This document shows positions 1 to 64,000 of a DNA stretch of 64,000 bases, piece by piece (positions within the stretch are counted from its first letter, which is position 1; every line of letters begins with the position of its first letter). A program made the position numbers and the translations under genes. The notes under the pieces were generated by a model. That model was not told the origin of the DNA. It saw nothing but the letters and a program-made list of their open reading frames with translations, and did no database searches. This DNA comes from Salinirussus salinus (GTDB lineage: Archaea > Halobacteriota > Halobacteria > Halobacteriales > Haloarculaceae), in contig NZ_WOWO01000003.1 of NCBI RefSeq assembly GCF_009831455.1, forward strand, positions 434,001 through 498,000. Direction: 5' to 3'.

Positions 1-169
1 CAAAGCCCGGTCGCTCGGGGACCACGGCGCTGTACCCTTCGAGATGCGGGATGACCGGGTGCCAGTACTCCCGCGGGGCCATCCCCCCGTGAAGCAGGCA
101 CAGCGGTTGCCCCTCGCCGTGGCGTTCGTAGGCGATCTCGGTTCCGTCTGCGGACTGTGTCGTCGGCAT
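1..169 (-). CDS. Alpha/beta hydrolase, N-terminal fragment (cut by window edge)
   Basis: The first 56 codons of a minus-strand gene are visible; the rest lies left of the window. The translation opens MPTTQSADGTEIAYERHGEG and continues with LCLLHGG, the beta-strand plus HGG oxyanion-hole signature of alpha/beta hydrolases, then PEYW-like and VVPERPGF segments matching the early core of that fold. The nucleophile elbow is not in view, so the substrate cannot be guessed. The ATG was chosen because it is the first in frame, and a TATATAAA element lies about 55 bases upstream. Confidence 0.7.
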   Translation of the reverse strand, partial: MPTTQSADGTEIAYERHGEGQPLCLLHGGMAPREYWHPVIPHLEGYSAVVPERPGF

Positions 170-224
170 GCACCCGTCCGTTTTCGAGGGACCGGCCTAA
201 GCCGCTCTCTCAGCCATTCGGCCG

Positions 225-233
225 TTTATATAG
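225..233 (-). promoter_or_regulatory. TATA element upstream of the hydrolase
   Basis: On the minus strand this reads TATATAAA inside GC-rich sequence. It lies about 55 bases upstream of the hydrolase ATG, implying a leader of roughly 30 nt. The assignment rests on sequence and position only. Confidence 0.4.
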
Positions 234-305
234 GGGTGCTTTCGGACCGGGGGAGCGACGCGAGCAGCGACGGAGTGCCCGACGCTGCCGGAAACGAGCG
301 CGGCC

Positions 306-1448
306 TCAGTCCAGCAACTGGCCGGCGATGGTGTTCCGGAGCACCTCGCTGGTGCCCTCGTAGATCTCGTTGAGCTTGGCGTCCCGGAAGAACCGCTCCA
401 TCGGGAAGTCCTTCACGTAGCCGTAGCCGCCGTGGATCTGGATGCCCTCGTTTGCCACCTCGCGGGACACCTCGGAGGCGTACAGTTTCGCCTGGGCGGC
501 TTCCTTGGCGAAGCTCTCGCCGCGGATCTTCCTGTCCGCCGCCGAGTGCATCAGCAGGCGGGCGGCCCGCGTCTTGGTGTCCATGTCCGCGAGCTTGTGC
601 TGGATGGCCTGGAAGTCGCCGATCCGCTGGCCGAACTGCTCGCGCTCGCCGGCGTACGCCAGGGCTTCGTCGAGTGCGGCCTGGGCGATCCCGACCGAGC
701 GGGCGGCGATGGTGATCCGGCCGCCATTCAGTGTCTCCAGGGCCTGGACGAACCCGCGGCCCTCCTCGCCCAGCCGGCGGTGCTCGGGGACGTGCATGTT
801 GTCGAAGCGCAACTCGGCGGTCGGACAGCCCTTGTCGCCGAGCTTGTCCTCGGTCCCCTCGACGACGAAGCCGTCGTCCTCCTCCGGCCGGACGATGAAG
901 GAGGAGATGCCCTTGTTGCCGGCGTCGGGGTCGGTCTTGGCGAACACGGTGACGGTGTCGGCCACCGAGCCGTTGGAGATCCACAGTTTCCCCCCGTCGA
1001 TGACGTACTCGTCGCCGGCCTTCTCGGCGGTCGTCTCCATGGCGGGGACGTCGCTGCCCGCGCCGGGCTCCGAGAGCGCGAAGGCGCCGACCTCCTCGCC
1101 CTCCGCGAGGGGGGTCAGATACTCCTCTTTCTGTTCGTCGGTGCCGTACTCGTAGACCATGTTTCCGGCAAGCGAGATGTGGGCCGCGACGACCGTCCCG
1201 AGCCCGCCCAAGCCCCGGGAGATCTCCTCCAGGGCAATGGGGTAGGAGTGGTAGTCAAGGCCGGCACCGCCGTACTCCTCGGGGAAGGGCATCCCCATCA
1301 GCCCCAGGTCGGCCATCTGGTCGACCAGGTCCCAGGGGAACTCGTCGGTCTCGTCGATCTCTTTGGCGCGCGGGACGACCTCCTCGTCGACGAACTCCGC
1401 GACCATCTCCTCGATCTGGCGTTGCTCTTCGGTGAGCGAGAAGTCCAT
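306..1448 (-). CDS. Acyl-CoA dehydrogenase (380 aa)
   Basis: This flavoenzyme probably oxidises acyl-CoA to 2-enoyl-CoA in cytoplasmic fatty-acid or branched-chain breakdown. Its length is normal for the family. Visible signatures are FALSEPGAGSD (FAD/substrate loop), WISNGSVAD, GERIQFG-like GEREQFGQ, IQIHGGYGY and, near the C terminus, YEGTSEV, whose Glu is the usual catalytic base. The start is placed at MDFSLTEEQ, the canonical family N terminus, rather than an in-frame ATG 29 codons upstream; an AT-rich ATTAGTATT element precedes it. A second dehydrogenase lies 126 bases upstream on the same strand and may act in the same pathway. The chain-length preference is not evident. Confidence 0.9.
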   Translation of the reverse strand: MDFSLTEEQRQIEEMVAEFVDEEVVPRAKEIDETDEFPWDLVDQMADLGLMGMPFPEEYGGAGLDYHSYPIALEEISRGLGGLGTVVAAHISLAGNMVYEYGTDEQKEEYLTPLAEGEEVGAFALSEPGAGSDVPAMETTAEKAGDEYVIDGGKLWISNGSVADTVTVFAKTDPDAGNKGISSFIVRPEEDDGFVVEGTEDKLGDKGCPTAELRFDNMHVPEHRRLGEEGRGFVQALETLNGGRITIAARSVGIAQAALDEALAYAGEREQFGQRIGDFQAIQHKLADMDTKTRAARLLMHSAADRKIRGESFAKEAAQAKLYASEVSREVANEGIQIHGGYGYVKDFPMERFFRDAKLNEIYEGTSEVLRNTIAGQLLD

Positions 1449-1574
1449 ACCGGCGTCTTGGGACGCGGGGACATTAGTATTCGCGTCTCGGCTGGCTGGT
1501 CCACGGCCCGCGCCGGAGAACCGCGACGGCGGCATGACGAGTCGAGTCCGGTGTGGCCGGCCGGGGCGGGAAGC

Positions 1575-2792
1575 CTACTCCCCGAAGTGGGTCAGCGCCT
1601 CGAGTTCCTCGGCGGGGACGTCCTCGAACAGCTCGCGGGCGATGGTGCGGCGGTGGACCTCGTCGGCGCCGTCGACGATCCGGAACGCACGGACCGACTC
1701 GTAGAAGTCCGCGAGCGGGAGGTCACGGGAGACGCCGGTGCCGCCACAGAACTGCAGGGCGGTGTCGATGGCCTCCTGGGTGGCGTTGGCGGTGAAGACC
1801 TTGGCCATCGAGACGCCGATGCGGGCCTCGTTGCCGGCGGCGATCTCCGCGGCGACCGTCCGGACCAGCGACCGGGCGGCGGCGAGCCGGGTGCGCTGGT
1901 CGGCCAGCTCGAAGCGGGGATACTGCTTCTCCGAGAGAGCCGTCCCGAAGGCGTCGCGCTCGCTCATGTACGCGGCTGCGATGTCGAGCGCCCGCTCGGC
2001 CATCCCCGAGTAGCGCATGCAGTGGGTCAGGCGAGCGGGCCCGAGCCGCTCCTGGACGTGCTGGAACCCCTTCCCCTCCTCGCCGAGCAGGTGTTCCTCG
2101 GGCACGCGGACATTGTTATACTTGATCTCGGCGTGGCCGGCACCGGTCATCTCCGAGCCGAGGTGGGGGATGTTCCGGACGACCTCGACGCCGTCGGCCT
2201 CGGCGGGGACGATGAACACCGAACAGCCCTCGTAGGGGTGGGCGTCGGGGTCGGTGCGGGCGAAGACCAGCAGGATGTCCGCGCGGATCCCCTGTGTGGT
2301 CCACCACTTGTGGCCGTCGATGACCCACTCGTCGCCGTCTTTCTCGGCGGTCGTCTGGATCGACTTCGGGTCCGAACCCGCACCCGGCTGGGGTTCGGTC
2401 ATCGAAAAGCCCGACCGCAGTTCCCCCTCCACAAGCGGCTCCAGGTACTCCTCCTTCTGGAGGTCGGTGCCGTGCAGCTCCAGCAGGTGCATGTTCCCCT
2501 CGTCGGGGGCGTCGACCCGCATCGCGGCCTGCCCCAGCGGGCTCCGGCCGGCCTCCTCGAAGGCCGGCAACACGTCCCGGAAGTCCTCGCCCATCCCGCC
2601 GTGCTCCTCCTCGATCTGGGGGGCGTAGATTCCGTATTCGCGGGCTGCCTCGCGGAGTTCGTCGATGGTTCCCTCCGAGGCGGTCATCCCGCCGGCCAGT
2701 TCCCGCTCTTTCGGGAGCACGACCTCGTCCATCAGGTCGCGTGCCCGCCCGGCCAGTTCCTCGGCTCGCGCTGAGTCGTCGTACGAGAGCAT
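1575..2792 (-). CDS. Acyl-CoA dehydrogenase, ACAD10/11-like subgroup (405 aa)
   Basis: A second acyl-CoA dehydrogenase. It shows FSMTEPQPGAGSDP, WWTTQGIRADI, SERDAFGTAL and FCGGTGVSRDLPLADFY. Where the upstream-type enzyme has YEGTSE, this one has IVDGADEVH, so the position of the usual catalytic Glu is occupied by Asp. That pattern resembles the ACAD10/11-like branch of the family. The start MLSYDDSARAEEL was chosen because TTTTTATA lies 23 bases before the ATG, typical of a leaderless haloarchaeal transcript. It is transcribed toward the other dehydrogenase, probably from its own promoter. The substrate is unknown. Confidence 0.88.
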   Translation of the reverse strand: MLSYDDSARAEELAGRARDLMDEVVLPKERELAGGMTASEGTIDELREAAREYGIYAPQIEEEHGGMGEDFRDVLPAFEEAGRSPLGQAAMRVDAPDEGNMHLLELHGTDLQKEEYLEPLVEGELRSGFSMTEPQPGAGSDPKSIQTTAEKDGDEWVIDGHKWWTTQGIRADILLVFARTDPDAHPYEGCSVFIVPAEADGVEVVRNIPHLGSEMTGAGHAEIKYNNVRVPEEHLLGEEGKGFQHVQERLGPARLTHCMRYSGMAERALDIAAAYMSERDAFGTALSEKQYPRFELADQRTRLAAARSLVRTVAAEIAAGNEARIGVSMAKVFTANATQEAIDTALQFCGGTGVSRDLPLADFYESVRAFRIVDGADEVHRRTIARELFEDVPAEELEALTHFGE

Positions 2793-2814
2793 GTATCGAA
2801 CACTCCAGAGCCAG

Positions 2815-2822
2815 TATAAAAA
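2815..2822 (-). promoter_or_regulatory. TATA box of the ACAD10/11-like gene
   Basis: The minus strand reads TTTTTATA, ending 23 bases before the chosen ATG at 2792. This spacing predicts a leaderless transcript and supports the start choice. Confidence 0.55.
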
Positions 2823-2937
2823 CACCCGTCCCGAATGTCACCGGCCGGGAATCCTCCTGTCGTGCCGTGGATGCCCCGGCTTTGGCGCGAACGTCATCGG
2901 GGAAACGTCCATACCCACCCACCCGGGATCCCCGGAC

Positions 2938-3165
2938 ATGGGTTCCAGCGAGGCGGACGCGCTCCTCGACGTTCGCGAGGTCGACGGCGAACCGTTCGAC
3001 GAAATCATGGACGCGCTGGAGGGGCTCGGCGACGGTGAGCGGCTCCGGCTGGTCGCCCCCTTCGAGCCCGAGCCGCTGTACGGCGTCCTCGACCAGCGCG
3101 GATTCGACCACGAGACCGCGAAGGTCACCGAGGACGAGTGGCACGTCGACATCAACCGCGCCTGA
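2938..3165 (+). CDS. DUF2249 domain protein (75 aa)
   Basis: A small acidic protein covering a single DUF2249 domain. The tell-tale segments are DVREVDGEPFDEIMDALEGL, LRLVAPFEPEPLYGVL and a C-terminal WHVDI strand, giving a TusA-like beta-alpha-beta layout. Members are often found near nitrogen-oxide or sulfur-redox genes, but no such partner is adjacent here. It is divergent from the dehydrogenases across a 145-base gap, and the tatA gene follows 62 bases downstream. Its biochemical function is not established. Confidence 0.8.
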   Translation: MGSSEADALLDVREVDGEPFDEIMDALEGLGDGERLRLVAPFEPEPLYGVLDQRGFDHETAKVTEDEWHVDINRA

Positions 3166-3227
3166 CCTCACAGCCGGCAGACACGTACGGCTGTCATACT
3201 CATACCGGCTCCCGCCGAACGAGGGGT

Positions 3228-3473
3228 ATGGGCATGACTATCCCAGCGTTCGTGGGCATCCCCGGCGGACCGGAACTGTTGATCATCCTCGCCATCGCCG
3301 TCCTGCTGTTCGGTGCGAACAAGCTCCCGAGCCTCGCGCGCTCGTCGGGGCAGGCGATGGGCGAATTCAAGAAGGGCCGCCAGGAGATCGAAGAGGAGAT
3401 CCGCTCGGCGGCGAGCGACCAGGAGGGTATCGACCCCGAGACCGGTGCCGAAGAGGCGTCCGAACCGGCCTGA
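3228..3473 (+). CDS. tatA: Sec-independent protein translocase subunit TatA (81 aa)
   Basis: TatA forms the oligomeric pore of the twin-arginine pathway, which carries a large share of haloarchaeal exported proteins. Residues 11-29 (IPGGPELLIILAIAVLLFG) are the short N-terminal membrane helix ending in the family FG hinge. An amphipathic helix follows at about 32-62 (KLPSLARSSGQAMGEFKKG and beyond), then an acidic tail. An ATG three codons downstream is an alternative start. No tatC lies in the window. Many RR-signal proteins downstream (LivK, both PstS, and the SRRK-type SipW proteins) are plausible clients. Confidence 0.92.
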   Translation: MGMTIPAFVGIPGGPELLIILAIAVLLFGANKLPSLARSSGQAMGEFKKGRQEIEEEIRSAASDQEGIDPETGAEEASEPA

Positions 3474-3618
3474 ATCACTGTCTTCCGCGTGGTCCGAACG
3501 AGCCCCTGTTTTCCGTGCGTCCTGTCCCGACCGGCCGAGGCCCGGAGCGTCGGCGACGCTCGCGTTCCTGTGTCGGCCAGTCCGAAGAGATGACCCATCG
3601 CGTACCGGGCCCGGTCCG

Positions 3619-4239
3619 TCAGTCGTCGGTCGTCCGGTTGCCCGCGGTGCCGCCGACGGCCGTCGGCGGCCGGTCGGGTTCCGCGGCCGGCTGTCTGTAC
3701 CGCTGGACGGTCTCGCCGGCTGCGAGGCCGGCGATCACCGCAGCAGTGACCAGCGCGTAGCCGTACCCCCCGAGCCACGCGAGCGGGGGCAGCCCGGCCG
3801 CCCCGGCGGCGGCCAGCAGCCCCAGCGCGCCGCTCACCGCGAGGTATACCGGTCCCCAGGCTCGCCTCCCCGACGACGTGGCGTCGAGGTAGGCATCGAA
3901 CTCCCGGACGGAGTCGGTCATCCTCACTGTCCCCCGGTTGCGGTCGTAGGTGACGACCCCGAGCGCGTCCATCTTCGGCAGGTGGGTCTGGTGGAGCGCG
4001 GTGTACAGCCGCTTGCGCTCGCCGGGGACGACCTCGGATGTCGCGGTCCCGTTCTCCCAGGCGGCCAGCTGCTCCGAGAGGTCGCGTATCGTCACCGTCC
4101 CGCCGATGTGTCGCAGGTAGTGCAACACGTGACGGCGGCGGCGGTTGCTCAACGTCTTGAAGATGTCGTCCGGGGAGAGTTCCGACTCGACCCGTCCCAC
4201 CGGGTCGGCCCCTTCACCCCCGTCCCCGATCGTCTGCAT
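3619..4239 (-). CDS. Membrane-anchored HTH regulator, DUF7344-type (206 aa)
   Basis: Residues about 20-110 form a winged-helix domain of the haloarchaeal type, with LSNRRRRHVLHYL, a recognition region around LSEQLAAWEN, and TALHQTHLPKMDALGVV. Two hydrophobic helices follow at about 132-150 and 158-175. This gives a DNA-binding head tethered to the membrane. It is a paralogue of the 173-aa regulator at 5410-5931, sharing the YxALHQTHLPKL/M segment. The ATG at 4239 is used; an in-frame TTG four codons upstream is less likely. AT-rich promoter sequence lies at about 4255-4295. The target genes are unknown. Confidence 0.82.
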   Translation of the reverse strand: MQTIGDGGEGADPVGRVESELSPDDIFKTLSNRRRRHVLHYLRHIGGTVTIRDLSEQLAAWENGTATSEVVPGERKRLYTALHQTHLPKMDALGVVTYDRNRGTVRMTDSVREFDAYLDATSSGRRAWGPVYLAVSGALGLLAAAGAAGLPPLAWLGGYGYALVTAAVIAGLAAGETVQRYRQPAAEPDRPPTAVGGTAGNRTTDD

Positions 4240-4441
4240 TGTGATCTCCAACTATACGTAACGCACATTAATCTAATAACTATATCCCTCGTAATTCACC
4301 GGTCAGGTCCGGGCCGCCGCCCGCTCGGCGGTCGCCGTCGACCGCCCCGGCCGGGTGTCGGGCCCGACAGCGCCGCATCCGGCGGGGTTCGTACGCTCTC
4401 TATACCTATACGCCGGTACGACGTAGCGACGTCACCACCGC

Positions 4442-5272
4442 ATGAGGCTCAGTTCGTCGACGCTGTCGCGCTTCCGGGTCCGCCGACCCGAGTACACCGG
4501 CCCGAACCGGTGTCCCCCCTGTACCGCAGTCAACCTCGCGCTCGCGGCGGCCGGGACTGCCGCCGTCGCGCTCCTCTCGCCGCCCGCCGCCCTCGTGGTC
4601 GGCGTTCTCTCGCTCGCACTCGTCTACCTCCGGGGCTATCTGGTGCCCGGGACGCCCGAACTGACGAAGCGATACCTCCCCGAGCGGGTCCTCGCGTGGT
4701 TCGGGAAGGCCGACGCCCCGACGAGCGACGTCGACCCGGGCGTGGTGCTCGCCGCCGCGGACGTCCTCGTCGAGGAGCCCGACGGCGCCGACGTGACGCT
4801 GGACCCCGCGTTCGCGTCGGCGTGGGCCGACCGGACGCGCGAGCTGTCGGCTGACGACGCCGCCCCCGTCCTCGCTACCGGGGTCGGTGCCGCCGGGGCG
4901 GAGCTGGCGGTGACCCCCGCCGGCGAGGGGCTGGCAGCGACGGTTCACGGCCGGCAGGTAGGCACCTGGGAGTCCCCCGTTGCCTTCCGTGCGGACGCGG
5001 CTGCGATGGAGCTGCTGGCCGACCGGGTCCCGACCTGGGACCGACTGAGCATCGACGCCCGCAGCGAGACCACCGGGGCCCTCCGGCTGCTCGCGGAGAC
5101 CTGCCCATCCTGCGGCGGCCCGACCGCACTGGAGGAGGGGACCGTCGAGTCCTGCTGTGCGAGCTATCCGGTCGTGGCGGTCCGGTGTGGCGACTGCCAG
5201 GCCCGCCTGGTCGAGATGCGCCTGACAGAGGAGATGCTCGCGGCCGAGCCCGACCCCGTCTCGCTCGGGTAG
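4442..5272 (+). CDS. Uncharacterised membrane protein with C-terminal zinc ribbon (276 aa)
   Basis: I do not recognise a named family. Residues about 28-65 contain two hydrophobic helices close to the N terminus. A soluble acidic middle follows, and a cysteine cluster ends the protein: CPSC at 221-224, CC at 238-239 and CGDC at 249-252, arranged like a zinc ribbon. It is divergent from the HTH regulator at 3619-4239 across about 200 bases, so the two may share control. The ATG is the first plausible start, with TATACCTATA about 35 bases upstream. Function is unknown. Confidence 0.72.
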   Translation: MRLSSSTLSRFRVRRPEYTGPNRCPPCTAVNLALAAAGTAAVALLSPPAALVVGVLSLALVYLRGYLVPGTPELTKRYLPERVLAWFGKADAPTSDVDPGVVLAAADVLVEEPDGADVTLDPAFASAWADRTRELSADDAAPVLATGVGAAGAELAVTPAGEGLAATVHGRQVGTWESPVAFRADAAAMELLADRVPTWDRLSIDARSETTGALRLLAETCPSCGGPTALEEGTVESCCASYPVVAVRCGDCQARLVEMRLTEEMLAAEPDPVSLG

Positions 5273-5301
5273 CCGGCCCCGGGCGTCGCCGTCTCACTCC
5301 C

Positions 5302-5306
5302 TTTTT
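5302..5306 (+). terminator. T-run after the zinc-ribbon gene
   Basis: Five T residues occur 30 bases after the stop codon, in otherwise GC-rich sequence. Archaeal transcription commonly ends at such runs. There is no further support. Confidence 0.35.
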
Positions 5307-5409
5307 GGCCGCGGCGTGACGTTCTCGTCGCGATCGGGACTGGCCCCTGTCACCCGGACCGTTCCGGACAGAGCTGCCGCCATCGGGTCAGTCGGCCGTA
5401 CCTCGAGAA

Positions 5410-5931
5410 TCAGTTTCTGCGCAAGCGTGCGACCAGCCCTCCGGTCACCAGCTGGTAGCACGTCGAGACCGCGAAGGTGGCAAGCGACAGCGTCGCGAAC
5501 ACCAGCGGGTCGAGGGCGCCAAAGGCCGGCAGGCCGGCGAGCGAGGCGACGACCGCGAAGAGCCCGACGATGCCGAGCCCGCGGTAGTACTCCCCCCAGG
5601 TGATCCCCGCGCGGGTGACGTTGTCCATGTAGCGGCTCACCGGGAGTGTGTGCGGGGAGGGTCGGACCAGCTTCCGGTCGGCGTCGTACTCCAGCAGGTC
5701 ATACTCGGCGAGTTTCGGCAGATGTGTCTGGTGGAGCGCGTTGTAGACACTCCCCCGAAGTGCGCGCGGGGCCGGGTCGGTGCCGGCCTCGCTGGCGGCG
5801 ATCCGTTCGGAGAGCTCCCGCAGCGGGATCCCCTCGCGCCGGCGCCAGAGCGTCGCCAGCGTCTCCCGGCGCCGCGAGTTGCTCAACAGGTGGTACAGCT
5901 CCGATTCGGCTACCGGGACACGTTCGAACAT
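5410..5931 (-). CDS. Membrane-anchored HTH regulator, DUF7344-type, divergent to the SipW cluster (173 aa)
   Basis: The winged-helix domain spans about residues 8-95 (ELYHLLSNSRRRETLATLW, LRELSERIAASE, YNALHQTHLPKLAEYDLL). Two membrane helices follow at about 115-135 and 143-163. It is a paralogue of the regulator at 3619-4239. It sits divergently upstream of the SipW/TasA-like cluster, and the intergenic region holds nine helically phased GTAC words. It is therefore the best candidate to bind that array and possibly to control its own promoter, though this is inference. Direct binding is untested. Confidence 0.82.
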   Translation of the reverse strand: MFERVPVAESELYHLLSNSRRRETLATLWRRREGIPLRELSERIAASEAGTDPAPRALRGSVYNALHQTHLPKLAEYDLLEYDADRKLVRPSPHTLPVSRYMDNVTRAGITWGEYYRGLGIVGLFAVVASLAGLPAFGALDPLVFATLSLATFAVSTCYQLVTGGLVARLRRN

Positions 5932-5985
5932 TCACCCCATCACTGCCGGGAGGAGACGCTCGCATCGGGCTTAGGGATGGTTTCC

Positions 5986-6128
5986 GTACGCCCCGGTACG
6001 CTTCTGTCGGCCATCTGAGACGATCTGGTACGCGAACCGTACGTATCCGGCTGCGAGCGGTACGACATCCCAACGCGACCGGTACGGTTCACGTACGGAC
6101 CGGCCAGCGACCGGTACGGGTCCCGTAC
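5986..6128. promoter_or_regulatory. Helically phased GTAC operator array
   Basis: This lies inside the 352-base gap between the HTH gene and the first SipW-type gene. GTAC occurs at 5986, 5996, 6028, 6039, 6060, 6082, 6093, 6114 and 6125. The steps are 10, 32, 11, 21, 22, 11, 21 and 11 bases, so all sites fall on nearly the same DNA face. Most sites sit in CGTACG, GGTACG or CCGTAC contexts, and 6114-6128 is a perfect palindrome, GTACGGG-T-CCCGTAC. The array ends 30 bases before the TATA box. The rest of the gap holds no credible gene. Confidence 0.7.
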
Positions 6129-6157
6129 AGGGCGGGTCGAAATCGGTATCGAACCCC

Positions 6158-6163
6158 TATAAA
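6158..6163 (+). promoter_or_regulatory. TATA box of the SipW/TasA-like cluster
   Basis: TATAAA in the context CCCCTATAAATCGG lies 30 bases after the last GTAC word. It predicts transcription from about 6185 and a leader of about 100 nt before the ATG at 6284. Confidence 0.55.
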
Positions 6164-6283
6164 TCGGCGTTTCGGGGCTCGAGTCGGCTGAACGAGTGCA
6201 TAGGTAATACCCGACCTGTGCTGGGGGGTAGTATCCCCAGACGACCCAGTCCACGCCGGATGGATCGTCGGGATACCAAAACC

Positions 6284-7609
6284 ATGACCGACGACAAACT
6301 CTACACACTGTCGCGCCGCAAGATGCTGGCCGGGCTCGGAGCCATCGGCATCGCATCCGCCGGCGCGGGTATCGGTACCTCCGCGTACTTCAGTGACCGC
6401 GAGTCGTTCAGCGGCAACACGCTCACCGCCGGCTCGCTCGACATGCGCGTTCTCTACGAGACCTCCTACGACAGCGACGGGGCCGTCCAGAACCAGGTCG
6501 GCTCCGCTATGGGCACCCAGGACGGCGAGCCCGCGAGCACGTTCTACGAACTGGACGACGTGAAGCCCGGCGATTCCGGTCACGTCGAGTTCTGCTTCGA
6601 GATCGTCGACAACCCATCCTACGTGTGGGCCTGCGGTGACATCTCCGAGTCGGAGAACGGCTTCACCGAGCCCGAGAGCGAGGTCGACAGCACTGAGAAC
6701 GGCGAACTGGCCGAGAGCATCGACGCCCGGCTGGTCTACTGTAACGAGGTTGACGGCGAGTTCGTCGAGGGCGAGGAGATAGTCTCCGGCAGCCTCCTCG
6801 ACGTCTTTGCCGCCATCACCGGTGGCGCAGCCCTCGATGGCTCCGGTGCCGCCGGGCTCGCACCGGGCGACCAAGCTCCCTACAGCGAGGAAGTCGAGGT
6901 CACGGACGGCCCTGACTACATCACCGGCCCCTGCCTGTGCCTGTTCTGGGAAGTTCCCACCTCGGTGGGCAACGAGATCCAGACGGACACGCTGTCGATG
7001 GCCCTGGAGTTCCACGCGGTCCAGTCCCGCCACAACGACGGCACCGCCAACCCCTGCACCCCGAGCATCACCACCCGGACCGGTGAGGGCTTCGCCAAGC
7101 AAGAGGAGTTCGCGACCCAGCAGGAGACTTCCTTCGCACGCGGGCGCTACGGTGACAACCTCGCCGCCGGCGCCTGGGAAGTCGCGGTCGGCCCGGACGT
7201 GGGCAGTGCCACCACGGCGAACTACGTCTGGACCCCCGGTAACACCGTCCCGTTCAGCTACGAGTACGACGGCAGCCAGGCCTCGTTCACCCTCGACGGC
7301 GTGAGCGTCGCCAGCGCGATCCCGGCACCCTCGGGCAAGCTCGCCATCACGACCAAGGCCGACGAGGCGACTGTCAGCGTCGCGAACCTCGCGCTCGAAC
7401 TGAACGGCGTGGCCACGACCCTCTCGGGTCCCGACGCCGTCTCCGCGAGCAACGACGGCAGCGGCCGCGACCTCACCTACCTGGTCTTCGACACCGACGC
7501 CGCCGACGTGGCGGCCCCGTTCGAGATCAGCGGGGACGTCACCGTCGACGTCCAGGGTGACTACTCCGGCAGCGACGAGGACGTCGCCTTCGACATCAGC
7601 ATCGAGTGA
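6284..7609 (+). CDS. SipW-dependent TasA-like exported protein, A1 (441 aa)
   Basis: Residues 1-40 form a SipW-type signal peptide: SRRKMLAGLGAIG, a hydrophobic core, then TSAYFSDRESF, with cleavage expected near AYFS/D. The mature start NTLTAGSLDMRV is the usual TasA/camelysin beginning. A shared beta-sandwich follows in two halves: DDVKPGDSGHVEF...GDISESENG (about 91-152) and SLLDVF...FWEVPTSVGNEIQ...SRHND (about 170-252). A private C-terminal beta domain occupies about 280-441. The start MTDD was chosen because the two following paralogues begin MTDDNQLYNLSRRK. It heads a cluster with its own signal peptidase and is probably a surface or fibre protein. Confidence 0.82.
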   Translation: MTDDKLYTLSRRKMLAGLGAIGIASAGAGIGTSAYFSDRESFSGNTLTAGSLDMRVLYETSYDSDGAVQNQVGSAMGTQDGEPASTFYELDDVKPGDSGHVEFCFEIVDNPSYVWACGDISESENGFTEPESEVDSTENGELAESIDARLVYCNEVDGEFVEGEEIVSGSLLDVFAAITGGAALDGSGAAGLAPGDQAPYSEEVEVTDGPDYITGPCLCLFWEVPTSVGNEIQTDTLSMALEFHAVQSRHNDGTANPCTPSITTRTGEGFAKQEEFATQQETSFARGRYGDNLAAGAWEVAVGPDVGSATTANYVWTPGNTVPFSYEYDGSQASFTLDGVSVASAIPAPSGKLAITTKADEATVSVANLALELNGVATTLSGPDAVSASNDGSGRDLTYLVFDTDAADVAAPFEISGDVTVDVQGDYSGSDEDVAFDISIE

Positions 7610-7656
7610 CCACCGCCTGAACCGTCTCAGACCAACCAACAACACACAACACGACA

Positions 7657-9084
7657 ATGACCGACGACAACCAACTGTACAACCTCAGCAGGCGGAAGCT
7701 ACTCGCAGGCCTGGGGACAGTGGGGCTCGCCTCCGCTGGCGCCGGCCTCGGCACCTCCGCGTTCTTCAGCGACCGCGAAGCCTTCGAGGACAACCGCCTC
7801 ACCGCGGGCACGCTGGACCTGAAACTCGACTACAAGGCGACCTACCTCGGCGGCCCGGGCCGGCTCGACGCCGTGACGGCGATGGGCTACCCCGACGCCG
7901 AGGACCTCGGCGAGGGCCGGTACCTGCTCGACCAGGCACCGAGCCCAGCCGACATGCAGGCCTGGGAGGACCTCGTCCAGGGCGAGGAGTTCGACTTCTG
8001 CTCGCTCGAGGCCGACGAATTCCTGGTCAACGGCAGCGGGATCCCGATGTTCACACTTGAGGACGTGAAACCCGGCGACTCCGGCGAGGTGACCATCAGC
8101 GTCCACATCTGTGACAACCCCGGCTACGTCGAGCTGTTCGGCGACCTCTCCGAGGCCGAGAACGGCGAGACCGAGCCCGAAAGCGAGGTCGACGACACCG
8201 AGGGCGGCGACCTCGCGGACGCCATCGAGGTCTGCGTCTGGTACGACGAGGACTGCGACAACGTCTACGAGCCGACCGGCACCGGCCAGCAACAGGAACT
8301 GGAGGTCGCGCTCGTCAGTGACGTCTCCGGTTCGATGGGCGGCGCACCGCTGTCGGCGCTGAAGACCGCCGCGACGAATTTCGTCGACAACCTCTCCTCG
8401 CCGGACGAGGCCGCGGCGGTCTCGTTCAACAGTGGCGCCACGACCGACCAGGAGCTGACGACCAACTACCAACTCGTCCAGAACGCGATCACCAGCTACA
8501 CCGCGGGTGGCGGCACCTCTATCGCGGCCGGCGTGAACGAGGGTGCCGACGAGCTCCTCAACGGGACCAACGCCACCCCGGGCGCCTCGAAGGTGATGAT
8601 CCTCCTGAGCGACGGACAGTCCAACGCCAGCGCAGCCATCGCAGCCGCCGACGCCGCGAAGAACGCGGGTATCCGCATCTTCACCATCGCGCTGGGCAAC
8701 GCGGACACGAGTCTCTTGGAGAGTCTCGCAACGTCGCCCGACGACGCGTTCGTCGCGCCGAACCCCGCCGACCTGGACACCGTCTACGCGGAGATCGCAC
8801 AGGTCGTCCTCGCGGGCGAACAGAAGATCGCCGAGGGGACGATGAGCGAGGTGTTCGACCAGCTCGCCGACGGCGTCCTGCTGGACGGCAACCGCCAGGA
8901 GGAGGGCGTCCAGCCCTACCCCGGCGCGACCACCCAGTGTATCGGCTTCGAGTGGACGCTCCCGACAGACGTGGGCAACGAGGTCCAGTCCGACTCGGTG
9001 ACCTTCGACATCGGCCTGGCGGCCGAACAGAGCCGCCACAACGACGACCCCGACCCGTACGCTCCCACTCCCACGGCGGAGTGA
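7657..9084 (+). CDS. SipW-dependent TasA-like protein with inserted VWA domain, A2 (475 aa)
   Basis: The signal peptide is nearly identical to its neighbours (SRRKLLAGLGTVG...TSAFFSDREAF), followed by NRLTAGTLDLKL. The TasA-like first half ends with EDVKPGDSGEV...VYEP at about 136-206. A von Willebrand A domain follows at about 215-385, with a complete MIDAS: D222-x-S224-x-S226, T287 and D319. The second half resumes with MSEVFDQLADGVLLDG and GFEWTLPTDVGNEVQ...SRHND at about 395-463. The VWA domain is thus inserted at the point where A1 has only a short linker. A metal-dependent surface-adhesion role is inferred. The start is the ATG 47 bases after the A1 stop. Confidence 0.82.
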   Translation: MTDDNQLYNLSRRKLLAGLGTVGLASAGAGLGTSAFFSDREAFEDNRLTAGTLDLKLDYKATYLGGPGRLDAVTAMGYPDAEDLGEGRYLLDQAPSPADMQAWEDLVQGEEFDFCSLEADEFLVNGSGIPMFTLEDVKPGDSGEVTISVHICDNPGYVELFGDLSEAENGETEPESEVDDTEGGDLADAIEVCVWYDEDCDNVYEPTGTGQQQELEVALVSDVSGSMGGAPLSALKTAATNFVDNLSSPDEAAAVSFNSGATTDQELTTNYQLVQNAITSYTAGGGTSIAAGVNEGADELLNGTNATPGASKVMILLSDGQSNASAAIAAADAAKNAGIRIFTIALGNADTSLLESLATSPDDAFVAPNPADLDTVYAEIAQVVLAGEQKIAEGTMSEVFDQLADGVLLDGNRQEEGVQPYPGATTQCIGFEWTLPTDVGNEVQSDSVTFDIGLAAEQSRHNDDPDPYAPTPTAE

Positions 9085-9163
9085 CCGGGTGAACCGACGG
9101 GCAGGGCCGTTCCGGCCCCGCCCCGACCGTGGTCCGGGGGTCCCGGACCGACCCTTCAGAAAC

Positions 9164-10933
9164 ATGACTGACGACAATCAACTGTACAACCTCAGCAGGC
9201 GGAAGCTGCTGGCGGGCCTGGGGACCGTGGGGCTGGCATCGGCCGGCGCCGGTCTCGGGACCTCCGCGTTCTTCAGCGACCGCGAATCGTTCACGAACAA
9301 CAGCCTCCGCGCCGGCGAGCTCGACCTGCTCGTCGACTGGCAACAGACCTACGACGGCCCCGCCGAGAGCGCGGTCTACGGCTCGGCCGGCCGCCCCTAC
9401 GTCAACGCCTACCCCGACAGCGACGGTGACGGGGTCCAGGACGACGTTCCCCAGTCCTTCGTGGTCTGGGCGAAGCGCAACGGCTACGACCTGAACACCG
9501 CTGCCGGCCAGTCGGCCGCAGTCGCCGCGTTCAAAGACGCCTTCTTCGCGGACCTGGGCGCGGGCAACGACTGGGAGGCGCCGCTGGTCGCACTCGACGA
9601 CGTGAAGCCCGGCGACACCGGCGAGGTGACGCTGTCGCTGCACTTCTTCGACAACCCCGCATACATCCGGATGCTCGGGGACCTGACCGGCGAGGCCGAG
9701 AACGGGCTCACCGAGCCCGAGGCCGAGGTGGATTCGACCCCCGACACCGGCGAGCTCGGCGAGAGCGTCGACGTGCTCGTCTGGAACGACGACGGCGACA
9801 ACGTCTACGAGCCACGGAACGGCCAGGACGTCGACGTCGTCGTCCTGTTCGACACCTCCTGTTCGATGGAGTGGGCCGACTCCTCCGCGGGATGTAACGC
9901 AAACGAAAACACGCCCGCGCCGAACAAGTTCCCGCAGGCACAGGCCGGCGCGAAGGCGCTGTTCGAGGAGCTGCTGGCCGAGCCCGACGTCTCCGGGCTG
10001 GGCCTGCCCGCCGACATGATTCCGGACGCGAACGTCCGCGTCGGACTCGTCGAGTACGGCAACGACACCGGGGTCAAGGTCCCCCTCGGGGACGACCTGG
10101 ACGCGCTGCGCAACGAGGTCGACGCGATGTCCCCCGGCAACAGCACCCTCTTGCCGACCGCACTGGAGGAGGCCATCGACATGCTCGAGGGCAGCGACGC
10201 CGACGAGAAGTGCGTCGTCGTCATCGGTGACGGCCAGCCCCACGACACGGGCAACAACGAACCCGGAAGCGGCTCGCCCGTGAACCCGCTCTCCGGCGTC
10301 ACCTACGACGACTGGGGGGCGACCTACTCGGTCCAGCTGACCGAGTACCTCGAGGACGTGGTCGGCGCGAACGTGCTGACCGTCCACTACGAGGTCGAAC
10401 CTGAGGTGAGCCTGGCGACGGGGATCGACACGGCCTACGCCCAGGGCACGGCCCCGAACTACGACATCGTCGACGGGGAGATCCAGACCATCGAGCTGTT
10501 CGAGATCATGGCCTCGCCGGTCAGCGGCGACCCTCTCGACATCAACCGTCTCTCCTTCGCCGCGGACCGTGACCGGCTGGTCTGTGTACTCCACCGGATC
10601 GCCCACCTCTGTGCCGGCGAGGTCCCGCTGTTCTACGGCAGCCTCGACGGCGCGCTGGAGGCGCTTGACGACGGACTCCTCCTCGTGGGGAACCCCCGGG
10701 TCGCGGCCGATCCCGAGAGCGACGCCCCCGTCCGGGAGTGTCTGGAGTGGTCCTGCACCTACTACGTCGGCTTCGAGTGGGCCGTCGACCCGGCGGTCGG
10801 CAACGAGATCCAGTCCGACTCCCTCGAGTTCTCGCTGGGCTTCGAGGCCGAGCAGTGCCGGCACAACGACGCGCCCTTCGAGAGCGAGGACGCCGAGCCC
10901 GCCGGCCAGGAGGTCACGCAGACGGCGGACTGA
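9164..10933 (+). CDS. SipW-dependent TasA-like protein with inserted VWA domain, A3 (589 aa)
   Basis: The signal peptide and LRAGELDLLV mature start match A2. Residues 85-94 read DSDGDGVQDD, a calcium-loop motif of the EF-hand or thrombospondin-3 kind. The first TasA-like half is at about 145-216 (DDVKPGDTGEV...DNVYEP). A longer VWA domain follows at about 223-480, with MIDAS residues D230-x-S232-x-S234, T328 and D356. The second half (GALEALDDGLLLVG, GFEWAVDPAVGNEIQ, CRHND) is at about 495-569. The VWA contains extra cysteines not present in A2. The start was chosen by its near-identity to A2; in-frame codons further upstream are not conserved. Confidence 0.82.
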   Translation: MTDDNQLYNLSRRKLLAGLGTVGLASAGAGLGTSAFFSDRESFTNNSLRAGELDLLVDWQQTYDGPAESAVYGSAGRPYVNAYPDSDGDGVQDDVPQSFVVWAKRNGYDLNTAAGQSAAVAAFKDAFFADLGAGNDWEAPLVALDDVKPGDTGEVTLSLHFFDNPAYIRMLGDLTGEAENGLTEPEAEVDSTPDTGELGESVDVLVWNDDGDNVYEPRNGQDVDVVVLFDTSCSMEWADSSAGCNANENTPAPNKFPQAQAGAKALFEELLAEPDVSGLGLPADMIPDANVRVGLVEYGNDTGVKVPLGDDLDALRNEVDAMSPGNSTLLPTALEEAIDMLEGSDADEKCVVVIGDGQPHDTGNNEPGSGSPVNPLSGVTYDDWGATYSVQLTEYLEDVVGANVLTVHYEVEPEVSLATGIDTAYAQGTAPNYDIVDGEIQTIELFEIMASPVSGDPLDINRLSFAADRDRLVCVLHRIAHLCAGEVPLFYGSLDGALEALDDGLLLVGNPRVAADPESDAPVRECLEWSCTYYVGFEWAVDPAVGNEIQSDSLEFSLGFEAEQCRHNDAPFESEDAEPAGQEVTQTAD

Positions 10934-10954
10934 CTTCCGGCAAACGAAGCCGGT

Positions 10955-10990
10955 GTACGGCCTCCGTACGCCGCTGTACGGACCTCGTAC
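10955..10990. promoter_or_regulatory. Second, internal GTAC operator array
   Basis: GTAC occurs at 10955, 10966, 10976 and 10987, in steps of 11, 10 and 11 bases. The sites form inverted pairs: GTACGG-CCT-CCGTAC at 10955-10969 and GTACG-GACCT-CGTAC at 10976-10990. The array ends about 28 bases before a weak TATA-like CATACCTAT at 11018-11026, the same geometry as the array upstream of A1. This suggests the downstream half of the cluster has its own coordinately controlled promoter. Confidence 0.62.
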
Positions 10991-11065
10991 CGGTTCGGAC
11001 GCGGCCGGGAACGACTCCATACCTATCCCCCCGGCAGTCGAGGGGAGGACAACGAACACAACACT

Positions 11066-11905
11066 ATGCAACTGACACGTCGGCAGCTACTGGCCGGCAT
11101 CGGCGCCGGCGCACTCGGGGTGACCGGGGCGAACCTGACCCGCCAGGAGCCCCGCTACACCCACTACACCTACGCCTCGGACGGCGACCTCGACGACCGC
11201 CGGGTCCGGGTCGCGTGGTACGAACGCTACAACGGCGTCGCCCTGGAGAGCCAGGCCGGGCCCGCCGAGGCCAGCCTGACCGAGACACTCGACCCCGGGA
11301 CCGACCCCACCTACGTCCACGACCCGACGGACGTGACGGCCGTCAACGGTCCCGTCGTCACCGTCGGGAACGTCCTCCCCGGTGACGAGGGGACGCTCGT
11401 GGTCGGGCTCGAGGCCGTCGACGACGGCGACCTCCTCGCGGAACCGGTCGACGTCTGGCTCCGCGGGGTCGTCACCGACGACGCGGAGGGCGGGCTGAAC
11501 GAGGCCGAGGCCGCCGCGGGCGACCGGTCGCCCGACGACGGCGAGCTCGACGAGCGGGTCACCGTCGCGCTCTGGCGGGACGGCTCGCCGCTTGGCTCCT
11601 GTAACGGCCGCCGGGAGTTCTCCGAGGCCCTGGAGGCGCCGCTGGTCGAGCGGGCCCCGCTCGGGACCGCCTTCGGTCCCGACAGCGACGTCGGCGACGC
11701 CGACGGCCAGCGCGTGCTGACCGGGCTCACCCCCGGGTCGGCGCGCTGTTTCGCGCTCGCGTGGTCGATGCCCGACGCCGACGGCGTCAACGTCGCCCAG
11801 GGCGACAGCGTCGCCTTCGAACTCGCCTTCGGGGCCGTCCCCGCCGGCGCCGCGAGCCCGTTCCCTGTGGCGCCGACGGTCCAGCCGACGGAGGTGGGGC
11901 CGTGA
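11066..11905 (+). CDS. TasA/SipW-like exported protein, divergent, A4 (279 aa)
   Basis: It opens MQLTRRQLLAGIGAGALGV, a short RR-containing signal, but lacks the FSDxE cleavage motif of A1-A3. The two conserved strands of the family are still recognisable: GNVLPGDEGTLVV...GGLNEAEA with DDGELDERVTVALW (about 99-175), and ALAWSMPDADGVNVAQGDSVAFEL near 230-255. It is the first gene after the internal GTAC array and overlaps the next gene by 4 bases. It may be a minor subunit or anchor of the same surface structure. Function is inferred from neighbours only. Confidence 0.7.
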   Translation: MQLTRRQLLAGIGAGALGVTGANLTRQEPRYTHYTYASDGDLDDRRVRVAWYERYNGVALESQAGPAEASLTETLDPGTDPTYVHDPTDVTAVNGPVVTVGNVLPGDEGTLVVGLEAVDDGDLLAEPVDVWLRGVVTDDAEGGLNEAEAAAGDRSPDDGELDERVTVALWRDGSPLGSCNGRREFSEALEAPLVERAPLGTAFGPDSDVGDADGQRVLTGLTPGSARCFALAWSMPDADGVNVAQGDSVAFELAFGAVPAGAASPFPVAPTVQPTEVGP

Positions 11906-13131
11906 GCCTCACCCGCAGGCGCGTGCTCGCGGCGCTGGCTGCGGCCGGCGGCGCCGGCGCGCTCGCCGGCCAGGGCACCGGCGCACTCCTCCGGGACAGC
12001 GAGGGGACGGGCGGCGAGCTGACCGCCGGTCTCGTCGACCTCACCGTCGCCTACTGGCAGGGTGACCCGACGGCCGTCGACCTCGACGACCCCGACGGCG
12101 TCGCCGACGGGCCACGGCTCGCGCTCCCGATAGCCGTTCCGGCGGACGGGACCGAGGGCCGGACGCTGCTGCGGTTCTCGCTGCCCGAGTCGGCGCGGGG
12201 AGTCAACAACCCCGCGAGCCTCTGGCTCCGGGCCGACTGCCCGGCGCAGACGACGCTCGCGGAGCTGCTGGGCGTCCGGCTGCGGTACTCGGACGCCGAC
12301 GGAACGGCCGGCCCCCGCATCGACGAGGGGTCGCTACGGGAGGTCGCTGAGGGGCTGCGGACCGGCCGCCGGCTCGACGGCGACGGCGACCCCCCGAACG
12401 GCTTCGACTGCCTGACCGACGACCTGTTCGTGCTCGTGGAGTACGACCTCCAGGGCTACGTCGGCAGCGAGACCGTCGAGTTCGCACTCGACGTCGCCGC
12501 CGTCCAGTGTCGCAACAGCGACCCCGACCGGAACCCCTTCGCCCCGAGTTCCCCCGACCCCTGCCCGCCCGCCTGGCGCTGTGACTGCTGCTGGCCGGTC
12601 GGGAAGGTGGAGGTCGACGAGCCCCTCGAAGCGGGCCGGACCTACGCCTTCGACGAGGGGCTGGTCGGCTACGCGCTCGACGTGACCGCCGTCGACGGCG
12701 ACTCGGGCGTGGCCTTCGAGCTGGTCTCGACCGACGGCGGCCCCGTCCTCCCGCTCTGTGCGGTGGCGGTCAAGGGTGGCCCGAACGATGCCCAGTACGA
12801 GCGCCCCGACGACACCTACGGATTCGACACGGGCGTCCTCGACGGGGCGGTCGACGGGGTCATCAGCGCGCCGGAAAACCCCAACAGCGGCGGCCGCTAC
12901 GCCATCAGCTACGTGCTCGTGAGCGTCTGCGCGCCGACCCTCGAGGGCGGGGACTGTCCCGAACCGCTGGCGAAGCCCGCGGCGAGCGTCGACGGGCCGC
13001 CGTCGACGCCCGGGTCCGGGGACGGCCCCGGACCGAACCCCGGGCCGAAACACGCCGGGGGCGGAGCCGACACGTCCGGCGGGGGCGCCGCGCCGCCGGC
13101 CGAGTCCGGTGAGACTGGAGGGGGCGAATGA
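11902..13131 (+). CDS. SipW-type exported protein with proline/glycine-rich tail, A5 (409 aa)
   Basis: The GTG start overlaps the A4 stop (GTGA). The N terminus reads VSLTRRRVLAALAAAGG...GALLRDSEGT, then GELTAGLVDLTV, the family's mature-start signature. Later strands FSLPESARGVNNPASLWL and VEFALDVAAVQCRNSD correspond to the conserved halves of A1-A3. Residues about 218-226 hold a cysteine cluster (CPPAWRCDCCW), followed by an extra beta domain. The end is disordered, rich in Gly, Pro and Ser, perhaps a spacer at the envelope. An upstream in-frame ATG lies inside A4 and was rejected. The gene overlaps the signal peptidase by 4 bases. Confidence 0.75.
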   Translation: MSLTRRRVLAALAAAGGAGALAGQGTGALLRDSEGTGGELTAGLVDLTVAYWQGDPTAVDLDDPDGVADGPRLALPIAVPADGTEGRTLLRFSLPESARGVNNPASLWLRADCPAQTTLAELLGVRLRYSDADGTAGPRIDEGSLREVAEGLRTGRRLDGDGDPPNGFDCLTDDLFVLVEYDLQGYVGSETVEFALDVAAVQCRNSDPDRNPFAPSSPDPCPPAWRCDCCWPVGKVEVDEPLEAGRTYAFDEGLVGYALDVTAVDGDSGVAFELVSTDGGPVLPLCAVAVKGGPNDAQYERPDDTYGFDTGVLDGAVDGVISAPENPNSGGRYAISYVLVSVCAPTLEGGDCPEPLAKPAASVDGPPSTPGSGDGPGPNPGPKHAGGGADTSGGGAAPPAESGETGGGE

Positions 13132-14165
13132 GCCCGCTCGGCCGGCTCCGGTCGGCCAACAGCTCCCGGGCCCGGAAGGTGGCGGTCGCGCTCGCCGGGG
13201 TGCTCCTGGTGGCGGCGGTGGTCCCCTTCGTCGTCTTCGCGGTCCCCCAGGTCGTCGGCGCGGACCACGGCTACGTGATCCTCTCCGGGAGCATGGAGCC
13301 GGCGCTCTCGCCGGGTGACGTGGTCATCGTGGCCGCAACCGCGGAGGTCGCCGCGGGCGACATCGTCACCTTCGACGACGGCAACGAAGTCCCGACGACC
13401 CACCGGGTGGTCGGCACCCAGGACGGCCAGTTCGTCACGAAAGGTGACGCGAACGAGGAGCCCGACAGCCGGCTGGTCGCGCGGGAGAGTCTCGTCGGCA
13501 AGGTGGTACTGACCATCCCGCTTGTCGGCCACGTCATCCTCTGGGCGAACACCCCGACCGGCTACGTGGCGATGGTCGTCGCGCCGCTGGCCCTGCTGCT
13601 GGTCACAGAGCTGTACAGCTGGGCGCGCCGCGGTGACGCCGCTGACACCGCGCCCGACGGTGTCGACGACACGGAGAACGAGGACGACGCGCCGGCCGCG
13701 AGCACTGACGCCGACCAGGCGGACGATGCGGAGGCCGCTGCAGCGGAGGCCGACGCCGAAACCGATACCGAGGCGGAGGCCGACGCGGACACCGATGCGG
13801 AGGCCGACCCGGAGACGGACGCTGAGACGCCGTCGCGGGCCGGTACCGTCGCGGTGGCGGTCGCGGACCTGAAGCTCACGCTGCTGGCCTCCGGGACGTT
13901 GCTGGCGTACGCGGGCTGGAACGTCTACGGCGAGGTGACCGTGGCTGCGGCCCCGGACCCGGTGTCGGTGGGCGCGGCGACCGCCGGCGGGCTGGGCCTG
14001 CTGTTTGCCGGCTGGGTCACCGTCGGCGCGTGGCACCGTGCGAGAACGGCCGACGACTCCGGGAGCGCGTCCGCGACGGAGCCGCTGGCAGCGGAGACCG
14101 ACGGCGGGACCGACACGGGCGGGGAGCCCGACGCCGACGGCGCGGACGCGGAGGCAGACCGATGA
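13128..14165 (+). CDS. Signal peptidase I (archaeal/ER type, SipW-like) with acidic tail and extra membrane helices (345 aa)
   Basis: A membrane-embedded serine protease of the S26B type. Residues about 17-44 form the first membrane helix. ILSGSMEPAL carries the catalytic Ser55. His92 in TTHRVV replaces the bacterial Lys, as in the archaeal/ER branch, and Asp107 lies in KGDAN. A second helix at about 143-163 would normally end the enzyme. Here a ~70-residue Asp/Glu/Ala-rich linker (about 168-238) and two more helices (about 244-264 and 279-301) follow, then another acidic tail. Its position directly after five SipW-type substrates argues that it is the dedicated processing enzyme. Confidence 0.88.
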   Translation: MSPLGRLRSANSSRARKVAVALAGVLLVAAVVPFVVFAVPQVVGADHGYVILSGSMEPALSPGDVVIVAATAEVAAGDIVTFDDGNEVPTTHRVVGTQDGQFVTKGDANEEPDSRLVARESLVGKVVLTIPLVGHVILWANTPTGYVAMVVAPLALLLVTELYSWARRGDAADTAPDGVDDTENEDDAPAASTDADQADDAEAAAAEADAETDTEAEADADTDAEADPETDAETPSRAGTVAVAVADLKLTLLASGTLLAYAGWNVYGEVTVAAAPDPVSVGAATAGGLGLLFAGWVTVGAWHRARTADDSGSASATEPLAAETDGGTDTGGEPDADGADAEADR

Positions 14166-15448
14166 AACGAACAGTCGTTATCTTCGTCGCCCTCATGGCC
14201 GCCTTCGCGGCCGCGACCGGCGGCGTCGTGGGCGGTGAGGGAACGTCCGCTGGACGGCTCGGCGACACCGAGGCCGTCGACGTCACGTTCAGCGCGAGCA
14301 GCGACGGCACGGACTTCGCCGTCCGGGAGCCGGTCCCCGACGCGCGGGCGGCCGGCGACGGCGCCGGTCCCGGGCCCGGAGCGAAGCGCGGGTCCGGCGA
14401 CAGCGGCCCCGTCGCCACGGCCGCTGGAAACGCGACCGGTGACGGACCGGGAACGACCGGGGCACCGACGCCCGCGACGGCCGGAAACGGGACGGCCGGT
14501 AATCCGGAACCCCCTGCAGGAGACACCGGTGACCGGCCAGCCTCCCCCTCCGGGAACCGCACCACCGACGCGGGCGAGAATGCCGCCGGCGACCCGGCCG
14601 GGAACGCCACCGCCGGCCCGGGCGGGAACGTCGCCGTCGACACCGACGGGAACGCGACCGCCGTCGGACACGACAACGCGACCGCCGTCGGACACGACAA
14701 CGCGACCGCCGTCGGAAGCGGTGACCCGGCCGGCGGTGAGGGCGGCAACGCCACCGCTGGTCTGGGGGAGGATCCCGACCCGGACATCGCCGACGCGGCC
14801 GACCCGTCCCAGCCGGGGACCAACACCTCCGACGGCGGCCAGGTGGGTGACGGGGTCGCCGAGCCCACGGCAGCCGCCGGTGCGGACACGGACGACGACA
14901 GCCTCGCGAACGCCACCGCCGAGGCTCCGTCAGACGACGACCCGGCGGCCTCAGGGACGGGCGCGGGGAACGCGACGGCCACCCCGCCCGCCGGGACCGA
15001 CACCCCGGGGGCGAATTCGACGGTCGCCGACGGCTCCGAACCCGCCGGCCCCGCGGTCGAGGCGTCAACGACCGACAGCGCCACCGCGACGCCGGACCGG
15101 ACCGCAAACGGCTCCGGAACGGAGGACACGCAGACGGCCGACGCGACCGCTCCGGCCGGGGAGGGCGACCCCGACTCCGACGGCGAGGCCGTCGGCGCGG
15201 ATAGTGGGGGCGCCGCTACGGACGGCGAGGACACCGCTGCGGATACCGAACCCTCTGACGCAGACGGAGGGGCCTCCGCCGCGACGGATCAGCCCCCCGA
15301 CGCGGAGGACGAGAGCCCCGACGCCGGCGACGATACGGCCGCCACGGAGTCTGAGGCCCGGGCGGACGACGCGCCGTCCTCGACGGGGACGGACTCCACC
15401 GGTGGGGGCGGTCCCGCCGAGGGGACCACCTCCGCCGACGGCGAGTGA
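14162..15448 (+). CDS. Secreted low-complexity, N-glycosylation-sequon-rich (mucin-like) protein (428 aa)
   Basis: No known fold is visible. Residues 1-25 (MKRTVVIFVALMAAFAAATG) form a Sec-type signal peptide. The remainder is almost entirely Ala, Gly, Asp, Thr, Pro and Asn. At least a dozen N-x-S/T sequons are spread along it (NAT, NGT, NRT, NTS, NST, NGS), including a tandem block near residues 163-187. Such composition suggests an extended, heavily glycosylated surface or matrix protein. It overlaps the signal peptidase by 4 bases and closes the cluster. No C-terminal membrane anchor is present, so it may be released or bound by its partners. Confidence 0.7.
   Translation: MKRTVVIFVALMAAFAAATGGVVGGEGTSAGRLGDTEAVDVTFSASSDGTDFAVREPVPDARAAGDGAGPGPGAKRGSGDSGPVATAAGNATGDGPGTTGAPTPATAGNGTAGNPEPPAGDTGDRPASPSGNRTTDAGENAAGDPAGNATAGPGGNVAVDTDGNATAVGHDNATAVGHDNATAVGSGDPAGGEGGNATAGLGEDPDPDIADAADPSQPGTNTSDGGQVGDGVAEPTAAAGADTDDDSLANATAEAPSDDDPAASGTGAGNATATPPAGTDTPGANSTVADGSEPAGPAVEASTTDSATATPDRTANGSGTEDTQTADATAPAGEGDPDSDGEAVGADSGGAATDGEDTAADTEPSDADGGASAATDQPPDAEDESPDAGDDTAATESEARADDAPSSTGTDSTGGGGPAEGTTSADGE
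14651..14716 (+). repeat. 24-bp tandem repeat inside the mucin-like gene
   Basis: A 24-base unit beginning AACGCGACCGCCGTCGGA occurs at 14651-14674 and 14675-14698, with a partial third copy at 14699-14716. It encodes NATAVGHD repeats, so each unit adds one glycosylation sequon. Confidence 0.85.
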
Positions 15449-15528
15449 GGCGTCGATACCTGCCACGCCCGAGCGGCGGGTGTGGGTGGTTCTCTCCCGG
15501 CTCAGGTCCGGGCGTCCCTCGACTGCCC

Positions 15529-16296
15529 TCAGTTCGCCGACATGCCGCCGTCGGCGAGGTGGACCTCGCCGGTGACGTAGGAGGCGGCGTCGCTGGCCAG
15601 GTAGACCGCGCCGGTCGCGATTTCCTCGGGGTCGGCAAAGCGGTCCTGGGGGATCTCCGAGAGCAGGTCCTCGCGGATCGACTCGTTCTCCCGCACCCCC
15701 TCGGTGAGGTCGGTCTTCACGTAGCCGGGCGCGAGCGCGTTCACGCGGACGTCGGGCGCCCAGTCGACGGCCAGGGTCTTTGTCATCCCCACCAGCGCGT
15801 GTTTCGAGGCGACGTAGGGGACCTGCCTGGGGAGCCCGCGGACCCCGCCGACGCTGGCGACGTTGACCAGCGCACCCTCCCCACCGCGGTCGAGCACCCG
15901 GCGGCCGAACTCCCGGGCGCACTCGAAGGCCCCCCGGACGTTGACGGCGAAGATGTGTTCCCAGGTCTCGGTATCGAGGTCGCGAGCGTCCCCGAAGAAG
16001 GGGTTCGTGCCGGCGTTGTTGACCAGCACGTCGGCCGGACCCAGCGCGTCCGCGACCTCGTCGAACAGCGCGACGATGCCGGCGCTGTCGGTGACGTCGA
16101 GCGCGACCGGGTGGGCCTCGCTCCCGGCGTCCTCGACCCGCGTCGCGGTCTCGGCCAGTTCGTCCTCGGAGCGGGCGACCGGGGCGACGTCGGCGCCGGC
16201 CTCGGCCAGCGCGACCGCCGTCGCCTCGCCGATGCCGCGGCTGCCGCCGGTGACGACCGCGACCGACCCGTCGAGCCCGAAGGCGTCGTGTGCCAT
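15529..16296 (-). CDS. Short-chain dehydrogenase/reductase, FabG-like (255 aa)
   Basis: A classical SDR. TGGSRGIG near the N terminus binds the dinucleotide, LVNNAGT is the NNAG motif, NVASVGG supplies the catalytic Ser, and YVASK is the YxxxK active site. The C terminus HLADGGMSAN is typical of 3-oxoacyl-[ACP] reductase-like enzymes. The start MAHDAFGLDG was preferred over an in-frame codon nine residues upstream. It converges with the mucin-like gene and is not part of that cluster. The substrate is unknown; a role in acyl-chain metabolism is possible. Confidence 0.88.
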   Translation of the reverse strand: MAHDAFGLDGSVAVVTGGSRGIGEATAVALAEAGADVAPVARSEDELAETATRVEDAGSEAHPVALDVTDSAGIVALFDEVADALGPADVLVNNAGTNPFFGDARDLDTETWEHIFAVNVRGAFECAREFGRRVLDRGGEGALVNVASVGGVRGLPRQVPYVASKHALVGMTKTLAVDWAPDVRVNALAPGYVKTDLTEGVRENESIREDLLSEIPQDRFADPEEIATGAVYLASDAASYVTGEVHLADGGMSAN

Positions 16297-16390
16297 ACTC
16301 ACACCACGCCCGCCGCGGTACAAGAATCGTCGGGGCTCGGGCCGACGGGCCGCCCACCGCTCCGGCGGGGGGTCGCCCGGCGCGGGCGCG

Positions 16391-17683
16391 TCAGGCCTCC
16401 TTGCTGACCCGGTACCACTCGCCGGTCCAGGTGAAGAGGTACTCGAAGACCGCCTTGACGGCCGCGAGGCTGTAGACCGGAAGCACCAGCGGGACGAGCA
16501 GCCCGGGCCAGCCGGGCCGGGAGACGGTCCCGCGGGCGTGGTCCAGCCAGTGGATCAGGTAGGTGACGCCGGCGATCGCGGCAAGCGGCACGACGAACAG
16601 CAGGTTCGCGCCCACGACCAGGAGGACGGCGAACTTCGAGAGGACGGTGAGCATGAACAGGCTTCCCAGCACCGTCGTCGCGCCGATGACCGCCGAGAGG
16701 GGGTTGCGGTAGTCGGTCAGCGGGCGGACCGACGCAAGCAGGCGATGGAGCACCTGCGCGTAGCCGGTCATCCAGCGCTTTCGCTGCCCCCACCAGTCAC
16801 GGAGGGTGTGGGCGGCGTCGATCTGCGAGGGGTACGCGAGCAGCTCCGTCACGTCCAGCCGTTCGCGGTAGCACTCGTGGGCGAAGGCGAAGTCCTCGGT
16901 GAGCATCCCCTCGTCGTAGCCGCCGACCGCCGAAAGCGCCTCCCGGCGGAGGACGACCGCCCGGCTGGCGGCCATCCGGAACTCCGTGAAGACGTACAGC
17001 AGGCGAAGCGCCACGTAGTTCAGCAGGACCGACTCGTAGTAGGCGAAGGACTCGACCAGGCCGGTCGGCTCGGGGACGGTTCGGCCCTGAACGACGTCGC
17101 TGTCCTGTAGCTTTGCGACGGCGGCGGGGACGAACCGCTCGTCGACGCGCTCGTCGGCGTCGAAGACCGCGACGTACTCGCCGTCGGTCTCCTCGACGGC
17201 GTAGTTGATGGCGCCGGCCTTCGAGCCCGGTGCCCGGGTGTTGACGAGGTAGTCGACCCCTTCCTGCTTGGCGAGCTGGGCGGCCCGGTCCTGTGTCCGG
17301 GGGTCGTCGGGCTCGCAGACGACCAGCACGTCCAGGTCCTCGTAGTCCGACTCGAGCAGACTCTCGACGCTGCGCTCGAGGACGTTCGCGTCCCGGTAGA
17401 CGGGAACGACCGCCGTGACGTGGCCGGCGTCGGTCGCGAAGTCGGGGTTCGAGCGGCGGGCCAGCCCGGCGAGGAACACCGCCGCCGAGACGAGGATGAA
17501 GGCGCCGAAGGAGACGACCGCGAACTCGGCCTCGAGGAAGCCGACGGCGACCGGGACGGCGTCGTGCTGGAGCGTCATCGTGACGAAGCCGGTGACGTAG
17601 CCGAAGGCGAGGATGACCGCCGACACCCCGAGAAAGAGGAGACTGCCCAGCAGGCTCGTGGCGCGGTCGCCGGCAGGGACCAT
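16391..17683 (-). CDS. Membrane glycosyltransferase, family 2 (430 aa)
   Basis: A GT2 enzyme flanked by membrane helices (about 11-33 and 53-74 before the catalytic domain; three or four after residue 320). Catalytic motifs are VVPVYRD near 92, DADE at 175-178, TED at 262-264 and QRKRW at 300-304, the D,D,D,QxxRW-like set of processive transferases such as cellulose, hyaluronan or poly-GlcNAc synthases. It could make or extend a surface polysaccharide or glycan. The ATG was chosen because upstream in-frame sequence runs into the promoter of the divergent ferredoxin gene. The donor sugar is unknown. Confidence 0.85.
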   Translation of the reverse strand: MVPAGDRATSLLGSLLFLGVSAVILAFGYVTGFVTMTLQHDAVPVAVGFLEAEFAVVSFGAFILVSAAVFLAGLARRSNPDFATDAGHVTAVVPVYRDANVLERSVESLLESDYEDLDVLVVCEPDDPRTQDRAAQLAKQEGVDYLVNTRAPGSKAGAINYAVEETDGEYVAVFDADERVDERFVPAAVAKLQDSDVVQGRTVPEPTGLVESFAYYESVLLNYVALRLLYVFTEFRMAASRAVVLRREALSAVGGYDEGMLTEDFAFAHECYRERLDVTELLAYPSQIDAAHTLRDWWGQRKRWMTGYAQVLHRLLASVRPLTDYRNPLSAVIGATTVLGSLFMLTVLSKFAVLLVVGANLLFVVPLAAIAGVTYLIHWLDHARGTVSRPGWPGLLVPLVLPVYSLAAVKAVFEYLFTWTGEWYRVSKEA

Positions 17684-17861
17684 CGTACCGAATGGAGGCC
17701 GGGCCGCGCAAATAAAAGACCCGGGTTCCGGTCCCGACGCGAGCGACAGCCCCGGACAGACGGGACGCGACCGGCCCGCACGGTCCCGTCGCGCCGGCCC
17801 GGTTCGGGGGACGGGGCCCGGAAACAACAGGTAATTAAACCACTGTTCCATAGCCGCGAGC

Positions 17862-18518
17862 ATGAACAGGGACGCCTTCCTGGTCGGCGGTGCGCTCCTC
17901 GTGTGGGTCGCCTTCGTCGTGTTCTGGCTCGGCAACATCGTCGAGCTGACCTCGCTGGGTGTCGTCACCGGATTTCTGCTGACCGCGGTGACGGTCATCC
18001 TGCACTACTCGGAGGGAACCGGATGGGAGCCAACCGAGGACATCTCCCAGGAAGTGCTGGAGCGGCGCGCCGAGACGGTGCCGGAGACGGACTTCCCCGA
18101 GCCGATGAACCGTTCGATCGGGGGTGGCGGCGCGGCGGCGGCCGTCGGGGCTGGCGGCGCGGAGGCCGAACTCGCCGACTCCGAGGAGGAGGAAGAGGAG
18201 GGCTTCGACCCCGCGGCCATCGAGGACCCCGAGACCTACGAGATCGAGTTCTCGAAGGAAGGCGAAACCATCGAGATAGCCGAAAACGAGAACATCCTCG
18301 AGGCCGGGGAGGAGGAGGGCTGGGACCTGCCCTACGCTTGCCGGGAGGGGTCGTGTCTCTCCTGCTCGGGCCACATCGCCGACGGCGACGCTCACGACTA
18401 CGTCCGCCACTCGAACAACGACACGCTCTCCGACGACGAGATGGAGAGGGGGTACTGTCTGACCTGCACGGCGTACCCGACCCAATCGTTCACTCTGGAG
18501 ACCGACGAGTCTCCCTGA
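17862..18518 (+). CDS. Membrane-anchored plant-type 2Fe-2S ferredoxin (218 aa)
   Basis: Two hydrophobic segments at about 8-27 and 32-48 anchor the protein. A Gly/Ala/Glu-rich linker (about 85-115) leads to a plant-type ferredoxin domain. The cluster ligands are C160, C165 and C168 in ACREGSCLSCSG, plus C202 in YCLTCTAYP. The soluble haloarchaeal ferredoxins lack the membrane part, so this variant probably passes electrons to a membrane partner. GGTAATTAAACC lies about 30 bases before the ATG. A tRNA-Arg gene follows 41 bases downstream. Confidence 0.88.
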   Translation: MNRDAFLVGGALLVWVAFVVFWLGNIVELTSLGVVTGFLLTAVTVILHYSEGTGWEPTEDISQEVLERRAETVPETDFPEPMNRSIGGGGAAAAVGAGGAEAELADSEEEEEEGFDPAAIEDPETYEIEFSKEGETIEIAENENILEAGEEEGWDLPYACREGSCLSCSGHIADGDAHDYVRHSNNDTLSDDEMERGYCLTCTAYPTQSFTLETDESP

Positions 18519-18527
18519 CTCGCAACT

Positions 18528-18534
18528 GTTTTAT
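18528..18534 (+). promoter_or_regulatory. TATA-like element of tRNA-Arg
   Basis: GTTTTATCC lies about 28 bases before the tRNA 5' end, the usual archaeal TATA distance. Confidence 0.5.
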
Positions 18535-18559
18535 CCGCGTTGCTGTTACCGGCGTGTGA

Positions 18560-18632
18560 GGGCGGCTAGTTCAGCGGACAGAACGCCTGGTTCCGGACCA
18601 GATGGTCGGGGGTTCAAATCCCTCGCCGCCCG
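18560..18632 (+). tRNA. tRNA-Arg (anticodon CCG)
   Basis: The cloverleaf was folded by hand. The acceptor stem is GGGCGGC with GCCGCCC, the D stem GTTC/GAAC, and the anticodon stem CCTGG with CCAGA (one C-A mismatch at its base). The loop TTCCGGA contains CCG at 18593-18595. The T arm is GGGGG-TTCAAAT-CCCTC, and the discriminator base is G. There is no intron and no encoded CCA. It reads CGG codons, frequent in this GC-rich genome. Confidence 0.92.
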
Positions 18633-18740
18633 TGCAACGAACCTGCCGAGCGACAGCGAGGTGGTGAGTGAACCGGCAGCGAGGATTTGAACCCGGGGAG
18701 TCGCAGCGCCCGAGCGACGCGAGGGCGACCGTCTCCACTC

Positions 18741-18762
18741 GGTTCAAATCCCTCGCCGCCCG
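18741..18762 (+). repeat. Duplicate of the tRNA-Arg 3' end (possible att scar)
   Basis: The 22 bases from the T loop to the discriminator of the tRNA (18611-18632) recur exactly here, 130 bases downstream. A related T-arm-like segment lies in inverted orientation near 18680-18700. Such copies are left when elements integrate into tRNA genes. No integrase is present between the copies. The interval 18633-18871 has no credible gene. Confidence 0.75.
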
Positions 18763-18871
18763 CTTTCTGCGACGAACGGAGGTGAAGAGCGAGCACGGAA
18801 CGGAGGAGCCGAACCAGGCCGTCGCGCGCCCTGGCTCACTTCGGTCGGGTCGCGCGGTCGTCATTCCACGG

Positions 18872-19090
18872 TCAGTGCATCTCCGCCACGTCGACGACCA
18901 GGTCCTCGTCGGCCGTTATCCACGCCGTCGTCACGTCGAGGTACTCGCCGCCGAGCGGAACGAAGGTGACGGTGTCCGACTCACTGTCCGGGATCGTCTC
19001 GAGGCGGGGCGCGACTGCCGGCGGGGTGTGCCACTCGGGGTCGGTCTCCGACCGGGGGTCGGTACGTTCGCGGTCGCTGCTGTTGCTCAT
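18872..19090 (-). CDS. Small haloarchaeal protein, DUF7511-like (72 aa)
   Basis: A short acidic protein whose second half reads SDTVTFVPLGGEYLDVTTAW and ends DLVVDVAEMH. I associate this with a small haloarchaeal family of unknown function often next to a winged-helix regulator, which is the case here (gene at 19197-19622, same strand, 106 bases upstream). The start MSNSSDRERT was chosen over a longer frame reading into the spacer. The family name comes from memory and is tentative. Confidence 0.65.
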   Translation of the reverse strand: MSNSSDRERTDPRSETDPEWHTPPAVAPRLETIPDSESDTVTFVPLGGEYLDVTTAWITADEDLVVDVAEMH

Positions 19091-19196
19091 GTGTCTCCGG
19101 ACGCCCCCGGCGGCCATAACCCGGCCTGCAGTGTTTCGCCGTGCGCAACACCGCCGTCGCAGCTCCGGGTGCCGACCGGCCCGGTCGCGGCCGGCG

Positions 19197-19622
19197 TCAC
19201 GCGTCCAGCACCGGGGCGGCAGACCGGTCCTCCGGCGCGCTCGTCGTGACAGTCACGGAGAGCCCGTCGCCGGTCACGTCGATAGAGAGGGTCTCGAGGG
19301 TCGCTTCGAACACGGTCCGGTGGTGGCCGTCGGCGTCGTACTGCATGCCGGTCTCGACCAGTCCGGCCTCCTGCAGGCTGTCGAGCCGCCGGTAGACCGT
19401 CGCCCGGGACGCGCCGACCTCCTCGGCGATGGCCCGCGCAGAGCGCGCCCGCTGTCCGGCTGCCGCCAGGATCGCCTGGGTGTACTCGGCGTCGAGCAGC
19501 GCCAGCAGCTCCGCCGGGGACAGCTCCGGCTCGTCGCCCCCATCCCGGCTGCGTTCCGTCGGTGTCGGTTCCCTGACGTCGCGGTTCTCGTCCGGCCGAT
19601 CGCGTGTGACCGCCTCGCTCAT
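19197..19622 (-). CDS. Winged-helix transcriptional regulator (141 aa)
   Basis: An acidic N-terminal tail (about 1-35) precedes an HTH domain: LLALLDAEYTQAILAAAGQ, SARAIAEEVGASRATVYRRL and DSLQEAGLVETG. The last third forms a beta-rich wing or ligand domain (HHRTVFEATLETLSIDV). It probably shares a transcript with the small 72-aa gene downstream. The promoter is likely in the gap shared with the divergent flavoprotein gene at 19898. The ligand and targets are unknown. Confidence 0.8.
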   Translation of the reverse strand: MSEAVTRDRPDENRDVREPTPTERSRDGGDEPELSPAELLALLDAEYTQAILAAAGQRARSARAIAEEVGASRATVYRRLDSLQEAGLVETGMQYDADGHHRTVFEATLETLSIDVTGDGLSVTVTTSAPEDRSAAPVLDA

Positions 19623-19897
19623 ACTCCACCCGTCGGACCCTACCCCCCAGAGGCTGCTGACAACTGACGTTGTCCCGCCCCCGGCGGACGGCTAGGTATA
19701 TTGCCCACCCCGGCCACGCGCCCGTCCCCGCGGGCGCTCCGTCCCGCCCGTCCGGTCGCCGGAACCGCCCGCCACGCCCGCTCGTGCCTGCCCGCTGCCC
19801 CTCGCGGGAGCGTCCGCCGGTGTCGCCCCCGGCTGTTTCGCCCCCTGAAACACTCGTCGCCCTCTTAGGTGGTCGCTGGCCGAACGCCGACACACGA

Positions 19898-21175
19898 ATG
19901 CAGACCGACTCGAACGCGCGCGCCGGCACCGGCGAGCCGGCCTCCGGTTCGCCCGACCGGCGCGTGTCGGCGCCGGCGTGGGTTCCCAGCGACGACGGGT
20001 TCGCGGGAGCCACCGACCGTCAGGTGCTCGTCGTCGGCGACAGCGTCGCCGGCCTCACTCTCGCACTCCTCCTCGGGCGCGCGGGGTACGACCCCCTGCT
20101 CGCGGCCGGTGACGGGGAGGGGTCTTCCTCCCGGCTGGCGTATCTGTGGCCCCCGGCACTCCGGGTTCTCGCCGCCGTCGACGCCGGGGGACCGGTCCTC
20201 GACCGCGCTCGCGTCGTCGATGATGTCTCGGTCCACCGGGTCGGCGCCGGGTCGGCAGAGCCGGCGACCTTCTCGCGGGCGGCCGACGGCGCGGCCGCCC
20301 CACCGGTGGTCGTCCCGACGCCCGCGCTCCGCCGGACGCTCCGCGAGACACTGTCCGGACGGGTCCGGCTCGACCGGACTGTCGAGACCCTCTCCCGGCA
20401 CGACGGCGGGCTGACCGCGGAGTTCGACGGCGGGGTCCGGGAGTGGTTCGACGCCGTCGTCGACGCGAGCGCGGGTACCCCGGCGCTCGGCCCGCCCGGG
20501 ACCGGTCCCGGGGACACCGACGCCGGCGTCACGCTCGTCCAGTACGAGACGGTCCTCGGGGACGACGACCCGGCGCCGAACCGCCTCCGTGACGCGTGGT
20601 GGCCGGGCGTGCTGGTACAGCACCTGCCGCACCCGGACGACGGGGGACGCCTGCTCCGGGTGACGACTGCGGGGCGGGACCCGCGGGCCGCACTGGTCGA
20701 GGACGGCCCCGACGGGCCGGCGACCCGGGGCGGCCCGGACCCGGAAGCGGTGGCCGCCGCGCTGGCCGGGGCCGAACCGGCGGGCCGCCGGCGGGTCCGG
20801 CTGCCCCCGGCCGCCGCGAGCCCGGCGCGGTGGGGGCGGGGCCGTATCGCCCGCTGTGGCGGGGCCGCGTGTCCGTTCGCGCCGGCGAGCGGCTTCCGGG
20901 CCTCCGTCGCCATCGAGGACGCGCTCGCCCTCGTCTCCCGGCTGGCCCGCGGGCCGCGGTCGGCCGCCGGAGCCGTCGACGCGTACGCCCGCGACAGGGC
21001 CCGTCGCGTCGGGACCATTCGAACGCGGGCGCGGGCCGCCCTCCCCGACCACGGCTACCCGGTCCCGGACGGCGACCGGTCGCGCCTCGCCGCGCTCGGC
21101 GTGCTCCGGACGGTCGCGCTCGGCCCGTTCCTTGGCGGGGCGCTGCCGTCTCTCCAGCGCGACGGCTTCGAGTGA
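19898..21175 (+). CDS. FAD-dependent oxidoreductase/monooxygenase-like protein (425 aa)
   Basis: Residues 42-70 form an N-terminal Rossmann unit (RQVLVVGDSVAGLTLALLLG), in which the usual GxGxxG reads GDSVAG, a weakened dinucleotide motif. The overall layout resembles class A aromatic-ring monooxygenases: a middle substrate-domain strand DAVVDASAG, and a later CPFAPASGFRASVAIEDALALV, equivalent to the DA-helix segment that contacts FAD. The start was placed at MQTDSNARAG because codons upstream are proline-rich, promoter-like sequence. It converges with the giant sensor gene. The substrate is unknown. Confidence 0.7.
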   Translation: MQTDSNARAGTGEPASGSPDRRVSAPAWVPSDDGFAGATDRQVLVVGDSVAGLTLALLLGRAGYDPLLAAGDGEGSSSRLAYLWPPALRVLAAVDAGGPVLDRARVVDDVSVHRVGAGSAEPATFSRAADGAAAPPVVVPTPALRRTLRETLSGRVRLDRTVETLSRHDGGLTAEFDGGVREWFDAVVDASAGTPALGPPGTGPGDTDAGVTLVQYETVLGDDDPAPNRLRDAWWPGVLVQHLPHPDDGGRLLRVTTAGRDPRAALVEDGPDGPATRGGPDPEAVAAALAGAEPAGRRRVRLPPAAASPARWGRGRIARCGGAACPFAPASGFRASVAIEDALALVSRLARGPRSAAGAVDAYARDRARRVGTIRTRARAALPDHGYPVPDGDRSRLAALGVLRTVALGPFLGGALPSLQRDGFE

Positions 21176-21193
21176 GTCGGCAGCCGGCTCCCG

Positions 21194-24100
21194 TCAGCCC
21201 CCCGGCTCGAACAGGAGTCCGAAGACCTTCCGCTCGGCGAGCCGGAGGTGCTTGTTCAGCGTCGGCTGGGTGATGTCGAGCCGGCTGGCGACCTCGCTGC
21301 CGTCGTTCTCGCGGGGCCACTCGAAGTAGCCAGCCGAGAGTGCGGTCCGGAGCACCTCGAGCTGGCGGTCGGTGAGCGCCTCCTGGACCTGGTCGCTCAG
21401 CTCGGTCGGCGTCCGTCCCTGGGTGCTGTGCTGGCGTCTCGCCACCAGCTCCAGCGACGGGGCGACCGACTGCAGCCGCTCGACGAACGAGCGGACGTCG
21501 GCCTCCGTCGGTACCTCCACGGTGACGGTCGTCTCGCCGGGCTCGGCCGACGCCTCCCGGAGCACGCCGCCGTACTCTGCCAGCGGCGACCCGAACCAGT
21601 CGTCGGTGCGGACCTCCACGAGCGTCGACGACGGCTCCTCGGCCACCACGTCGACGCTCCCCGGCAGAGTCCGGCGCGCGACCGCCGGGACGTTCTCGGG
21701 CACGTCCCCCTCGAAGCTGAAGTAGACGCCGACAGAGCCGTCCTGCCGGGTCGCGGTCCGCTCGAGACCGACCCGACAGCCCGCGGCCTCTGCCGCCTGC
21801 GCGAACGGCAGCGCCTGTCCTTTCCCCCGGAACTCGAGCTCGACGGTCTCGTCGGACTCGAGCGCCCGGCGGCGCTCGACTGCCGCCAGCGCGTTCGCGA
21901 TCGAGGTGCCCAGCTGTGCGAGTACGTCGCGCTCGCGCTCGCCGAAGGCGTTGGGTGACTCGACCCCGACCGTCAACACGCCGTGGGTGACGCCGTCGTA
22001 GGTCAGCGGGGCCGCACACAGCGACTGGTATCCCTCCGACAGCGCCCGGCGGCGCCAGTCGCCGGCCGGTCCGCTGTCGACCAGCGAGTCCGCGACCTGG
22101 AGGTCGTCTGTCCGCCAGGCCGTGACCGCGGGGTGGGGGTCGGCCGTCCCCTCCGCCGACAGGTCCAGTGCCCCGACGTACTGGTCGGGGGCGCCCACGA
22201 CCGCGCGGGGGGCGAGGCGGTCGGTTCCAACCTCGGCCCCGCCGACCCACGCCAGGTCGTAGGGACCCGACCCGGCCAGGCGCCGGCAGACCGCCCGCTC
22301 GACCTCGCTCGGGGTGGACGCGTCCGTGATCGCCGCCTCGACCTGCTGGGTGAGGCGGGCGATCCGGTCGAGCCGCTCGGCCCGCTCGGTCTGTGTCCGG
22401 AGCTGCTCCTGCTGGGCCTCGAGGCGCTGCTGTCCCTCGAGGTGGTTGAGCGCGGCCTCGAGCGTCGCGGCGAGGACGTGGGCCGCCTGGATCGTCTTCG
22501 AGCCCAGCGCCCTGTCGGGTGACCCGACCAGCAGGACTCCGTGATTGCCCAGCGCGAGCGCGCGCCACCCCGCCAGGTCCGACAGCTCGGCCGGCGTCGC
22601 CGTCTCCCCGTCGCCGACGAGCCCCGGCTCGCTGTCGCCGCCGTCCGGCGCGACGACGGTCCCGGTCGCGAACCCCTCCCAGAGCGGGCCGTCCCCCGGC
22701 CCGACGGGCTCGGCGACCGCCGCCGGGAGCGGTCCGGCGGTCACCGCCGGCCGGAGCACGCCCTCCTCCTCGTCGTAGAGGAAGGCGCCGACGGCCGGGA
22801 GCCCGAGCGTCTCCGCCGCGGCCTCGACGGCCGTGCGGGTCGCCTCCGCCGGCGTGTCCGCCGTCGCGAGGTCCTCGGTCGCGTCGTCGAAGGAGGCGAT
22901 CCGGCGCTCGCGGGCCTTGCGCTCGGTCACGTCCCGGCTGACGATCACGACCCGGGTGCTCCCGGTCTCCCACTCGGTCGGGTAGTAGTCGGAGTGCACC
23001 CACCTGACCTCCCCGTCGGGCCGCTCGATGCGGTACTCGCGGGCGTACCGGTCGGCCGCGTCGCCGGCAGCGATGTCCTCGGCGATCCCCTCGACGAACG
23101 CCCGGTACCCCGCCTCGTCGTCGGGGTGGAGCGTGCCGAAAAAGCCCGCCTCGTAGGTCTCGCGGATCGCCTCGATGGGCTGGCCCCAGATCTCCTCGTA
23201 GCCGGAGCTCACGTAATCGGGCGCCTGCGAGGCTCCGGTGATCTCCTCGGCACGGGTCATGAAGACCGCCTCGTCGATCCGCTCGAGGATCTCCTCGAGG
23301 CGGCGCTCGGTGCGGCGCTGCTCGGTCACATCGCGCATCAGCGAGAGACAGCGCGGCTCCCCGTTCAGCACGGCCGGCGTCGCGTTGACCTCCAGCCAGC
23401 GGCGCTGCCCGTCCTTTCGCTCGACCAGCCACTCGAAGGTCCGGCGTTCGCCGGTCTCCATCACCTCCCGGACGATCCCGCCGGCCCGCTCGCTCGAGTA
23501 GCCCTCCTCGGGGACGTCGACCAGGCTCCCGCCCTCCGCGAGCAATGCCTCGCGGTCGTACCCGGTCAGCTCGCACATCGGCTCGTTGACATCGATGACC
23601 TCCCCCGTCTCGGGGTCGTGGACCGCGATCCCGTCGTTGACGCCGTTGAAGATCTGCTCGTACTCGCGTTCGCGGCGCTTGCGCTCGGTGACGTCCCGAT
23701 TGAGCGAGAGGACGCGTTTCTCCCCGCCGACCGTCGCCGTCGTGGAGTTGACCTCGAAGACGCGCTGTTCGCCGTCGGCGCGCTCGACTTCCCACTCGAC
23801 GGTCTCGGTCTCACCGGTCTTTGCGACCCGTTCGACGATCGAGTCGACGCGTTCCCCGGTGAACTCCGGCCCGTCGGCGCTCAGCCCCTCGGCACCCAGC
23901 TCCCGGATCGTCTCGATGTCGTCGTAGCCGACCATCTCGAGATACGTGTCGTTGACGTCGGTCAGTTCGCCGGCCTCGGGGTCGAACACGACGATCCCGT
24001 CGGTGACGCTGTTGAACACCTGTTCGTACTCCTGCTCGCGGCGCTTGCGCTCGGTGACGTCCCGCGTGAGCGAGATGTACCGCTCCTCCCCGCCGACCGT

Positions 24101-26644
24101 CGCCGGCTTCCCCGTCACCTCGAGCACCCGGTGGTCACCCTCGGCGGTCTCGAGTTTCCACTCGAAGGTCCTGGACTCGCCCGACTCCATCACGCCGTCG
24201 ATGATCTCGGCCGCGCGCTCGCTCGTGTACCCCTCCTCGGTCACGCTCAGCCCGTCGAGCCCCTTCTCGAGCACCGTCTCCCTGTCGTAGCTCACCGTCT
24301 CGCACATCGCGTCGTTGACCGCTATCATCTCCCCCGTCTCGGGGTCGTTGACCGTGATCGGGTCCGGCACGCCATTGAACACCTGTTCGTACTCCTGTTC
24401 GCGACGCTTGCGGGCGGTGACGTCCCGCTGGATCGACAGCACGCGCTCCTCCCCGCCGACCGTCCCCGGGGAGAGCGTCGCCTCCAGCCAGAGCCGCTCA
24501 CCGTCTTTGGTCTCGCCGCGCCACTCGACCGTCGTGGGCTCGCCGGTGTCGGCGACCTCGCCGATGAGCGCCTTCCCCCGCTCGCCGGTGTACCCCTCCT
24601 CGGTCGCGCTGAGGCCCTCGATCCCCAGCTCCCGGATCGTCCCGAGGTCGTCGTAGCCGAGCATCTCCCGGTAGGTGTCGTTGACGTCCGTGATCTCCCC
24701 GGTCTCCGGGTCGAACACCGCGATGGCGTCGTTGACGCCGTTGAAGACCTGCTCGTACTCCCGCTCGCGGCGCTTGCGGGCGGTGACGTCTTGGACCCGG
24801 CCGACGATGCGGTCGACGGTGCCGTCCTCGCCCTCGACCGGGAAACGGGTGACGGCGACCCACCGGGTCTCCCCGTCCCGCTGGATACGGTACTCCCCCT
24901 CGTAGGCCTCCTGGAAGTCGCCGGCCTCGACGTCTGCTCGCAGCCGCTCGACGTCTTCCTCGTACCGGGCCCTGTCCTCGGGGTGGGCGGCCTCGACGAA
25001 GGAGGTGGGGTTCTCGTCGAGCTCCTCGACCGGCCGGCCGTAGACCTCCTCGTAGGCGTCGTTGATGTAGAGGATCTCGGAGAAGTCGGCGGTCGCGAGG
25101 TAGATGATCTCGTCGATGTGGTCGGCGATGAGTTGGAAGCGGCGCTCGCTCTCGCGCAGCTCCCGCTGCTGGCGGCGCCGCTCGGTGACGTCGTCGAACG
25201 TCGCCAGCGTCGCCGGCTCGCCCCGGTACTGGATCCGCGAGACGTGCAGGTCGATGATGCGCCGCTCCCCGTCGCTCGTCCGGACCTCCACCTCGTAGTT
25301 CCGCGGCGGCCGGTCGCCGCTGGTCCGTTGCTCGTACCGCTCTTTGACCAGGTCGCGGTACTCCTCGGTCATCACCTCGTAGAAGGGGCGGCCGAGCAGC
25401 TCCGACTCCGACCAGCCGGTCAGGCGTTCCATCCGGGGGTTGACGAACTGGACCGACTCGTCCTGGACGATCATCACGCCGTTGGGGCTCTGCTCGACGA
25501 GCGTGCTGTACAGCCGGCGCCGCTCCTCGAGTCGCTCCTCGCGCTCCCGGCGCTCGGTGATGTCGCGGACGCTCGCGAGCACGCGCTCCTCGCCCCGGAT
25601 CTCGACGACGCGCAGGTGGACCTCGACCGGGAAGGTCTCGCCGTCGGCCCGCTCGTTGTGCCACTCGAACAGCTGTGGCCCCTCCTCCCTGGCGGCCGCG
25701 ATGCGGTCCCGGGCCTCCTCGTAGGCGTGGTCGGGCCCGGCGACCACGTCGATGGCCTCCCCCACCAGCTCCTCGCGGTCGTAGCCGTTCATCTCGCAGA
25801 ACCGGTCGTTGACGTCGCGTATCTCGCCGGTCTCGGGGTCGTGGACGACCAGCCCGTCGGAGATGCTCTCGAACACCTCGCGGTAGGTCCGCTCGAGCTG
25901 TCGGCGCTCGGTCGCGTCCGTCGCGGCCCACAGCACCAGCTCCCGGGGGCCGAAGGTCACCCGTTCGACCCGGGAGTCGGTCCAGCGGACCGTCCCGTCG
26001 GCCCGCTCGAAGGGCCACTCGAGGGTCACCGGCTCCTCCTGGCCCGCGGCCTCTCCGACGACCTCCCGCGCGCGCTCGCCGTCGTATCCGGCCACGTCGG
26101 CCGTGAGCGCCCCCAGCGACAGCGACCGCAGCTCCTCCCGCGGGTAGCCGAGTGCCTCACAGGCCTGGCGGTTGGCCCGGAGCACCTCCCCGGTCTCCGG
26201 GTCGTGCAGCGTCACCCCGCCCGCGACCCCGTCGTAGAGCTCCTGGAGCCCCTCCCGGGCGCGCTCGCGCTCGACCGTCTCGACGACCCGCTCGGCGAAC
26301 AGCTCCGGCGCCGTTTCGGTCACCGCCGCCGGTAGCGTCTCGTCCGCGCCCGCCTCGAGTGCCTCGACGGCCCCGCCGTCCGCGCCGTTCGTGAGCGCGA
26401 CCACCGGCAGCTCCGGGCGCTTTTCGGTACACTCCTCGACGACGTCGGTGCAGTCGACGCCGGACGCGCTGTCGACGACCACGCAGTGTAGCGGCTGGTC
26501 CCGGTCAGAGTCCACGACTGTCGCCGGCTCCACCGGCTCGACGTCGAGCGGGCGGTCGACGGCCTCGGCGTCAGAGAGCGGCGACTCGATGGACCCGTTC
26601 CCGAACACCCCCACACGGAGCGGTCCGGGTCCGAGCGGAAACAT
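21194..26644 (-). CDS. Giant PAS/GAF sensor with HTH-10 output, Bat family (about 1816 aa)
   Basis: Residues 1-120 resemble a receiver domain (HCVVVDSASGVDCTDVV, LPVVALTNGAD) but lack clear phosphoacceptor context. Nine PAS domains follow, each with a DPETGE...VNDxxxEMxGYD-type core. Two GAF-like domains occupy about 1245-1570, then a Bat linker. An HTH-10 domain at about 1751-1816 (LTDRQLEVLRTALSAGYFEWPR, SEVASRLDITQPTLNKHLRLAE) binds DNA. There is no kinase, so sensing and output are joined in one chain, as in the bacterio-opsin activator. GATTTACC lies 27 bases before the ATG. The target genes are unknown. It is much longer than typical Bat proteins. Confidence 0.9.
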   Translation of the reverse strand: MFPLGPGPLRVGVFGNGSIESPLSDAEAVDRPLDVEPVEPATVVDSDRDQPLHCVVVDSASGVDCTDVVEECTEKRPELPVVALTNGADGGAVEALEAGADETLPAAVTETAPELFAERVVETVERERAREGLQELYDGVAGGVTLHDPETGEVLRANRQACEALGYPREELRSLSLGALTADVAGYDGERAREVVGEAAGQEEPVTLEWPFERADGTVRWTDSRVERVTFGPRELVLWAATDATERRQLERTYREVFESISDGLVVHDPETGEIRDVNDRFCEMNGYDREELVGEAIDVVAGPDHAYEEARDRIAAAREEGPQLFEWHNERADGETFPVEVHLRVVEIRGEERVLASVRDITERREREERLEERRRLYSTLVEQSPNGVMIVQDESVQFVNPRMERLTGWSESELLGRPFYEVMTEEYRDLVKERYEQRTSGDRPPRNYEVEVRTSDGERRIIDLHVSRIQYRGEPATLATFDDVTERRRQQRELRESERRFQLIADHIDEIIYLATADFSEILYINDAYEEVYGRPVEELDENPTSFVEAAHPEDRARYEEDVERLRADVEAGDFQEAYEGEYRIQRDGETRWVAVTRFPVEGEDGTVDRIVGRVQDVTARKRREREYEQVFNGVNDAIAVFDPETGEITDVNDTYREMLGYDDLGTIRELGIEGLSATEEGYTGERGKALIGEVADTGEPTTVEWRGETKDGERLWLEATLSPGTVGGEERVLSIQRDVTARKRREQEYEQVFNGVPDPITVNDPETGEMIAVNDAMCETVSYDRETVLEKGLDGLSVTEEGYTSERAAEIIDGVMESGESRTFEWKLETAEGDHRVLEVTGKPATVGGEERYISLTRDVTERKRREQEYEQVFNSVTDGIVVFDPEAGELTDVNDTYLEMVGYDDIETIRELGAEGLSADGPEFTGERVDSIVERVAKTGETETVEWEVERADGEQRVFEVNSTTATVGGEKRVLSLNRDVTERKRREREYEQIFNGVNDGIAVHDPETGEVIDVNEPMCELTGYDREALLAEGGSLVDVPEEGYSSERAGGIVREVMETGERRTFEWLVERKDGQRRWLEVNATPAVLNGEPRCLSLMRDVTEQRRTERRLEEILERIDEAVFMTRAEEITGASQAPDYVSSGYEEIWGQPIEAIRETYEAGFFGTLHPDDEAGYRAFVEGIAEDIAAGDAADRYAREYRIERPDGEVRWVHSDYYPTEWETGSTRVVIVSRDVTERKARERRIASFDDATEDLATADTPAEATRTAVEAAAETLGLPAVGAFLYDEEEGVLRPAVTAGPLPAAVAEPVGPGDGPLWEGFATGTVVAPDGGDSEPGLVGDGETATPAELSDLAGWRALALGNHGVLLVGSPDRALGSKTIQAAHVLAATLEAALNHLEGQQRLEAQQEQLRTQTERAERLDRIARLTQQVEAAITDASTPSEVERAVCRRLAGSGPYDLAWVGGAEVGTDRLAPRAVVGAPDQYVGALDLSAEGTADPHPAVTAWRTDDLQVADSLVDSGPAGDWRRRALSEGYQSLCAAPLTYDGVTHGVLTVGVESPNAFGERERDVLAQLGTSIANALAAVERRRALESDETVELEFRGKGQALPFAQAAEAAGCRVGLERTATRQDGSVGVYFSFEGDVPENVPAVARRTLPGSVDVVAEEPSSTLVEVRTDDWFGSPLAEYGGVLREASAEPGETTVTVEVPTEADVRSFVERLQSVAPSLELVARRQHSTQGRTPTELSDQVQEALTDRQLEVLRTALSAGYFEWPRENDGSEVASRLDITQPTLNKHLRLAERKVFGLLFEPGG
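23300..24790 (-). repeat. Four tandem PAS modules of about 365 bp
   Basis: A near-identical linker encoding KRREREYEQVFNGV recurs with starts near 23648, 24014, 24377 and 24743, i.e. steps of 366, 363 and 366 bases (121-122 codons). Each linker precedes a PAS core with DPETGE. The high similarity points to recent internal duplication. Confidence 0.8.
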
Positions 26645-26762
26645 ACGGTGTCTCTCCACCTCCGCCCTGGTAAATCGTTCGTTCAGCTGAAACGCTGAGA
26701 GCGCGGACGGCGCCCCGCTCGGCCAGCACAACACAGTTCGGGGCGGCCCCGCTCTCTCCGGT

Positions 26763-27215
26763 ATGGAGGTCATCGAGAACACCCTTGAGGCCGGCGTCGA
26801 CGACGTTCTGGACCGGCCGCTGTTTGCCTTCCTCGCCCAGACTTCGCCCGACGGGCCGCGGGTGTCGCCGCTGTGGTTCCTCTGGGAGGACGGGGCGGTC
26901 TGGCACATCGCCCAGACGAGCGCTCGCTCCTACCCCGGACGGGTGCGCCGGGATTCCCGGACCGCGCTGGCGGTCGTGGATTTCGACCCCGCGGCCGGCC
27001 GCGTCGAGCACGTCGGGATCCGGGGGGAGGCGAGCCTCGAGCCCTACGACCCCGACCGGGCCGGGCGGCTCCTGGCGAAGTACCTCGGTCCCGACAGGCG
27101 GCAGTGGCCCGACCGCTTCTCGGGGCTGGACGCCGAGGGCTACCGGCTCATTCGGGTCGAGCCCGTGACCGTCGTCGCCCGCGACCAGTCGTACCCGGTC
27201 CCCGCGGACGGGTGA
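26763..27215 (+). CDS. Pyridoxamine 5'-phosphate oxidase-like flavin/F420-binding protein (150 aa)
   Basis: A single split-barrel domain: LDRPLFAFLAQTSPDGPRVS, PLWFLWEDGAVWHIAQTSA, the arginine-rich helix YPGRVRRDSRTALAVVDF, and EHVGIRGEASLEPYD. These match the PNPOx-like FMN/F420-binding fold, whose members include F420-dependent reductases. The 150-residue length fits a stand-alone domain. It is divergent from the giant sensor gene, sharing an upstream region of 118 bases. The substrate is not evident. Confidence 0.8.
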   Translation: MEVIENTLEAGVDDVLDRPLFAFLAQTSPDGPRVSPLWFLWEDGAVWHIAQTSARSYPGRVRRDSRTALAVVDFDPAAGRVEHVGIRGEASLEPYDPDRAGRLLAKYLGPDRRQWPDRFSGLDAEGYRLIRVEPVTVVARDQSYPVPADG

Positions 27216-27223
27216 CGGTCCGC

Positions 27224-27601
27224 TCAGAGGAGGACGAACAGCAGACCCGTGACGAGGGCGGCAAGGGCCAGCGCGACGAGGGTGAACCGCAGGGCCTGGA
27301 CCCGGTCGTCACGCCGTGCGCCCGGGTCGGTGACGGGTCCGGCGTCGCCGCCGTCGCCCCGGAAGTCGTAGCGGCTGAGCATCGCCAGGCGGACACAGAA
27401 GGCGCGGTAGGCCTGCAGTCCCCACTCGAAGCCGACGGTCAGGAACGCGAACACCGCGAGCAGGGCCGGCGCGGGAACGGCGCCGGCGACGTAGGCCAGG
27501 GTGGTCAGGCCGGCCGCGCCGAAGCCGGCGCCGGCGACGAGCAGGCGGCGCCGCCGCTGCCGGCTGCCGATGTTGCACCGCCCGGGCTGGTACGCGCTCA
27601 C
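27224..27601 (-). CDS. Small haloarchaeal membrane protein with YQPGRCNIG motif (125 aa)
   Basis: I do not recognise a named family. The proposed GTG start gives VSAYQPGRCNIGSRQRRRR, a basic leader, then two hydrophobic helices (LLVAGAGFGAAGLTTLAYVA and ALLAVFAFLTVGFEWGLQAY). A cytoplasmic loop follows and a last helix, FTLVALALAALVTGLLFVL, ends the protein. A longer in-frame reading exists upstream but would overlap the MFS gene on the other strand, so the GTG is preferred. Function is unknown. Confidence 0.6.
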   Translation of the reverse strand: MSAYQPGRCNIGSRQRRRRLLVAGAGFGAAGLTTLAYVAGAVPAPALLAVFAFLTVGFEWGLQAYRAFCVRLAMLSRYDFRGDGGDAGPVTDPGARRDDRVQALRFTLVALALAALVTGLLFVLL

Positions 27602-27743
27602 TTCCGGCCGTAGTGGCTCCGGCGTCTTGAGTTGCCGGATCTCCGGGCCGGCAGCCGGTTCGTGCCCGCTCTGCCCCGCCGCGGCGGCGGCGGTCGACTC
27701 GGCATCCGAGCGATTTTTGCCCCCGTCGGTCGCTCCACCGGAC

Positions 27744-29069
27744 GTGCTCTCCCTGGCCTCGCTGCTCGGCGACGACGCGGCCGTCCTCCGCGACCGGAAC
27801 TTCCAGCTCCTCCTGCTGTCGAACGTGCCGCCGGTCATCGGGACGGCGCTGCTCTCGCCGGTGCTCGACTCGCTGGTCGGGCCGTTCGGGACGACACAGA
27901 CCGACGTCGGCCTGCTGATCTCGGTTTTCACCGCACCGGGCATTCTCATCGTCCCGGTCGCGGGGGCGCTGGCCGACCGCTACGGCCGCAAGCCGGTGCT
28001 GGTCGCCGCGCTCGTGCTCTTCGGGCTGGCCGGGACCGCCATCGCGTTCACGACGGACTTCCGGGTCGCGCTCGGCCTCCGCTTGCTCCAGGGCGTGGGC
28101 TTTGCGGGGATCGTCCCGACGCTGATCACGAGCATCGGGGACTTCTACGAGGGCTCCCGGGAGGCCACGGCGCAGGGGCTTCGCTTCACCGTCTCCGGGC
28201 TGAGCCAGGCCGCCTTCCCGCTGCTCGCGGGCGTCCTCGTCGCGACGGCCTGGCAGTACCCGTTCCTGCTTTTCGCCATCGCGCTGCCGGCCGCGGCCGC
28301 GGTGGCCGTCTGGTTCGAGGAGCCGACGGCCGCCGGGGAGGCGGCGGCCGACGGCGGCCGCGGGGACTCCGGCGGCGACGAGCCGGCCCCCGGCAGGGGG
28401 GCAGTCGACTGGGACGAGGGGGTCTCGTACGGGCGTGCCCTCGCCGGGCTGGTCCGCCGGCCCCGCGTGCTCGCGCTCGTGGTCGGGCGCACGCTCCCGG
28501 TCGTGGTCTGGATCGGCTTTCTCACCTACAACTCCATCATCGTCGGCGACCTGCTCGGCGGGACGCCGGCTCAGGCCGGCCTGCTGACCGCCGTCGGCAG
28601 CGTCGCCTTCGCGGGTGCGGCCAGCCAGGCCGGCCGGGTGACCGAGTTCTTCGACTCCCGCTTTTACCCGCTCGTGGCCGCCAACTGCTGTCTGGCGGTC
28701 GGGCTTGCGGTCGTTCTCTTTGCGCCCGGCGTCCCGGTGGCCGGCGTCGGCATCCTCGTGACGGGCGTGGGGTTCGGCCTCGCGCTCTCGCTGTACCGGA
28801 GCATCGTCACCGGGCTGGCCTCCCAGTCGCTGCGGGCCGGGCTGGTCAGCGTCGCCGAGGCCGGCGGCCGCGTCACCGCGACGGCAACCCCGGTCGCGAT
28901 GGGCGCGGCCATCGCCGCCCTCGCGCCACAGCTCGGCTTCGGACCGGCCGTCCGCGTCGTCGGTCTCGGCGTCGCCGTCGTCGGCGGCGGCGGCGGCGTG
29001 GTCTGCCTGCTCGTCGCCCGCCTCTCCCCGCCGGCCCCCGCCGAGCGCGAGGGCGCGGCGGCCGAGTAG
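27744..29069 (+). CDS. Major facilitator superfamily transporter (about 441 aa)
   Basis: Twelve predicted membrane helices in two halves, joined by an acidic loop around 190-235. The loop between helices 2 and 3 has ADRYGRKP, the MFS motif A, and LRLLQGVGFAGIVP matches helix 4 of drug-efflux-type members. The substrate is unknown; efflux is likelier than uptake. No ATG is suitably placed, and the GTG at 27744 was chosen because it puts the first helix directly downstream. A T-rich GATTTTTGCC about 25 bases upstream serves as TATA. Confidence 0.82.
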   Translation: MLSLASLLGDDAAVLRDRNFQLLLLSNVPPVIGTALLSPVLDSLVGPFGTTQTDVGLLISVFTAPGILIVPVAGALADRYGRKPVLVAALVLFGLAGTAIAFTTDFRVALGLRLLQGVGFAGIVPTLITSIGDFYEGSREATAQGLRFTVSGLSQAAFPLLAGVLVATAWQYPFLLFAIALPAAAAVAVWFEEPTAAGEAAADGGRGDSGGDEPAPGRGAVDWDEGVSYGRALAGLVRRPRVLALVVGRTLPVVVWIGFLTYNSIIVGDLLGGTPAQAGLLTAVGSVAFAGAASQAGRVTEFFDSRFYPLVAANCCLAVGLAVVLFAPGVPVAGVGILVTGVGFGLALSLYRSIVTGLASQSLRAGLVSVAEAGGRVTATATPVAMGAAIAALAPQLGFGPAVRVVGLGVAVVGGGGGVVCLLVARLSPPAPAEREGAAAE

Positions 29070-29094
29070 CTGGCGCGCTCCCGTCCGGCGCCGC

Positions 29095-30003
29095 TCAGTA
29101 CGGCACCGAGAGGTACTCGGCAGGGACGGCGTTTCTGGCGGTCACCAGCGGGTCGACGACCTGGCTTATCTCCAGACCGCCCACGAGACTCGAGAACAGG
29201 TAGGCCTCGGTCTTGGACATGCCGTGGTCCGCTTGAAGAAGCGCCAGGACGTCCCGGTTGGCGAGTTCGACGGCCTCCTCCATCGTGTCGGCGCTAGCGA
29301 CGGACTTGACGGCCTCGCCGGTGTCGACGACCGGGCGGTCGATCCCCACCTCGGGGTCCGAGACCACGGAGACCGTGATGTCGATGTCGGTCCCGATCTC
29401 GGCGCCGGTGCCACACATCTCCCCGTCGGCCATGGCGGCCTTGGAGTCGCCCATCGCCAGCATGGCGCCCTCCTGGAAGACCGGGAAGTAGGCGGTCGTG
29501 CCGCCGGTCATGTCGGTGGTGTCGAGGTTCCCGCCGTGGTCGTGGGGAGTCAGCGTCGAGATGGTCTCCTCGGCAGTGGCGACCCCGATGGTCCCGATCA
29601 CCGGGTCGATGGGGACGTCGATCCCGTCGAAGTCGAGGGTGTCGCCGTCGACTGCCGTGATCTCGGTGGCAGGGTGGTCGATCTCCTCGTCGTCCTGCAG
29701 GAGGCCGAAGCCCGGGGCCGTTATCACCCGGCCGCGGTCCTCGTTGACCCGGACGTCCTCGATCTCGACTTTCAGGACGTCGCCGGGCTCGGCCCCCTCG
29801 ACGGCGATGGGGCCGGTGGCGGCGTTTACCTCCTCGGGGATCGCGTCGAGCAGGTCGTCGTCGGTCTGGATCTCCTTGTTGAGGCTGTCTATCGTCTCGA
29901 CCGTGAGCGACTCCCCGTCGGCGGCGGTGTAGACGGGTTCCATCTCCGGCCCGAACTCGTACACGTGTCCGTCGTCGTCGTAGGAAACGACCTGGCGTGA
30001 CAT
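29095..30003 (-). CDS. Acetamidase/formamidase family protein (302 aa)
   Basis: An amide hydrolase of the FmdA/AmdA family, expected to release ammonia from formamide, acetamide or similar. Family segments seen are AEPGDVLKVEIEDV, DVPIDPVIGTIGVA, TPHDHGGNLDTTDM, FQEGAMLAMGDSKAAMADGE and GTGAEI. The length is normal for the short archaeal form. It is divergent from a branched-chain-type ABC transporter starting 135 bases away, an arrangement matching amide/urea uptake loci (inference). A T6 stretch about 25 bases before the ATG acts as promoter. The protein is cytoplasmic. Confidence 0.9.
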   Translation of the reverse strand: MSRQVVSYDDDGHVYEFGPEMEPVYTAADGESLTVETIDSLNKEIQTDDDLLDAIPEEVNAATGPIAVEGAEPGDVLKVEIEDVRVNEDRGRVITAPGFGLLQDDEEIDHPATEITAVDGDTLDFDGIDVPIDPVIGTIGVATAEETISTLTPHDHGGNLDTTDMTGGTTAYFPVFQEGAMLAMGDSKAAMADGEMCGTGAEIGTDIDITVSVVSDPEVGIDRPVVDTGEAVKSVASADTMEEAVELANRDVLALLQADHGMSKTEAYLFSSLVGGLEISQVVDPLVTARNAVPAEYLSVPY

Positions 30004-30138
30004 ACAGGCAGGCTTCGGACGATCGGTACAAAAAACCCGCTCCCCTGGCGACCGTTTGCCGGGGCTTTCGACGGGCCGAGCACTCGCCGTATCAGTCAGC
30101 TATTTACGTCCCTACCCTCGTAGCTCCCGCTGTTGGTT

Positions 30139-31242
30139 ATGGCCCTGTTACGCGACAAGACACCTGATTGGGTGCCGGACCGGACCCGGGTCCGGACGGC
30201 GTTGTTCGTTGCCGTGCTCGCCCTGTTACTGCTCGACGTCCTGCGGCGGCTGCTCGGAGAGTCGCTCGCGCCGTCACTGCTGACCGGCTACCTCTGGAAC
30301 GGGCTCGTCTTCGGGCTGGTGATCGGCCTGGCGGGGGTCGGCCTCTCGCTGACCTACGACCTGCTCGGGTTCGCCAACTTCGCGCACGGCGACTACATCA
30401 GCGTCTCGGCCTTCGTCGGCTGGGGGTCGACCTACCTCGTCGCCGGCTTCGGTGACTTCGACCCGCTGAACCTGCTTTTCCTCGGGGTCGGGGATACCGT
30501 CTTCCCCCGCGATGTCGGGATCAGCGTGACGAACACCCCGGGGGCGGTGCTCGTCGGGCTGGTCGTCGCCGCGGTCGGGGGCGCCGTGGTCGCCCTGCTG
30601 TTCGACCGCTTCGTCTACCGGTCGATGCGAAAGAGCGGGGCCATCGCCCTGCTGATCGCGTCGATCGGCGTGGCCTTCACGCTGCGTTTCATGATGGTGT
30701 TTCTGTTCACGCAGGATTCCTTCGGCCTGACGGTGAGCGCCTGGGCCTACGAGCTCTCGCTGCCGGGCGGGACGGTCAACGTCAGCGCCCCGGAGCTGTT
30801 GCTCGTGACCGTCGCCGGGGTCTCGATGGTGAGCGTCCACCTGCTTCTGACGCGGACGAAACTCGGCAAGGCGATGCGGGCGATGTCGGCCAACCGCGAC
30901 CTGGCGCGGGTGACGGGGATCCCCTCCGAGCGGGTTGTCACCGCCACCTGGCTGGTCGGCGGCGCGCTGGCCGGCCTCGCCGGCTTCATGATCGCCCTCT
31001 TCCAGGGGACGATCAACTACCAGCTGGGGTGGACGCTTCTCCTGCTCGTCTTCGCGGGCGTCATCATGGGCGGGATCGGCTCGGTCTACGGCGCCATCGC
31101 CGGCGGCGTGCTGATCGGACTGGTCACCCGCGTCTCGCAGGTCTGGATCCCGGCCAGCTTCGCCGAGGCGGTCGGCTTCGCGGTCATGATCGCGGTGCTC
31201 CTCACCCGCCCGTCGGGCCTCTTCGGAGGTGACACGCTGTGA
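30139..31242 (+). CDS. livH: Branched-chain-type ABC transporter permease, LivH/UrtB-like (367 aa)
   Basis: A membrane permease with about nine helices. It carries LSLTYDLLGFANFAHGDYI, a signature of the LivH group, and the C-terminal LLLLVFAGVIMGGIGSVYGA that contacts the ATPases. The ATG is preferred over an in-frame TTG two codons earlier. It begins a four-gene run with 4-base overlaps: livH-livM-livG-livF. Opposite lie an amidase and a binding-protein gene. The likely cargo is an amide, urea or amino acid; the amidase makes short amides attractive. Confidence 0.88.
   Translation: MALLRDKTPDWVPDRTRVRTALFVAVLALLLLDVLRRLLGESLAPSLLTGYLWNGLVFGLVIGLAGVGLSLTYDLLGFANFAHGDYISVSAFVGWGSTYLVAGFGDFDPLNLLFLGVGDTVFPRDVGISVTNTPGAVLVGLVVAAVGGAVVALLFDRFVYRSMRKSGAIALLIASIGVAFTLRFMMVFLFTQDSFGLTVSAWAYELSLPGGTVNVSAPELLLVTVAGVSMVSVHLLLTRTKLGKAMRAMSANRDLARVTGIPSERVVTATWLVGGALAGLAGFMIALFQGTINYQLGWTLLLLVFAGVIMGGIGSVYGAIAGGVLIGLVTRVSQVWIPASFAEAVGFAVMIAVLLTRPSGLFGGDTL
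31225..31232 (+). promoter_or_regulatory. Full Shine-Dalgarno site for livM
   Basis: GGAGGTGA is an eight-base match to the 16S anti-SD sequence, 6 bases before the GTG start. It decides this non-ATG start. Confidence 0.75.
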
Positions 31243-32573
31243 GCGGCGCGACCGACCCGGTCGGCCGCCGGCTCCCCGACTGGGCGGCCGGCTACTGGGA
31301 ACGGGACGTCGTCAAGATCTTCGCCACGCTCGGGGTCGTCTACCTCCTGTACCTGATCACCGGCGTGTTACTCGGTTACGACCTCTCCGGCCAGCTCAAC
31401 TCGCTGCGTCGGGTCACCTTCCTGGTCGTGGTCTACGGCATCGCCGCGCTCGTCGTGAACCTCCACTGGGGGTACAGCGGGCTGTTCAACATCGGCGTCG
31501 CCGGGTTCATGGCCATCGGCGTCTACACGGCGACGATCCTCTCGCGGCCGGTCGCCGGCCAGAACCCGACGGGGTCGCTCCCGGGTTTCGGGGTGCCCCT
31601 CGCCCTGGCCGTCGTCGCCGGGGTGCTCGTGGCCGCCGCGGCCGGCTACGTCGCCGCGCTCCCCTCGCTTCGGCTCCGGGACGACTACTTCGCGATCGTC
31701 ACCCTGGCGTTCGCGGAGATCGTCCGGATCACGTTCCAGTCCGCCGAACTCCAGGAAGTCACGGTCCTCGGGTGGACCTTCGGAACCGGCGGCGGACGGG
31801 GGATCCGGACGTTCTCGAATCCGGTGCGGGACTTCTTCGACACGGCCGGCCAGCCGGTCGTCGCTGCCGCCGAGGGGCTCGGGATCGACGGCCAGCTGGT
31901 CGCCGGGTGGGCCTTCGTGCTCGTCCTGCTTGCCATCCTGGTCGGCACCTACCTGCTCATCGCCCGGCTGTCGGCCTCGCCCTTCGGCCGGGTGCTGAAG
32001 GGGATCCGCGACGACGAGGAGGCCACCCAGTCCCTGGCCAAGCGGACCTCGTCGTTCAAGGTCCGCGCGTTCGTCATCGGCTGTGCGGTGCTCGGTCTGC
32101 TCGGGATCGTCTGGCAGGGGGCGAGCAGCGGCTACGTCACGCCGAGCCGATTCCTCCCGGAGCTGACCTTCTTCATCTGGATCGCCGTCATCGTCGGCGG
32201 CGCCGGCTCGAACACCGGCACGGTCGTCGGCACGATCCTCTTCGTTGGGCTCGTCCTCGAGGGGCCCGGCCAGCTCCGCCGGGTCGTCGAGGAGTTCGTC
32301 GGCCTGTCGGGCTCGGTGCCGACCTTCCCCGACGCGCTGGGCGCGCTGGGGAGCGGCAGCGTCGACCCGCTCCTGTTGTACGTCTTCGACCAGACCAGCG
32401 CCCTCCGGGTGGTGTTGACCGGCCTGCTGCTCATCTGGCTGCTCAAGCGCCGTCCCCAGGGGCTGTTCGGGGACCGCCGGGAGGTGGCCTCGAGCATCGA
32501 CCTCGAGGAGCGGGTCCAGAAGCGCCGCGGGAGCGGGTCCGAGGCGCAGGCACAGGGAGGTGACGCGGATTGA
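31239..32573 (+). CDS. livM: Branched-chain-type ABC transporter permease, LivM/UrtC-like (444 aa)
   Basis: The second permease subunit. Hydrophobic helices fill most of residues 25-385. WGYSGLFNIGVAGFMAIGVY is the LivM core signature, and FFIWIAVIVGGAGSNTGTVV near the C terminus contacts the ATPases. The GTG start overlaps the livH stop (GTGA). The C terminus is an acidic-basic cytosolic tail. It probably pairs with LivH as a heterodimer in the membrane. Confidence 0.88.
   Translation: MSGATDPVGRRLPDWAAGYWERDVVKIFATLGVVYLLYLITGVLLGYDLSGQLNSLRRVTFLVVVYGIAALVVNLHWGYSGLFNIGVAGFMAIGVYTATILSRPVAGQNPTGSLPGFGVPLALAVVAGVLVAAAAGYVAALPSLRLRDDYFAIVTLAFAEIVRITFQSAELQEVTVLGWTFGTGGGRGIRTFSNPVRDFFDTAGQPVVAAAEGLGIDGQLVAGWAFVLVLLAILVGTYLLIARLSASPFGRVLKGIRDDEEATQSLAKRTSSFKVRAFVIGCAVLGLLGIVWQGASSGYVTPSRFLPELTFFIWIAVIVGGAGSNTGTVVGTILFVGLVLEGPGQLRRVVEEFVGLSGSVPTFPDALGALGSGSVDPLLLYVFDQTSALRVVLTGLLLIWLLKRRPQGLFGDRREVASSIDLEERVQKRRGSGSEAQAQGGDAD
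32556..32563 (+). promoter_or_regulatory. Full Shine-Dalgarno site for livG
   Basis: GGAGGTGA occurs exactly 6 bases before the TTG start, the same sequence and spacing as for livM and livF. Confidence 0.75.
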
Positions 32574-33430
32574 GCCACACCTCAGAGGCGGACGCCAGCG
32601 GCACTGACGCCGACGGCGCCGGGACCGGTGCCGCCGCGGACGCCGGGACCGCCGGGACGGACCCGATCCTGACCGTCGACGGCGTCCGGAAGTCCTTCGG
32701 GGGCGTGACGGCGCTGGACGGCGTCTCCTTCGAGGTCGAGCCGGAGACGCTCACCGGCCTCATCGGCCCGAACGGCGCCGGGAAGTCGACGACGTTCAAC
32801 GTCATCAGCGGCGCCATCGAGCCGGACGCGGGCCAGGTCACCTTCGACGGCGAGGACATCACCGACTGGGCGCCCTACGAGACGTCCTCCCGCGGGCTCG
32901 TCCGGACCTTCCAGATCGCCCGGGAGTTCGAGACCATGACCGTCCTCGAGAACATGATGCTCCCGCCGAAAAACCAGCGCGGAGAGGCCGCCTGGCGGTC
33001 GATCCTCCCGGGCACGCGCGGGGGCGTTCAGCGCGACGAGGAGGAGCTGTTCGAGCGTGCGTGGGAGATGCTCGAGTTCTTCGACATCGACCACCTCGCC
33101 CTGGAGGAGGCGGGGACGCTGTCGGGCGGCCAGCGGAAGCTGCTGGAGCTCGCCCGGGCGCTGATGCTCGACCCCGAGATGCTGTTGCTCGACGAGCCCT
33201 TTGCGGGCGTGAACCCCTCGCTGGAGCAGGACCTGCTCGACCGGATCGAGGATCTGCGGGACCGCGGACGGACCTTCCTGCTCGTCGAACACGACATGGA
33301 CCTGATCATGGAACACTGCGAGCGCGTCATCGTGATGCACCAGGGACAGACGCTGGTGACCGGCTCTCCCGACGAGGTCCGGTCCGAGGAGCAGGTCATC
33401 GAGGCGTATCTGGGAGGTGAGGTGGCGTGA
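32570..33430 (+). CDS. livG: Branched-chain-type ABC transporter ATPase, LivG/UrtD-like (286 aa)
   Basis: Residues 1-30 are a low-complexity Asp/Ala/Gly tail not seen in typical LivG. The ATPase core follows: Walker A GPNGAGKST, Q-loop FQIAREF, signature LSGGQRK, Walker B LLLDEPFAGVNP and switch His in EHDMD. The arm TFNVISGAIEPDAGQV is characteristic of LivG. The start is TTG, supported by a perfect SD and a 4-base overlap with livM. Confidence 0.9.
   Translation: MSHTSEADASGTDADGAGTGAAADAGTAGTDPILTVDGVRKSFGGVTALDGVSFEVEPETLTGLIGPNGAGKSTTFNVISGAIEPDAGQVTFDGEDITDWAPYETSSRGLVRTFQIAREFETMTVLENMMLPPKNQRGEAAWRSILPGTRGGVQRDEEELFERAWEMLEFFDIDHLALEEAGTLSGGQRKLLELARALMLDPEMLLLDEPFAGVNPSLEQDLLDRIEDLRDRGRTFLLVEHDMDLIMEHCERVIVMHQGQTLVTGSPDEVRSEEQVIEAYLGGEVA
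33413..33420 (+). promoter_or_regulatory. Full Shine-Dalgarno site for livF
   Basis: GGAGGTGA lies 6 bases before the GTG start, inside the end of livG. Confidence 0.75.
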
Positions 33431-34131
33431 GCCTGCTCGAGGTCGAGGGGCTCTCGGCCGGCTACGGCGACCTCCAGGTGCTGACCGACGTCGACATGCA
33501 CGTCGAAGCCGGCGAGTACGTCACTATCGTCGGCCCGAACGGGGCGGGCAAGTCGACGGTGATGAAGTCGGTGTTCGGCCTGACCGACCGGATGGGTGGC
33601 ACGATAAGCTTCGACGGGACCGACATCACGGCGATGGACCCCGAGGAGATCATCCACGAGGGGGTCGGCTACGTCCCCCAGACCGACAACGTCTTTCCGC
33701 CGCTGTCGGTGCGGGAGAACCTCGAGATGGGGGCGTACATCCTCGACGAGGTACCCGAGGACACCCTCGAGGAGGTCTACGACCGGTTCCCGGTCCTCCG
33801 GGAACGGGCCTCGCAGAAAGCGGGGACGCTGTCGGGCGGCCAGCGACAGATGCTCGCGATGGGCCGGGCGCTGATGCTCGACCCCGAGTTGCTCCTGCTG
33901 GACGAGCCGAGCGCCGGCCTCGCGCCCGACCTCGTCGACGAGATGTTCGAGCGGGTCGACCGGATCGTCGAGTCGGGCACCGCGGTGTTGATGGTCGAGC
34001 AGAACGCCAAGGCCGCGTTGCGCCACTGCGACCGCGGGTACGTCCTGGTCAACGGCGAGAACCGCTACGTCGACACCGGCGACGCACTGCTTTCCGACGA
34101 GCAGGTCCGCAGGGACTTCCTGGGCGGCTGA
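33427..34131 (+). CDS. livF: Branched-chain-type ABC transporter ATPase, LivF/UrtE-like (234 aa)
   Basis: The second ATPase. It has Walker A GPNGAGKST, YVPQTDNVFP at the Q-loop, signature LSGGQRQ, Walker B LLLDEPSAGLAP and the H-loop position in VEQNAKAAL, where Asn replaces His as is usual in LivF. The length and order are normal. The GTG start overlaps livG by 4 bases. It completes the transporter with LivG. Confidence 0.9.
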   Translation: MSLLEVEGLSAGYGDLQVLTDVDMHVEAGEYVTIVGPNGAGKSTVMKSVFGLTDRMGGTISFDGTDITAMDPEEIIHEGVGYVPQTDNVFPPLSVRENLEMGAYILDEVPEDTLEEVYDRFPVLRERASQKAGTLSGGQRQMLAMGRALMLDPELLLLDEPSAGLAPDLVDEMFERVDRIVESGTAVLMVEQNAKAALRHCDRGYVLVNGENRYVDTGDALLSDEQVRRDFLGG

Positions 34132-34242
34132 GCGGAGCCGGGCTGCGACGGCGACACGCGTCCCCGCAACGTGTTCAACACCGCTGACCACACTCCGCTA
34201 CCCTCGGTTCTCGCACCGCGTACGCTCCGGTCAGTCGAGGGT

Positions 34243-34261
34243 AAAAATCGGGCGTAAAAAA
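34243..34261 (-). terminator. Double T-run terminator for livK
   Basis: On the minus strand, T6 (34256-34261) and T5 (34243-34247) follow the livK stop by about 40 and 55 bases. The position and AT content in a GC-rich setting suit archaeal termination. Confidence 0.5.
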
Positions 34262-34299
34262 CGGTCCGCGCGCGCCGCCCGTGTCCGCGCGCTAGCTGG

Positions 34300-35577
34300 T
34301 CAGTTCCCGGGCTCCAGCGCCTGGTCCTGGGTGACGTTCACCAGGTCCAGACGGTTGATGCCGGACTCGCTGTCGTCGAACTCCCAGATCTCGTAGGTCC
34401 CGGCCTGGAGGTCGCCTTGGTCGTCGAAGTCGACGGCCGAGGAGGCCCCGGAGTACTGGACCTCCTCGCCGTTCGCGGCCATCTCGACGCCCTCCGCGAG
34501 GTTGTCGATGGTGACCTCGGTGCCGCCGGGGTTGGCGACGTTCTGCATCTCGTCGCGGACCGCCGGCCCGCTGTTCTCGCCGGCGGCCGCGTTCGCCAGG
34601 ATGGTGACCGCCGAGGCGTCGTAGGTCTGGGCGGTGAAGGCGGCGGCCGCGTTGTCGTACTCCTCCTCGTACATCGAGACGAAGGTGTCGTAGGTCGGGC
34701 CGTCCGCGGCCGGCATGGTCCCGACGGCGTTGCTCATGTCCTGGCCGACCTCGTCGGGCAGCGTCGGCGACTTGGTGCCGTCGGTCAGCATGATCGGGCG
34801 GTCGGTGTCGAAGTCGGCGTAGTAGTCACGGAACAGCTGGGCCCCGCTCTGGGGGTAGGTGATGACCACGAACAGGTCCGGGTCGTCCTGCAGCGCGGAC
34901 TGGAGCACCGAGCTGTAGGAGGACTGGACGGGGTCGTGGACGACCTGCTGTTGGACACTCCCGCCGAAGCCCTGCTCGAAGTGGTCGGTGAACCACTGGG
35001 AGAGCAGCTGGCCGTAGTCGTCGTTGATGTAGGTCGTGGCGGCGGTCTCGATGCCGTCGAGCCGCTCGCCGGCGGCCTGGGCCATCGCGAAGCCCTGGTA
35101 GCGGTCACCGGGGGTCGTCCGGAAGAAGAAGCCGTCGTCCTCGAAGGTCCGCAGCGTCGGCAGCGTGTTCGAGGGCGAGCAGGCGACCATCTCGTTGGGC
35201 ACGAACACCTGGTTGCCGATCTCGATGTTCGAGGTCGCGCCCCCGACCATCATCGGGTAGTCGGCGTTGACCAGCGCGTTGGCCCCGCTGATCGCGTCCG
35301 GGATGGTGGTCTGGGTGTCCTCCTCCTGCTTCTCGACGCTGATGTCGATGTCGGCGTCGTTGACCTGGTTGGTGGCCATGATGCCTGCGTCCCGCATCGC
35401 CGTCCCCAGCGAACCCAGGTCGCCGGTCAGCGGCAGGAGAAAGCCCTGTCTGATCGTCCGGCCCGAGTCGCCGCCGTCGCCGCCGCCGCCGGAACAGCCC
35501 GCGAGGGCCACCGCTCCGGCGGCACCGACTGTCTTCAGGACGTTACGCCGCGAGAATCTGCTTGCTGTCTGCTCCAT
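34300..35577 (-). CDS. livK: ABC transporter substrate-binding lipoprotein, LivK/UrtA-like (425 aa)
   Basis: The N terminus SRRNVLKTVGAAGAVALAGC is a Tat signal with a lipobox; Cys28 would be the lipidated residue. A Gly-rich linker leads to a type I periplasmic-binding fold (GFLLPLTGDLGSLG, MVGGATSNI, TTYINDDYG, AQTYDASAV), as in Leu/Ile/Val or urea/amide receptors. It sits on the opposite strand from the four livHMGF genes and converges with them, so it has its own promoter. It is exported and membrane-tethered, delivering ligand to the LivHM permease. The ligand is inferred from the amidase nearby. Confidence 0.9.
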   Translation of the reverse strand: MEQTASRFSRRNVLKTVGAAGAVALAGCSGGGGDGGDSGRTIRQGFLLPLTGDLGSLGTAMRDAGIMATNQVNDADIDISVEKQEEDTQTTIPDAISGANALVNADYPMMVGGATSNIEIGNQVFVPNEMVACSPSNTLPTLRTFEDDGFFFRTTPGDRYQGFAMAQAAGERLDGIETAATTYINDDYGQLLSQWFTDHFEQGFGGSVQQQVVHDPVQSSYSSVLQSALQDDPDLFVVITYPQSGAQLFRDYYADFDTDRPIMLTDGTKSPTLPDEVGQDMSNAVGTMPAADGPTYDTFVSMYEEEYDNAAAAFTAQTYDASAVTILANAAAGENSGPAVRDEMQNVANPGGTEVTIDNLAEGVEMAANGEEVQYSGASSAVDFDDQGDLQAGTYEIWEFDDSESGINRLDLVNVTQDQALEPGN

Positions 35578-35730
35578 CGTCTACCACCCGTTCAGGAGAG
35601 GTGCTTCTTAAGCAGTCCGAATCCGTCAAGACTGACGACCTCCGGTTACGGAACCGATAGGTCGGGAACGCGCCGGCCACGACGGGCCCGACGCGTCTCC
35701 GGTCGGTGACGGGGTCTACCGAGATGGCGT

Positions 35731-35808
35731 ATATAGTGATATATAGACAACCCTTCCGGTATGCGTCGTACTGTCCCGATGGTACCGGAACTGAACACTA
35801 ATATAAAT
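35731..35808 (+). promoter_or_regulatory. pst1 promoter region
   Basis: In the 260-base gap before pstS1, an AT island ATATAGTGATATATAG (35731-35746) lies about 55-70 bases upstream of TATAAAT (35802-35808). TATAAAT is followed by NNCTTTA, the same layout as the pst2 promoter. The start codon at 35838 lies 30 bases downstream, so the transcript is nearly leaderless. The AT island is a candidate phosphate-response element (inference). Confidence 0.5.
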
Positions 35809-35837
35809 GGCTTTAGTCGGCCTGTGGTTCCTCCCGG

Positions 35838-36887
35838 ATGATGCCGCAGGACACAGGGCGCCAGTTCGACACCGTATCACGGCGGAACTTTCTGCTCGGG
35901 ACGGGTGCGGCCGGGGCAGTCGCGCTTGCGGGGTGTACCCAGGAGGTCGATGACGGGAACGGCGACGGCGGCGACGACTCGGGCGGTGGCGGAGGCGGTG
36001 ACGACTCGGGCGGTGGCGGCGGTTCGACGGATTCCGACCAGCTCTCCGGCCAGGTCATCATCAAAGGTTCCAGCACGGTGTTCCCGGTTTCGGACACCTT
36101 CGCGGAGCTGTTCATGGAGGAACACCCGCAGGTCAACGTCACCGTCGACTCGACCGGCAGCGGGGGCGGGTTCCAGAACCACTTCTGTCCCGGCGAGTCG
36201 GACATCAACGGGGCCTCCCGCCCGATCAAGGAGTCGGAGGTCGAGCAGTGTAGTTCGAACGGCGTCGAGCCCGTCGAGTTCGAGGTCGCCAGCGACGCGC
36301 TGACGATGGCGGTCAACAACGACGCCGACTGGGTCGACTGCGTCACGCCCGCGGAGCTGTCCCAGATCTGGCGGGATGGCGGCGCCGACATGTGGTCGGA
36401 CGTGCGCGACGACTGGCCCGACCAGGAGTTCCGGCTCTTTGGCCCCTCCAGCGCCTCGGGGACCTACGACTGGTTCAGCGAGAACATCATCGGCCCGGAC
36501 CTCCGGCACACGGCCGACCACCAGCCCACCGAGGAGGACGAGACCATCGTCCGCGGGATCAGGGACAACGCCGCCGGGATGGGCTACTTCGGGTACGCCT
36601 ACTACGCCTCGAACCCCGAGCAGGTGAAAGCGCTGGAGATCGACGGCGGCCAGGGCTGTACGCCGCCGGGCCTCGACACCGCGAAGGACGGGTCCTACCC
36701 GATGGCCCGCCCGCTGTTCATCTACGCCTCGGAGTCCTCGCTCCAGCGCGAGGAGGTCTACGAGTTCATGCGCTTTTACCTGGAGAACGCCGAAACCGAC
36801 ACCGTCTCCGAGATCGGCTACGTGCCCTCGAGTGCGGAGCAGCGCGACCAGAACCTCGCCAAGCTCGAGGAAGTCGCCGGCCGGTGA
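35838..36887 (+). CDS. pstS: Phosphate-binding lipoprotein PstS, first copy (349 aa)
   Basis: A Tat lipoprotein signal (SRRNFLLGTGAAG, lipobox ALAGC with Cys33) precedes a Gly/Asp repeat linker (GGDDSGGGGG). The PstS domain follows: VIIKGSSTVFPVSDTFAELF, DSTGSGGGFQNHFCPGESDI, ELSQIWRDGG, GPSSASGTYDWF. These are the known phosphate-binding loops. The ATG pair at 35838/35841 gives equivalent starts. It leads pstC1-pstA1-pstB1 and is exported and membrane-anchored. The promoter suggests phosphate-starvation control. Confidence 0.92.
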   Translation: MMPQDTGRQFDTVSRRNFLLGTGAAGAVALAGCTQEVDDGNGDGGDDSGGGGGGDDSGGGGGSTDSDQLSGQVIIKGSSTVFPVSDTFAELFMEEHPQVNVTVDSTGSGGGFQNHFCPGESDINGASRPIKESEVEQCSSNGVEPVEFEVASDALTMAVNNDADWVDCVTPAELSQIWRDGGADMWSDVRDDWPDQEFRLFGPSSASGTYDWFSENIIGPDLRHTADHQPTEEDETIVRGIRDNAAGMGYFGYAYYASNPEQVKALEIDGGQGCTPPGLDTAKDGSYPMARPLFIYASESSLQREEVYEFMRFYLENAETDTVSEIGYVPSSAEQRDQNLAKLEEVAGR

Positions 36888-36939
36888 GCCCGTTCTGAAT
36901 CGGACTATTTAGATACGCCCACGACGACACCCCAACCAC

Positions 36940-37869
36940 ATGAGCACGGAGCCGGCCGACGACATCACGTCCCGGCCGCGAGGCGCCGCTGCGCGGGAAC
37001 GTATCTACAGATACGTCCTCTTCGCGTGTGCAGCCACCTCGGTGCTGATCACGGTCGGCATCGTCGTCCTGCTCGCGAGAGACGCCGCGCGGTTTTTCGG
37101 GATCGTCGACCCCCTCTCTTTCTTTACCGGGACGGAGTTCATCCTCGCCCGGAACACCTTCGGCGTGCTCCCCCTGGTCAGCGGGACGCTCATCGTCACG
37201 GTCGTCTCGGCGGCGATCGCCATCCCGGTCGGTGTCGCCGCGGCGGTCTACCTGAGCGAGTACGCCAGCGAGCGGGCGCGGGCCGTCCTCAAGCCAGCCC
37301 TGGAAGTGCTCGCGGGCATCCCGACGGTCGTCTACGGCATCTTCGCGCTGGTCTACGTCACTCCCTTCCTGCAGGCCATCGGGCTGCCGGTGAACACCTT
37401 CAACGCGCTGAGCGCGTCGATCATGGTCGGGATCATGATCATCCCGATGGTCTCCTCGCTCAGCGAGGACGCGATGAGCGCGGTTCCCGACTCGCTGCGC
37501 CAGGCCGCCTACGGCATGGGCGCGACCAAGTACGAGGTCTCGACGGGCGTGGTGATCCCCGCCGCCGCCTCCGGCATCTTCTCCTCGTTTATCCTCGCGC
37601 TCTCGCGGGCCATCGGCGAGACCATGATCGTCTTCATCGCGATGGGGAGCCGCCCGCGGATGATCGAGCTGGGTGACCCGCTCCAGAACCTCTGGCAGGC
37701 CAGCGAGCCGATGACCGCCGCGATGGTCCGGATCAACAGCGCCGACAACGTCAGCCAGGTCGCCTTCACCAGCCTCTTCGCCATCGGGCTGACGCTGTTT
37801 CTCATCACCTTCCTGATGAACGTCATCAGCAACCGCATCGCCGCCCGGTACAGGGAGGAGTACGACTGA
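36940..37869 (+). CDS. pstC: Phosphate ABC transporter permease PstC, first copy (309 aa)
   Basis: Six membrane helices. It has FGVLPLVSGTLIVT, LEVLAGIPTVVYG and YGMGATKYEVSTGVVIPAA, the EAA loop that touches the ATPase. The length is close to bacterial PstC. The stop overlaps the next start by one base (TGATG), indicating translational coupling with pstA1. Confidence 0.92.
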   Translation: MSTEPADDITSRPRGAAARERIYRYVLFACAATSVLITVGIVVLLARDAARFFGIVDPLSFFTGTEFILARNTFGVLPLVSGTLIVTVVSAAIAIPVGVAAAVYLSEYASERARAVLKPALEVLAGIPTVVYGIFALVYVTPFLQAIGLPVNTFNALSASIMVGIMIIPMVSSLSEDAMSAVPDSLRQAAYGMGATKYEVSTGVVIPAAASGIFSSFILALSRAIGETMIVFIAMGSRPRMIELGDPLQNLWQASEPMTAAMVRINSADNVSQVAFTSLFAIGLTLFLITFLMNVISNRIAARYREEYD

Positions 37870-39569
37870 TGGCCGCACCCGAAGGGGACGCCGGGATCGC
37901 GGCCGGCACCCGCGACGTGAGCCGGGTCAAGGGCCGGGCCTTCGAGGCCGTCTGTCTCGCCGCCACCTCCGCCGGGCTCGTCGCGGTGTTGATCCTGCTT
38001 CTGTTCGTGGCCGCCGACGCCTTCCGCCCGTTCTCGGCGGACCCCGGCTGGGGGCTGGTCTACTTCCTCACGCTCGTCGTCCCCGTCCTCGGGCTGGCGG
38101 GCTACTACTACCTGAGCGACGAACCCGCGGGGGAGGTGGCGTACGCGACCGCCGGGATCCCGGTGGTCGGGCTCCTGGCCGCCGGCGCGATGGTCGTCCT
38201 CGTCGTCGAACTGATCACGATAATCGAGCTGTTCGCGACGGTGCTGGCGGCGGGGCTGGCGCTCGCCGCCATCGCCCTGCACGCCCGGCTCCGCCGGAAG
38301 GCGGCCCTGGAGCGACTCGGCGTGATGATCCTGGCGCCGACAGTCGCCATCTTCGGCGTTCCGCCCGCGGAGGTCGTCACGCTCCTCAACTGGGCGGCCG
38401 GGGAGCTCGGCGCCGGGACGCTCGTCACCACCCGGGTCACGAGCCTCCGGGAGCTGGTCATGATGGCGCCGGTCCTCCCGGCGGACTGGATCCTGCTGGT
38501 CCTCTCGCTGACCCTCCCGGTGGCCGGCGGCTTCGGCCTCCTGGTCGCCCGCCGCCGGGACAGCCGCCGGGACGGGCTGGCATTCCTGGGCGGCGCGGTC
38601 GCCGTCGCCGCCGCCGGGCTGGTCGCCGGCCCCCTCACCGGGCTGGGGGCGGAGGGGTGGGTCATCGCCTCAACCTTCACGCTCCCGCCGCTCGCCGTCT
38701 ACGTCGAGGGCGTCCTCCGGCGCCGGGAGGGGGTCGCCGGCCTGGTCTTCCCGGTCGTGCTCGTCGGGGGCGTCCTGCTCGGGGCGGTCCTGGTCCGGCA
38801 GCTCGGGTTCGCCGCCCCCGACCCGTGGCTCGACCCCGCGTTCATTCTCGACGTGCCCTCCCGGACGCCCGAGGATGCGGGCATCTACCCGGCGCTGGTG
38901 GGGTCGGTGATGATGATGGTGGTCATCGTCGTCGCGATCTTTCCCGTCGGTGTGGGCGCGGCGATCTACCTCGAGGAGTACGCCCCCTCCTCGGGGCTTG
39001 CCGGGAAGGTCGTGACGCTGATCGAGATCAACATCGGCAACCTCGCCGGCGTCCCCTCGGTCGTCTACGGCCTGCTCGGGCTCGCGCTCTTCATCAGGGT
39101 GGTCAACTTCCCGACGGGCACGGTGATCGTCGGGGCGCTGGCGGTCGGTCTGCTGATCCTTCCGATCGTGATCATCTCCGCCCAGGAGGCGATCCGCGCG
39201 GTGCCGGACTCCCACCGGCAGGCCTCCTACGGGATGGGTGCGACCCGCTGGCAGACCGTCCGGCGGGTCGTGCTACCCCAGGCGCTGCCGGGGATTCTGA
39301 CGGGGACGATCCTGGCGCTGGGGCGGGCGATCGGCGAGACGGCGCCGCTTCTGATGGTCGGGCTGGCGGCCTCGGTCCGGCTCGCGCCCAACGGCTTTTT
39401 CGACCTCGGCGCGGCGATGCCCCGCCAGATCCTCACCTGGTCCTCGGAGTTCGAGGCCGCGTTCCGCCACGGGGTGCTGGCCGCGGGCGTCGTGACGCTC
39501 GTGGCAGTCCTGATAATCATGAACGCGACGGCGATCGTCATCCGGAACAAGTATCAGCGGGAGGCGTAA
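37869..39569 (+). CDS. pstA: Phosphate ABC transporter permease PstA, first copy, extended (566 aa)
   Basis: The C-terminal 300 residues are a normal PstA: GSVMMMVVIVVAIFPVGVGA, NIGNLAGVPSVVYG, YGMGATRWQTVRRVVLP and GRAIGETAPLL. The N-terminal 270 or so residues add several extra hydrophobic helices not found in bacterial PstA (about 290 aa). Haloarchaeal PstA proteins are often extended in this way. It partners PstC1 in the membrane, and pstB1 follows after 3 bases. Confidence 0.9.
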   Translation: MAAPEGDAGIAAGTRDVSRVKGRAFEAVCLAATSAGLVAVLILLLFVAADAFRPFSADPGWGLVYFLTLVVPVLGLAGYYYLSDEPAGEVAYATAGIPVVGLLAAGAMVVLVVELITIIELFATVLAAGLALAAIALHARLRRKAALERLGVMILAPTVAIFGVPPAEVVTLLNWAAGELGAGTLVTTRVTSLRELVMMAPVLPADWILLVLSLTLPVAGGFGLLVARRRDSRRDGLAFLGGAVAVAAAGLVAGPLTGLGAEGWVIASTFTLPPLAVYVEGVLRRREGVAGLVFPVVLVGGVLLGAVLVRQLGFAAPDPWLDPAFILDVPSRTPEDAGIYPALVGSVMMMVVIVVAIFPVGVGAAIYLEEYAPSSGLAGKVVTLIEINIGNLAGVPSVVYGLLGLALFIRVVNFPTGTVIVGALAVGLLILPIVIISAQEAIRAVPDSHRQASYGMGATRWQTVRRVVLPQALPGILTGTILALGRAIGETAPLLMVGLAASVRLAPNGFFDLGAAMPRQILTWSSEFEAAFRHGVLAAGVVTLVAVLIIMNATAIVIRNKYQREA

Positions 39570-39572
39570 TCA

Positions 39573-40463
39573 ATGTCACAGGATAACATGGCCGACTCGA
39601 ACGAGGGGACCGAACGACAGACACCGACCGACGCGTCGCCGGACCCGACGAGCGAACCGCTCGTCGACTCCTCGCTCGACGTCGAGGGGACGACCGACGG
39701 GACGACGACGGGCCGGACCGTCATCGAGGCCCGTGACCTCAGCGTCTACTACGACGACCTCCAGGCGCTCGACAGCGTCTCGCTGGAGATCCCGGCGAAA
39801 CAGGTCACCGCGATGATCGGCCCCTCGGGGTGTGGGAAGTCCACGTTCCTGCGCTCGATCAACCGGATGAACGACCTGATCGACGCCGCCCGCGTCGAGG
39901 GGGAGCTGTTCTTCGAGGGGAAGAACATCTACGACGACGACGTGGACCCGGTGGCGCTGCGCCGCCAGATCGGGATGGTCTTCCAACATCCCAACCCCTT
40001 CCCCAAGAGCATCTACGACAACGTCGCCTACGGGCTCCGCGTCCAGGACGAGACCGAGAACCTCGACGAGACGGTCGAGCAGGCGCTGAAAGACGCCGCC
40101 CTCTGGGAGGAGGTCTCCGACCAGCTCGACAAGTCCGCGCTCGACCTCTCCGGCGGGCAACAGCAGCGGCTCTGTATCGCCCGCGCCATCGCCGTCGACC
40201 CGGAGGTGATCCTGATGGACGAGCCGGCGTCCGCACTCGACCCGATCGCCACCTCGAAGATCGAGGACCTGATCGAGGAGCTGGCCGAGGACTACACGGT
40301 GGTGATCGTCACCCACAACATGCAACAGGCCGCCCGGATCTCCGACAAGACCGCCGTGTTCCTCACCGGCGGCGAGCTCGTGGAGTACGACGACACCCAG
40401 AAGATCTTCGAGAACCCCGAGAGCCAGCGCGTCGAGGACTACATCACCGGCAAGTTCGGGTGA
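39573..40463 (+). CDS. pstB: Phosphate ABC transporter ATPase PstB, first copy (296 aa)
   Basis: An acidic 45-residue tail precedes the ATPase. Walker [10 protein letters not shown] is at 83-91, and the PstB-specific [10 protein letters not shown] and [15 protein letters not shown] follow. The signature is [14 protein letters not shown], Walker [14 protein letters not shown], and the H-loop [11 protein letters not shown]. The C terminus [17 protein letters not shown] matches that of the second PstB almost exactly. It ends the first pst operon. Confidence 0.94.
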
Positions 40464-40599
40464 CCGGCCACCCCCGACGGCTGCGTTTCTGACAGCGCGT
40501 GACGCCCCCTCAGCACCGCGCCCGACGCTCCGGGCTCGGTCCGACCGTGTCCCCGCGACGTGACGGCTGTGGGTCGCCCTCTACCCGGTGCGAGACATT

Positions 40600-40691
40600 A
40601 TAGCTATTGAGAAATATATACGGGAAATCCGTGTCAGTACCCTCTGAGCGGAATACATTCCTCCATACCACTCCTGTCGGGTATTATAAAT
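40600..40691 (+). promoter_or_regulatory. pst2 promoter region
   Basis: This belongs to the 260-base gap 40464-40723, which has no credible gene. AT-rich words ATTATAGCTATTGAG and AAATATATA (to 40620) lie about 65-80 bases before TATAAAT at 40686-40692, followed by NNCTTTA. The core resembles the pst1 promoter. The ATG is at 40724. Confidence 0.5.
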
Positions 40692-40723
40692 TCCTTTAAC
40701 CGTTCTCGGGGTCGACTCACTCG

Positions 40724-41917
40724 ATGACGCAAGACGACAAGCGTCAGTCCGGGCGGGTATCGCGGCGTAAATTCATCCTGGGGACGGGGACGGCCGGTGC
40801 GGCCGCGCTGGCCGGCTGTTCGAGTTCGGGCGGCAGCAACACGCCCGCGGAGACCGAGGCCGACGACGATGGCGGCTCCTCGAACACTCCGGAGCCGTCG
40901 GACGACGAGACCGGAGACAACGAGACCGAGGACACCCCTACGGGGAGCCAGAGCGGGCCGGGCACCCTGCGCTCGGGCGGCTCCTCGACGGTGTATCCGC
41001 CGGCGAACACGGCTTCGTCGTACTGGAACGGGAACCGGCCGGCCGACGACGCCGAGTACTGGCCCTGGGAGGAGTACGGGCTCGACAACCCCGAGGAGTA
41101 CGCGCTGGCTGACTACTTCGCCGGCCTGTACGGCTTCGAGCGCAGGGACGACGCCAACCCGCCGTTCCCGTGGACGGTCGCGCTCTCCCACTCCGGGACG
41201 GGCGTCCGGAAGGTCCGGGACGGCCTCGTCGACCTTGGCAACTCCTCGGGGAACGTCGAGGACGAGCTTCCCGACCGGGACTCCTACGAGGACTTCGTCG
41301 ACCACGTGGTCGCCGTCGACGGCCAGCCGATCGTGGTCTCCTCGGAGATCGCCGAGGCGGGCCTGGACGGGATCGACGGCCAGACGCTGAAGGACCTCTA
41401 CAAGGGCCGGATCGACAACTGGCAGGAGATCGACAGCAGCCTGCCCGACCGCGAGGTGCTCGTGCTCGGCCGCGTCACCGGGTCGGGCACCCGGACTTCC
41501 TTCGTCAGCAACGTCTTCGACAACCCCGAAGAGGAGACGACGGTCGCCAACCGCTACGGGCAGAACCAGCGCCTCGCGCAGGCGATCGCCCAGGCCGATA
41601 ACGCGATCAGTTACCTCGCGCTGGCATTCCTCGACACCGACGGCGTCAGCCCCATCTCGCTGACCTGGGAGGGGACGACCTACACCTACGAGGACGACCA
41701 GAACGGGCTCGACTCCCAGGACTACCCGCTCTCGCGTGACCTCCACATGTACACGTGGCAGGGCACTGACAACCGGGAGGCCGCGGCGATCTACATGTGT
41801 CTGACCGAGTTCGGCCAGGACACGTTCGTCGCGCCCAACGACTACTTCACGCTGGGCGAGTCCCGGCGCCAGGCACAGATCGAGAAGCTGCCCGACCAGA
41901 ACCCGGTCTGGGAGTAG
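40724..41917 (+). CDS. pstS: Phosphate-binding lipoprotein PstS, second divergent copy (397 aa)
   Basis: The Tat lipoprotein signal SRRKFILGTGTAG ends in lipobox ALAGC (Cys32), followed by an acidic Asp/Glu/Ser/Thr linker. The binding domain has RSGGSSTVYPPANTASSYW, then an insertion rich in Trp, Tyr and Glu (about 105-145), then SHSGTGVRKVRDGLVDLGNS, LKDLYKGRIDNWQEI and RVTGSGTRTSF. It is more distant from bacterial PstS than the first copy. The promoter and downstream pstC2-pstA2-pstB2 define a second system. The affinity may differ from the first. Confidence 0.88.
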   Translation: MTQDDKRQSGRVSRRKFILGTGTAGAAALAGCSSSGGSNTPAETEADDDGGSSNTPEPSDDETGDNETEDTPTGSQSGPGTLRSGGSSTVYPPANTASSYWNGNRPADDAEYWPWEEYGLDNPEEYALADYFAGLYGFERRDDANPPFPWTVALSHSGTGVRKVRDGLVDLGNSSGNVEDELPDRDSYEDFVDHVVAVDGQPIVVSSEIAEAGLDGIDGQTLKDLYKGRIDNWQEIDSSLPDREVLVLGRVTGSGTRTSFVSNVFDNPEEETTVANRYGQNQRLAQAIAQADNAISYLALAFLDTDGVSPISLTWEGTTYTYEDDQNGLDSQDYPLSRDLHMYTWQGTDNREAAAIYMCLTEFGQDTFVAPNDYFTLGESRRQAQIEKLPDQNPVWE

Positions 41918-41968
41918 GCGCCCGGTCGCCACGCAACATCCGCGGTAACCGTTTCAGATACCTACACA

Positions 41969-43219
41969 ATGGCCGATGGTCTGACCGGGAGGATACGAGA
42001 GGGGATCGTCGGACGCATCCAGGCGCTGGTTGCGTTCGTGACCGCAGTTCCGGGTCGGGTCGTCGGCTTCGTCCTGGGCTTGCCGGGAGAAATCTGGCAC
42101 GCGCTGGTCGTGCTCAAGCGGGCCCTGGTCGGCGCCGAGCCCACGCCGGGCGACATCGCGCTCGGGGCCGCCAGCTCCGTCACCCTCCTGTTGACGCTGG
42201 TGACGTTTCTGGGACCCAACGACCTGGTCGCGTACCCGTTGGCCGGCTTCTTGCTGACGATGGTCGTCGGCTGGACGACCAAACAGGCCCGCACGGCGAA
42301 GATCATCACCTTCGTCGCCACCGTCGGGACCGTGATCACGGTCGGGTTCATCACCTACTACCTCTTCTCGAGTGCGTGGCCGGCCGTCGAGAAGTGGGGA
42401 GCCGGGCTGGTCGCCGTGCCGACCGGCGGGAGCGGCGAGGCACGGTGGTTCTTCTGGCTCGAAGGGGTTCTGCCACAGCTCGGGTTACCCAGCGGGTGGA
42501 ACCCCGCCGGCGGGACCTACTCGCTGTTGCCGACCATCTGGGCGACGGTCGTCGTCACCCTCATTGCGTTGCTCGTCGCCGGCCCGCTCGGGATCTTCGG
42601 CGCGCTGTTCATCGCCGAGGTGGCCAGCGACCGCGTGCGCGAGGTGGTGAAGCCAGCCGTGGAGGTGCTCGCGGGCATCCCCTCCATCGTCTACGGCTTT
42701 CTGGGCTTCTCGGTGCTGAACAGTTTCGTCCAGACCTCCTTTCTCGACCAGCAGGCCAGCTTCCTGATCGCCGGCACGGTCGTCGGGGTGATGGCGCTGC
42801 CGACGGTCGTCTCCGTCGGGGAGGACGCCCTCTCGAGCGTCCCGCGGTCGATGAGCGACGGCGCCATCGCCATGGGCGCCACGGAGTGGCAGACGATGAA
42901 GAGCATCTCCATCCCCGCGGCGCTGTCGGGGCTATCGGCGGCGATCATCCTCGGGCTCGGCCGGGCGGTCGGGGAGACGATGGCCGTCGCGGCGATCATG
43001 GCCGCCGGCCAGGGCATCCCGGAGCCGCTGTACGACGTCTTCGGGCAGAGCGCCACGCTGACCTCCCGGATCGCCACCTCCTACGGCGACGCCACGGACA
43101 ACACCCTCGAGGTGCTGTTTTTCGCGGGCGTCATCCTCTTCGTCATCGTCGCCCTGATGAGCGTCCTCGCGCAGTACATCGAGAATCGCATGCAGCGGAA
43201 CCTCCAGGGTGAACGATGA
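41969..43219 (+). CDS. pstC: Phosphate ABC transporter permease PstC, second copy (416 aa)
   Basis: Longer than PstC1. An N-terminal region of about 60 residues with an amphipathic helix and two extra membrane helices (about 65-110) precedes the standard core: LLPTIWATVVVTLIALLVA, VEVLAGIPSIVYGFLGF, IAMGATEWQTMKSISIPAA and GLGRAVGETMAVAAIMA. It overlaps pstA2 by 4 bases (ATGA). Confidence 0.9.
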   Translation: MADGLTGRIREGIVGRIQALVAFVTAVPGRVVGFVLGLPGEIWHALVVLKRALVGAEPTPGDIALGAASSVTLLLTLVTFLGPNDLVAYPLAGFLLTMVVGWTTKQARTAKIITFVATVGTVITVGFITYYLFSSAWPAVEKWGAGLVAVPTGGSGEARWFFWLEGVLPQLGLPSGWNPAGGTYSLLPTIWATVVVTLIALLVAGPLGIFGALFIAEVASDRVREVVKPAVEVLAGIPSIVYGFLGFSVLNSFVQTSFLDQQASFLIAGTVVGVMALPTVVSVGEDALSSVPRSMSDGAIAMGATEWQTMKSISIPAALSGLSAAIILGLGRAVGETMAVAAIMAAGQGIPEPLYDVFGQSATLTSRIATSYGDATDNTLEVLFFAGVILFVIVALMSVLAQYIENRMQRNLQGER

Positions 43220-45882
43220 GCGAGGGATACGCACGCGAGAACGAACTCGTCAGCGAGCAGTCGAACTACTACGACCGCGCACTGGACACCTCCGTCGCGC
43301 TCTCGGTCGTCGGCTTCCTGCTCGGGCTGGTCACCCTCGTCGACGCCGTCGCGCTCGATACGGGCGGCGCGGCGCTGAACTCGCTGTTTCTGACCCTGCT
43401 CGTCCTCGGGGTCGGCGGCGTCGCGACCGTCGGGCTGTTCTCCGCACTCGGCATCGTCCCGATAACGTCACAGCGCGTCCGCGGCGTCGGCGTGGGGCTG
43501 CTCGTCGGCCTGACACTGCTGGCGGTCGTCTCCGCCCCCATGGGGACCGGACTCAACCTGGCGACGCTGCTTGGCCTGTTGCTGGTCGGCCAGGGACTGG
43601 TCGTCGGGGCCGCGGGCGTCGTCTCGCGGCTGGGTGTCGTCCGGAACGAACCAGCGAGCAGCGCCGGCCTGCTCGCCGGCGTGGCCTTCGGCGTCGTCGG
43701 CCTGCTCGTCGGCGGCGCGCTCGCCGCGACCCTGTTCGGCGGCACCCTGACCTGGGTCGTCGCGGTCGCCGCGGGCGTCGGCCTGTTTGTGCTCACCGTG
43801 TTCCCCCGCGAGGACGTCTCCTCGACGGCCCCGGCGGCGCTGTTGCTGGTGACGCTCGGGACGACCGTCGCGACCGCGGTGGTCGGCGTCGGCTGGGAGT
43901 GGGACCCCCAGAGCCTCCAGGGCGGGTTCACCGGCGGCGTGGTGGTCCCGCTGTTCACCCTGTTCGGGTCGATGGTCTCCGGGTGGGCCGCCGCGAAGTC
44001 CCGGGCGGGCTTTGGCGCCCGCGGGCGCCAGTACGGCGCCTTCCTGCTGATCAACCTGAACGCACTCCTGATGGTCGCCGCGATGGTCTCGATCGTCTTC
44101 TTCGTCGCGTCCCAGGGCGTGACCTACGCCTTCCACGGGTTCCGGATCGGCGCGCTGACCGCGCTCGTGCTCCTCTCGCCGCTTCTGGTCGGGACGCTCA
44201 GCTGGGCGCGCTCGCCGGCCGGCACCGACGAGTGGCACTCGGCGGCCCGCCAGCTATTCAGAGCGCTCCCGCTGGCGGTGCTGGGCGCGCTCGCCGCGGG
44301 ACTCCTCTCGGTCGTCGTCACCGGCGACGCCATCGAGATCCCCTTCGTCTACGACGTGCTCCAGAACCGGGAGCTGGTGCCCACGGACACGACGGTCCGG
44401 GTGACGCCGGAACTCACCGTCGGGACGCTGCTGGTCGCCATCCCCGGGGCGGTGGTGTTCGTCTACTTCCTGCGCAAGTACGGCAGCCTCAGCGGGGTCG
44501 GGAGCGAGCTGCCGAACCAGCGGACGCTCCAGCGCGCGCTCGGGCTGACGATGGGCTCGACCGTCCTGCTGACGCTCGCCCTCGCCGTCTTCGGGGAGAC
44601 GCCGTTCGGGCTCCCCGTCGCCGGGACGCTGGGGCTCGCGGCCGTCTACGCCGGCACGCTGGCCGCGGCGGCGCTCGCGGTGGCCGCCCTCCTCGGACTC
44701 TTCGTCGGCGAGGGGAGCCCCGCCGAGCGGGCACACGAACGCGCGCAGGCGGTCAAGGTCGGGCTGTTCGGGGCGCTCGGCCTGCTGGCCGCCGTCGTCT
44801 TCCTCCAGCCGGCGGCCGGGGTGAACCCCTCGGTCGGGCCGGCCAATCTGGTCCCGGCGGTGGGGGTGCTCGCCGCCGTGGCCGCCCTCGCCGTCGCCCT
44901 CGTGACGGCGCTCGCCCGCCGGTCGGTCGCTCCCGACGAGCCGGCCGACCGGCTCCGGCGGCGGGTGGTCGGCGAGGAGACGACGCTCGGGCTCGCGGCG
45001 GCGGCCGGCTTCCTCACGATCGCTGCCCTGCACGTCGCCGTCACGGGTGCGGACTTCACGCTTCTGGGTGTGACCATCGGCTACACGGGAACCCTGTCCT
45101 GGCCGATGGTGATGTCGCCGTACATCCCGCTGGGGCCCGAGCCCGGCGGGATCCTCCCGGCCGTCGTCGGGACGGTCTGGCTGGTGGTCGGCGCCTCCCT
45201 GTTCGCGGTACCGCTGGCCGTCGGTGCGGCGGTCTTCCTCACCGAGTACGCCGAGCAGGGGAAGTTCACCGCCCTGGTGGAGGTCGCCACGAACGCGCTG
45301 TGGAGCACCCCGAGCGTGGTCTTTGGACTCTTTGGCGCCGCCTTCCTCATCCCCCGGCTCGGGGAGAGCGAGGGGCTGCTGATCGGGATGCTCGTCCTCG
45401 GGTTCATGCTGCTGCCGCTGGTGTTGATCACCAGCCGCGAGGCGGTCAAGGCCGTCCCCGACGAGTACCGCGACGCCAGCGCGGCCCTCGGGGTGAACCA
45501 GTGGCAGACGATCCGGAGCGTCGTCCTGCCGGCGGCGCTGCCGGGCGTGATCACGGGGGTCATCCTGGGCGTCGGCCGGATCGCCGGGGAGACCGCCCCG
45601 CTGATCCTCGTGCTCGGCTCGACGCTCAACGAGACCGAGGCCATCGACGTGTTCGGCAGCTTCCAGTTCACCGCCCAGCCACCGTTCGTCTACAACGGGG
45701 CCCTGCTGGAGGCGACGGCGGCCCTGCCCACGCAGGTGTGGGCGGTCATCACCGCCGGCGTCAGCGGGTCGCCGTCGATGGGGTGGGCCTCCGCCTTTGT
45801 CCTGCTGACGGTCGTGCTTGGTTTCTACGCCATCGGGATCCTGACCCGAACCTACTTCAGGAGGAAACTCGATCATGAGTGA
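43216..45882 (+). CDS. pstA: Phosphate ABC transporter permease PstA, second copy, very large (888 aa)
   Basis: The C-terminal 300 residues are PstA ([52 protein letters not shown]). The first ~590 residues consist of many hydrophobic helices separated by short loops, about three times the bacterial length. The extra portion may come from repeated fusion or duplication of membrane modules. The gene is intact in one frame with normal codon use. It overlaps pstB2 by 8 bases. Confidence 0.88.
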
Positions 45883-46801
45883 ATCAGTCACCGACACCGA
45901 CCTGGGAGCTGAACCGGAGACCGAACGAGCGGACGCCGGCGTCACGACGACCGCCGGCGAGAGCGTCGAGGAAGCCCGGCCGGAGTGGACCGACTACGGC
46001 TTCGACGGGCCGCCGAAGCTGACCGTCGAGGACCTCAACGTCTGGTACGGCGACGAGTGCGCGATCGACGACGTCTCGATGGAGATCCCGGAAAACAGCG
46101 TCACCGCGCTGATCGGCCCCTCGGGGTGTGGGAAGTCCACGTTCCTGCGCTCGCTCAACCGGATGAACGACCGGATCAAGTCCGCGCGGGTCGACGGGTC
46201 GGTCGAACTCGACGGCATGGAGGTGTACGACCCCAACACCAACCTCGTCGAGCTGCGCAAGCGGATCGGGATGGTGTTCCAGTCGCCCAACCCCTTCCCC
46301 AAGTCGATCCGGGACAACGTCTCCTATGGCCCCCGAAAGCACGGCGAGATCGAGAAGGGGTTGCTGGCCCGGCTGCTGGGTCGGGACGACACCGACGAGG
46401 AGGCCGAACTCGTCGAGCGGGCGCTCCGGCAGGCCGCGCTCTGGGAGGAGGTCAACGACCGGCTCGACGACAACGCGCTGGGGCTCTCGGGCGGCCAGCA
46501 GCAACGCCTGTGCATCGCCCGGTGTCTCGCGGTCGGCCCCGACGTCATCCTGATGGACGAGCCGGCGTCCGCACTCGACCCGATCGCCACCTCGAAGATC
46601 GAGGACCTCGTCGAGGAGCTGGCCGAGGACTACACGGTGGTGATCGTCACCCACAACATGCAGCAGGCCGCCCGCATTTCGGACCAGACGGCCGTCTTCC
46701 TCACCGGCGGCGAGCTCATCGAGTACGACAGCACGGACAAGATCTTCGAGAACCCCGAGAGCCAGCGCGTCGAGGACTACATCTCCGGCAAGTTCGGGTG
46801 A
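45875..46801 (+). CDS. pstB: Phosphate ABC transporter ATPase PstB, second copy (308 aa)
   Basis: An acidic N-terminal tail (about 45 aa) precedes the core. Walker [10 protein letters not shown] is at 81-89, followed by [25 protein letters not shown] and an 18-residue insertion after [13 protein letters not shown] ([14 protein letters not shown]) that PstB1 lacks. The signature [10 protein letters not shown], Walker [14 protein letters not shown] and [11 protein letters not shown] complete it. AGGAGG lies upstream of the ATG. PhoU follows 5 bases later. Confidence 0.94.
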
Positions 46802-46805
46802 GCCG

Positions 46806-47489
46806 ATGGCACGCGACACCTACCAGGACGAGCTGGACGGGCTCCGGGAGGGGGTGCTCGCGATGGGCGCGCTCGTCACCGACCGGCTCGACGACGCGCT
46901 GGGGTGTCTCGCGACCGGCGACGCCGACCGCGCCCGGGCCCTCATCGAGGGTGACGAGGACGTCAACGACCGCTATGTCGACCTCGAGGAGCGCTGTGTG
47001 GAGCTGTACGCCCTCCAGCAGCCGGTCGCAAGCGACCTGCGCTTTGTCACGGCCTCGTTCAAGATCCTCACCGACCTCGAACGGGTCGGCGACCTGGCGA
47101 CCAACCTCGCCGGCTACGCGACCGCCGGCGAGCGCGAGCCCGCCGCGGGCGTCCAGTTCGCCGAACTCCAGGGGATAGGGCGGGAGGCGCTGGCGCTGGT
47201 CGAGCGTGCGCTCGCGGCCTACGGGAGCGGCGACGCCGCGGCCTGCCGGCAGGTTGCCGCGGACGACGACGAGATCGACGCGCTCTGTCACCGGGCCGGC
47301 GAGACCGTCGCCCGCGACCTCATCGAGCGCGAGGCCGACGGGAGCGCCTGGGGCGTCGAGGCGCTGCTCGACGACGTCTCCCGGCTCCTGCTGACGATCC
47401 GGGACATCGAGCGGGTCGGCGACCACGCGGTCAACATCGCCGCCCGGACGCTGTACATGGTCGAGAACGAGCGGGAGCTGATCTACTGA
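46806..47489 (+). CDS. phoU: Phosphate transport regulator PhoU (227 aa)
   Basis: Two PhoU helical-bundle repeats are present: YQDELDGLREGVLAMGALV with RFVTASFKILTDLERVGDLA (first), and a second half with LLLTIRDIERVGDHAVNIAAR. The E/DRxxD signatures that bind metal clusters are visible in both. The length is standard. Its location right after pstB2 suggests it restrains Pst activity when phosphate is plentiful. It is cytoplasmic, with a TGATG overlap into the next gene. Confidence 0.92.
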   Translation: MARDTYQDELDGLREGVLAMGALVTDRLDDALGCLATGDADRARALIEGDEDVNDRYVDLEERCVELYALQQPVASDLRFVTASFKILTDLERVGDLATNLAGYATAGEREPAAGVQFAELQGIGREALALVERALAAYGSGDAAACRQVAADDDEIDALCHRAGETVARDLIEREADGSAWGVEALLDDVSRLLLTIRDIERVGDHAVNIAARTLYMVENERELIY

Positions 47490-48496
47490 TGGAGACCCGA
47501 AAGGTCCAGCAGGTCGGCGGCGGAACGTACACGGTCTCGCTGCCCAAGGAGTGGGCCGAGCGCGAGGGGGTAACCGCCGGGACCGAGGTGGCGCTGTACG
47601 CCCACATCGACGGGACGCTCGCGGTCCGGGCCGGGGACCGAGAGCGGGCGCCGGACGGACCGATCGCGGTTCCGGTCGACGACGACCCCGGTGCCGTCGA
47701 GCGCGTCGTCCGGGCGGGTTATGCGGCCGGCAGCACCGAGCTCCGCTTGGACTCTCCCGGCGGACTCTCAGCCGAGCAGGAACGGGCCCTCCAGCGGGTG
47801 GGTCGGGGGCTCACCGGCGTCGCCATCGGCGAAAGCGAGGACGGCGCCACCGTCCGGACACTGGTCGACCCCGGCGAGGTGTCGGTCCGCCAGTCCGTCC
47901 GCCAGCTCCAGTACGTCGCCCTCTCGATGCACCGCGACGCGCTCGCGGCGCTGGACGGCGCGGGGATGGCCGACCCCGGCGACCGGGACGACCAGGCCGA
48001 CCGGCTGTACGCCCTCGTCGAGCGCCACCTCACCCGCGGGCTCGCCCGGCTGGGCGAGGTGGACGCGCTCGGCCTGGACCGGTCCGAGCTGTTCGAGCTG
48101 TGGGCGACCGCCCGCGAGCTCGAGCGGGTCGCCGACCACGCCGAGCGGGTCGCCCGCACCGCGGCGGAACTCGACGCCGGCGGTGGCGGTCCGGTCGGCG
48201 ACATCGACGACCTCGCCTGCGGGGCCCGGGCGGTCGTCGAGGACGCCGTCGGGCTGGTCGTCGACGGTCGCGGGCTGGAGGCCGCCCACGAGGTGTTGCG
48301 CGCCCGCGACCGGGTCAGAGACGAAGGGGAGGCGCTGGACCGCCGGCTGTTCGAAGCCGAGGGGGTCGACTACCGGCTGACCCGCGTGCTCGACAGCGTC
48401 GTCCGGACCGCGGAACACGGCGGCAACATCGCCGAGGTCGGCCTCCAGCGCGCGCTGCGCCGCGAGCGGGCGGACGCGCCGGCCCCGAGCACGTAA
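47489..48496 (+). CDS. AbrB-PhoU fusion regulator (335 aa)
   Basis: Residues about 1-45 (METRKVQQVGGGTYTVSLPK) are an AbrB/SpoVT-like swapped-hairpin DNA-binding motif. A PhoU-like helical region follows, with SVRQLQYVALSMHRDAL, ATARELERVADHAERVART and VVRTAEHGGNIAEVGL. The combination is common in archaea and points to a transcription-linked phosphate regulator. It is coupled to phoU by a one-base overlap and is likely expressed with the second pst operon. Confidence 0.88.
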   Translation: METRKVQQVGGGTYTVSLPKEWAEREGVTAGTEVALYAHIDGTLAVRAGDRERAPDGPIAVPVDDDPGAVERVVRAGYAAGSTELRLDSPGGLSAEQERALQRVGRGLTGVAIGESEDGATVRTLVDPGEVSVRQSVRQLQYVALSMHRDALAALDGAGMADPGDRDDQADRLYALVERHLTRGLARLGEVDALGLDRSELFELWATARELERVADHAERVARTAAELDAGGGGPVGDIDDLACGARAVVEDAVGLVVDGRGLEAAHEVLRARDRVRDEGEALDRRLFEAEGVDYRLTRVLDSVVRTAEHGGNIAEVGLQRALRRERADAPAPST

Positions 48497-48574
48497 CTGA
48501 TCGGCTCGCTGTGAGGCCGATACGTCCGCGCGCAGCCGTGCGGCCGACCCGGCACTGACGCACAGCGACCCGCA

Positions 48575-49939
48575 TCAGGCCAGCTCGTCGAAGGCGTACT
48601 CGACCGCCTTGTTCAGCGTCGGGTGGGCGTGGATGGTGTCGGCGATATCCTCGACGGTCCCCTCCCCGCGGCGCATCCCGACGACCACCTCGTGGATCAT
48701 GGTGGAGGCCTCGTAGCCCAGGATGTGACAGCCAAGCACCTCGCCGTCCGGGGCCGCGAGCACCTTCACGAACCCCTCCTCCAGTTTCTTTGCCCGCCCC
48801 ATCGGCGTCTCGGGCAGGGACTGGTGGCCGACCTCGTAGTCGACGCCCGCTTCTTCCAGCTCGGCTTCTGTCCTGCCGACGCCGGCGATCTGTGGCTCGG
48901 TGAAGATGGCGTGTGGCATCGCGGCGAAGTCGACTGTCGCACCCTCCTCGTGGACGACGTTCGCGACGGTCACCTCGGTCTCGTGGTCCCCGGAGTGTTT
49001 GAACATCGCGTTGTCGGCGATGTCGCCCTGCGCCCACACGCCCTCGGCGCTGGTCCGCAGCCGGTCGTCGGTCACGACGAAGCCCGCATCGTCGGTCTCG
49101 ATGCCGGCGGCCTCGACGTTCAGCGTGTCCGTGTTGGGCCGGCGACCCAGCGCGACCAGCAGCTCGTCGCCCCCGACCGCGACGGCCTCGCCGCCCTCGG
49201 TCTCGGCGTGGACCCGGACCCCGTCGCCGTCGGGCTCGACGGCTGTCACGCGGTGGCCGGTGTAGACCTCGTGGCGCCCGCGAGCGATCTCGGTGAACGC
49301 CTCCGCGACCTCGGGGTCCTCGCGGGGGACCAGGCTGTCCATCATCTCGATGACGGTCACGTCGGTCCCCATCGATTCGAAGAAGTAGCCCAGTTCGACC
49401 GCGATGTACCCCCCGCCCATGACGACCAGGCTGTCGGGTTGCTCGCGGAGGTAGAGGGCGTCGGTACTGGTGAGGTAATCCACCTCGTCGAGCCCGTCGA
49501 TGGGCGGGACCAGCGGTCGGGAGCCGGCGGCGACGACCACCCGCTCGCCGCTGACGCGCTCCCCGCCGACCTCGACGGTTCGTTCGTCGACGAATGCGGC
49601 CTCGTCGTCGTAGATGGTCAGCCCCTCCTTCCCGCGGTAGCCGGCCTCCATGCCGTCGGCTAGCGCCGAGAGGGTCTCGTCCATCCCGTCGACGACGGCC
49701 GCGAAGTCCACGCCATCGAGGGTGGCGTCGACGTGGAACTTCCCCGCTTCGCGGACGTGATTGGCGGCGGTGGCGGCCTGGATGAGCATCTTCGAGGGGT
49801 TGCAGCCGCGGTTGAGACAGGTCCCGCCGAGCGGTCCCTTCTCGACCAGTGCGGTCTCGAGGCCGGCGTCGGCGGCCGCGGCCGCGACGTTGTTGCCGGT
49901 GCCGCCGCCGACAACGAGGACGTCGTACTCGCGGGTCAT
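48575..49939 (-). CDS. Flavoprotein disulfide reductase, DLD/mercuric reductase family, with altered catalytic dyad (454 aa)
   Basis: FAD-binding GGGTGNN at about 11-17 and the redox-active pair C41/C46 in GGTCLNRGCNPSK place it in the dihydrolipoamide/mercuric reductase family. The NAD(P) motif is VVMGGGYIAVEL. Near the C terminus, HAHPTLNK occupies the place of the usual HxxxxE dyad: the His remains (about 439) but Glu is replaced by Lys (about 444). The true disulfide substrate is unknown. It overlaps the HxlR regulator upstream by 4 bases. Confidence 0.85.
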   Translation of the reverse strand: MTREYDVLVVGGGTGNNVAAAAADAGLETALVEKGPLGGTCLNRGCNPSKMLIQAATAANHVREAGKFHVDATLDGVDFAAVVDGMDETLSALADGMEAGYRGKEGLTIYDDEAAFVDERTVEVGGERVSGERVVVAAGSRPLVPPIDGLDEVDYLTSTDALYLREQPDSLVVMGGGYIAVELGYFFESMGTDVTVIEMMDSLVPREDPEVAEAFTEIARGRHEVYTGHRVTAVEPDGDGVRVHAETEGGEAVAVGGDELLVALGRRPNTDTLNVEAAGIETDDAGFVVTDDRLRTSAEGVWAQGDIADNAMFKHSGDHETEVTVANVVHEEGATVDFAAMPHAIFTEPQIAGVGRTEAELEEAGVDYEVGHQSLPETPMGRAKKLEEGFVKVLAAPDGEVLGCHILGYEASTMIHEVVVGMRRGEGTVEDIADTIHAHPTLNKAVEYAFDELA

Positions 49940-50334
49940 CGTGCCCCCTCCAGGACGAGGCCGGCTTCCTCACCGGCCGCGTCGTCGATGTGCCGGCTGC
50001 CCCACGAGACCATCTCCCGGACCAGCCCCTCCAGGCTCTCGCCGTCCTCGGTGAGCGTGTACTCGACGCGGACGGGCTTGTCGCTGACAACCTCGCGGGC
50101 GACCAGCCCGGCTGCTTCCAGGTCGTCCAGACTCTCCGAGAGCATCTTCGAGGAGATGCCGCCGGTGCGGTCCTTGAGCGCGCTGAACCCCAGCGGCCCC
50201 GCCTCGAGCAGGTGGTAGACGATGACCGGTTGCCACTTCCGCCCGACGACGGCCTGCATCGACAGCAACACGTCCCCGGGGTCGGTGAACAGTGGCACCT
50301 CGCGGTCGGCTCGCCGTTGTGGTTCGGAGCTCAT
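49936..50334 (-). CDS. HxlR-family transcriptional regulator (132 aa)
   Basis: A single winged-helix domain with the family's VGRKWQPVIVYHLLE, FSALKDRTGGISSKMLSESL, DDLEAAGLVAREV and VEYTLTEDGESLEGLV. HxlR proteins often sense redox or aldehyde stress. It lies directly upstream of, and overlaps, the reductase at 48575-49939, so it likely controls its own operon. It has no N-terminal cysteine, so a thiol switch is not evident. Confidence 0.88.
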   Translation of the reverse strand: MSSEPQRRADREVPLFTDPGDVLLSMQAVVGRKWQPVIVYHLLEAGPLGFSALKDRTGGISSKMLSESLDDLEAAGLVAREVVSDKPVRVEYTLTEDGESLEGLVREMVSWGSRHIDDAAGEEAGLVLEGAR

Positions 50335-50426
50335 ACCACACCCGACGACAGGAGACTCCCTTAAGGCACGCCGGACTGGCGACCCGGCCCCCGGTCACCG
50401 ACAGATACAAATACTCGAACCGGGCG

Positions 50427-51140
50427 CTACCCGTCCTCCGGGCCACCCGTCCTGCCCCGGAACTCCTCCCAGAAGACCTCCTCGAGCCCCTCCTCGTGAC
50501 TCTCTTCGAGGTAGTCCTTCTTCGTGAGGTTCGCCTGCTCGATGAGCGAGGCGGCCTCGCCCGCCCAGACGTAAAAGCCCACGAGCGTCTCCCGGCGCAT
50601 CTCCGCCAGGTCAACTGAGTGGTAGACGTTGACGAAGCCGCCGCTCTCGCGGTTGAGCTGTGACCTGGTGAGCAGCCCCAGGTCGACGAGTTCGTTCAGG
50701 TAAGTCCGGACGGTCGAGGTGTCGTAGTCGAGGGCTTCGGCGACCTCCGCGGGCGGGACCGGTCCCTCGCCGATGACACACAGACAGATGTCCAGCCCGA
50801 CCTTCGGCAGGCCGAACGCGTCCAGCAACACCTCCCGCAAATCCGGCGGCTGGATGTCCATGGCGTGTTCGGTCACCCGCTGCATCTCCTGGCCGTGACA
50901 GACCATCCCCTCGGCGTCCCGCAAGGAGAGCACGACGTTCTCGCAGTCGGTACACTCGTAGACGCCGTACTCCCGGTCGCCGAAGTCGACTTCGGCACCC
51001 TCGGCCAGCCTGCCCAGCCCCGGTCCGCCGTCCCGTGCGTCGCCGCCGTCGGGTTCCATCCCGCCGCCTGCCCCCGTTTCGCTGCGGTCCGGATCCGCCT
51101 CGCTGTGGGGTTCGGTGTTCGTGTCTCCGGAGGGTTCCAT
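50427..51140 (-). CDS. HTH regulator with desulforedoxin-like metal site (237 aa)
   Basis: After an acidic tail (1-55), residues 59-86 read YGVYECTDCENVV...GMVCHGQEM, resembling the desulforedoxin/desulfoferrodoxin N-terminal metal site. C63, C66 and C81 are present, and His82 stands where the second Cys of the C-C pair usually is. A winged-helix domain (about 100-165) follows: GEGPVPPAEVAEALDYDTST, VRTYLNELVDLGLLTR. A C-terminal helical region ends the chain. This suggests a redox- or metal-sensing transcription factor. A GATTTATC box lies about 25 bases before the ATG. Confidence 0.75.
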   Translation of the reverse strand: MEPSGDTNTEPHSEADPDRSETGAGGGMEPDGGDARDGGPGLGRLAEGAEVDFGDREYGVYECTDCENVVLSLRDAEGMVCHGQEMQRVTEHAMDIQPPDLREVLLDAFGLPKVGLDICLCVIGEGPVPPAEVAEALDYDTSTVRTYLNELVDLGLLTRSQLNRESGGFVNVYHSVDLAEMRRETLVGFYVWAGEAASLIEQANLTKKDYLEESHEEGLEEVFWEEFRGRTGGPEDG

Positions 51141-51260
51141 CCCTGATGGCTTCGATAGCCGCTCAGATAAATCCCCGTCTCGGTGACAAACCTGTCCCGG
51201 AAATCACGTGATATCGCTCGCACGCGACCGCTCGTTCGCGCTCGGGGGCGCCGTCGTGAG

Positions 51261-51533
51261 TCACCCGGGATCCGAACCTGCGCCGGGGTCGACGACCGCG
51301 AACCCGTCGTCGATGTCGAGGTCGAGAAACTCCCGGCCCGTCACGGTCGGCCGGTAGCCGTCCGGTTCGGCCGCGACCAGTTCGCAGCCGGCCAGCCGGT
51401 CGAGACAGCGCTCGACGGCGCACGGGTCCGGGTCGCCGTCGAGCGCGGTCGCGATCACCGCCGGCGACAGGGGGGAGCCGCGCTCGTCGTAGCGGGCGAC
51501 CAGCGCGGCGAGGACTCGACGAGGGGACGTCAT
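51261..51533 (-). CDS. Small winged-helix protein (90 aa)
   Basis: A short protein reading VLAALVARYDERGSPLSPAV, VERCLDRLAGCELVAAEPDG and YRPTVTGREFLDLDIDD, consistent with a compact winged helix. I do not recognise a named family. The start is the first ATG after the gap. Its function is unknown; gene order places it among redox regulators. Confidence 0.62.
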   Translation of the reverse strand: MTSPRRVLAALVARYDERGSPLSPAVIATALDGDPDPCAVERCLDRLAGCELVAAEPDGYRPTVTGREFLDLDIDDGFAVVDPGAGSDPG

Positions 51534-51625
51534 ACTGTGCCGGCGGTATCCTGGAGGTCCTGCCTGGAGGCTAAAGACTCGTGGCGAACACCCGGCTCAC
51601 CGGGTTACCCCGACCTCACGTCCGC

Positions 51626-52057
51626 TCAGAGGACGCCGGCACCCAGCCACGCGCCGAGGACGGCGCCGTAGACCAGGTGAAAGAAGAGGAAAGTGCCGAC
51701 CGCCTTCGGCTCCGGATCCAGCGCCAGAACGACGTTCATCCAGAAGGCGGCTGCGACCACGAACAGCAGGATCCCGTACCCGACCCCGACCCCCAGCGCC
51801 GTCACGAGCGTGACGGTCCCGAAGCCCGCGGCCGGCAACAGCGCGGCCAGCGCCACACCGGCGCCCAGCCCGTACAGCATGTGCAGGGCCATCCCCTGCA
51901 TCACGTACGCTTCCGGCGCCCCGTCGCCGACGTACTTCGACCAGAACAGCGCCGTCGGCGGCGGGGAGTCGTCCCCCAGCGCCATCATGAAGACGGTCAT
52001 GACGACCGTCGCGACGATCCCGCCCGCCAGTCCGCCGATGAGTGTTACCTCGACCAT
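51626..52057 (-). CDS. Four-helix membrane protein of unknown function (143 aa)
   Basis: Hydrophobic helices run through almost all of the protein: LIGGLAGGIVATVVMTVFMM, YGLGAGVALAALLPAAGFG, ALGVGVGYGILLFVVAAAFW and FFHLVYGAVLGAWLGAG. A short polar loop SPPPTALFWSKYVGDG separates helices 1 and 2. The ATG at 52057 is preferred over an in-frame GTG five codons earlier. It is divergent from the next gene. I do not recognise the family. Confidence 0.62.
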   Translation of the reverse strand: MVEVTLIGGLAGGIVATVVMTVFMMALGDDSPPPTALFWSKYVGDGAPEAYVMQGMALHMLYGLGAGVALAALLPAAGFGTVTLVTALGVGVGYGILLFVVAAAFWMNVVLALDPEPKAVGTFLFFHLVYGAVLGAWLGAGVL

Positions 52058-52239
52058 GTGTATCACGAGCACCCTTTCGGGTTACTCTAGGTAACTCTGG
52101 CACGGGGCTGATACATAACCGTTCGTGGAGAGTGCCGAAAGTGGGTTACGCAGGGGTAAGGCGGCCGGCTGAACCGGCGCTGACCGGGTTACCCGCGCGT
52201 GAGAGACTGCTTTTGTGGCTGTACGGTCCACTCGTCTCC

Positions 52240-52797
52240 ATGACCCGACTCGACCTGCTCGACCTCGAGGAGATCCCCGAGGCGTACCACCACCTGTTCA
52301 CCGACGACTACCTCGGCGACCGCCACATCTTCCGGGTGTGGGCGCACAACCCGGAACTGCTGGAGGCGACCCTGGAGTACCTGAACACCGTCTACGACCA
52401 GCTGACCCCCCGCAAGAAGGAACTCGTCATCCTCGCGGTCGCCCGGGCCCGGGGCGCCCGCTACGAGTGGCACCAGCACGTCGACATCGCCCGCGACCTG
52501 GGCGTGTCGCTCGAGGAGATGCGGGCGGTCGGCGGCGGCGACCTCTCGCCGTTTCCCGACGAGGAGTACGTCCTGCTGCAGTACGCCCGCGCGGTCGCCA
52601 CCGGCGAGGTGACCGACCAGATACACGGCGCGCTCTGTCGGGCCTACGACCCCGGCGAGGTGGTCGCGGTCGGGCTGCTCGTGGACTTCTACGTCGGCCT
52701 CTGTAACTACGTCGCCGCCGTCGAGTTGCCCTTCGAGGGCGGCGAATTCGTCGGCTGGGCGCCCGAAGAGGACACCGTCGCCGAGCTGTTCGGATGA
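52240..52797 (+). CDS. Carboxymuconolactone decarboxylase family protein (185 aa)
   Basis: An all-helical AhpD/CMD-like fold. LTPRKKELVILAVARARGARYEW and HQHVDIARDLGVSLEEM match the family core. No CxxC is present, so it is unlikely to be a peroxidase of the AhpD type. YDPGEVVAVGLLVDFYVGL lies near the C terminus. The ATG at 52240 is chosen because codons upstream form promoter-like sequence. It overlaps the next gene by 4 bases. Confidence 0.82.
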   Translation: MTRLDLLDLEEIPEAYHHLFTDDYLGDRHIFRVWAHNPELLEATLEYLNTVYDQLTPRKKELVILAVARARGARYEWHQHVDIARDLGVSLEEMRAVGGGDLSPFPDEEYVLLQYARAVATGEVTDQIHGALCRAYDPGEVVAVGLLVDFYVGLCNYVAAVELPFEGGEFVGWAPEEDTVAELFG

Positions 52798-53780
52798 CTC
52801 GCGCGCTCCCGGTGAGCCGCCGGCGGCTGGTGGCCGGCGGGCTGGCGGTGGTCGGGCTGGTCCTCCTCGCGGACGTGGTAACCGCGACCGCCGCCGGCGG
52901 GGGCGGGGGTGACGTCCCCTCCGCGTTCAATATGGGCCTGTTTCTCACCCACTGGTGGGTGTTTCCGGTCTCGGTGGCGTTCTCGACGGTCGCGCTCGCG
53001 GCCGGCGTCTCCGGGGCGCTGTTTTTCAGCCCCTTCTTTCTCCTGGTGGTCGGGCTCGGCCCCGCACAGGCCATCGGCGCCGGGCTCCTGACCGAGGTGT
53101 TCGGGATGGGCAACGGGCTCCGGTCCTACGTCGGCCAGCGCGTCGTCGACTTCCGGACCGCGAAGTGGCTGCTGCTCGGAGCGGTGCCCGCCATCGTCGT
53201 CGGGGCGCTGGTCTCCCACGTCGTCGACCCGACGCTCCTGAAACTGTTTTTCGGCGGAGGACTCATCCTGCTGGGCGGGTTTCTGGTCTACTACGACCCC
53301 ACCGAGGACTGTGAACCCGGCGAGTGCGAGGGCGACTTTTTGCGCGAGAAGAACACCGGTCGCGGGACGACGACCATCGAGGCCGCCGACGGGGAGACGT
53401 TCACCTACGACACCTGCTGGCGGCTGCCGGGTGTGGCGCTCTCCACTGTCGGCGGCTTCATCACGGGGCTGATCAGCGCCGGGTTGCCGGAGATCGTCAC
53501 CACCCAACTGGTGGTCCGGTGTCGCCTCCCGCCCCGGGTCGCGGTCGCCACCAGCGTCTTCACCCTCGGTATCGCCGCCGCCGCGGGCGCGCTGGTCCAC
53601 GCGCTGGCGGCCTCGCCGGTCTGGTGGGTCGTCGCCTGGTCGGTCCCGGGCGTGCTCGTCGGCGGCACCATCGGCACCCGCGTGGGCAAGTACGTCCCGA
53701 GCGACCTGATGGAGGTCGGGCTCGGCGTCGTCTTCGCGGTCGTCGGGGGGATCGTCCTCGGCGTGGAGCTGCTGGCCTGA
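52794..53780 (+). CDS. TSUP-family anion exporter (TauE/SafE-like), first copy (328 aa)
   Basis: About eight membrane helices with the family's ALFFSPFFLLVVGLGPAQAIG near the N terminus and SVPGVLVGGTIGTRVG near the C terminus. The central loop contains EDCEPGECEGDF, a pair of cysteines in a cytoplasmic or external loop, which might bind metal or form a disulfide. TSUP proteins export sulfite or sulfonates. It overlaps the CMD-like gene by 4 bases. A role in sulfur handling is inferred from a second TSUP and a DsrE-like gene downstream. Confidence 0.82.
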   Translation: MTRALPVSRRRLVAGGLAVVGLVLLADVVTATAAGGGGGDVPSAFNMGLFLTHWWVFPVSVAFSTVALAAGVSGALFFSPFFLLVVGLGPAQAIGAGLLTEVFGMGNGLRSYVGQRVVDFRTAKWLLLGAVPAIVVGALVSHVVDPTLLKLFFGGGLILLGGFLVYYDPTEDCEPGECEGDFLREKNTGRGTTTIEAADGETFTYDTCWRLPGVALSTVGGFITGLISAGLPEIVTTQLVVRCRLPPRVAVATSVFTLGIAAAAGALVHALAASPVWWVVAWSVPGVLVGGTIGTRVGKYVPSDLMEVGLGVVFAVVGGIVLGVELLA

Positions 53781-53900
53781 GCGCCGGCGTCCGAACGCGG
53801 GCCGAACGACGCCTCCCCTCGGTGCGGGCGGAACGCCGCTTACGTCGACGTGAGGGCAAGTTATACGGCTCGGTGACGTCTGACTTGACGAGGGATATTC

Positions 53901-54809
53901 GTGACAGACGATTTTAAACTCAGCGCGCCTGAACTGACTCCGGAGGACCTGCTCGTCCTCGAGGACGACCGCTTTACCGCCGAGACCGTCGCGCTCGTGA
54001 CGGGCGCGGCCTCGGGGATCGGCCGGGCGACCTCGGTCGCGCTGGCGATGAACGGCCTGACCGTCGTCGGGGCCGACGTGGACAGCGATGGTCTGGACGG
54101 CACCGCCGACATGGCCGCCGAGTTCGACGCGCCCGGCCGCGTGGAGGGCGTCGAGACCGACCTCACGAGCGACGGCGACGTCGCGGCGGTCGTGGAGGCT
54201 GCCGCCGACGAGGGCGACCTGCGCTACGTCGCCAACATCGCCGGCCTCCAGCACATCGACAGCATCGCCGACTTCCCGATGGAGAAGTACGACCTCCTGC
54301 TGGACGTGATGTTGCGTGCCCCCTTCCTCACCGCGAAACACGCGATCCCACACATCCAGGCGACCGACGACAGCGAGGCGTCGGATGACGCCTCGGGTAA
54401 CCGGACGCAGTCCGGTGACGGGGTGGGGGCCATCGCCAACATGTCCTCGATCCACGGCCACTACGCCACCCGGGACAAGCCCGCCTACATCACCGCAAAG
54501 CACGGGCTCACGGGGCTGACCCGCGCCATCGCCGCCGAGGGCGAGGGGACCTTGCGCTCGTTTTCGGTGTCTGTAGGCTACGTCCTGACGCCGCTGATGG
54601 TCGACCAGATCCAGGATACGGCGGAGGAGCGGGGCATCTCCGAGCGGGAGGTCGTGGAGGACGTGATGCTCGGCCAGGCCCGCACCAAGGAGATGATGAC
54701 GCCCGCGGAGGTCGCCAACCTGTTCGTCTTCGGCCTGTCCAGTCACGGCAAACACCTCAACGGCGCCGACCTGCTCTGGGACGGCGGCTACACCCACACC
54801 TACGAGTGA
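53901..54809 (+). CDS. bdhA: 3-hydroxybutyrate dehydrogenase-like SDR (302 aa)
   Basis: An SDR with TGAASGIG at 34-41, NIAG at 112-115, S183 in MSSIHGHYATRD, and the active-site Y196/K200 in YITAKHGLTG. The C-terminal NGADLLWDGGYTHTYE is like bacterial 3-hydroxybutyrate dehydrogenases. The GTG start has a TTATAC box about 38 bases upstream. It overlaps the patatin gene by one base (TGATG). In Haloferax mediterranei a bdhA gene lies next to phaZh1, and this pair has the same content, so PHA monomer oxidation to acetoacetate is likely (inference). Confidence 0.82.
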   Translation: MTDDFKLSAPELTPEDLLVLEDDRFTAETVALVTGAASGIGRATSVALAMNGLTVVGADVDSDGLDGTADMAAEFDAPGRVEGVETDLTSDGDVAAVVEAAADEGDLRYVANIAGLQHIDSIADFPMEKYDLLLDVMLRAPFLTAKHAIPHIQATDDSEASDDASGNRTQSGDGVGAIANMSSIHGHYATRDKPAYITAKHGLTGLTRAIAAEGEGTLRSFSVSVGYVLTPLMVDQIQDTAEERGISEREVVEDVMLGQARTKEMMTPAEVANLFVFGLSSHGKHLNGADLLWDGGYTHTYE

Positions 54810-55846
54810 TGAGTGACACCGGCGCGGGAGATGCTGTCGCGACGGACGGCGGCGAGGAGGGGGACGCGACCGCGGGCGCGCCGCCCGGGCAGAGAAACGT
54901 CGCCATCGCCTGCCAGGGCGGGGGGAGCCACACCGCCTTCACCGCGGGCGTCCTGGAGGTCCTGCTGACCGAGGTCGACTGGTCGACACACGAACTCGTG
55001 GGGATCAGCGGCACCTCCGGCGGGGCGTTCAACGCGCTGGCGGCCTGGTACGGGCTGGTGACCGAGGGGCCCGAGCGGTCCGTGGAACTGCTCGAGGAGC
55101 TGTGGGACGCCCTCTCGGCGAAGGAGGGGGCCGACTGGGCGGTCAATTCCTGGCTGACCGCGCTGAACCGGCTCGAAAAGAGCGGCTTTCCCTTCCCTCA
55201 GGTCAGCCCCTACGACGTCCCCGGCGACGAACTCGGGAAAGAGCGCATCCGGGACGCACTCGAGGGCTGCATCGACTTCGATGCGATCCCGCCGCTGTGT
55301 GGCCGGGAGTCGCCGGAGCTGGTCGTCGGGACCGTCGACGTCAACGGCGGCGTCTTCGAGACGTTCACCAACGAGGACGTCACTGTCGACGCCGTCCTCG
55401 CCTCGGCGGCGGTCCCCGACCTCTTCGAGGCCGTCGAGCTGCACGGCCACGCCCACTGGGACGGGCTGTTCTCCCAGAACCCGCCGGTGTACGACCTGAT
55501 GCACCAGCCGCCCGGCCGCAAGCCCGACGAGCTGTGGGTCGTCCAGATCAACCCCCAGGAGGTCGAGGAGGTCCCCACCAGCACCCTGGAAATAAACGAC
55601 CGGCGCAACGAGCTCTCGGGCAACATCTCGCTGAACCAGGAACTGGGGTTCATCGAGCGGGTCAACGACTGGGTCGAGACGGGCAAGCTCCCGGCCGACG
55701 AGTTCACCCACACCGAGATCCGCCGCATCGAGATGGGCCAGCGCTACGACAGCGCGACCAAGGTCGACCGCGACCCGGCCTTCATCCGGGAGCTGATGGA
55801 CAACGGGCGGGAGGCCGCAGGCGAGTTCCTCGCGGAGGAACGATGA
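54809..55846 (+). CDS. phaZh1: Patatin-like PHA depolymerase/lipase, PhaZh1-like (345 aa)
   Basis: Oxyanion loop CQGGGSHTAF at about 35-44, catalytic Ser70 in the lipase box G68-T-S70-G-G72, and Asp218 in HWDGLFS form the Ser-Asp dyad of patatins. The region EAVELHGHAH precedes the Asp. Its partner is the bdhA-like gene upstream, the same arrangement as the haloarchaeal granule depolymerase PhaZh1. It likely acts on storage polyester granules in the cytoplasm. A lipase activity on membranes is the alternative. The stop overlaps the following mini-ORF by 4 bases (ATGA). Confidence 0.8.
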   Translation: MSDTGAGDAVATDGGEEGDATAGAPPGQRNVAIACQGGGSHTAFTAGVLEVLLTEVDWSTHELVGISGTSGGAFNALAAWYGLVTEGPERSVELLEELWDALSAKEGADWAVNSWLTALNRLEKSGFPFPQVSPYDVPGDELGKERIRDALEGCIDFDAIPPLCGRESPELVVGTVDVNGGVFETFTNEDVTVDAVLASAAVPDLFEAVELHGHAHWDGLFSQNPPVYDLMHQPPGRKPDELWVVQINPQEVEEVPTSTLEINDRRNELSGNISLNQELGFIERVNDWVETGKLPADEFTHTEIRRIEMGQRYDSATKVDRDPAFIRELMDNGREAAGEFLAEER

Positions 55847-55944
55847 CGGCGAACCGAACGCACGACTCGGGGCGGACCGACCGGACCACGGGAACACACG
55901 ACTCGGGGCAGACCGACCGGGCAACGGGGGGTGTCCGGGCGTGA
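55843..55944 (+). CDS. 33-residue mini-ORF bridging two genes
   Basis: It begins in the patatin stop (ATGA) and ends inside the GTGA start of the next gene, so it fills the gap exactly. It encodes MTANRTHDSGRTDRTTG followed by a near-repeat THDSGQTDRATG. The composition is Asp/Arg/Thr/Gly-rich with no fold. It may serve mainly to couple translation of the flanking genes. Whether the peptide is stable is unknown. Confidence 0.45.
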   Translation: MTANRTHDSGRTDRTTGTHDSGQTDRATGGVRA

Positions 55945-57338
55945 GCACGCACGTCGCGGTCGTGGGCGCGTACGGGAGCGCGGGCGTCGCGGTCGCACAG
56001 CGGCTTGCCGACGAGCCAGGCATCCGGCTGACACTGGTCGACGACGGCGACCCCGGCGGCGGGCTCTGCATCCTCCGGGGGTGTATGCCCTCGAAGGAGG
56101 TGCTCTCGGCGGCCGAACACCGGTTCGCGGCCCGCCACGACGACCGGCTGACGGGCCCGCTCCCCGAGGTCGACCTCGAGCGGGTCGTCGAGCGAAAGGA
56201 CGAACACACCGCCGACTTCGCGGCCCACCGCCGGGCGGCGGTCGACCGGCTCGCCGACCGCGAGGATGTCGACTTCCTCCGGGAGCGGGCCTGCTTTGTC
56301 GACGACTGCCGGTTGGCCGTCGGCGACCGGAGGCTGGAGCCGGACTACGTCGTCGTCGCCACGGGCTCGGTCCCGAACATCCCCGACCTCCCCGGCATCG
56401 GCGACGTCGACGTGGCCACCAGCGCGGACGTACTCGACGCCACCACCCTGCCCGACACCGGCGTCGTGATGGGGTTTGGCTACATCGGGATGGAGCTGGT
56501 TCCCTATCTCAGCGAGGCGGGCGTGGAGCTGACGGTCGTCGAGCACGACGCCCGTCCGCTGGACGAGGCCGACCCGCCCTTCGGCGACGCGTTGCTGTCC
56601 TACTACCGCGAGCACTTCGACGTGACCGTGCTCACGCAGACCGACGAGCGGCGGGTCGAGCCGACCGACGACGGCGTCCGGCTCACCGTCGCCGAAAACG
56701 GCGAGGAGCGGACCGTCGAGGCCGACCGGCTGTTCGCGTTCACCGGCCGCCGCCCCGCTCTCGAGGGGCTTGACCTCGAACGGACGGCGCTGTCGTCCGA
56801 ACCCGGCTGGGTCACGGACACCATGCAGGCCCGGGACGACGAGCGGGTGTTCGTCGTCGGCGACGCCAACGGGAAGGAGCCGATACTCCACGTCGCCAAA
56901 GAGCAGGGGGCGGTGGCCGCCGAGAACGTCCTGGCCCACCGCGACGGGGATCCCCTGACCAGCTACGAGAACGTCCACCACCACGTCGTCTTCTCGGGGC
57001 TCGGCGTGCTTCCCTACGCCCGCGTCGGCCACTCCGCCGAGTCGGCGCGGGAGGCGGGAATCGACCACGTCGTCGTCACCCGAGAGACCGCGAGCGACGG
57101 CGTCTTCCGGACGAAAAACGTCCCCGCGGGGCTGGGCCGGCTGGTCGTCGGCACCGACGGGACGGTGCTGGGCTGGCAGGGCCTGCACTACCACGCCGAC
57201 GCCATGGCGAAGACGATGCAGGTCGCCGTCGAGACGGGGATCGACGTCCGCGAGGTCCCGGACCGTGCCTACCACCCCACGACGCCCGAAATCCTCGACG
57301 GGCTGGTCCGCGAGGCCGCCGACGAACTCGACGGGTAA
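55941..57338 (+). CDS. Flavoprotein disulfide reductase-like oxidoreductase, second copy (465 aa)
   Basis: The FAD motif is GAYGSAG (9-15), an irregular GxGxxG. The redox pair is C43/C48 in GGGLCILRGCMPSK. The NAD(P) motif near residue 175 is VVMGFGYIGMEL. The dyad AYHPTTPE near the C terminus has His and Glu in family spacing. It is co-transcribed with the bdhA-phaZh1-like pair and the bridging mini-ORF. The substrate is unknown. The start is GTG, overlapping the mini-ORF by 4 bases. Confidence 0.84.
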   Translation: MSTHVAVVGAYGSAGVAVAQRLADEPGIRLTLVDDGDPGGGLCILRGCMPSKEVLSAAEHRFAARHDDRLTGPLPEVDLERVVERKDEHTADFAAHRRAAVDRLADREDVDFLRERACFVDDCRLAVGDRRLEPDYVVVATGSVPNIPDLPGIGDVDVATSADVLDATTLPDTGVVMGFGYIGMELVPYLSEAGVELTVVEHDARPLDEADPPFGDALLSYYREHFDVTVLTQTDERRVEPTDDGVRLTVAENGEERTVEADRLFAFTGRRPALEGLDLERTALSSEPGWVTDTMQARDDERVFVVGDANGKEPILHVAKEQGAVAAENVLAHRDGDPLTSYENVHHHVVFSGLGVLPYARVGHSAESAREAGIDHVVVTRETASDGVFRTKNVPAGLGRLVVGTDGTVLGWQGLHYHADAMAKTMQVAVETGIDVREVPDRAYHPTTPEILDGLVREAADELDG

Positions 57339-57370
57339 GCGTTTATTCCGCTACGGCCGGTACTCCACGC

Positions 57371-57487
57371 ATGAACGAATCTGACACGGACGGGCCGGGC
57401 GAGTACGTCTGCGAAGTCTGCGGGAAGTCCTTCGAGTCCGAGGCCGAACTGGAGCGGCACGTCCACGACGTCGGGCTCGTCGACTGA
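57371..57487 (+). CDS. C2H2 zinc-finger mini-protein (38 aa)
   Basis: The residues YVCEVCGKSFESEAELERH and a nearby VHDVG form one C2H2-like finger: Cys14, Cys17, His30 and His32, with the conserved Phe/Leu core positions. The protein is only 38 residues, acidic at the N terminus. GTTTATTCC lies about 28 bases before the ATG, so the transcript is leaderless. Small zinc-finger proteins are common in haloarchaea and often act in gene regulation; this one's role is unknown. Confidence 0.75.
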   Translation: MNESDTDGPGEYVCEVCGKSFESEAELERHVHDVGLVD

Positions 57488-57551
57488 GCGGCGGGAGCGG
57501 GGTAACGCGGGCGTCAGTTCCGTTTTTGTGCCCTCGCGTCGACGGGACGCC

Positions 57552-58331
57552 GTGGGTCCGTCACCAGTCTTCGTCGCCGGTATCGCCGCGGTCGTTCTCG
57601 TCGCCGGGGCGGTCAACGGCCTCGCCGGCTTCGGTTTCGCGCTCGTGGGGACGATGGCGCTCGCCTCGGTCGTCGACCCGGCGACGGCGGTCGTGTTCAT
57701 GATCCTCCCGGTGATGGCGGTCAACCTCTCGCTGGCCCGGGACCTCTCGGCCGACCAGCTCCGGACCTGCGGCCGGCGCTTCGGCCCGCTGGTCGCCGCC
57801 GCGCTGGTCGGGGCCGTCGCCGGGATGGCGGTCCTCCAGCGGCTCCCGCAGGCACCCCTGAAGCTCGGGCTGGGGCTGGTCACGCTCGCGTTCGTCGCCA
57901 CCGCACAGCGGGCCGTCACGGTCCCGGGGCTGGCCGCCACGCGCGACCGGTGTTTCGTCGAGACCGGGCCGGCGATGACCGGCGTCGGCGCGGTCTCCGG
58001 GCTGCTCTTCGGCGGGACGAACGTCGGCGTCCAGGTCGTCGCCTACCTGCGGAGCTGTGACCTCTCCCACGGCCTGTTCGTCGGCGTCGTGGCGATGGTG
58101 TTTCTCGGGCTCAACGGCGTCCGGGTCGCCGCGGCCGGAGCCCTCGGGCTCTACCCCGGGCTCGACGTGGTGGCCGCCTCTGCTGTCGCCGCAGTCCCCG
58201 CCGTCGCCGGCGTGGCCGTCGGCAAGCGGCTCCGCTTTCGCGCGAGCGAGGCCCACCGGCGGGCGGTCGTGCTCGGCCTCCAGACGGTCATCGGCGTCCG
58301 GCTCCTGCTCGCCGGGGCCGGGGTTGCGTGA
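57552..58331 (+). CDS. TSUP-family anion exporter, second copy (about 259 aa)
   Basis: Eight predicted membrane helices. VNGLAGFGFALVGTMALASV near the N terminus and VSGLLFGGTNVGVQVVAYLR near the middle are the TSUP half-repeats. The start is uncertain: a GTG at 57528 would add 8 residues, but TTTTTG at about 57520 predicts transcription near 57546 and favours the GTG at 57552. It is likely a sulfite or organic anion exporter. It precedes a third disulfide reductase. Confidence 0.78.
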   Translation: MGPSPVFVAGIAAVVLVAGAVNGLAGFGFALVGTMALASVVDPATAVVFMILPVMAVNLSLARDLSADQLRTCGRRFGPLVAAALVGAVAGMAVLQRLPQAPLKLGLGLVTLAFVATAQRAVTVPGLAATRDRCFVETGPAMTGVGAVSGLLFGGTNVGVQVVAYLRSCDLSHGLFVGVVAMVFLGLNGVRVAAAGALGLYPGLDVVAASAVAAVPAVAGVAVGKRLRFRASEAHRRAVVLGLQTVIGVRLLLAGAGVA

Positions 58332-58408
58332 CCCGGTCGCCGGAGCGGGCGGTAAACGGTCGGTAACCTCGCTGGGGGATTCATGTCCGTGGACAGCCAG
58401 GGGGTGCC

Positions 58409-59839
58409 ATGGAGGAGTACGACTTCCTGGTCATCGGTTCGGGCTCCGGGCTGGACGTCGCCAACGCGGCGGTCAACCGCGGCGAGTCCGTCGCCATCGT
58501 CGAGAAGGGGCCGCTGGGAGGCACCTGTCTCAACCGCGGCTGCATCCCCTCGAAGATGCTGCTGTACCACGCCGACGTGCTGGAGACCGTCGAGCGCGCC
58601 GACCGGTTCAACATCGACGCCGAGGTGCGCGACGTCGACTTCGCCGACATCGTCCGCGAGGTCAACGAGGACGTCGGCGCGGACAGCGACTCGATCCGGC
58701 GCGGGCTGCGCTCCTCTCCGGAGCACGACCTCTACGAGGGGGAGGCCAGCTTCGTCGGCGAGCGGACCGTCGAGGTCTCCGGCGGCGCGGACGACGGCGC
58801 CCGCATCCGGGCCGACCGGGTGCTCGTCGCCGCGGGGACGCGCCCCTCCATCCCCGACATCGAAGGGATCGATACCGTCGACTACCTCACCAGTACCGAC
58901 GCGCTCCAGCTGGAGGAACCGCCCGAACACCTCGTGGTCGTCGGCGGCGGGTACATCGCCGCCGAGCTGGGCCACTTCTTCGGCACCTTCGGCAGCGACG
59001 TGACCGTCGTCGGCCGCCGCCCGCACTTGCTGCCCGAGGCCGACCCCGAGGTCGGCCGCGCGTTCACCGAGCGCTACGCCGACCGCTTTACGGTCCACGC
59101 GGGCCACGAGGCCGTCGCCGTCTCCGAGTCCGGCGGCGAGGTGACGGTCGAGACCCGGCCGTACCCGCCGGCGTTCGACGGCGACCCCGATGAAGGGGGC
59201 GTGACGGTCACCGGCTCGGACCTGCTGGTGGCGGCCGGCCGGCGGCCCAACACGGACACGCTGCACGTCGAGACCGCCGGCATCGAGACCGACGAGGCGG
59301 GCTTCGTCGAGACCGACGAGTACCTCCGGACGACCGCCGAGGGCGTCTGGGCGCTGGGCGACATCGTCGGCGAGTACCTGCTGAAACACAACGCCAACCA
59401 CGAGGCCCGCGCTGTCGTTCGAAATCTCTTCGGCGACCCCGAGCCCGTCGACTACACGGCGATGCCCTTCGCAGTCTTCGCCTCGCCGGAGGTCGCGGGC
59501 GTGGGTGCGACCGAAGACGAACTCGAGGGGGAGTACGCCACCAACACCTACCGCTACGAGGACACCGCCCGCGGTGACGCGATGAAGCGGGAGGGGATGG
59601 TCAAGGTTCTCATCGACCTGGAGGGGGAGATCCTGGGCTGTCACATCGTGGGGCCGGAGGCCTCGAACCTGATCCAGGAGGTGGTGGTGGCGATGACCGC
59701 GGGGTCGGGGACGGTCCGGGACATCCGCGACGCGGTCCACATCCACCCGGCGCTGTCCGAAGTGGTCCAGCGGGCCTTTTCCGGGCAGTTCACCCGCGGC
59801 GGGAGTGGCCACGGACACGACCACAGCCACGAACACTGA
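58409..59839 (+). CDS. Flavoprotein disulfide reductase, third copy, His-rich tail (476 aa)
   Basis: FAD motif GSGSGLD (10-16), redox pair C40/C45 in GGTCLNRGCIPSK, NAD(P) motif VVVGGGYIAAEL. The dyad HIHPALSE keeps both His and Glu. The C terminus ends in GHGHDHSHEH (467-476), a metal-binding-type tail absent from its two paralogues. The protein is a dihydrolipoamide/mercuric/mycothione reductase-like enzyme; the true substrate is unknown. It may act with the DsrE-like protein downstream. Confidence 0.86.
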   Translation: MEEYDFLVIGSGSGLDVANAAVNRGESVAIVEKGPLGGTCLNRGCIPSKMLLYHADVLETVERADRFNIDAEVRDVDFADIVREVNEDVGADSDSIRRGLRSSPEHDLYEGEASFVGERTVEVSGGADDGARIRADRVLVAAGTRPSIPDIEGIDTVDYLTSTDALQLEEPPEHLVVVGGGYIAAELGHFFGTFGSDVTVVGRRPHLLPEADPEVGRAFTERYADRFTVHAGHEAVAVSESGGEVTVETRPYPPAFDGDPDEGGVTVTGSDLLVAAGRRPNTDTLHVETAGIETDEAGFVETDEYLRTTAEGVWALGDIVGEYLLKHNANHEARAVVRNLFGDPEPVDYTAMPFAVFASPEVAGVGATEDELEGEYATNTYRYEDTARGDAMKREGMVKVLIDLEGEILGCHIVGPEASNLIQEVVVAMTAGSGTVRDIRDAVHIHPALSEVVQRAFSGQFTRGGSGHGHDHSHEH

Positions 59840-59959
59840 CGCCCTCTGGCCGCCGGCACGGGCAGTTCCGGTCGGCTCACTTCACGGGCACGCGGCCTGG
59901 CGTGGCCCGCACCAGGCCGCGGCCGGTATATACTCCTCCCGCCGCTACCGGCAGTCGCA

Positions 59960-60316
59960 ATGACAAAAGCAGCAGTCATCATCCTCGCAGGTACGGAGAC
60001 ACACCCCGACGTCGGCCGGCTCGTCAACGGTCTCGAGGCCGCAAAGGAGTTCGCCGAGGCCGAGGGCGACGAACTCGAACTGGTCTTCGACGGCGCGGGC
60101 ACGCAGTGGGTCCCGAAGCTGGAAGACCCCGACAGCGACTACCACGACCTCTACCGGGCAGTACAGGACGACGCCGGCGTCTGTGACTTCTGTGCCGGCG
60201 CCTTCGGCGTCGACGACGCGGTGAACGACAGCGGCGCGGTCCGGCTGGACGACCACGACGGCCACCCCAGCGTCCGCTCGCTCGTCGAGGACGGCTACGA
60301 GGTCATCACGTTCTGA
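59960..60316 (+). CDS. DsrE-like protein (118 aa)
   Basis: A single DsrE/DsrF-like fold: AAVIILAGTETHPDVGRL, NGLEAAKEFAEAEGDEL, ELVFDGAG, VCDFCAGAFGVDD and SLVEDGYEVITF. Two cysteines in VCDFC are candidates for persulfide transfer. The family moves sulfur between proteins. Context (two TSUP exporters, three disulfide reductases) fits sulfur trafficking. A GTATATACTCC box about 30 bases before the ATG supports the start. Confidence 0.8.
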   Translation: MTKAAVIILAGTETHPDVGRLVNGLEAAKEFAEAEGDELELVFDGAGTQWVPKLEDPDSDYHDLYRAVQDDAGVCDFCAGAFGVDDAVNDSGAVRLDDHDGHPSVRSLVEDGYEVITF

Positions 60317-60346
60317 GCGGCAGCAGGGACGCCACCCCGGACCCGG

Positions 60347-61768
60347 TCACCGCTCTGCGACCAGGAACTCCTGGCCCTGCTCCATCCGGAGTGTCATCTC
60401 CGGGGAGACGGGCGGCTCGCCGTCGGCGTCGTTCTCGCCGAGCCAGTAGAGGTCGAACTCCCGGCCGATGGTCGCAAGCGCCAGCTTCGCCTCCAGCAGC
60501 GCGAACTCCCGGCCGATGCAGATGCGCGGGCCGCCGCCGAAGGGGGCGTAGGCGAAGTTGTGTAGCTCGGAGCGGAGGTCGCCGTCCCACCGCGAGGGCC
60601 GGAACTCGTCTGGGTCCTGGAAAAAGCGCTCGTCGCGCTGGATCTGCCGGAAGGGAAGGATGACGCGCTCGCCCTCGGGGATCCGGTAGCCGTCCATCGC
60701 GACCTCCTCGGCGGTCAGCCGCGGCAGAGCGTACACCGGCGGGTACATACGCAGGGTCTCGGTCACGACCCGGTCGGTGACCTCGAGGTCCGCGACGTCG
60801 TCGGCGGTCGGCGGCCCGTCGAGTTCGTCGACCTCGGCCTGGAACCGCGCCTTTACATCGGGGTTGTTCGCCAGCGCCCAGCAGGCGAAGGTCAGCGACG
60901 TCGTCGTCGTGTCGTGACCGGCGAAGATGATCGTCACCATCTGGTCGCGCAGCCGCTCGTCGTCGAGCATGGCGGCGTCCATCCCTGCCTCCCGCAGACC
61001 GACGAGCAGCGAGAGCAGGTCGTCGGCCTCGGTGGGGTCGGCGGGCGCGTCGCCGGCCCGCTCGGCCAGCAGCCGGTCGGCCTCCTCACGGATGGTTGCC
61101 TTCCCCTCCCGGAAGCGCCGGCGGGCCGGCGTCGGCACCCACGGCGGCAGCAGGTACGAAGTCGGAACGAACCACTCGTGGAGGTCCTCGGCGGCCTCCC
61201 GGAGCCGGCGGTCACCGTCCAGGTCGAGTTCCCGGCCCAGGATCGTCGCGAAGAGGACGTCCAGCGTCATGTCGGTGAACTCCGACTGCAGGTCCAGCCG
61301 GTCGCCGTCTTCCCACCGGTCGGTCCGCCGCTGCATCTGCTCGACCATCCCGTCGGCGTAGGTCATCACCCGGTCCCGCGTAAAGAGGGGCTGGAGCGCG
61401 TCGCGTTGCTGTTGCCACTCCTCGCCCTCGACGGTCAGCAGCCCCTCGCCGAAGGCAGTCCCGAAATCGCCGGACTTCCGGAACTTCTCGCGCTCGGTCA
61501 GCAGCACGCGCTTGACACACTCGGGGTGGCCGAGGTGGAAGATGTCGCCCTGGCCCAGCAGCCGCGTCCGGACCACGTCCTCGAACCGGTGGGCCCGCTC
61601 GCCAAACGTTAGCGTGTCCCGCATCTGCCGGAACATGTGCAGGGCGGGGTGTCCCAGGTTCGGCGGATACGGCGGCAGCGGCCGCTCGCTCGCTACGGAT
61701 GCCCTCTCCCCCTCGCTCGCGTCGTCGCTCTCCGAGGTGCCCGCCTCGTCCTGTCGCTGTGTCGCCAT
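60347..61768 (-). CDS. Cytochrome P450 (473 aa)
   Basis: A heme monooxygenase. The I-helix AGHDTTTTS, ETLRMYP (ExxR), the PERF-like region DPDEFRPSRW and the heme loop FGGGPRICIGREFA with Cys417 are all present. The N terminus is acidic and soluble, so it is a cytoplasmic enzyme that needs a ferredoxin partner. The ATG at 61768 is chosen over an in-frame GTG four codons earlier. It is divergent from the acyl-CoA ligase. The substrate is unknown; a lipid or terpenoid is possible. Confidence 0.9.
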   Translation of the reverse strand: MATQRQDEAGTSESDDASEGERASVASERPLPPYPPNLGHPALHMFRQMRDTLTFGERAHRFEDVVRTRLLGQGDIFHLGHPECVKRVLLTEREKFRKSGDFGTAFGEGLLTVEGEEWQQQRDALQPLFTRDRVMTYADGMVEQMQRRTDRWEDGDRLDLQSEFTDMTLDVLFATILGRELDLDGDRRLREAAEDLHEWFVPTSYLLPPWVPTPARRRFREGKATIREEADRLLAERAGDAPADPTEADDLLSLLVGLREAGMDAAMLDDERLRDQMVTIIFAGHDTTTTSLTFACWALANNPDVKARFQAEVDELDGPPTADDVADLEVTDRVVTETLRMYPPVYALPRLTAEEVAMDGYRIPEGERVILPFRQIQRDERFFQDPDEFRPSRWDGDLRSELHNFAYAPFGGGPRICIGREFALLEAKLALATIGREFDLYWLGENDADGEPPVSPEMTLRMEQGQEFLVAER

Positions 61769-61890
61769 GCCCGCACCCACGGTTTCGACGGCCTAAGCTG
61801 TGTGGTAACACCCGGCACGTTTACGACCGTTGGTGGACCGGGCAAACAACCCCGGAAACGTTTATGCCGATGGGTGCTGAGGTGCGTATC

Positions 61891-63501
61891 ATGCCATACG
61901 GTGACATCTACGAGGCGGTGTACGACCTCTACGACTCCGAGGAGGGGTGGGAAGAGATGGTCAGCGCCGGCGACCGCGACGGCATCAACATCGGCGAGGA
62001 GGCGCTCGGCCGACACGGCGACAGCGAGGAGACGGCGCTGCGGATCCGCGACTTCGGGACCGGCGACCTCGAAACGTACTCCTTCGCGGAGCTGAACGCC
62101 GCCGCCAACCGCGTGGCGAACTACCTGGTCGAGCACACCGAGCGAGGTGCCCGCGTCGTGGCGATGCTGCCGACCCGGCTGGAGCTGTACGCCGTCGTCT
62201 TTGGGACGCTGAAGGCCGGCCGCGTCTACGTCCCGATGGCGCCCGTCTTCGGCCCCGACGCGGCGGGCTACCGGCTGGACGACGCCGGCGCCGCCGTCTT
62301 CGTCACGACCACCGACCACTACGGCCGCGTCGGCGACGCCATCCCCGAGGTCGTCAACCGCGTCGTCACCGTCGGCGGCGAGGTCGACGGCGACCGGACG
62401 GAGGGGTACCGCGCCGTCGAGGACCACGGCAGCGACTTCGAGGCGGTCGACACCCACCCCGGCGACCCGTTCGCGCTCAGCTACACCTCGGGGACCACCG
62501 GCCAGCCCAAGGGCGTCCCGATGACCCACGGCGACGTTCCCGACCTGCACGCCTACGTCGAGTTCGTCGTCGACCTCCGGCCCGACGACACCTACTTCGT
62601 GGCGGCCTCGCCGGCGTGGTCCTACGGGCTGGTGATGGGGTCGCTGATGCCCGGGATCCGCGGGACCGCGATCGGCTGTTACCGCGGGGAGTTCGACGGG
62701 GGCATGCTGATGGACACGCTGGCCCGGCTGGACGTCGACAACGCGATGGTCCCGCCGACCGCGCTCCGGCAGCTCGCCCAGGCCGGCGTCGACGCCGAGG
62801 GGATCGACCTCCGGGTGCTGCTGGCGGCCGGGGAGTCGCTGGACGAGGACAGCGTCGGCTGGTGTCGGGACGTGCTCGGCACCGAGCCACAGGATTCCTA
62901 CGGCCTGACCGAGGCCGGGATGTCGGTCTGTAACTACGCCTTCGAGGACTGGGAAGTCAAGCCCGGCAGCATGGGCCGGCCGCTCCCGGGCAAGGAAGTG
63001 GAGCTGCTCGACGACGACGAGGAACCCGTCGAGCAGGGCGAGACCGGCGAGATCTGCATCCGCCGGGAGGGCGACGACCGCGGCAGTTACTGGGGCCGGC
63101 CGGAGGCGACGACGGAGATGTTCACCGGCCGGTGGCTCCACACCGACGACCTCGCCCGCGAGGACGAGGACGGTTACTTCTGGTACGTCGGCCGGAAGGA
63201 CTCGGTGATCGTGAGTGCGGGCTACCGGATCGGCCCCGACGAGGTCGAGGAGACGCTGCTGAAACACGACGCCGTCGCCGAGGTCGCGGTCGTGGGCGTC
63301 CCCGACGAGACCCGCGGCGAGGTCGTCAAGGCTCACATCACGCCGACCCGGGAGCCCGACGAGGGGCTGGCCGAGGAGATCCAGGAGTTCGCCCGCGAAA
63401 CCCTCTCGAAACACGAGTACCCCCGCGAGGTCGAGTTCCACGACGAACTCCCCAAGACTGCCACCGGGAAGATCGCCCGCAGCGACCTCGAAGAGGACTG
63501 A
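61891..63501 (+). CDS. Acyl-CoA ligase of the AMP-forming family (536 aa)
   Basis: It activates a carboxylic acid with ATP and CoA. The ATP loop YTSGTTGQPKG is at 198-208, DSYGLTEAG supplies the A5 motif, WLHTDDLAREDEDGYFWYVGR is A7-A8, and Lys527 in KTATGKIARSD is the catalytic lysine. The start MPYGDIYEAV at 61891 is preferred because CGTTTATGCC lies about 30 bases upstream; earlier in-frame ATGs at 61864 and 61870 are within that promoter. Short-chain or benzoate-type acids are possible substrates. Confidence 0.88.
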   Translation: MPYGDIYEAVYDLYDSEEGWEEMVSAGDRDGINIGEEALGRHGDSEETALRIRDFGTGDLETYSFAELNAAANRVANYLVEHTERGARVVAMLPTRLELYAVVFGTLKAGRVYVPMAPVFGPDAAGYRLDDAGAAVFVTTTDHYGRVGDAIPEVVNRVVTVGGEVDGDRTEGYRAVEDHGSDFEAVDTHPGDPFALSYTSGTTGQPKGVPMTHGDVPDLHAYVEFVVDLRPDDTYFVAASPAWSYGLVMGSLMPGIRGTAIGCYRGEFDGGMLMDTLARLDVDNAMVPPTALRQLAQAGVDAEGIDLRVLLAAGESLDEDSVGWCRDVLGTEPQDSYGLTEAGMSVCNYAFEDWEVKPGSMGRPLPGKEVELLDDDEEPVEQGETGEICIRREGDDRGSYWGRPEATTEMFTGRWLHTDDLAREDEDGYFWYVGRKDSVIVSAGYRIGPDEVEETLLKHDAVAEVAVVGVPDETRGEVVKAHITPTREPDEGLAEEIQEFARETLSKHEYPREVEFHDELPKTATGKIARSDLEED

Positions 63502-64000
63502 GGCCGGATCTCCCGTCGTTTTGCGGTCTAGAGCAGGAACTCCCCACGAACAGCAGGAAAGCCCCGGGACCACACGCCTCCCCAGCCGACTGCGGTGTCT
63601 GCTCACGGGCGCGCAGCGCCCGTTCCCACGGGCCGAGGCGGCTCCGCCGCCTCGCGGCTCGCTCACTGCGTTCGCTGCGCTCCTCATCCACCGGAAGGCT
63701 CGCCTGGCTCGCCTTCCGAGCCTTCTCTCGCTGCGCTCGGGAAGACCTCGCACGGCGGCTGTCGCAGCAGGGCCGCCGCGACAGCGTGCGCCCGACTCGA
63801 CTTCCGGGCTGGGCGGGACCGAAAGGGGCTGACCGCTCCGGGAAGCACGCTGACGCAAGCACGCGAGCGCAGCGAGCGCGCACAGCGAAGCGCGCGACCG
63901 GAGCGGTCAGGGGCTTTCTGGCTGTTCGCGTCGTCGAGTCCGACAGTCCTCGCTCGACTACCCACATCCTTACAGTCAGTAGCGTTAACCCGCATGCGGG
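63502..64000. other. Non-coding 499-base tail with inverted repeats
   Basis: I see no credible gene here. The stretch holds short palindromes (GGGCGCGCAGCGCCC near 63611, GAGGCGGCTCCGCCGCCTC near 63636) and repeated CTCGCTGCGCTCG words. It ends with the palindrome CCCGCATGCGGG at 63989-64000, cut by the edge. Open frames on both strands are Arg/Ser-rich and look spurious. It may flank a gene or mobile element beyond the window. Confidence 0.6.
63822..63917. repeat. 20-bp imperfect inverted repeat
   Basis: AAAGGGGCTGACCGCTCCGG at 63822-63841 pairs with CCGGAGCGGTCAGGGGCTTT at 63898-63917, 17 of 20 bases, around a 56-base loop. The arms are long enough for a stable stem. The role is unknown. 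Confidence 0.7.

Follow-up and report, generated by a model that had tools for sequence, protein, structure and literature searches.

The window analysed here is a stretch of 64,000 nucleotides from Salinirussus salinus, whose genome comprises 3.37 Mb in four contigs. In this window an array of GTAC words lies between a DUF7344 gene on the minus strand (5410–5931) and a cluster of genes for SipW-dependent-type secreted proteins:

3619..4251, minus strand: second DUF7344 gene (PF24035, 105.5 bits), found by tblastn to neighbour the first in the majority of orthologous clusters
5410..5931, minus strand: DUF7344 gene, 173 aa, the likeliest candidate ligand of the array (PF24035, 90.8 bits against a cut-off of 27.8)
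6284..7609, plus strand: SipW-dependent-type secreted protein with a choice-of-anchor W domain (TIGR04088 and NF041928 over cut-off)
7657..9084, plus strand: SipW-dependent-type vWA protein (PF00092, TIGR04088)
9164..10933, plus strand: SipW-dependent-type vWA protein (PF13519, TIGR04088)
11066..11905, plus strand: conserved cluster gene after a second array
13128..14165, plus strand: archaeal signal peptidase I, SipW-related (TIGR02228, 88.3 bits against a cut-off of 51.9)

Three of these proteins carry SipW-cognate signal peptides (TIGR04088 over cut-off) next to a SipW-like signal peptidase (TIGR02228), and by this domain content the cluster is predicted to be one of SipW-dependent secretion. 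The peptidase scored below the cut-off of the Bacillus SipW equivalog profile (NF046067). Matches to Peptidase_M73 (TasA/camelysin) covered the signal-peptide region only, and were below cut-off in two of the three proteins and just above it in one.

The initial annotation had described nine GTAC words spaced by whole helical turns, and both their coordinates (5986, 5996, 6028, 6039, 6060, 6082, 6093, 6114, and 6125) and their steps (10, 32, 11, 21, 22, 11, 21, and 11) were as it had given them. The claimed excess over chance also held: nine words occur in 143 bp, and 100 shuffles of the 64-kb window gave at most five in any 143-bp stretch. Shuffling only the intergenic region with its dinucleotides kept (n = 5000), a background itself array-enriched in the relevant dinucleotides, gave a mean of 3.2 and a maximum of nine. 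The words are phased with a period of 10.7 bp (R = 0.98), and none of 20,000 random placements was equal or better (P < 5e-5), which bears out the helical phasing.

We compared the region with the orthologous divergent promoters of 11 other genomes, in which the DUF7344 protein is 53–68% identical; phased words, which the initial annotation had proposed to look for in related genomes, are present upstream of the orthologous clusters. Repeated 5-mers in the intergenic regions show lag peaks at 21/22, 32, 43, 64, and 86. The in-phase score was 0.417 in ten other dereplicated orthologous promoters (shuffle SD = 0.05) and 0.165 in 22 more distant DUF7344–SipW promoters taken as a set (shuffle SD = 0.03); shuffle means were near -0.02, and 0 of 400 shuffles reached either score. 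Sequence upstream of another 48 DUF7344 genes gave R = 0.04, a conservative control since a few of these genes carry a divergent SipW gene missed by the first pattern, and genomic chunks gave 0.03–0.04.

The orthologous promoters also define a better unit than GTAC, namely an oriented half-site CGGTAYG followed 11 bp on by a weaker inverted CCGTAC. Derived from the 11 orthologous divergent promoters, the unit reads CGGTA(C/T/G)G-N3-CCGTAC and recurs every two, three, or four turns; a fuller alignment of all CGGTA words gives A-S-CGGTA(C/T)G-G-N3-CCGTAC. CGGTA points toward the SipW cluster in 45 cases and away from it in six. The word is CGGTATG almost throughout in the relative designated L110, alternates between CGGTATG and CGGTACG every 21/22 bp in L109, and is CGGTAGG in L112 and L039. 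GTAC had been taken as the word itself, but the in-phase GTAT and GTAG versions rule it out as the functional word; it is a palindromic special case, because relatives carry CGGTATG or CGGTAGG in the same unit. In the window the sites of the array are:

5984..6000, plus strand: half-sites CCGTACG (5984) and CGGTACG (5994)
6026..6042, plus strand: unit TGGTACGCGAACCGTAC
6058..6064, plus strand: half-site CGGTACG with a degenerate partner half-site
6080..6096, plus strand: unit CGGTACGGTTCACGTAC
6112..6128, plus strand: unit CGGTACGGGTCCCGTAC, which matches the consensus exactly
6144..6160, plus strand: last unit CGGTATCGAACCCCTAT, whose second half overlaps TATAAA

The array had also been thought to stop 30 bases before TATAAA. 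It reaches at least CGGTATC at 6144, three turns past 6112, and TATAAA sits within the last unit. The orthologous last unit reads CGGTATCGAGACCGTAC, and its second half (CCGTAC) aligns where the window reads CCCTATAAA. Because TATAAA (~6159) aligns with this second half-site in the orthologues, it is probably not a TATA box and is disfavoured as the core promoter. An Rfam search for structured RNA returned no match.

Two blocks are conserved at the ends of the region:

6199..6211, plus strand: block CATAGGTAATACC, conserved in the orthologues and the putative core promoter for the SipW-type cluster, with 55 sites phase-locked to it
5971..5980, minus strand: conserved block CCATCCCTAA (minus-strand reading), putative core promoter of the DUF7344 gene, in fixed helical phase to the array in 10 promoters

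The block at 6199–6211 is probably a core promoter. Relative to it, the 55 half-sites of 12 promoters share a single 10.65-bp lattice (residual SD = 0.76 bp, against 3.07 expected if unphased), the period being fitted on the same promoter set and the related promoters being not fully independent of one another. Per-promoter phases agree (R = 0.93), as they do with CGGTA[CTG] alone, leaving out the variant words added after inspection (R = 0.94), and CGGTA scored highest for phase lock among the 24 5-mers common enough to be testable. The occupied lattice points are turns 5, 8, 11, 13, 16, and 19 in the window vs 8, 10, 12, 14, 16, and 18 in L109. Across the aligned promoters, sites turn over on a fixed lattice: phase is conserved and the occupied positions differ between species.

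The two divergent blocks are themselves in phase. The distance between them is 175, 185, 186, 208, 228, 259, 271, or 272 bp in 10 promoters and is always 3.4–5.7 modulo 10.65; with close relatives collapsed to seven lineages, the single phase is significant (P = 0.0003), a period of 10.5–10.75 bp fitting best. The spacing has therefore changed by whole turns in this sample, by up to nine of them with phase kept, which is the natural counterpart of the 5-bp insertion that the initial annotation had proposed and an unusually clean natural experiment on the helical-phase dependence of archaeal promoters. Recurring in orthologous promoters, locked to a putative core promoter, and surviving whole-turn changes of spacing, the helical phasing looks functional.

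A non-regulatory origin would make the array a set of tandem-duplication repeats, a group of sites for DNA modification, or a signal for DNA bending or for the positioning of chromatin. Regular spacing can arise by tandem duplication, and GTAC is a palindrome usable by modification enzymes, both of which favour such an origin; against it, the spacers have diverged, the steps mix two, three, and four turns, relatives carry GTAT or GTAG in place of GTAC, and phase is conserved although the occupied positions differ. We regard it as very improbable.

The likeliest protein to read the array is the product of the divergent gene. Its AlphaFold model (pLDDT 88) has a winged helix (helices plus wing) and two membrane helices at 112–131 and 142–172, with hydropathy maxima of 2.2 and 1.5. 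Foldseek with this model returned winged-helix matches, all weak, and a sequence search for solved relatives returned none that was significant (SmtB at E = 0.48). DUF7344 matches number 17 in the S. salinus genome, and homologues of the protein occur in 284 of the 293 genomes of the order that were searched. In the literature searched, no paper dealt with DUF7344, and none with haloarchaeal SipW; the family, for which that literature gave no function, now has a proposed DNA target and a possible mechanism.

All 12 CGGTA promoters have DUF7344 proteins that group in a single clade (support 100/100) spanning two taxonomic families, and other genomes of both families have other DUF7344 proteins, mostly without CGGTA-type arrays. 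A putative recognition helix, SVYNAL(H/N)QTHLPK, is present in 12 of 12 proteins of the clade, and its Ala position is Ser or Thr in every other listed DUF7344 protein that matches the search pattern. This pairing of word and protein clade points to a recognition code open to test, with the Ala/Ser position in helix 56–76 first. One case counts against this ligand: in the L124 intergenic region a ACATACCGGA-type repeat occurs five times at 22-bp intervals, close to the DUF7344 gene. This is the CGGTATG word turned the other way, and the DUF7344 protein there lies outside the CGGTA clade. The divergent HTH gene as ligand, the part of the initial interpretation that stands alongside the phasing, gains indirect support because motif and protein clade covary. 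As the gene is passed on with its promoter, the covariation supports DUF7344 binding short of proof.

The same co-inheritance leaves room for a cluster-linked or host protein as binder, which could be the second DUF7344 paralogue, a heterodimer of the two, or a host factor encoded elsewhere, e.g., of Lrp type. A second DUF7344 gene adjoins most orthologous clusters, a heterodimer would explain the strong and weak half-sites of the asymmetric unit, and archaeal Lrp proteins use sites two or three turns apart (PMC2995911). We nevertheless hold another binder to be rather improbable, since the stretches examined for L136, L139, and L140, all three of which have arrays, yielded no second paralogue, the word follows the DUF7344 clade and not the host family, and the neighbouring genes turned up no Lrp gene.

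In the more distant DUF7344–SipW promoters the words differ (e.g., AACGACTCGTT, AACCGTCCGTT), and a clear array was absent from several of those inspected. The intergenic regions of L045, L049, L054, L122, and L129 carry 21-bp repeats on AACG...CGTT words, apparently another operator class. Assigning motifs to the distant promoters by simple rules left 29 of 47 without a class, and clustering of a second motif class (CGTTW/CATTW) on the tree was not significant, so that this class is only moderately supported.

A second phased set of GTAC words (10955/10966/10976/10987) lies within the cluster:

10955..10992, plus strand: second array, GTACGGCCTCCGTAC and GTACGGACCTCGTACCG, conserved in L132, L134, L135, L139, and L140
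11018..11026, plus strand: block CATACCTAT, also conserved, which would be the core promoter of gene 11066

Before gene 11066 the order is thus GTACGGCCTCCGTAC, GTACGGACCTCGTACCG, and then CATACCTAT. The gene has homologues of 48–61% identity in 10 of the 11 orthologous clusters and a shorter match in the remaining one. The block distances of the dyads before its orthologue in the five relatives listed fit the lattice of the main array; equivalent dyads before this orthologue were not seen in L136 and L138. The arrangement suggests that 10955–11026 is an internal promoter under the main array's regulator. The blocks at 5971–5980 (CCATCCCTAA), 6199–6211 (CATAGGTAATACC), and 11018–11026 (CATACCTAT), the three putative promoters of the cluster, are alike and unlike the usual haloarchaeal TATA consensus; they may represent a special core promoter or the site of a second regulator.

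A regulon elsewhere in the genome was considered and rejected: GTAC-N7-GTAC occurs at 21 places vs three in the reversed control, yet a genome-wide search found exact full units confined to this cluster, and the surroundings of C3:162543 and C4:72359 were checked and showed no array. Five GTAC words also lie within ~110 bp at 41020–41131, with steps of 36, 18, 24, and 30. They were rejected as a related array, being unphased; the steps are multiples of three within an open frame, so these words are codon-driven and unrelated.

We infer, and consider probable, that the main array is a multi-site operator of the divergent membrane-anchored winged-helix DUF7344 protein, bound as stacked dimers, and that its effect is likely activation together with autoregulation. 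Each dimer would read a strong CGGTAYG half-site and the weaker inverted CCGTAC one turn further, and dimers two or three turns apart would stack next to one another along a single DNA face. The array's face is fixed relative to the putative core promoters at both ends, so such a stack could touch the transcription machinery both at the SipW-type operon, where activation is the likeliest effect, and at the regulator's own gene, giving autoregulation. The short copy of the operator would serve the internal promoter of the same cluster.

The main rival to activation keeps operator and ligand and makes DUF7344 a repressor, the stack keeping the divergent promoters silent until it is released by a signal from the membrane or envelope. 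Genes that are divergent and autoregulated often encode repressors, and in the window and L039 just 23 bp separate the DUF7344 block from the site closest to it. In nearly all promoters, however, the array lies at least 55 bp upstream of the SipW block without overlap, a place typical of activators in archaea. Because of this placement activation with autoregulation is preferred, and repression appears unlikely. More broadly, and only tentatively, DUF7344 proteins might be membrane-anchored one-component regulators that build a one-faced nucleoprotein stack, by which the SipW locus would be held at the membrane and the state of the envelope would directly set its transcription; the face would be kept by whole-turn indels, and the word would change with the protein clade.

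Among known systems, the cluster resembles the Bacillus sipW-tasA matrix operon in combining a SipW-type signal peptidase with SipW-dependent secreted substrates. TasA-related fibres occur in archaea as bundling pili (PMC9674648). In contrast to both, the substrates here are choice-of-anchor and vWA proteins and the candidate regulator is a DUF7344 protein.

The closest parallel to the array is found in the archaeal Lrp family (Ss-LrpB, Ptr2, BarR), whose winged-helix dimers bind multiple imperfect sites two or three turns apart on one face, frequently within the control region of the gene that encodes them (PMC2995911); BarR is found in a divergent operon that has several sites at regular intervals (PMC4977709), and archaeal activation has been described as depending critically on placement on the face that TBP occupies (PMC7408454). 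The likeness is one of principle and not of membership. DUF7344 is the sole Pfam family found in the adjacent regulator, which is therefore not part of an Lrp/AsnC system and, unlike Lrp proteins, has membrane helices; there are also more units here, and in many species they are phase-locked to a conserved block at either end. Phased operators are thus already known for archaeal Lrp, and what is new is a variant with an uncharacterised candidate regulator. For the protein, the parallel is ArnR/ArnR1 of Sulfolobus, membrane-bound HTH regulators of archaella (PMC13286277), with which it shares an N-terminal HTH followed by a membrane part (architecture alone was compared), and ArnR regulates the operon of a surface structure; the target differs, and a long phased array is not described for ArnR in PMC13286277. 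By analogy, the present system would work like the Lrp operators and be built like ArnR.

Follow-up and report, generated by a model that had tools for sequence, protein, structure and literature searches.

A haloarchaeal gene cluster for a putative Tat-exported, TasA-like extracellular fibre with VWA domains inserted in two of its subunits

We analyzed a window of 64,000 nucleotides (positions 434001-498000 of contig C3 in the 3.37 Mb genome of Salinirussus salinus) and found seven co-directed genes on the + strand between positions 6284 and 15448, which code for five proteins with export signals (A1-A5), a signal peptidase of the S26B type (SP) and a secreted protein that is acidic and bears sequons (SEQ). 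The locus is summarized in Table 1. All seven genes that a first-pass annotation had grouped into one cluster were confirmed, and the 4-base overlaps that it had noticed in the second half were found at A4/A5, A5/SP and SP/SEQ, so that the last four genes are joined. For g4442, one of the genes upstream, no Pfam family was found above cut-off. The present analysis adds several features to that annotation: signals of the Tat type, genes for TatA and DUF7344 proteins, VWA domains positioned inside the fold and a possible TapA-like role for SEQ.

Table 1. Genes and sequence features of the locus, with positions counted from the first base of the window
Feature	Description	Position	Strand	Basis
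TatA	TatA-like Tat translocase subunit	3228..3473	+	Pfam TatA_B_E, 61 bits
DUF7344a	Predicted HTH regulator with at least one C-terminal TM-like segment	3619..4251	-	PF24035, E 1.8e-30; hydropathy; position conserved
g4442	Two TM-like segments, Cys-rich C-terminus	4442..5272	+	Recurs in many related loci; hydropathy
DUF7344b	Second predicted HTH regulator, TM-like segment, divergent from the operon	5410..5931	-	PF24035, E 7.5e-26; hydropathy; divergent position conserved
GTAC array	Phased array of nine GTAC sites, candidate regulator-binding array	5986..6128	.	Upstream of A1; spacing and phase test
A1	Tat/SipW signal; TasA-like domain (~53-256); C-terminal choice-of-anchor W domain (270-438)	6284..7609	+	
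A2	Tat/SipW signal; TasA-like domain interrupted by VWA (~214-388)	7657..9084	+	
A3	Built as A2; longer VWA-bearing TasA-like protein	9164..10933	+	
A4	Twin-arginine signal without SipW box; VWA-less TasA-like domain	11066..11905	+	
A5	Twin-arginine signal, degenerate SipW box; TasA-like domain and Cys-rich C-terminal domain	11902..13131	+	
SP	SipW-like S26B signal peptidase (Ser-His-Asp), acidic loop, further C-terminal TM-like segment	13128..14165	+	
SEQ	Hydrophobic N-terminal segment, short strand-like segment, long acidic disordered tail, 13 sequons	14162..15448	+	

Analysis of the export signals revealed that A1, A2 and A3 passed the cut-off of TIGR04088, the model of the SipW-type signal, in agreement with the three SipW-signal proteins described before, and that they were the only proteins in the whole genome to do so. 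A5 gave a sub-threshold match (E 0.2), and A4 likewise fell below the cut-off. The signals of A1-A3 have the form SRR..LAGLG...ASAGAG.GTSA[YF]FSD.E, which combines a twin-arginine motif and a SipW-type signal in one. Moreover, the Arg-Arg pair was invariant across all four A-family alignments, and every A signal was of the twin-arginine kind. The A proteins thus bear export signals, which argues against their being cytoplasmic, and judging from the twin-arginine motif they are apparently Tat substrates. The TatA gene at the locus represents one of two TatA_B_E matches in the genome, and a TatA gene was located near the cluster in 10 of the 27 related loci.

With the signals removed, the families of A1, A2, A4 and A5 matched one another with hhalign probabilities of 99.1-100%, and on this profile evidence one mature domain is common to all five A proteins. 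A4 and A5 had previously been set apart as two divergent members. This holds for their signals, in which the SipW box is missing (A4) or degenerate (A5), but the two are not unrelated to A1-A3, because all five have the same mature domain. The A families also had two motifs in common, (K/L)PGD and a C-terminal strand N..Q.D...F...F.A.Q, although less clearly in A5.

A profile of the A1 type was collinear with TasA over most of its length in a search against the PDB, with a weak match (E 0.1), and chance immunoglobulin matches scored as well as TasA; sequence alone was therefore not taken as proof, and structure comparison was used. The A4 profile matched PDB entries in the signal region only. 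The AlphaFold2 model of the A1 domain was of moderate confidence (mean pLDDT 70, pTM 0.70). Foldseek ranked TasA first with a probability of 0.99, but with an E of 0.007 and TM-scores below 0.4. When the model was compared with 983 chains by VIA-align, the three best matches were all TasA (Z 9.2, 9.1 and 8.1), with other folds reaching 7.4 at most. The Sulfolobus 0406 thread filament scored Z 5.7, and AbpA was not among the matches listed, a listing that cannot exclude a likeness to AbpA. Based on the model, a TasA-like beta-sandwich is supported as the fold of the mature A proteins. Model confidence was low for most A1 residues after the cleavage box (about 36-50), and residue 53 was the first of the beta core. 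This flexible segment lies in the place of the TasA donor strand, which is formed by the N-terminal residues of TasA (PMC9674648).

The VWA proteins noted earlier proved to be A2 and A3. The VWA domain of A2 (residues 214-388) falls between two strands that are adjacent in A1: where A1 reads ...ARLVYCNEVDGEFVEGEEIVSGSLLDVF..., A2 reads ...VCVWYDEDCDNVYEP, then the VWA domain, then GEQKIAEGTMSEVF... A subunit interrupted in this way would keep both its donated strand and its receiving groove. At least 29 of 31 sequences have kept the MIDAS residues, which in A2 are D222-S224-S226/T287/D319. The VWA domain of A2 was structurally closest to Mfa5, the tip protein of the type V pilus (Z 26.7 over 173 residues, 29% identity), and the SpaC pilus adhesin was also among the matches. 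At least one VWA-bearing subunit was present in 26 of the 27 related loci, and the same number (26/27) had at least one VWA-less subunit.

SP was assigned to archaeal signal peptidase I by TIGR02228 (88.3 bits; cut-off 51.85), with the Ser, His and Asp residues kept in the motif alignment, which bears out its description as an S26B signal peptidase; it was the best of three TIGR02228-type genes in the genome. The Bacillus SipW model gave 73.5 bits for SP and 86.5 and 113 bits for its relatives, and 30.4 bits for L009, one of the two other signal peptidases in the same genome. As SP and its relatives all fell below the Bacillus-specific cut-off of 190, they should be regarded as SipW-like and not as SipW sensu stricto.

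SEQ followed SP in nearly all related loci, and no family match was obtained for it in profile scans. It contains 13 N-X-S/T sequons against an expectation of 2.8 from shuffled sequences, and none of 2000 shuffles reached that count. Its sequon richness, already remarked on in the first-pass annotation, is therefore real in this genome but is not conserved in the family: counts in relatives ranged from 0 to 19, and conserved sequon richness was rejected as a family feature. In most SEQ relatives, the hydrophobic N-terminus is followed by a box resembling [LF][LFT].D.E and by an alternating stretch of strand-like character, and then comes the tail, where disorder-type residues make up 94% in SEQ and 81-98% across the family. 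The box is degenerate in the SEQ of this window (GTSAGRLGDTE), so SEQ may stay uncleaved. By analogy, SEQ is a candidate TapA-like starter, and at most an analogue of TapA.

A search of the genome itself with PF12389 returned nothing at E 0.001, so this Pfam model alone is not useful as a marker here. A4 had matches in 34 of 195 genomes of the order, its closest named relatives being from Halorientalis and Natronomonas species. The order that recurred across 27 loci was DUF7344a, g4442, DUF7344b, at least two TasA-like genes, A4, A5, SP and SEQ, with variations that included the absence of g4442 or A5. A search for the same gene order in haloarchaeal genomes had been suggested by the first-pass annotation, and it found the gene set conserved together in about 26 of the 27 related loci; the genes thus keep company elsewhere too. 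The gene set is widespread, as SipW signals occurred in 23 of 59 sampled haloarchaeal genomes, and its distribution is patchy: the system was present in one of the seven other genomes of the window's own family in that sample. A SipW-like peptidase was found in 22 of the 23 signal-bearing genomes (Fisher p = 7e-13 for 59 genomes, treated as independent though related). Most SipW signals (64 of 72) were located no more than 20 kb from a SipW-like peptidase, and in all 22 genomes with both, the distance was within 5.1 kb. Exceptions were one related genome that has signals without a detected SipW-like peptidase and two that show the reverse. Among the control genomes, Haloferax volcanii matched the signal model and not the SipW model. 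We found no prior description of the operon in the openly licensed literature, which is weak evidence of absence.

The nine GTAC sites upstream of A1 are separated by 10, 32, 11, 21, 22, 11, 21 and 11 bases. These distances lie close to multiples of 10.7 bases, with a phase concentration of 0.98. None of 20000 random placements was as periodic, and the phased promoter proposed at first sight was thus upheld. The 32- and 21-base spacings were kept in four Halorientalis-like loci (L041, L061, L062 and L063), and a further locus (L066) had eight GTAC sites. The phasing is probably explained by a regulator that binds the DNA from one side of the helix. The DUF7344 domain is predicted to bind DNA from its HTH-like sequence, and DUF7344b is, by position only, a candidate regulator of the array.

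The TasA-like fold, the SipW-like peptidase and the conserved gene set together support the original suggestion of a SipW/TasA-like surface or matrix assembly system. More specifically, we consider it fairly probable that the operon makes a Tat-exported extracellular TasA-like fibre with built-in adhesins, whose subunits would polymerise after export. In such a system, the Tat machinery, possibly with the locus's own TatA, would export the subunits already folded. Cleavage by SP at the box A-[YF]-[FL]-[SN]-D would free a short N-terminal segment. The freed segment might then be donated as a strand to the subunit that follows, which is how TasA and the archaeal bundling pili assemble. Any position along the fibre could be open to A2 and A3, because a VWA domain placed in a hairpin should spare the donor strand and the acceptor groove; there they would serve as adhesins on the side of the fibre, with binding through a MIDAS metal ion. 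SEQ, which offers a strand and appears to be without a folded domain, would, like TapA, begin or cap the fibre, its charged tail pointing outward, and the DUF7344 proteins and phased GTAC sites would control expression. The weakest links are those that we infer, namely that the subunits polymerise, that SEQ acts as starter or cap, that SP cleaves the signals and that export depends on Tat. The full combination, in which Tat-exported subunits folded in the cytoplasm rearrange outside to polymerise, two of them carry lateral VWA adhesins, a disordered N-glycosylated TapA-like protein acts as starter and membrane-bound DUF7344 regulators act on the phased promoter, is put forward tentatively, as a possibility.

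A TasA-like fold does not in itself show polymerisation, the cluster is without a chaperone or usher, and the VWA domains have an intact MIDAS. The A proteins, exported by Tat and cut by SP, might therefore remain at or close to the S-layer as individual VWA adhesins and carriers, with the TasA-like fold as a scaffold only. We regard such a non-polymerising adhesin complex as rather unlikely, given that almost every locus combines VWA-bearing with VWA-less subunits of one fold, that the flexible post-cleavage segment sits where the TasA donor strand lies, and that a SipW-like peptidase is retained alongside the A proteins.

It is far less probable that the A proteins are secreted camelysin-type metalloproteases (Pfam Peptidase_M73) with VWA modules for substrate binding. 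A3 just exceeded the gathering score of this family (23.2 vs 22.5 bits), and A1 and A2 approached it from below; however, the match covered about 47 N-terminal positions only, that is, the signal and first strand, and the model best resembles TasA filament proteins. Protease function was set aside on the absence of an HExxH motif from all of the proteins. Type IV pili serve haloarchaeal adhesion and VWA minor pilins are known elsewhere, which would favour a system of the type IV pilus kind in which the VWA proteins are minor pilins. Such a system seems extremely improbable for this locus, where the signals are of the SipW type and come with an S26B peptidase to match, and where the model predicts an all-beta TasA-like sandwich in place of the long N-terminal helix of a pilin; the scan of genes around the cluster found no assembly ATPase family.

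TasA-type fibres hold Bacillus biofilms together and are also known from hyperthermophilic archaea. If haloarchaeal fibres use Tat-exported folded subunits, donor-strand assembly would need to begin from folded monomers, a step that is directly testable. In addition, VWA domains inside the subunits would place adhesion along the whole fibre, beyond the tip alone.

The proposed fibre system resembles tapA-sipW-tasA of Bacillus subtilis in its TasA-like fold, SipW-type signal, SipW-like S26B peptidase within the operon and secreted accessory protein, a possible source of the first strand. It differs from that operon in its twin-arginine signals, its five subunits, the VWA domains inside two of them, and the TatA and DUF7344 regulator genes that adjoin it. 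The accessory proteins are also different: TapA has a folded Ig-like domain and a donor N-terminus, whereas the protein here has an acidic, sequon-bearing disordered tail and is without a recognisable folded domain. Five TasA-like subunits also contrast with two in sipW-calY1-bc_1280-calY2 of Bacillus cereus, for which we know of no VWA subunit or TatA. The latter operon contains several exported proteins, the two TasA-like ones among them, together with SipW (PMC10151520). The archaeal bundling pili of Pyrobaculum calidifontis are built from an archaeal TasA-like filament protein, AbpA, by donor-strand assembly (PMC9674648, PMC10151520), as is proposed here; the present system is haloarchaeal and has Tat-type signals, VWA insertions and a multi-gene operon with its own peptidase. 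The Sulfolobus acidocaldarius thread (Saci_0406) is also an archaeal donor-strand filament and a weak structural match to A1, but it has a predicted Sec signal and ordinary signal peptidase I, and neither a VWA domain nor a dedicated peptidase is described in that study (PMC9715654). Finally, Mfa5 and SpaC belong to other pilus types, whereas here the VWA domain interrupts a TasA-like subunit, which retains an N-terminal strand of its own.

In related loci with a similar cluster in other genomes, a TGCATAAGTAATACC-like element was kept 5' of the first cluster gene (L041, L047, L061, L062, L063 and L066), and has the form TGCATAGGTAATACC in the window, 5' of A1, which encodes one of the five exported TasA-like proteins (A1-A5); the element is a possible core promoter. 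The 32/21-base portion of the GTAC array was found again in the Halorientalis-like loci. The neighbour gene g4442, to which no family could be assigned by match, also adjoined the cluster in many related loci.

Features of the cluster and its upstream region (window positions)
Feature	Position	Remarks
g4442	4442-5272	two TM-like segments and Cys-rich end
GTAC sites (n=9)	5986-6128	one helical face; upstream of A1
Conserved element TGCATAGGTAATACC	6196-6216	~80-90 bases 5' of A1
Cys-rich C-terminal domain of A5	12547-13131	last strand of ISYVLVSVC type

The location of the cluster on a 421-kb plasmid in Halorientalis marina (L062), together with its patchy distribution, suggested that it has been transferred, and the presence of five or more TasA-like paralogues in each of L046, L049, L054 and L055 suggested expansion of these genes in some loci. 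Among the control genomes, Haloferax volcanii matched the SipW-type signal model without matching the SipW peptidase model; thus, an ordinary signal peptidase may process its SipW-signal protein.
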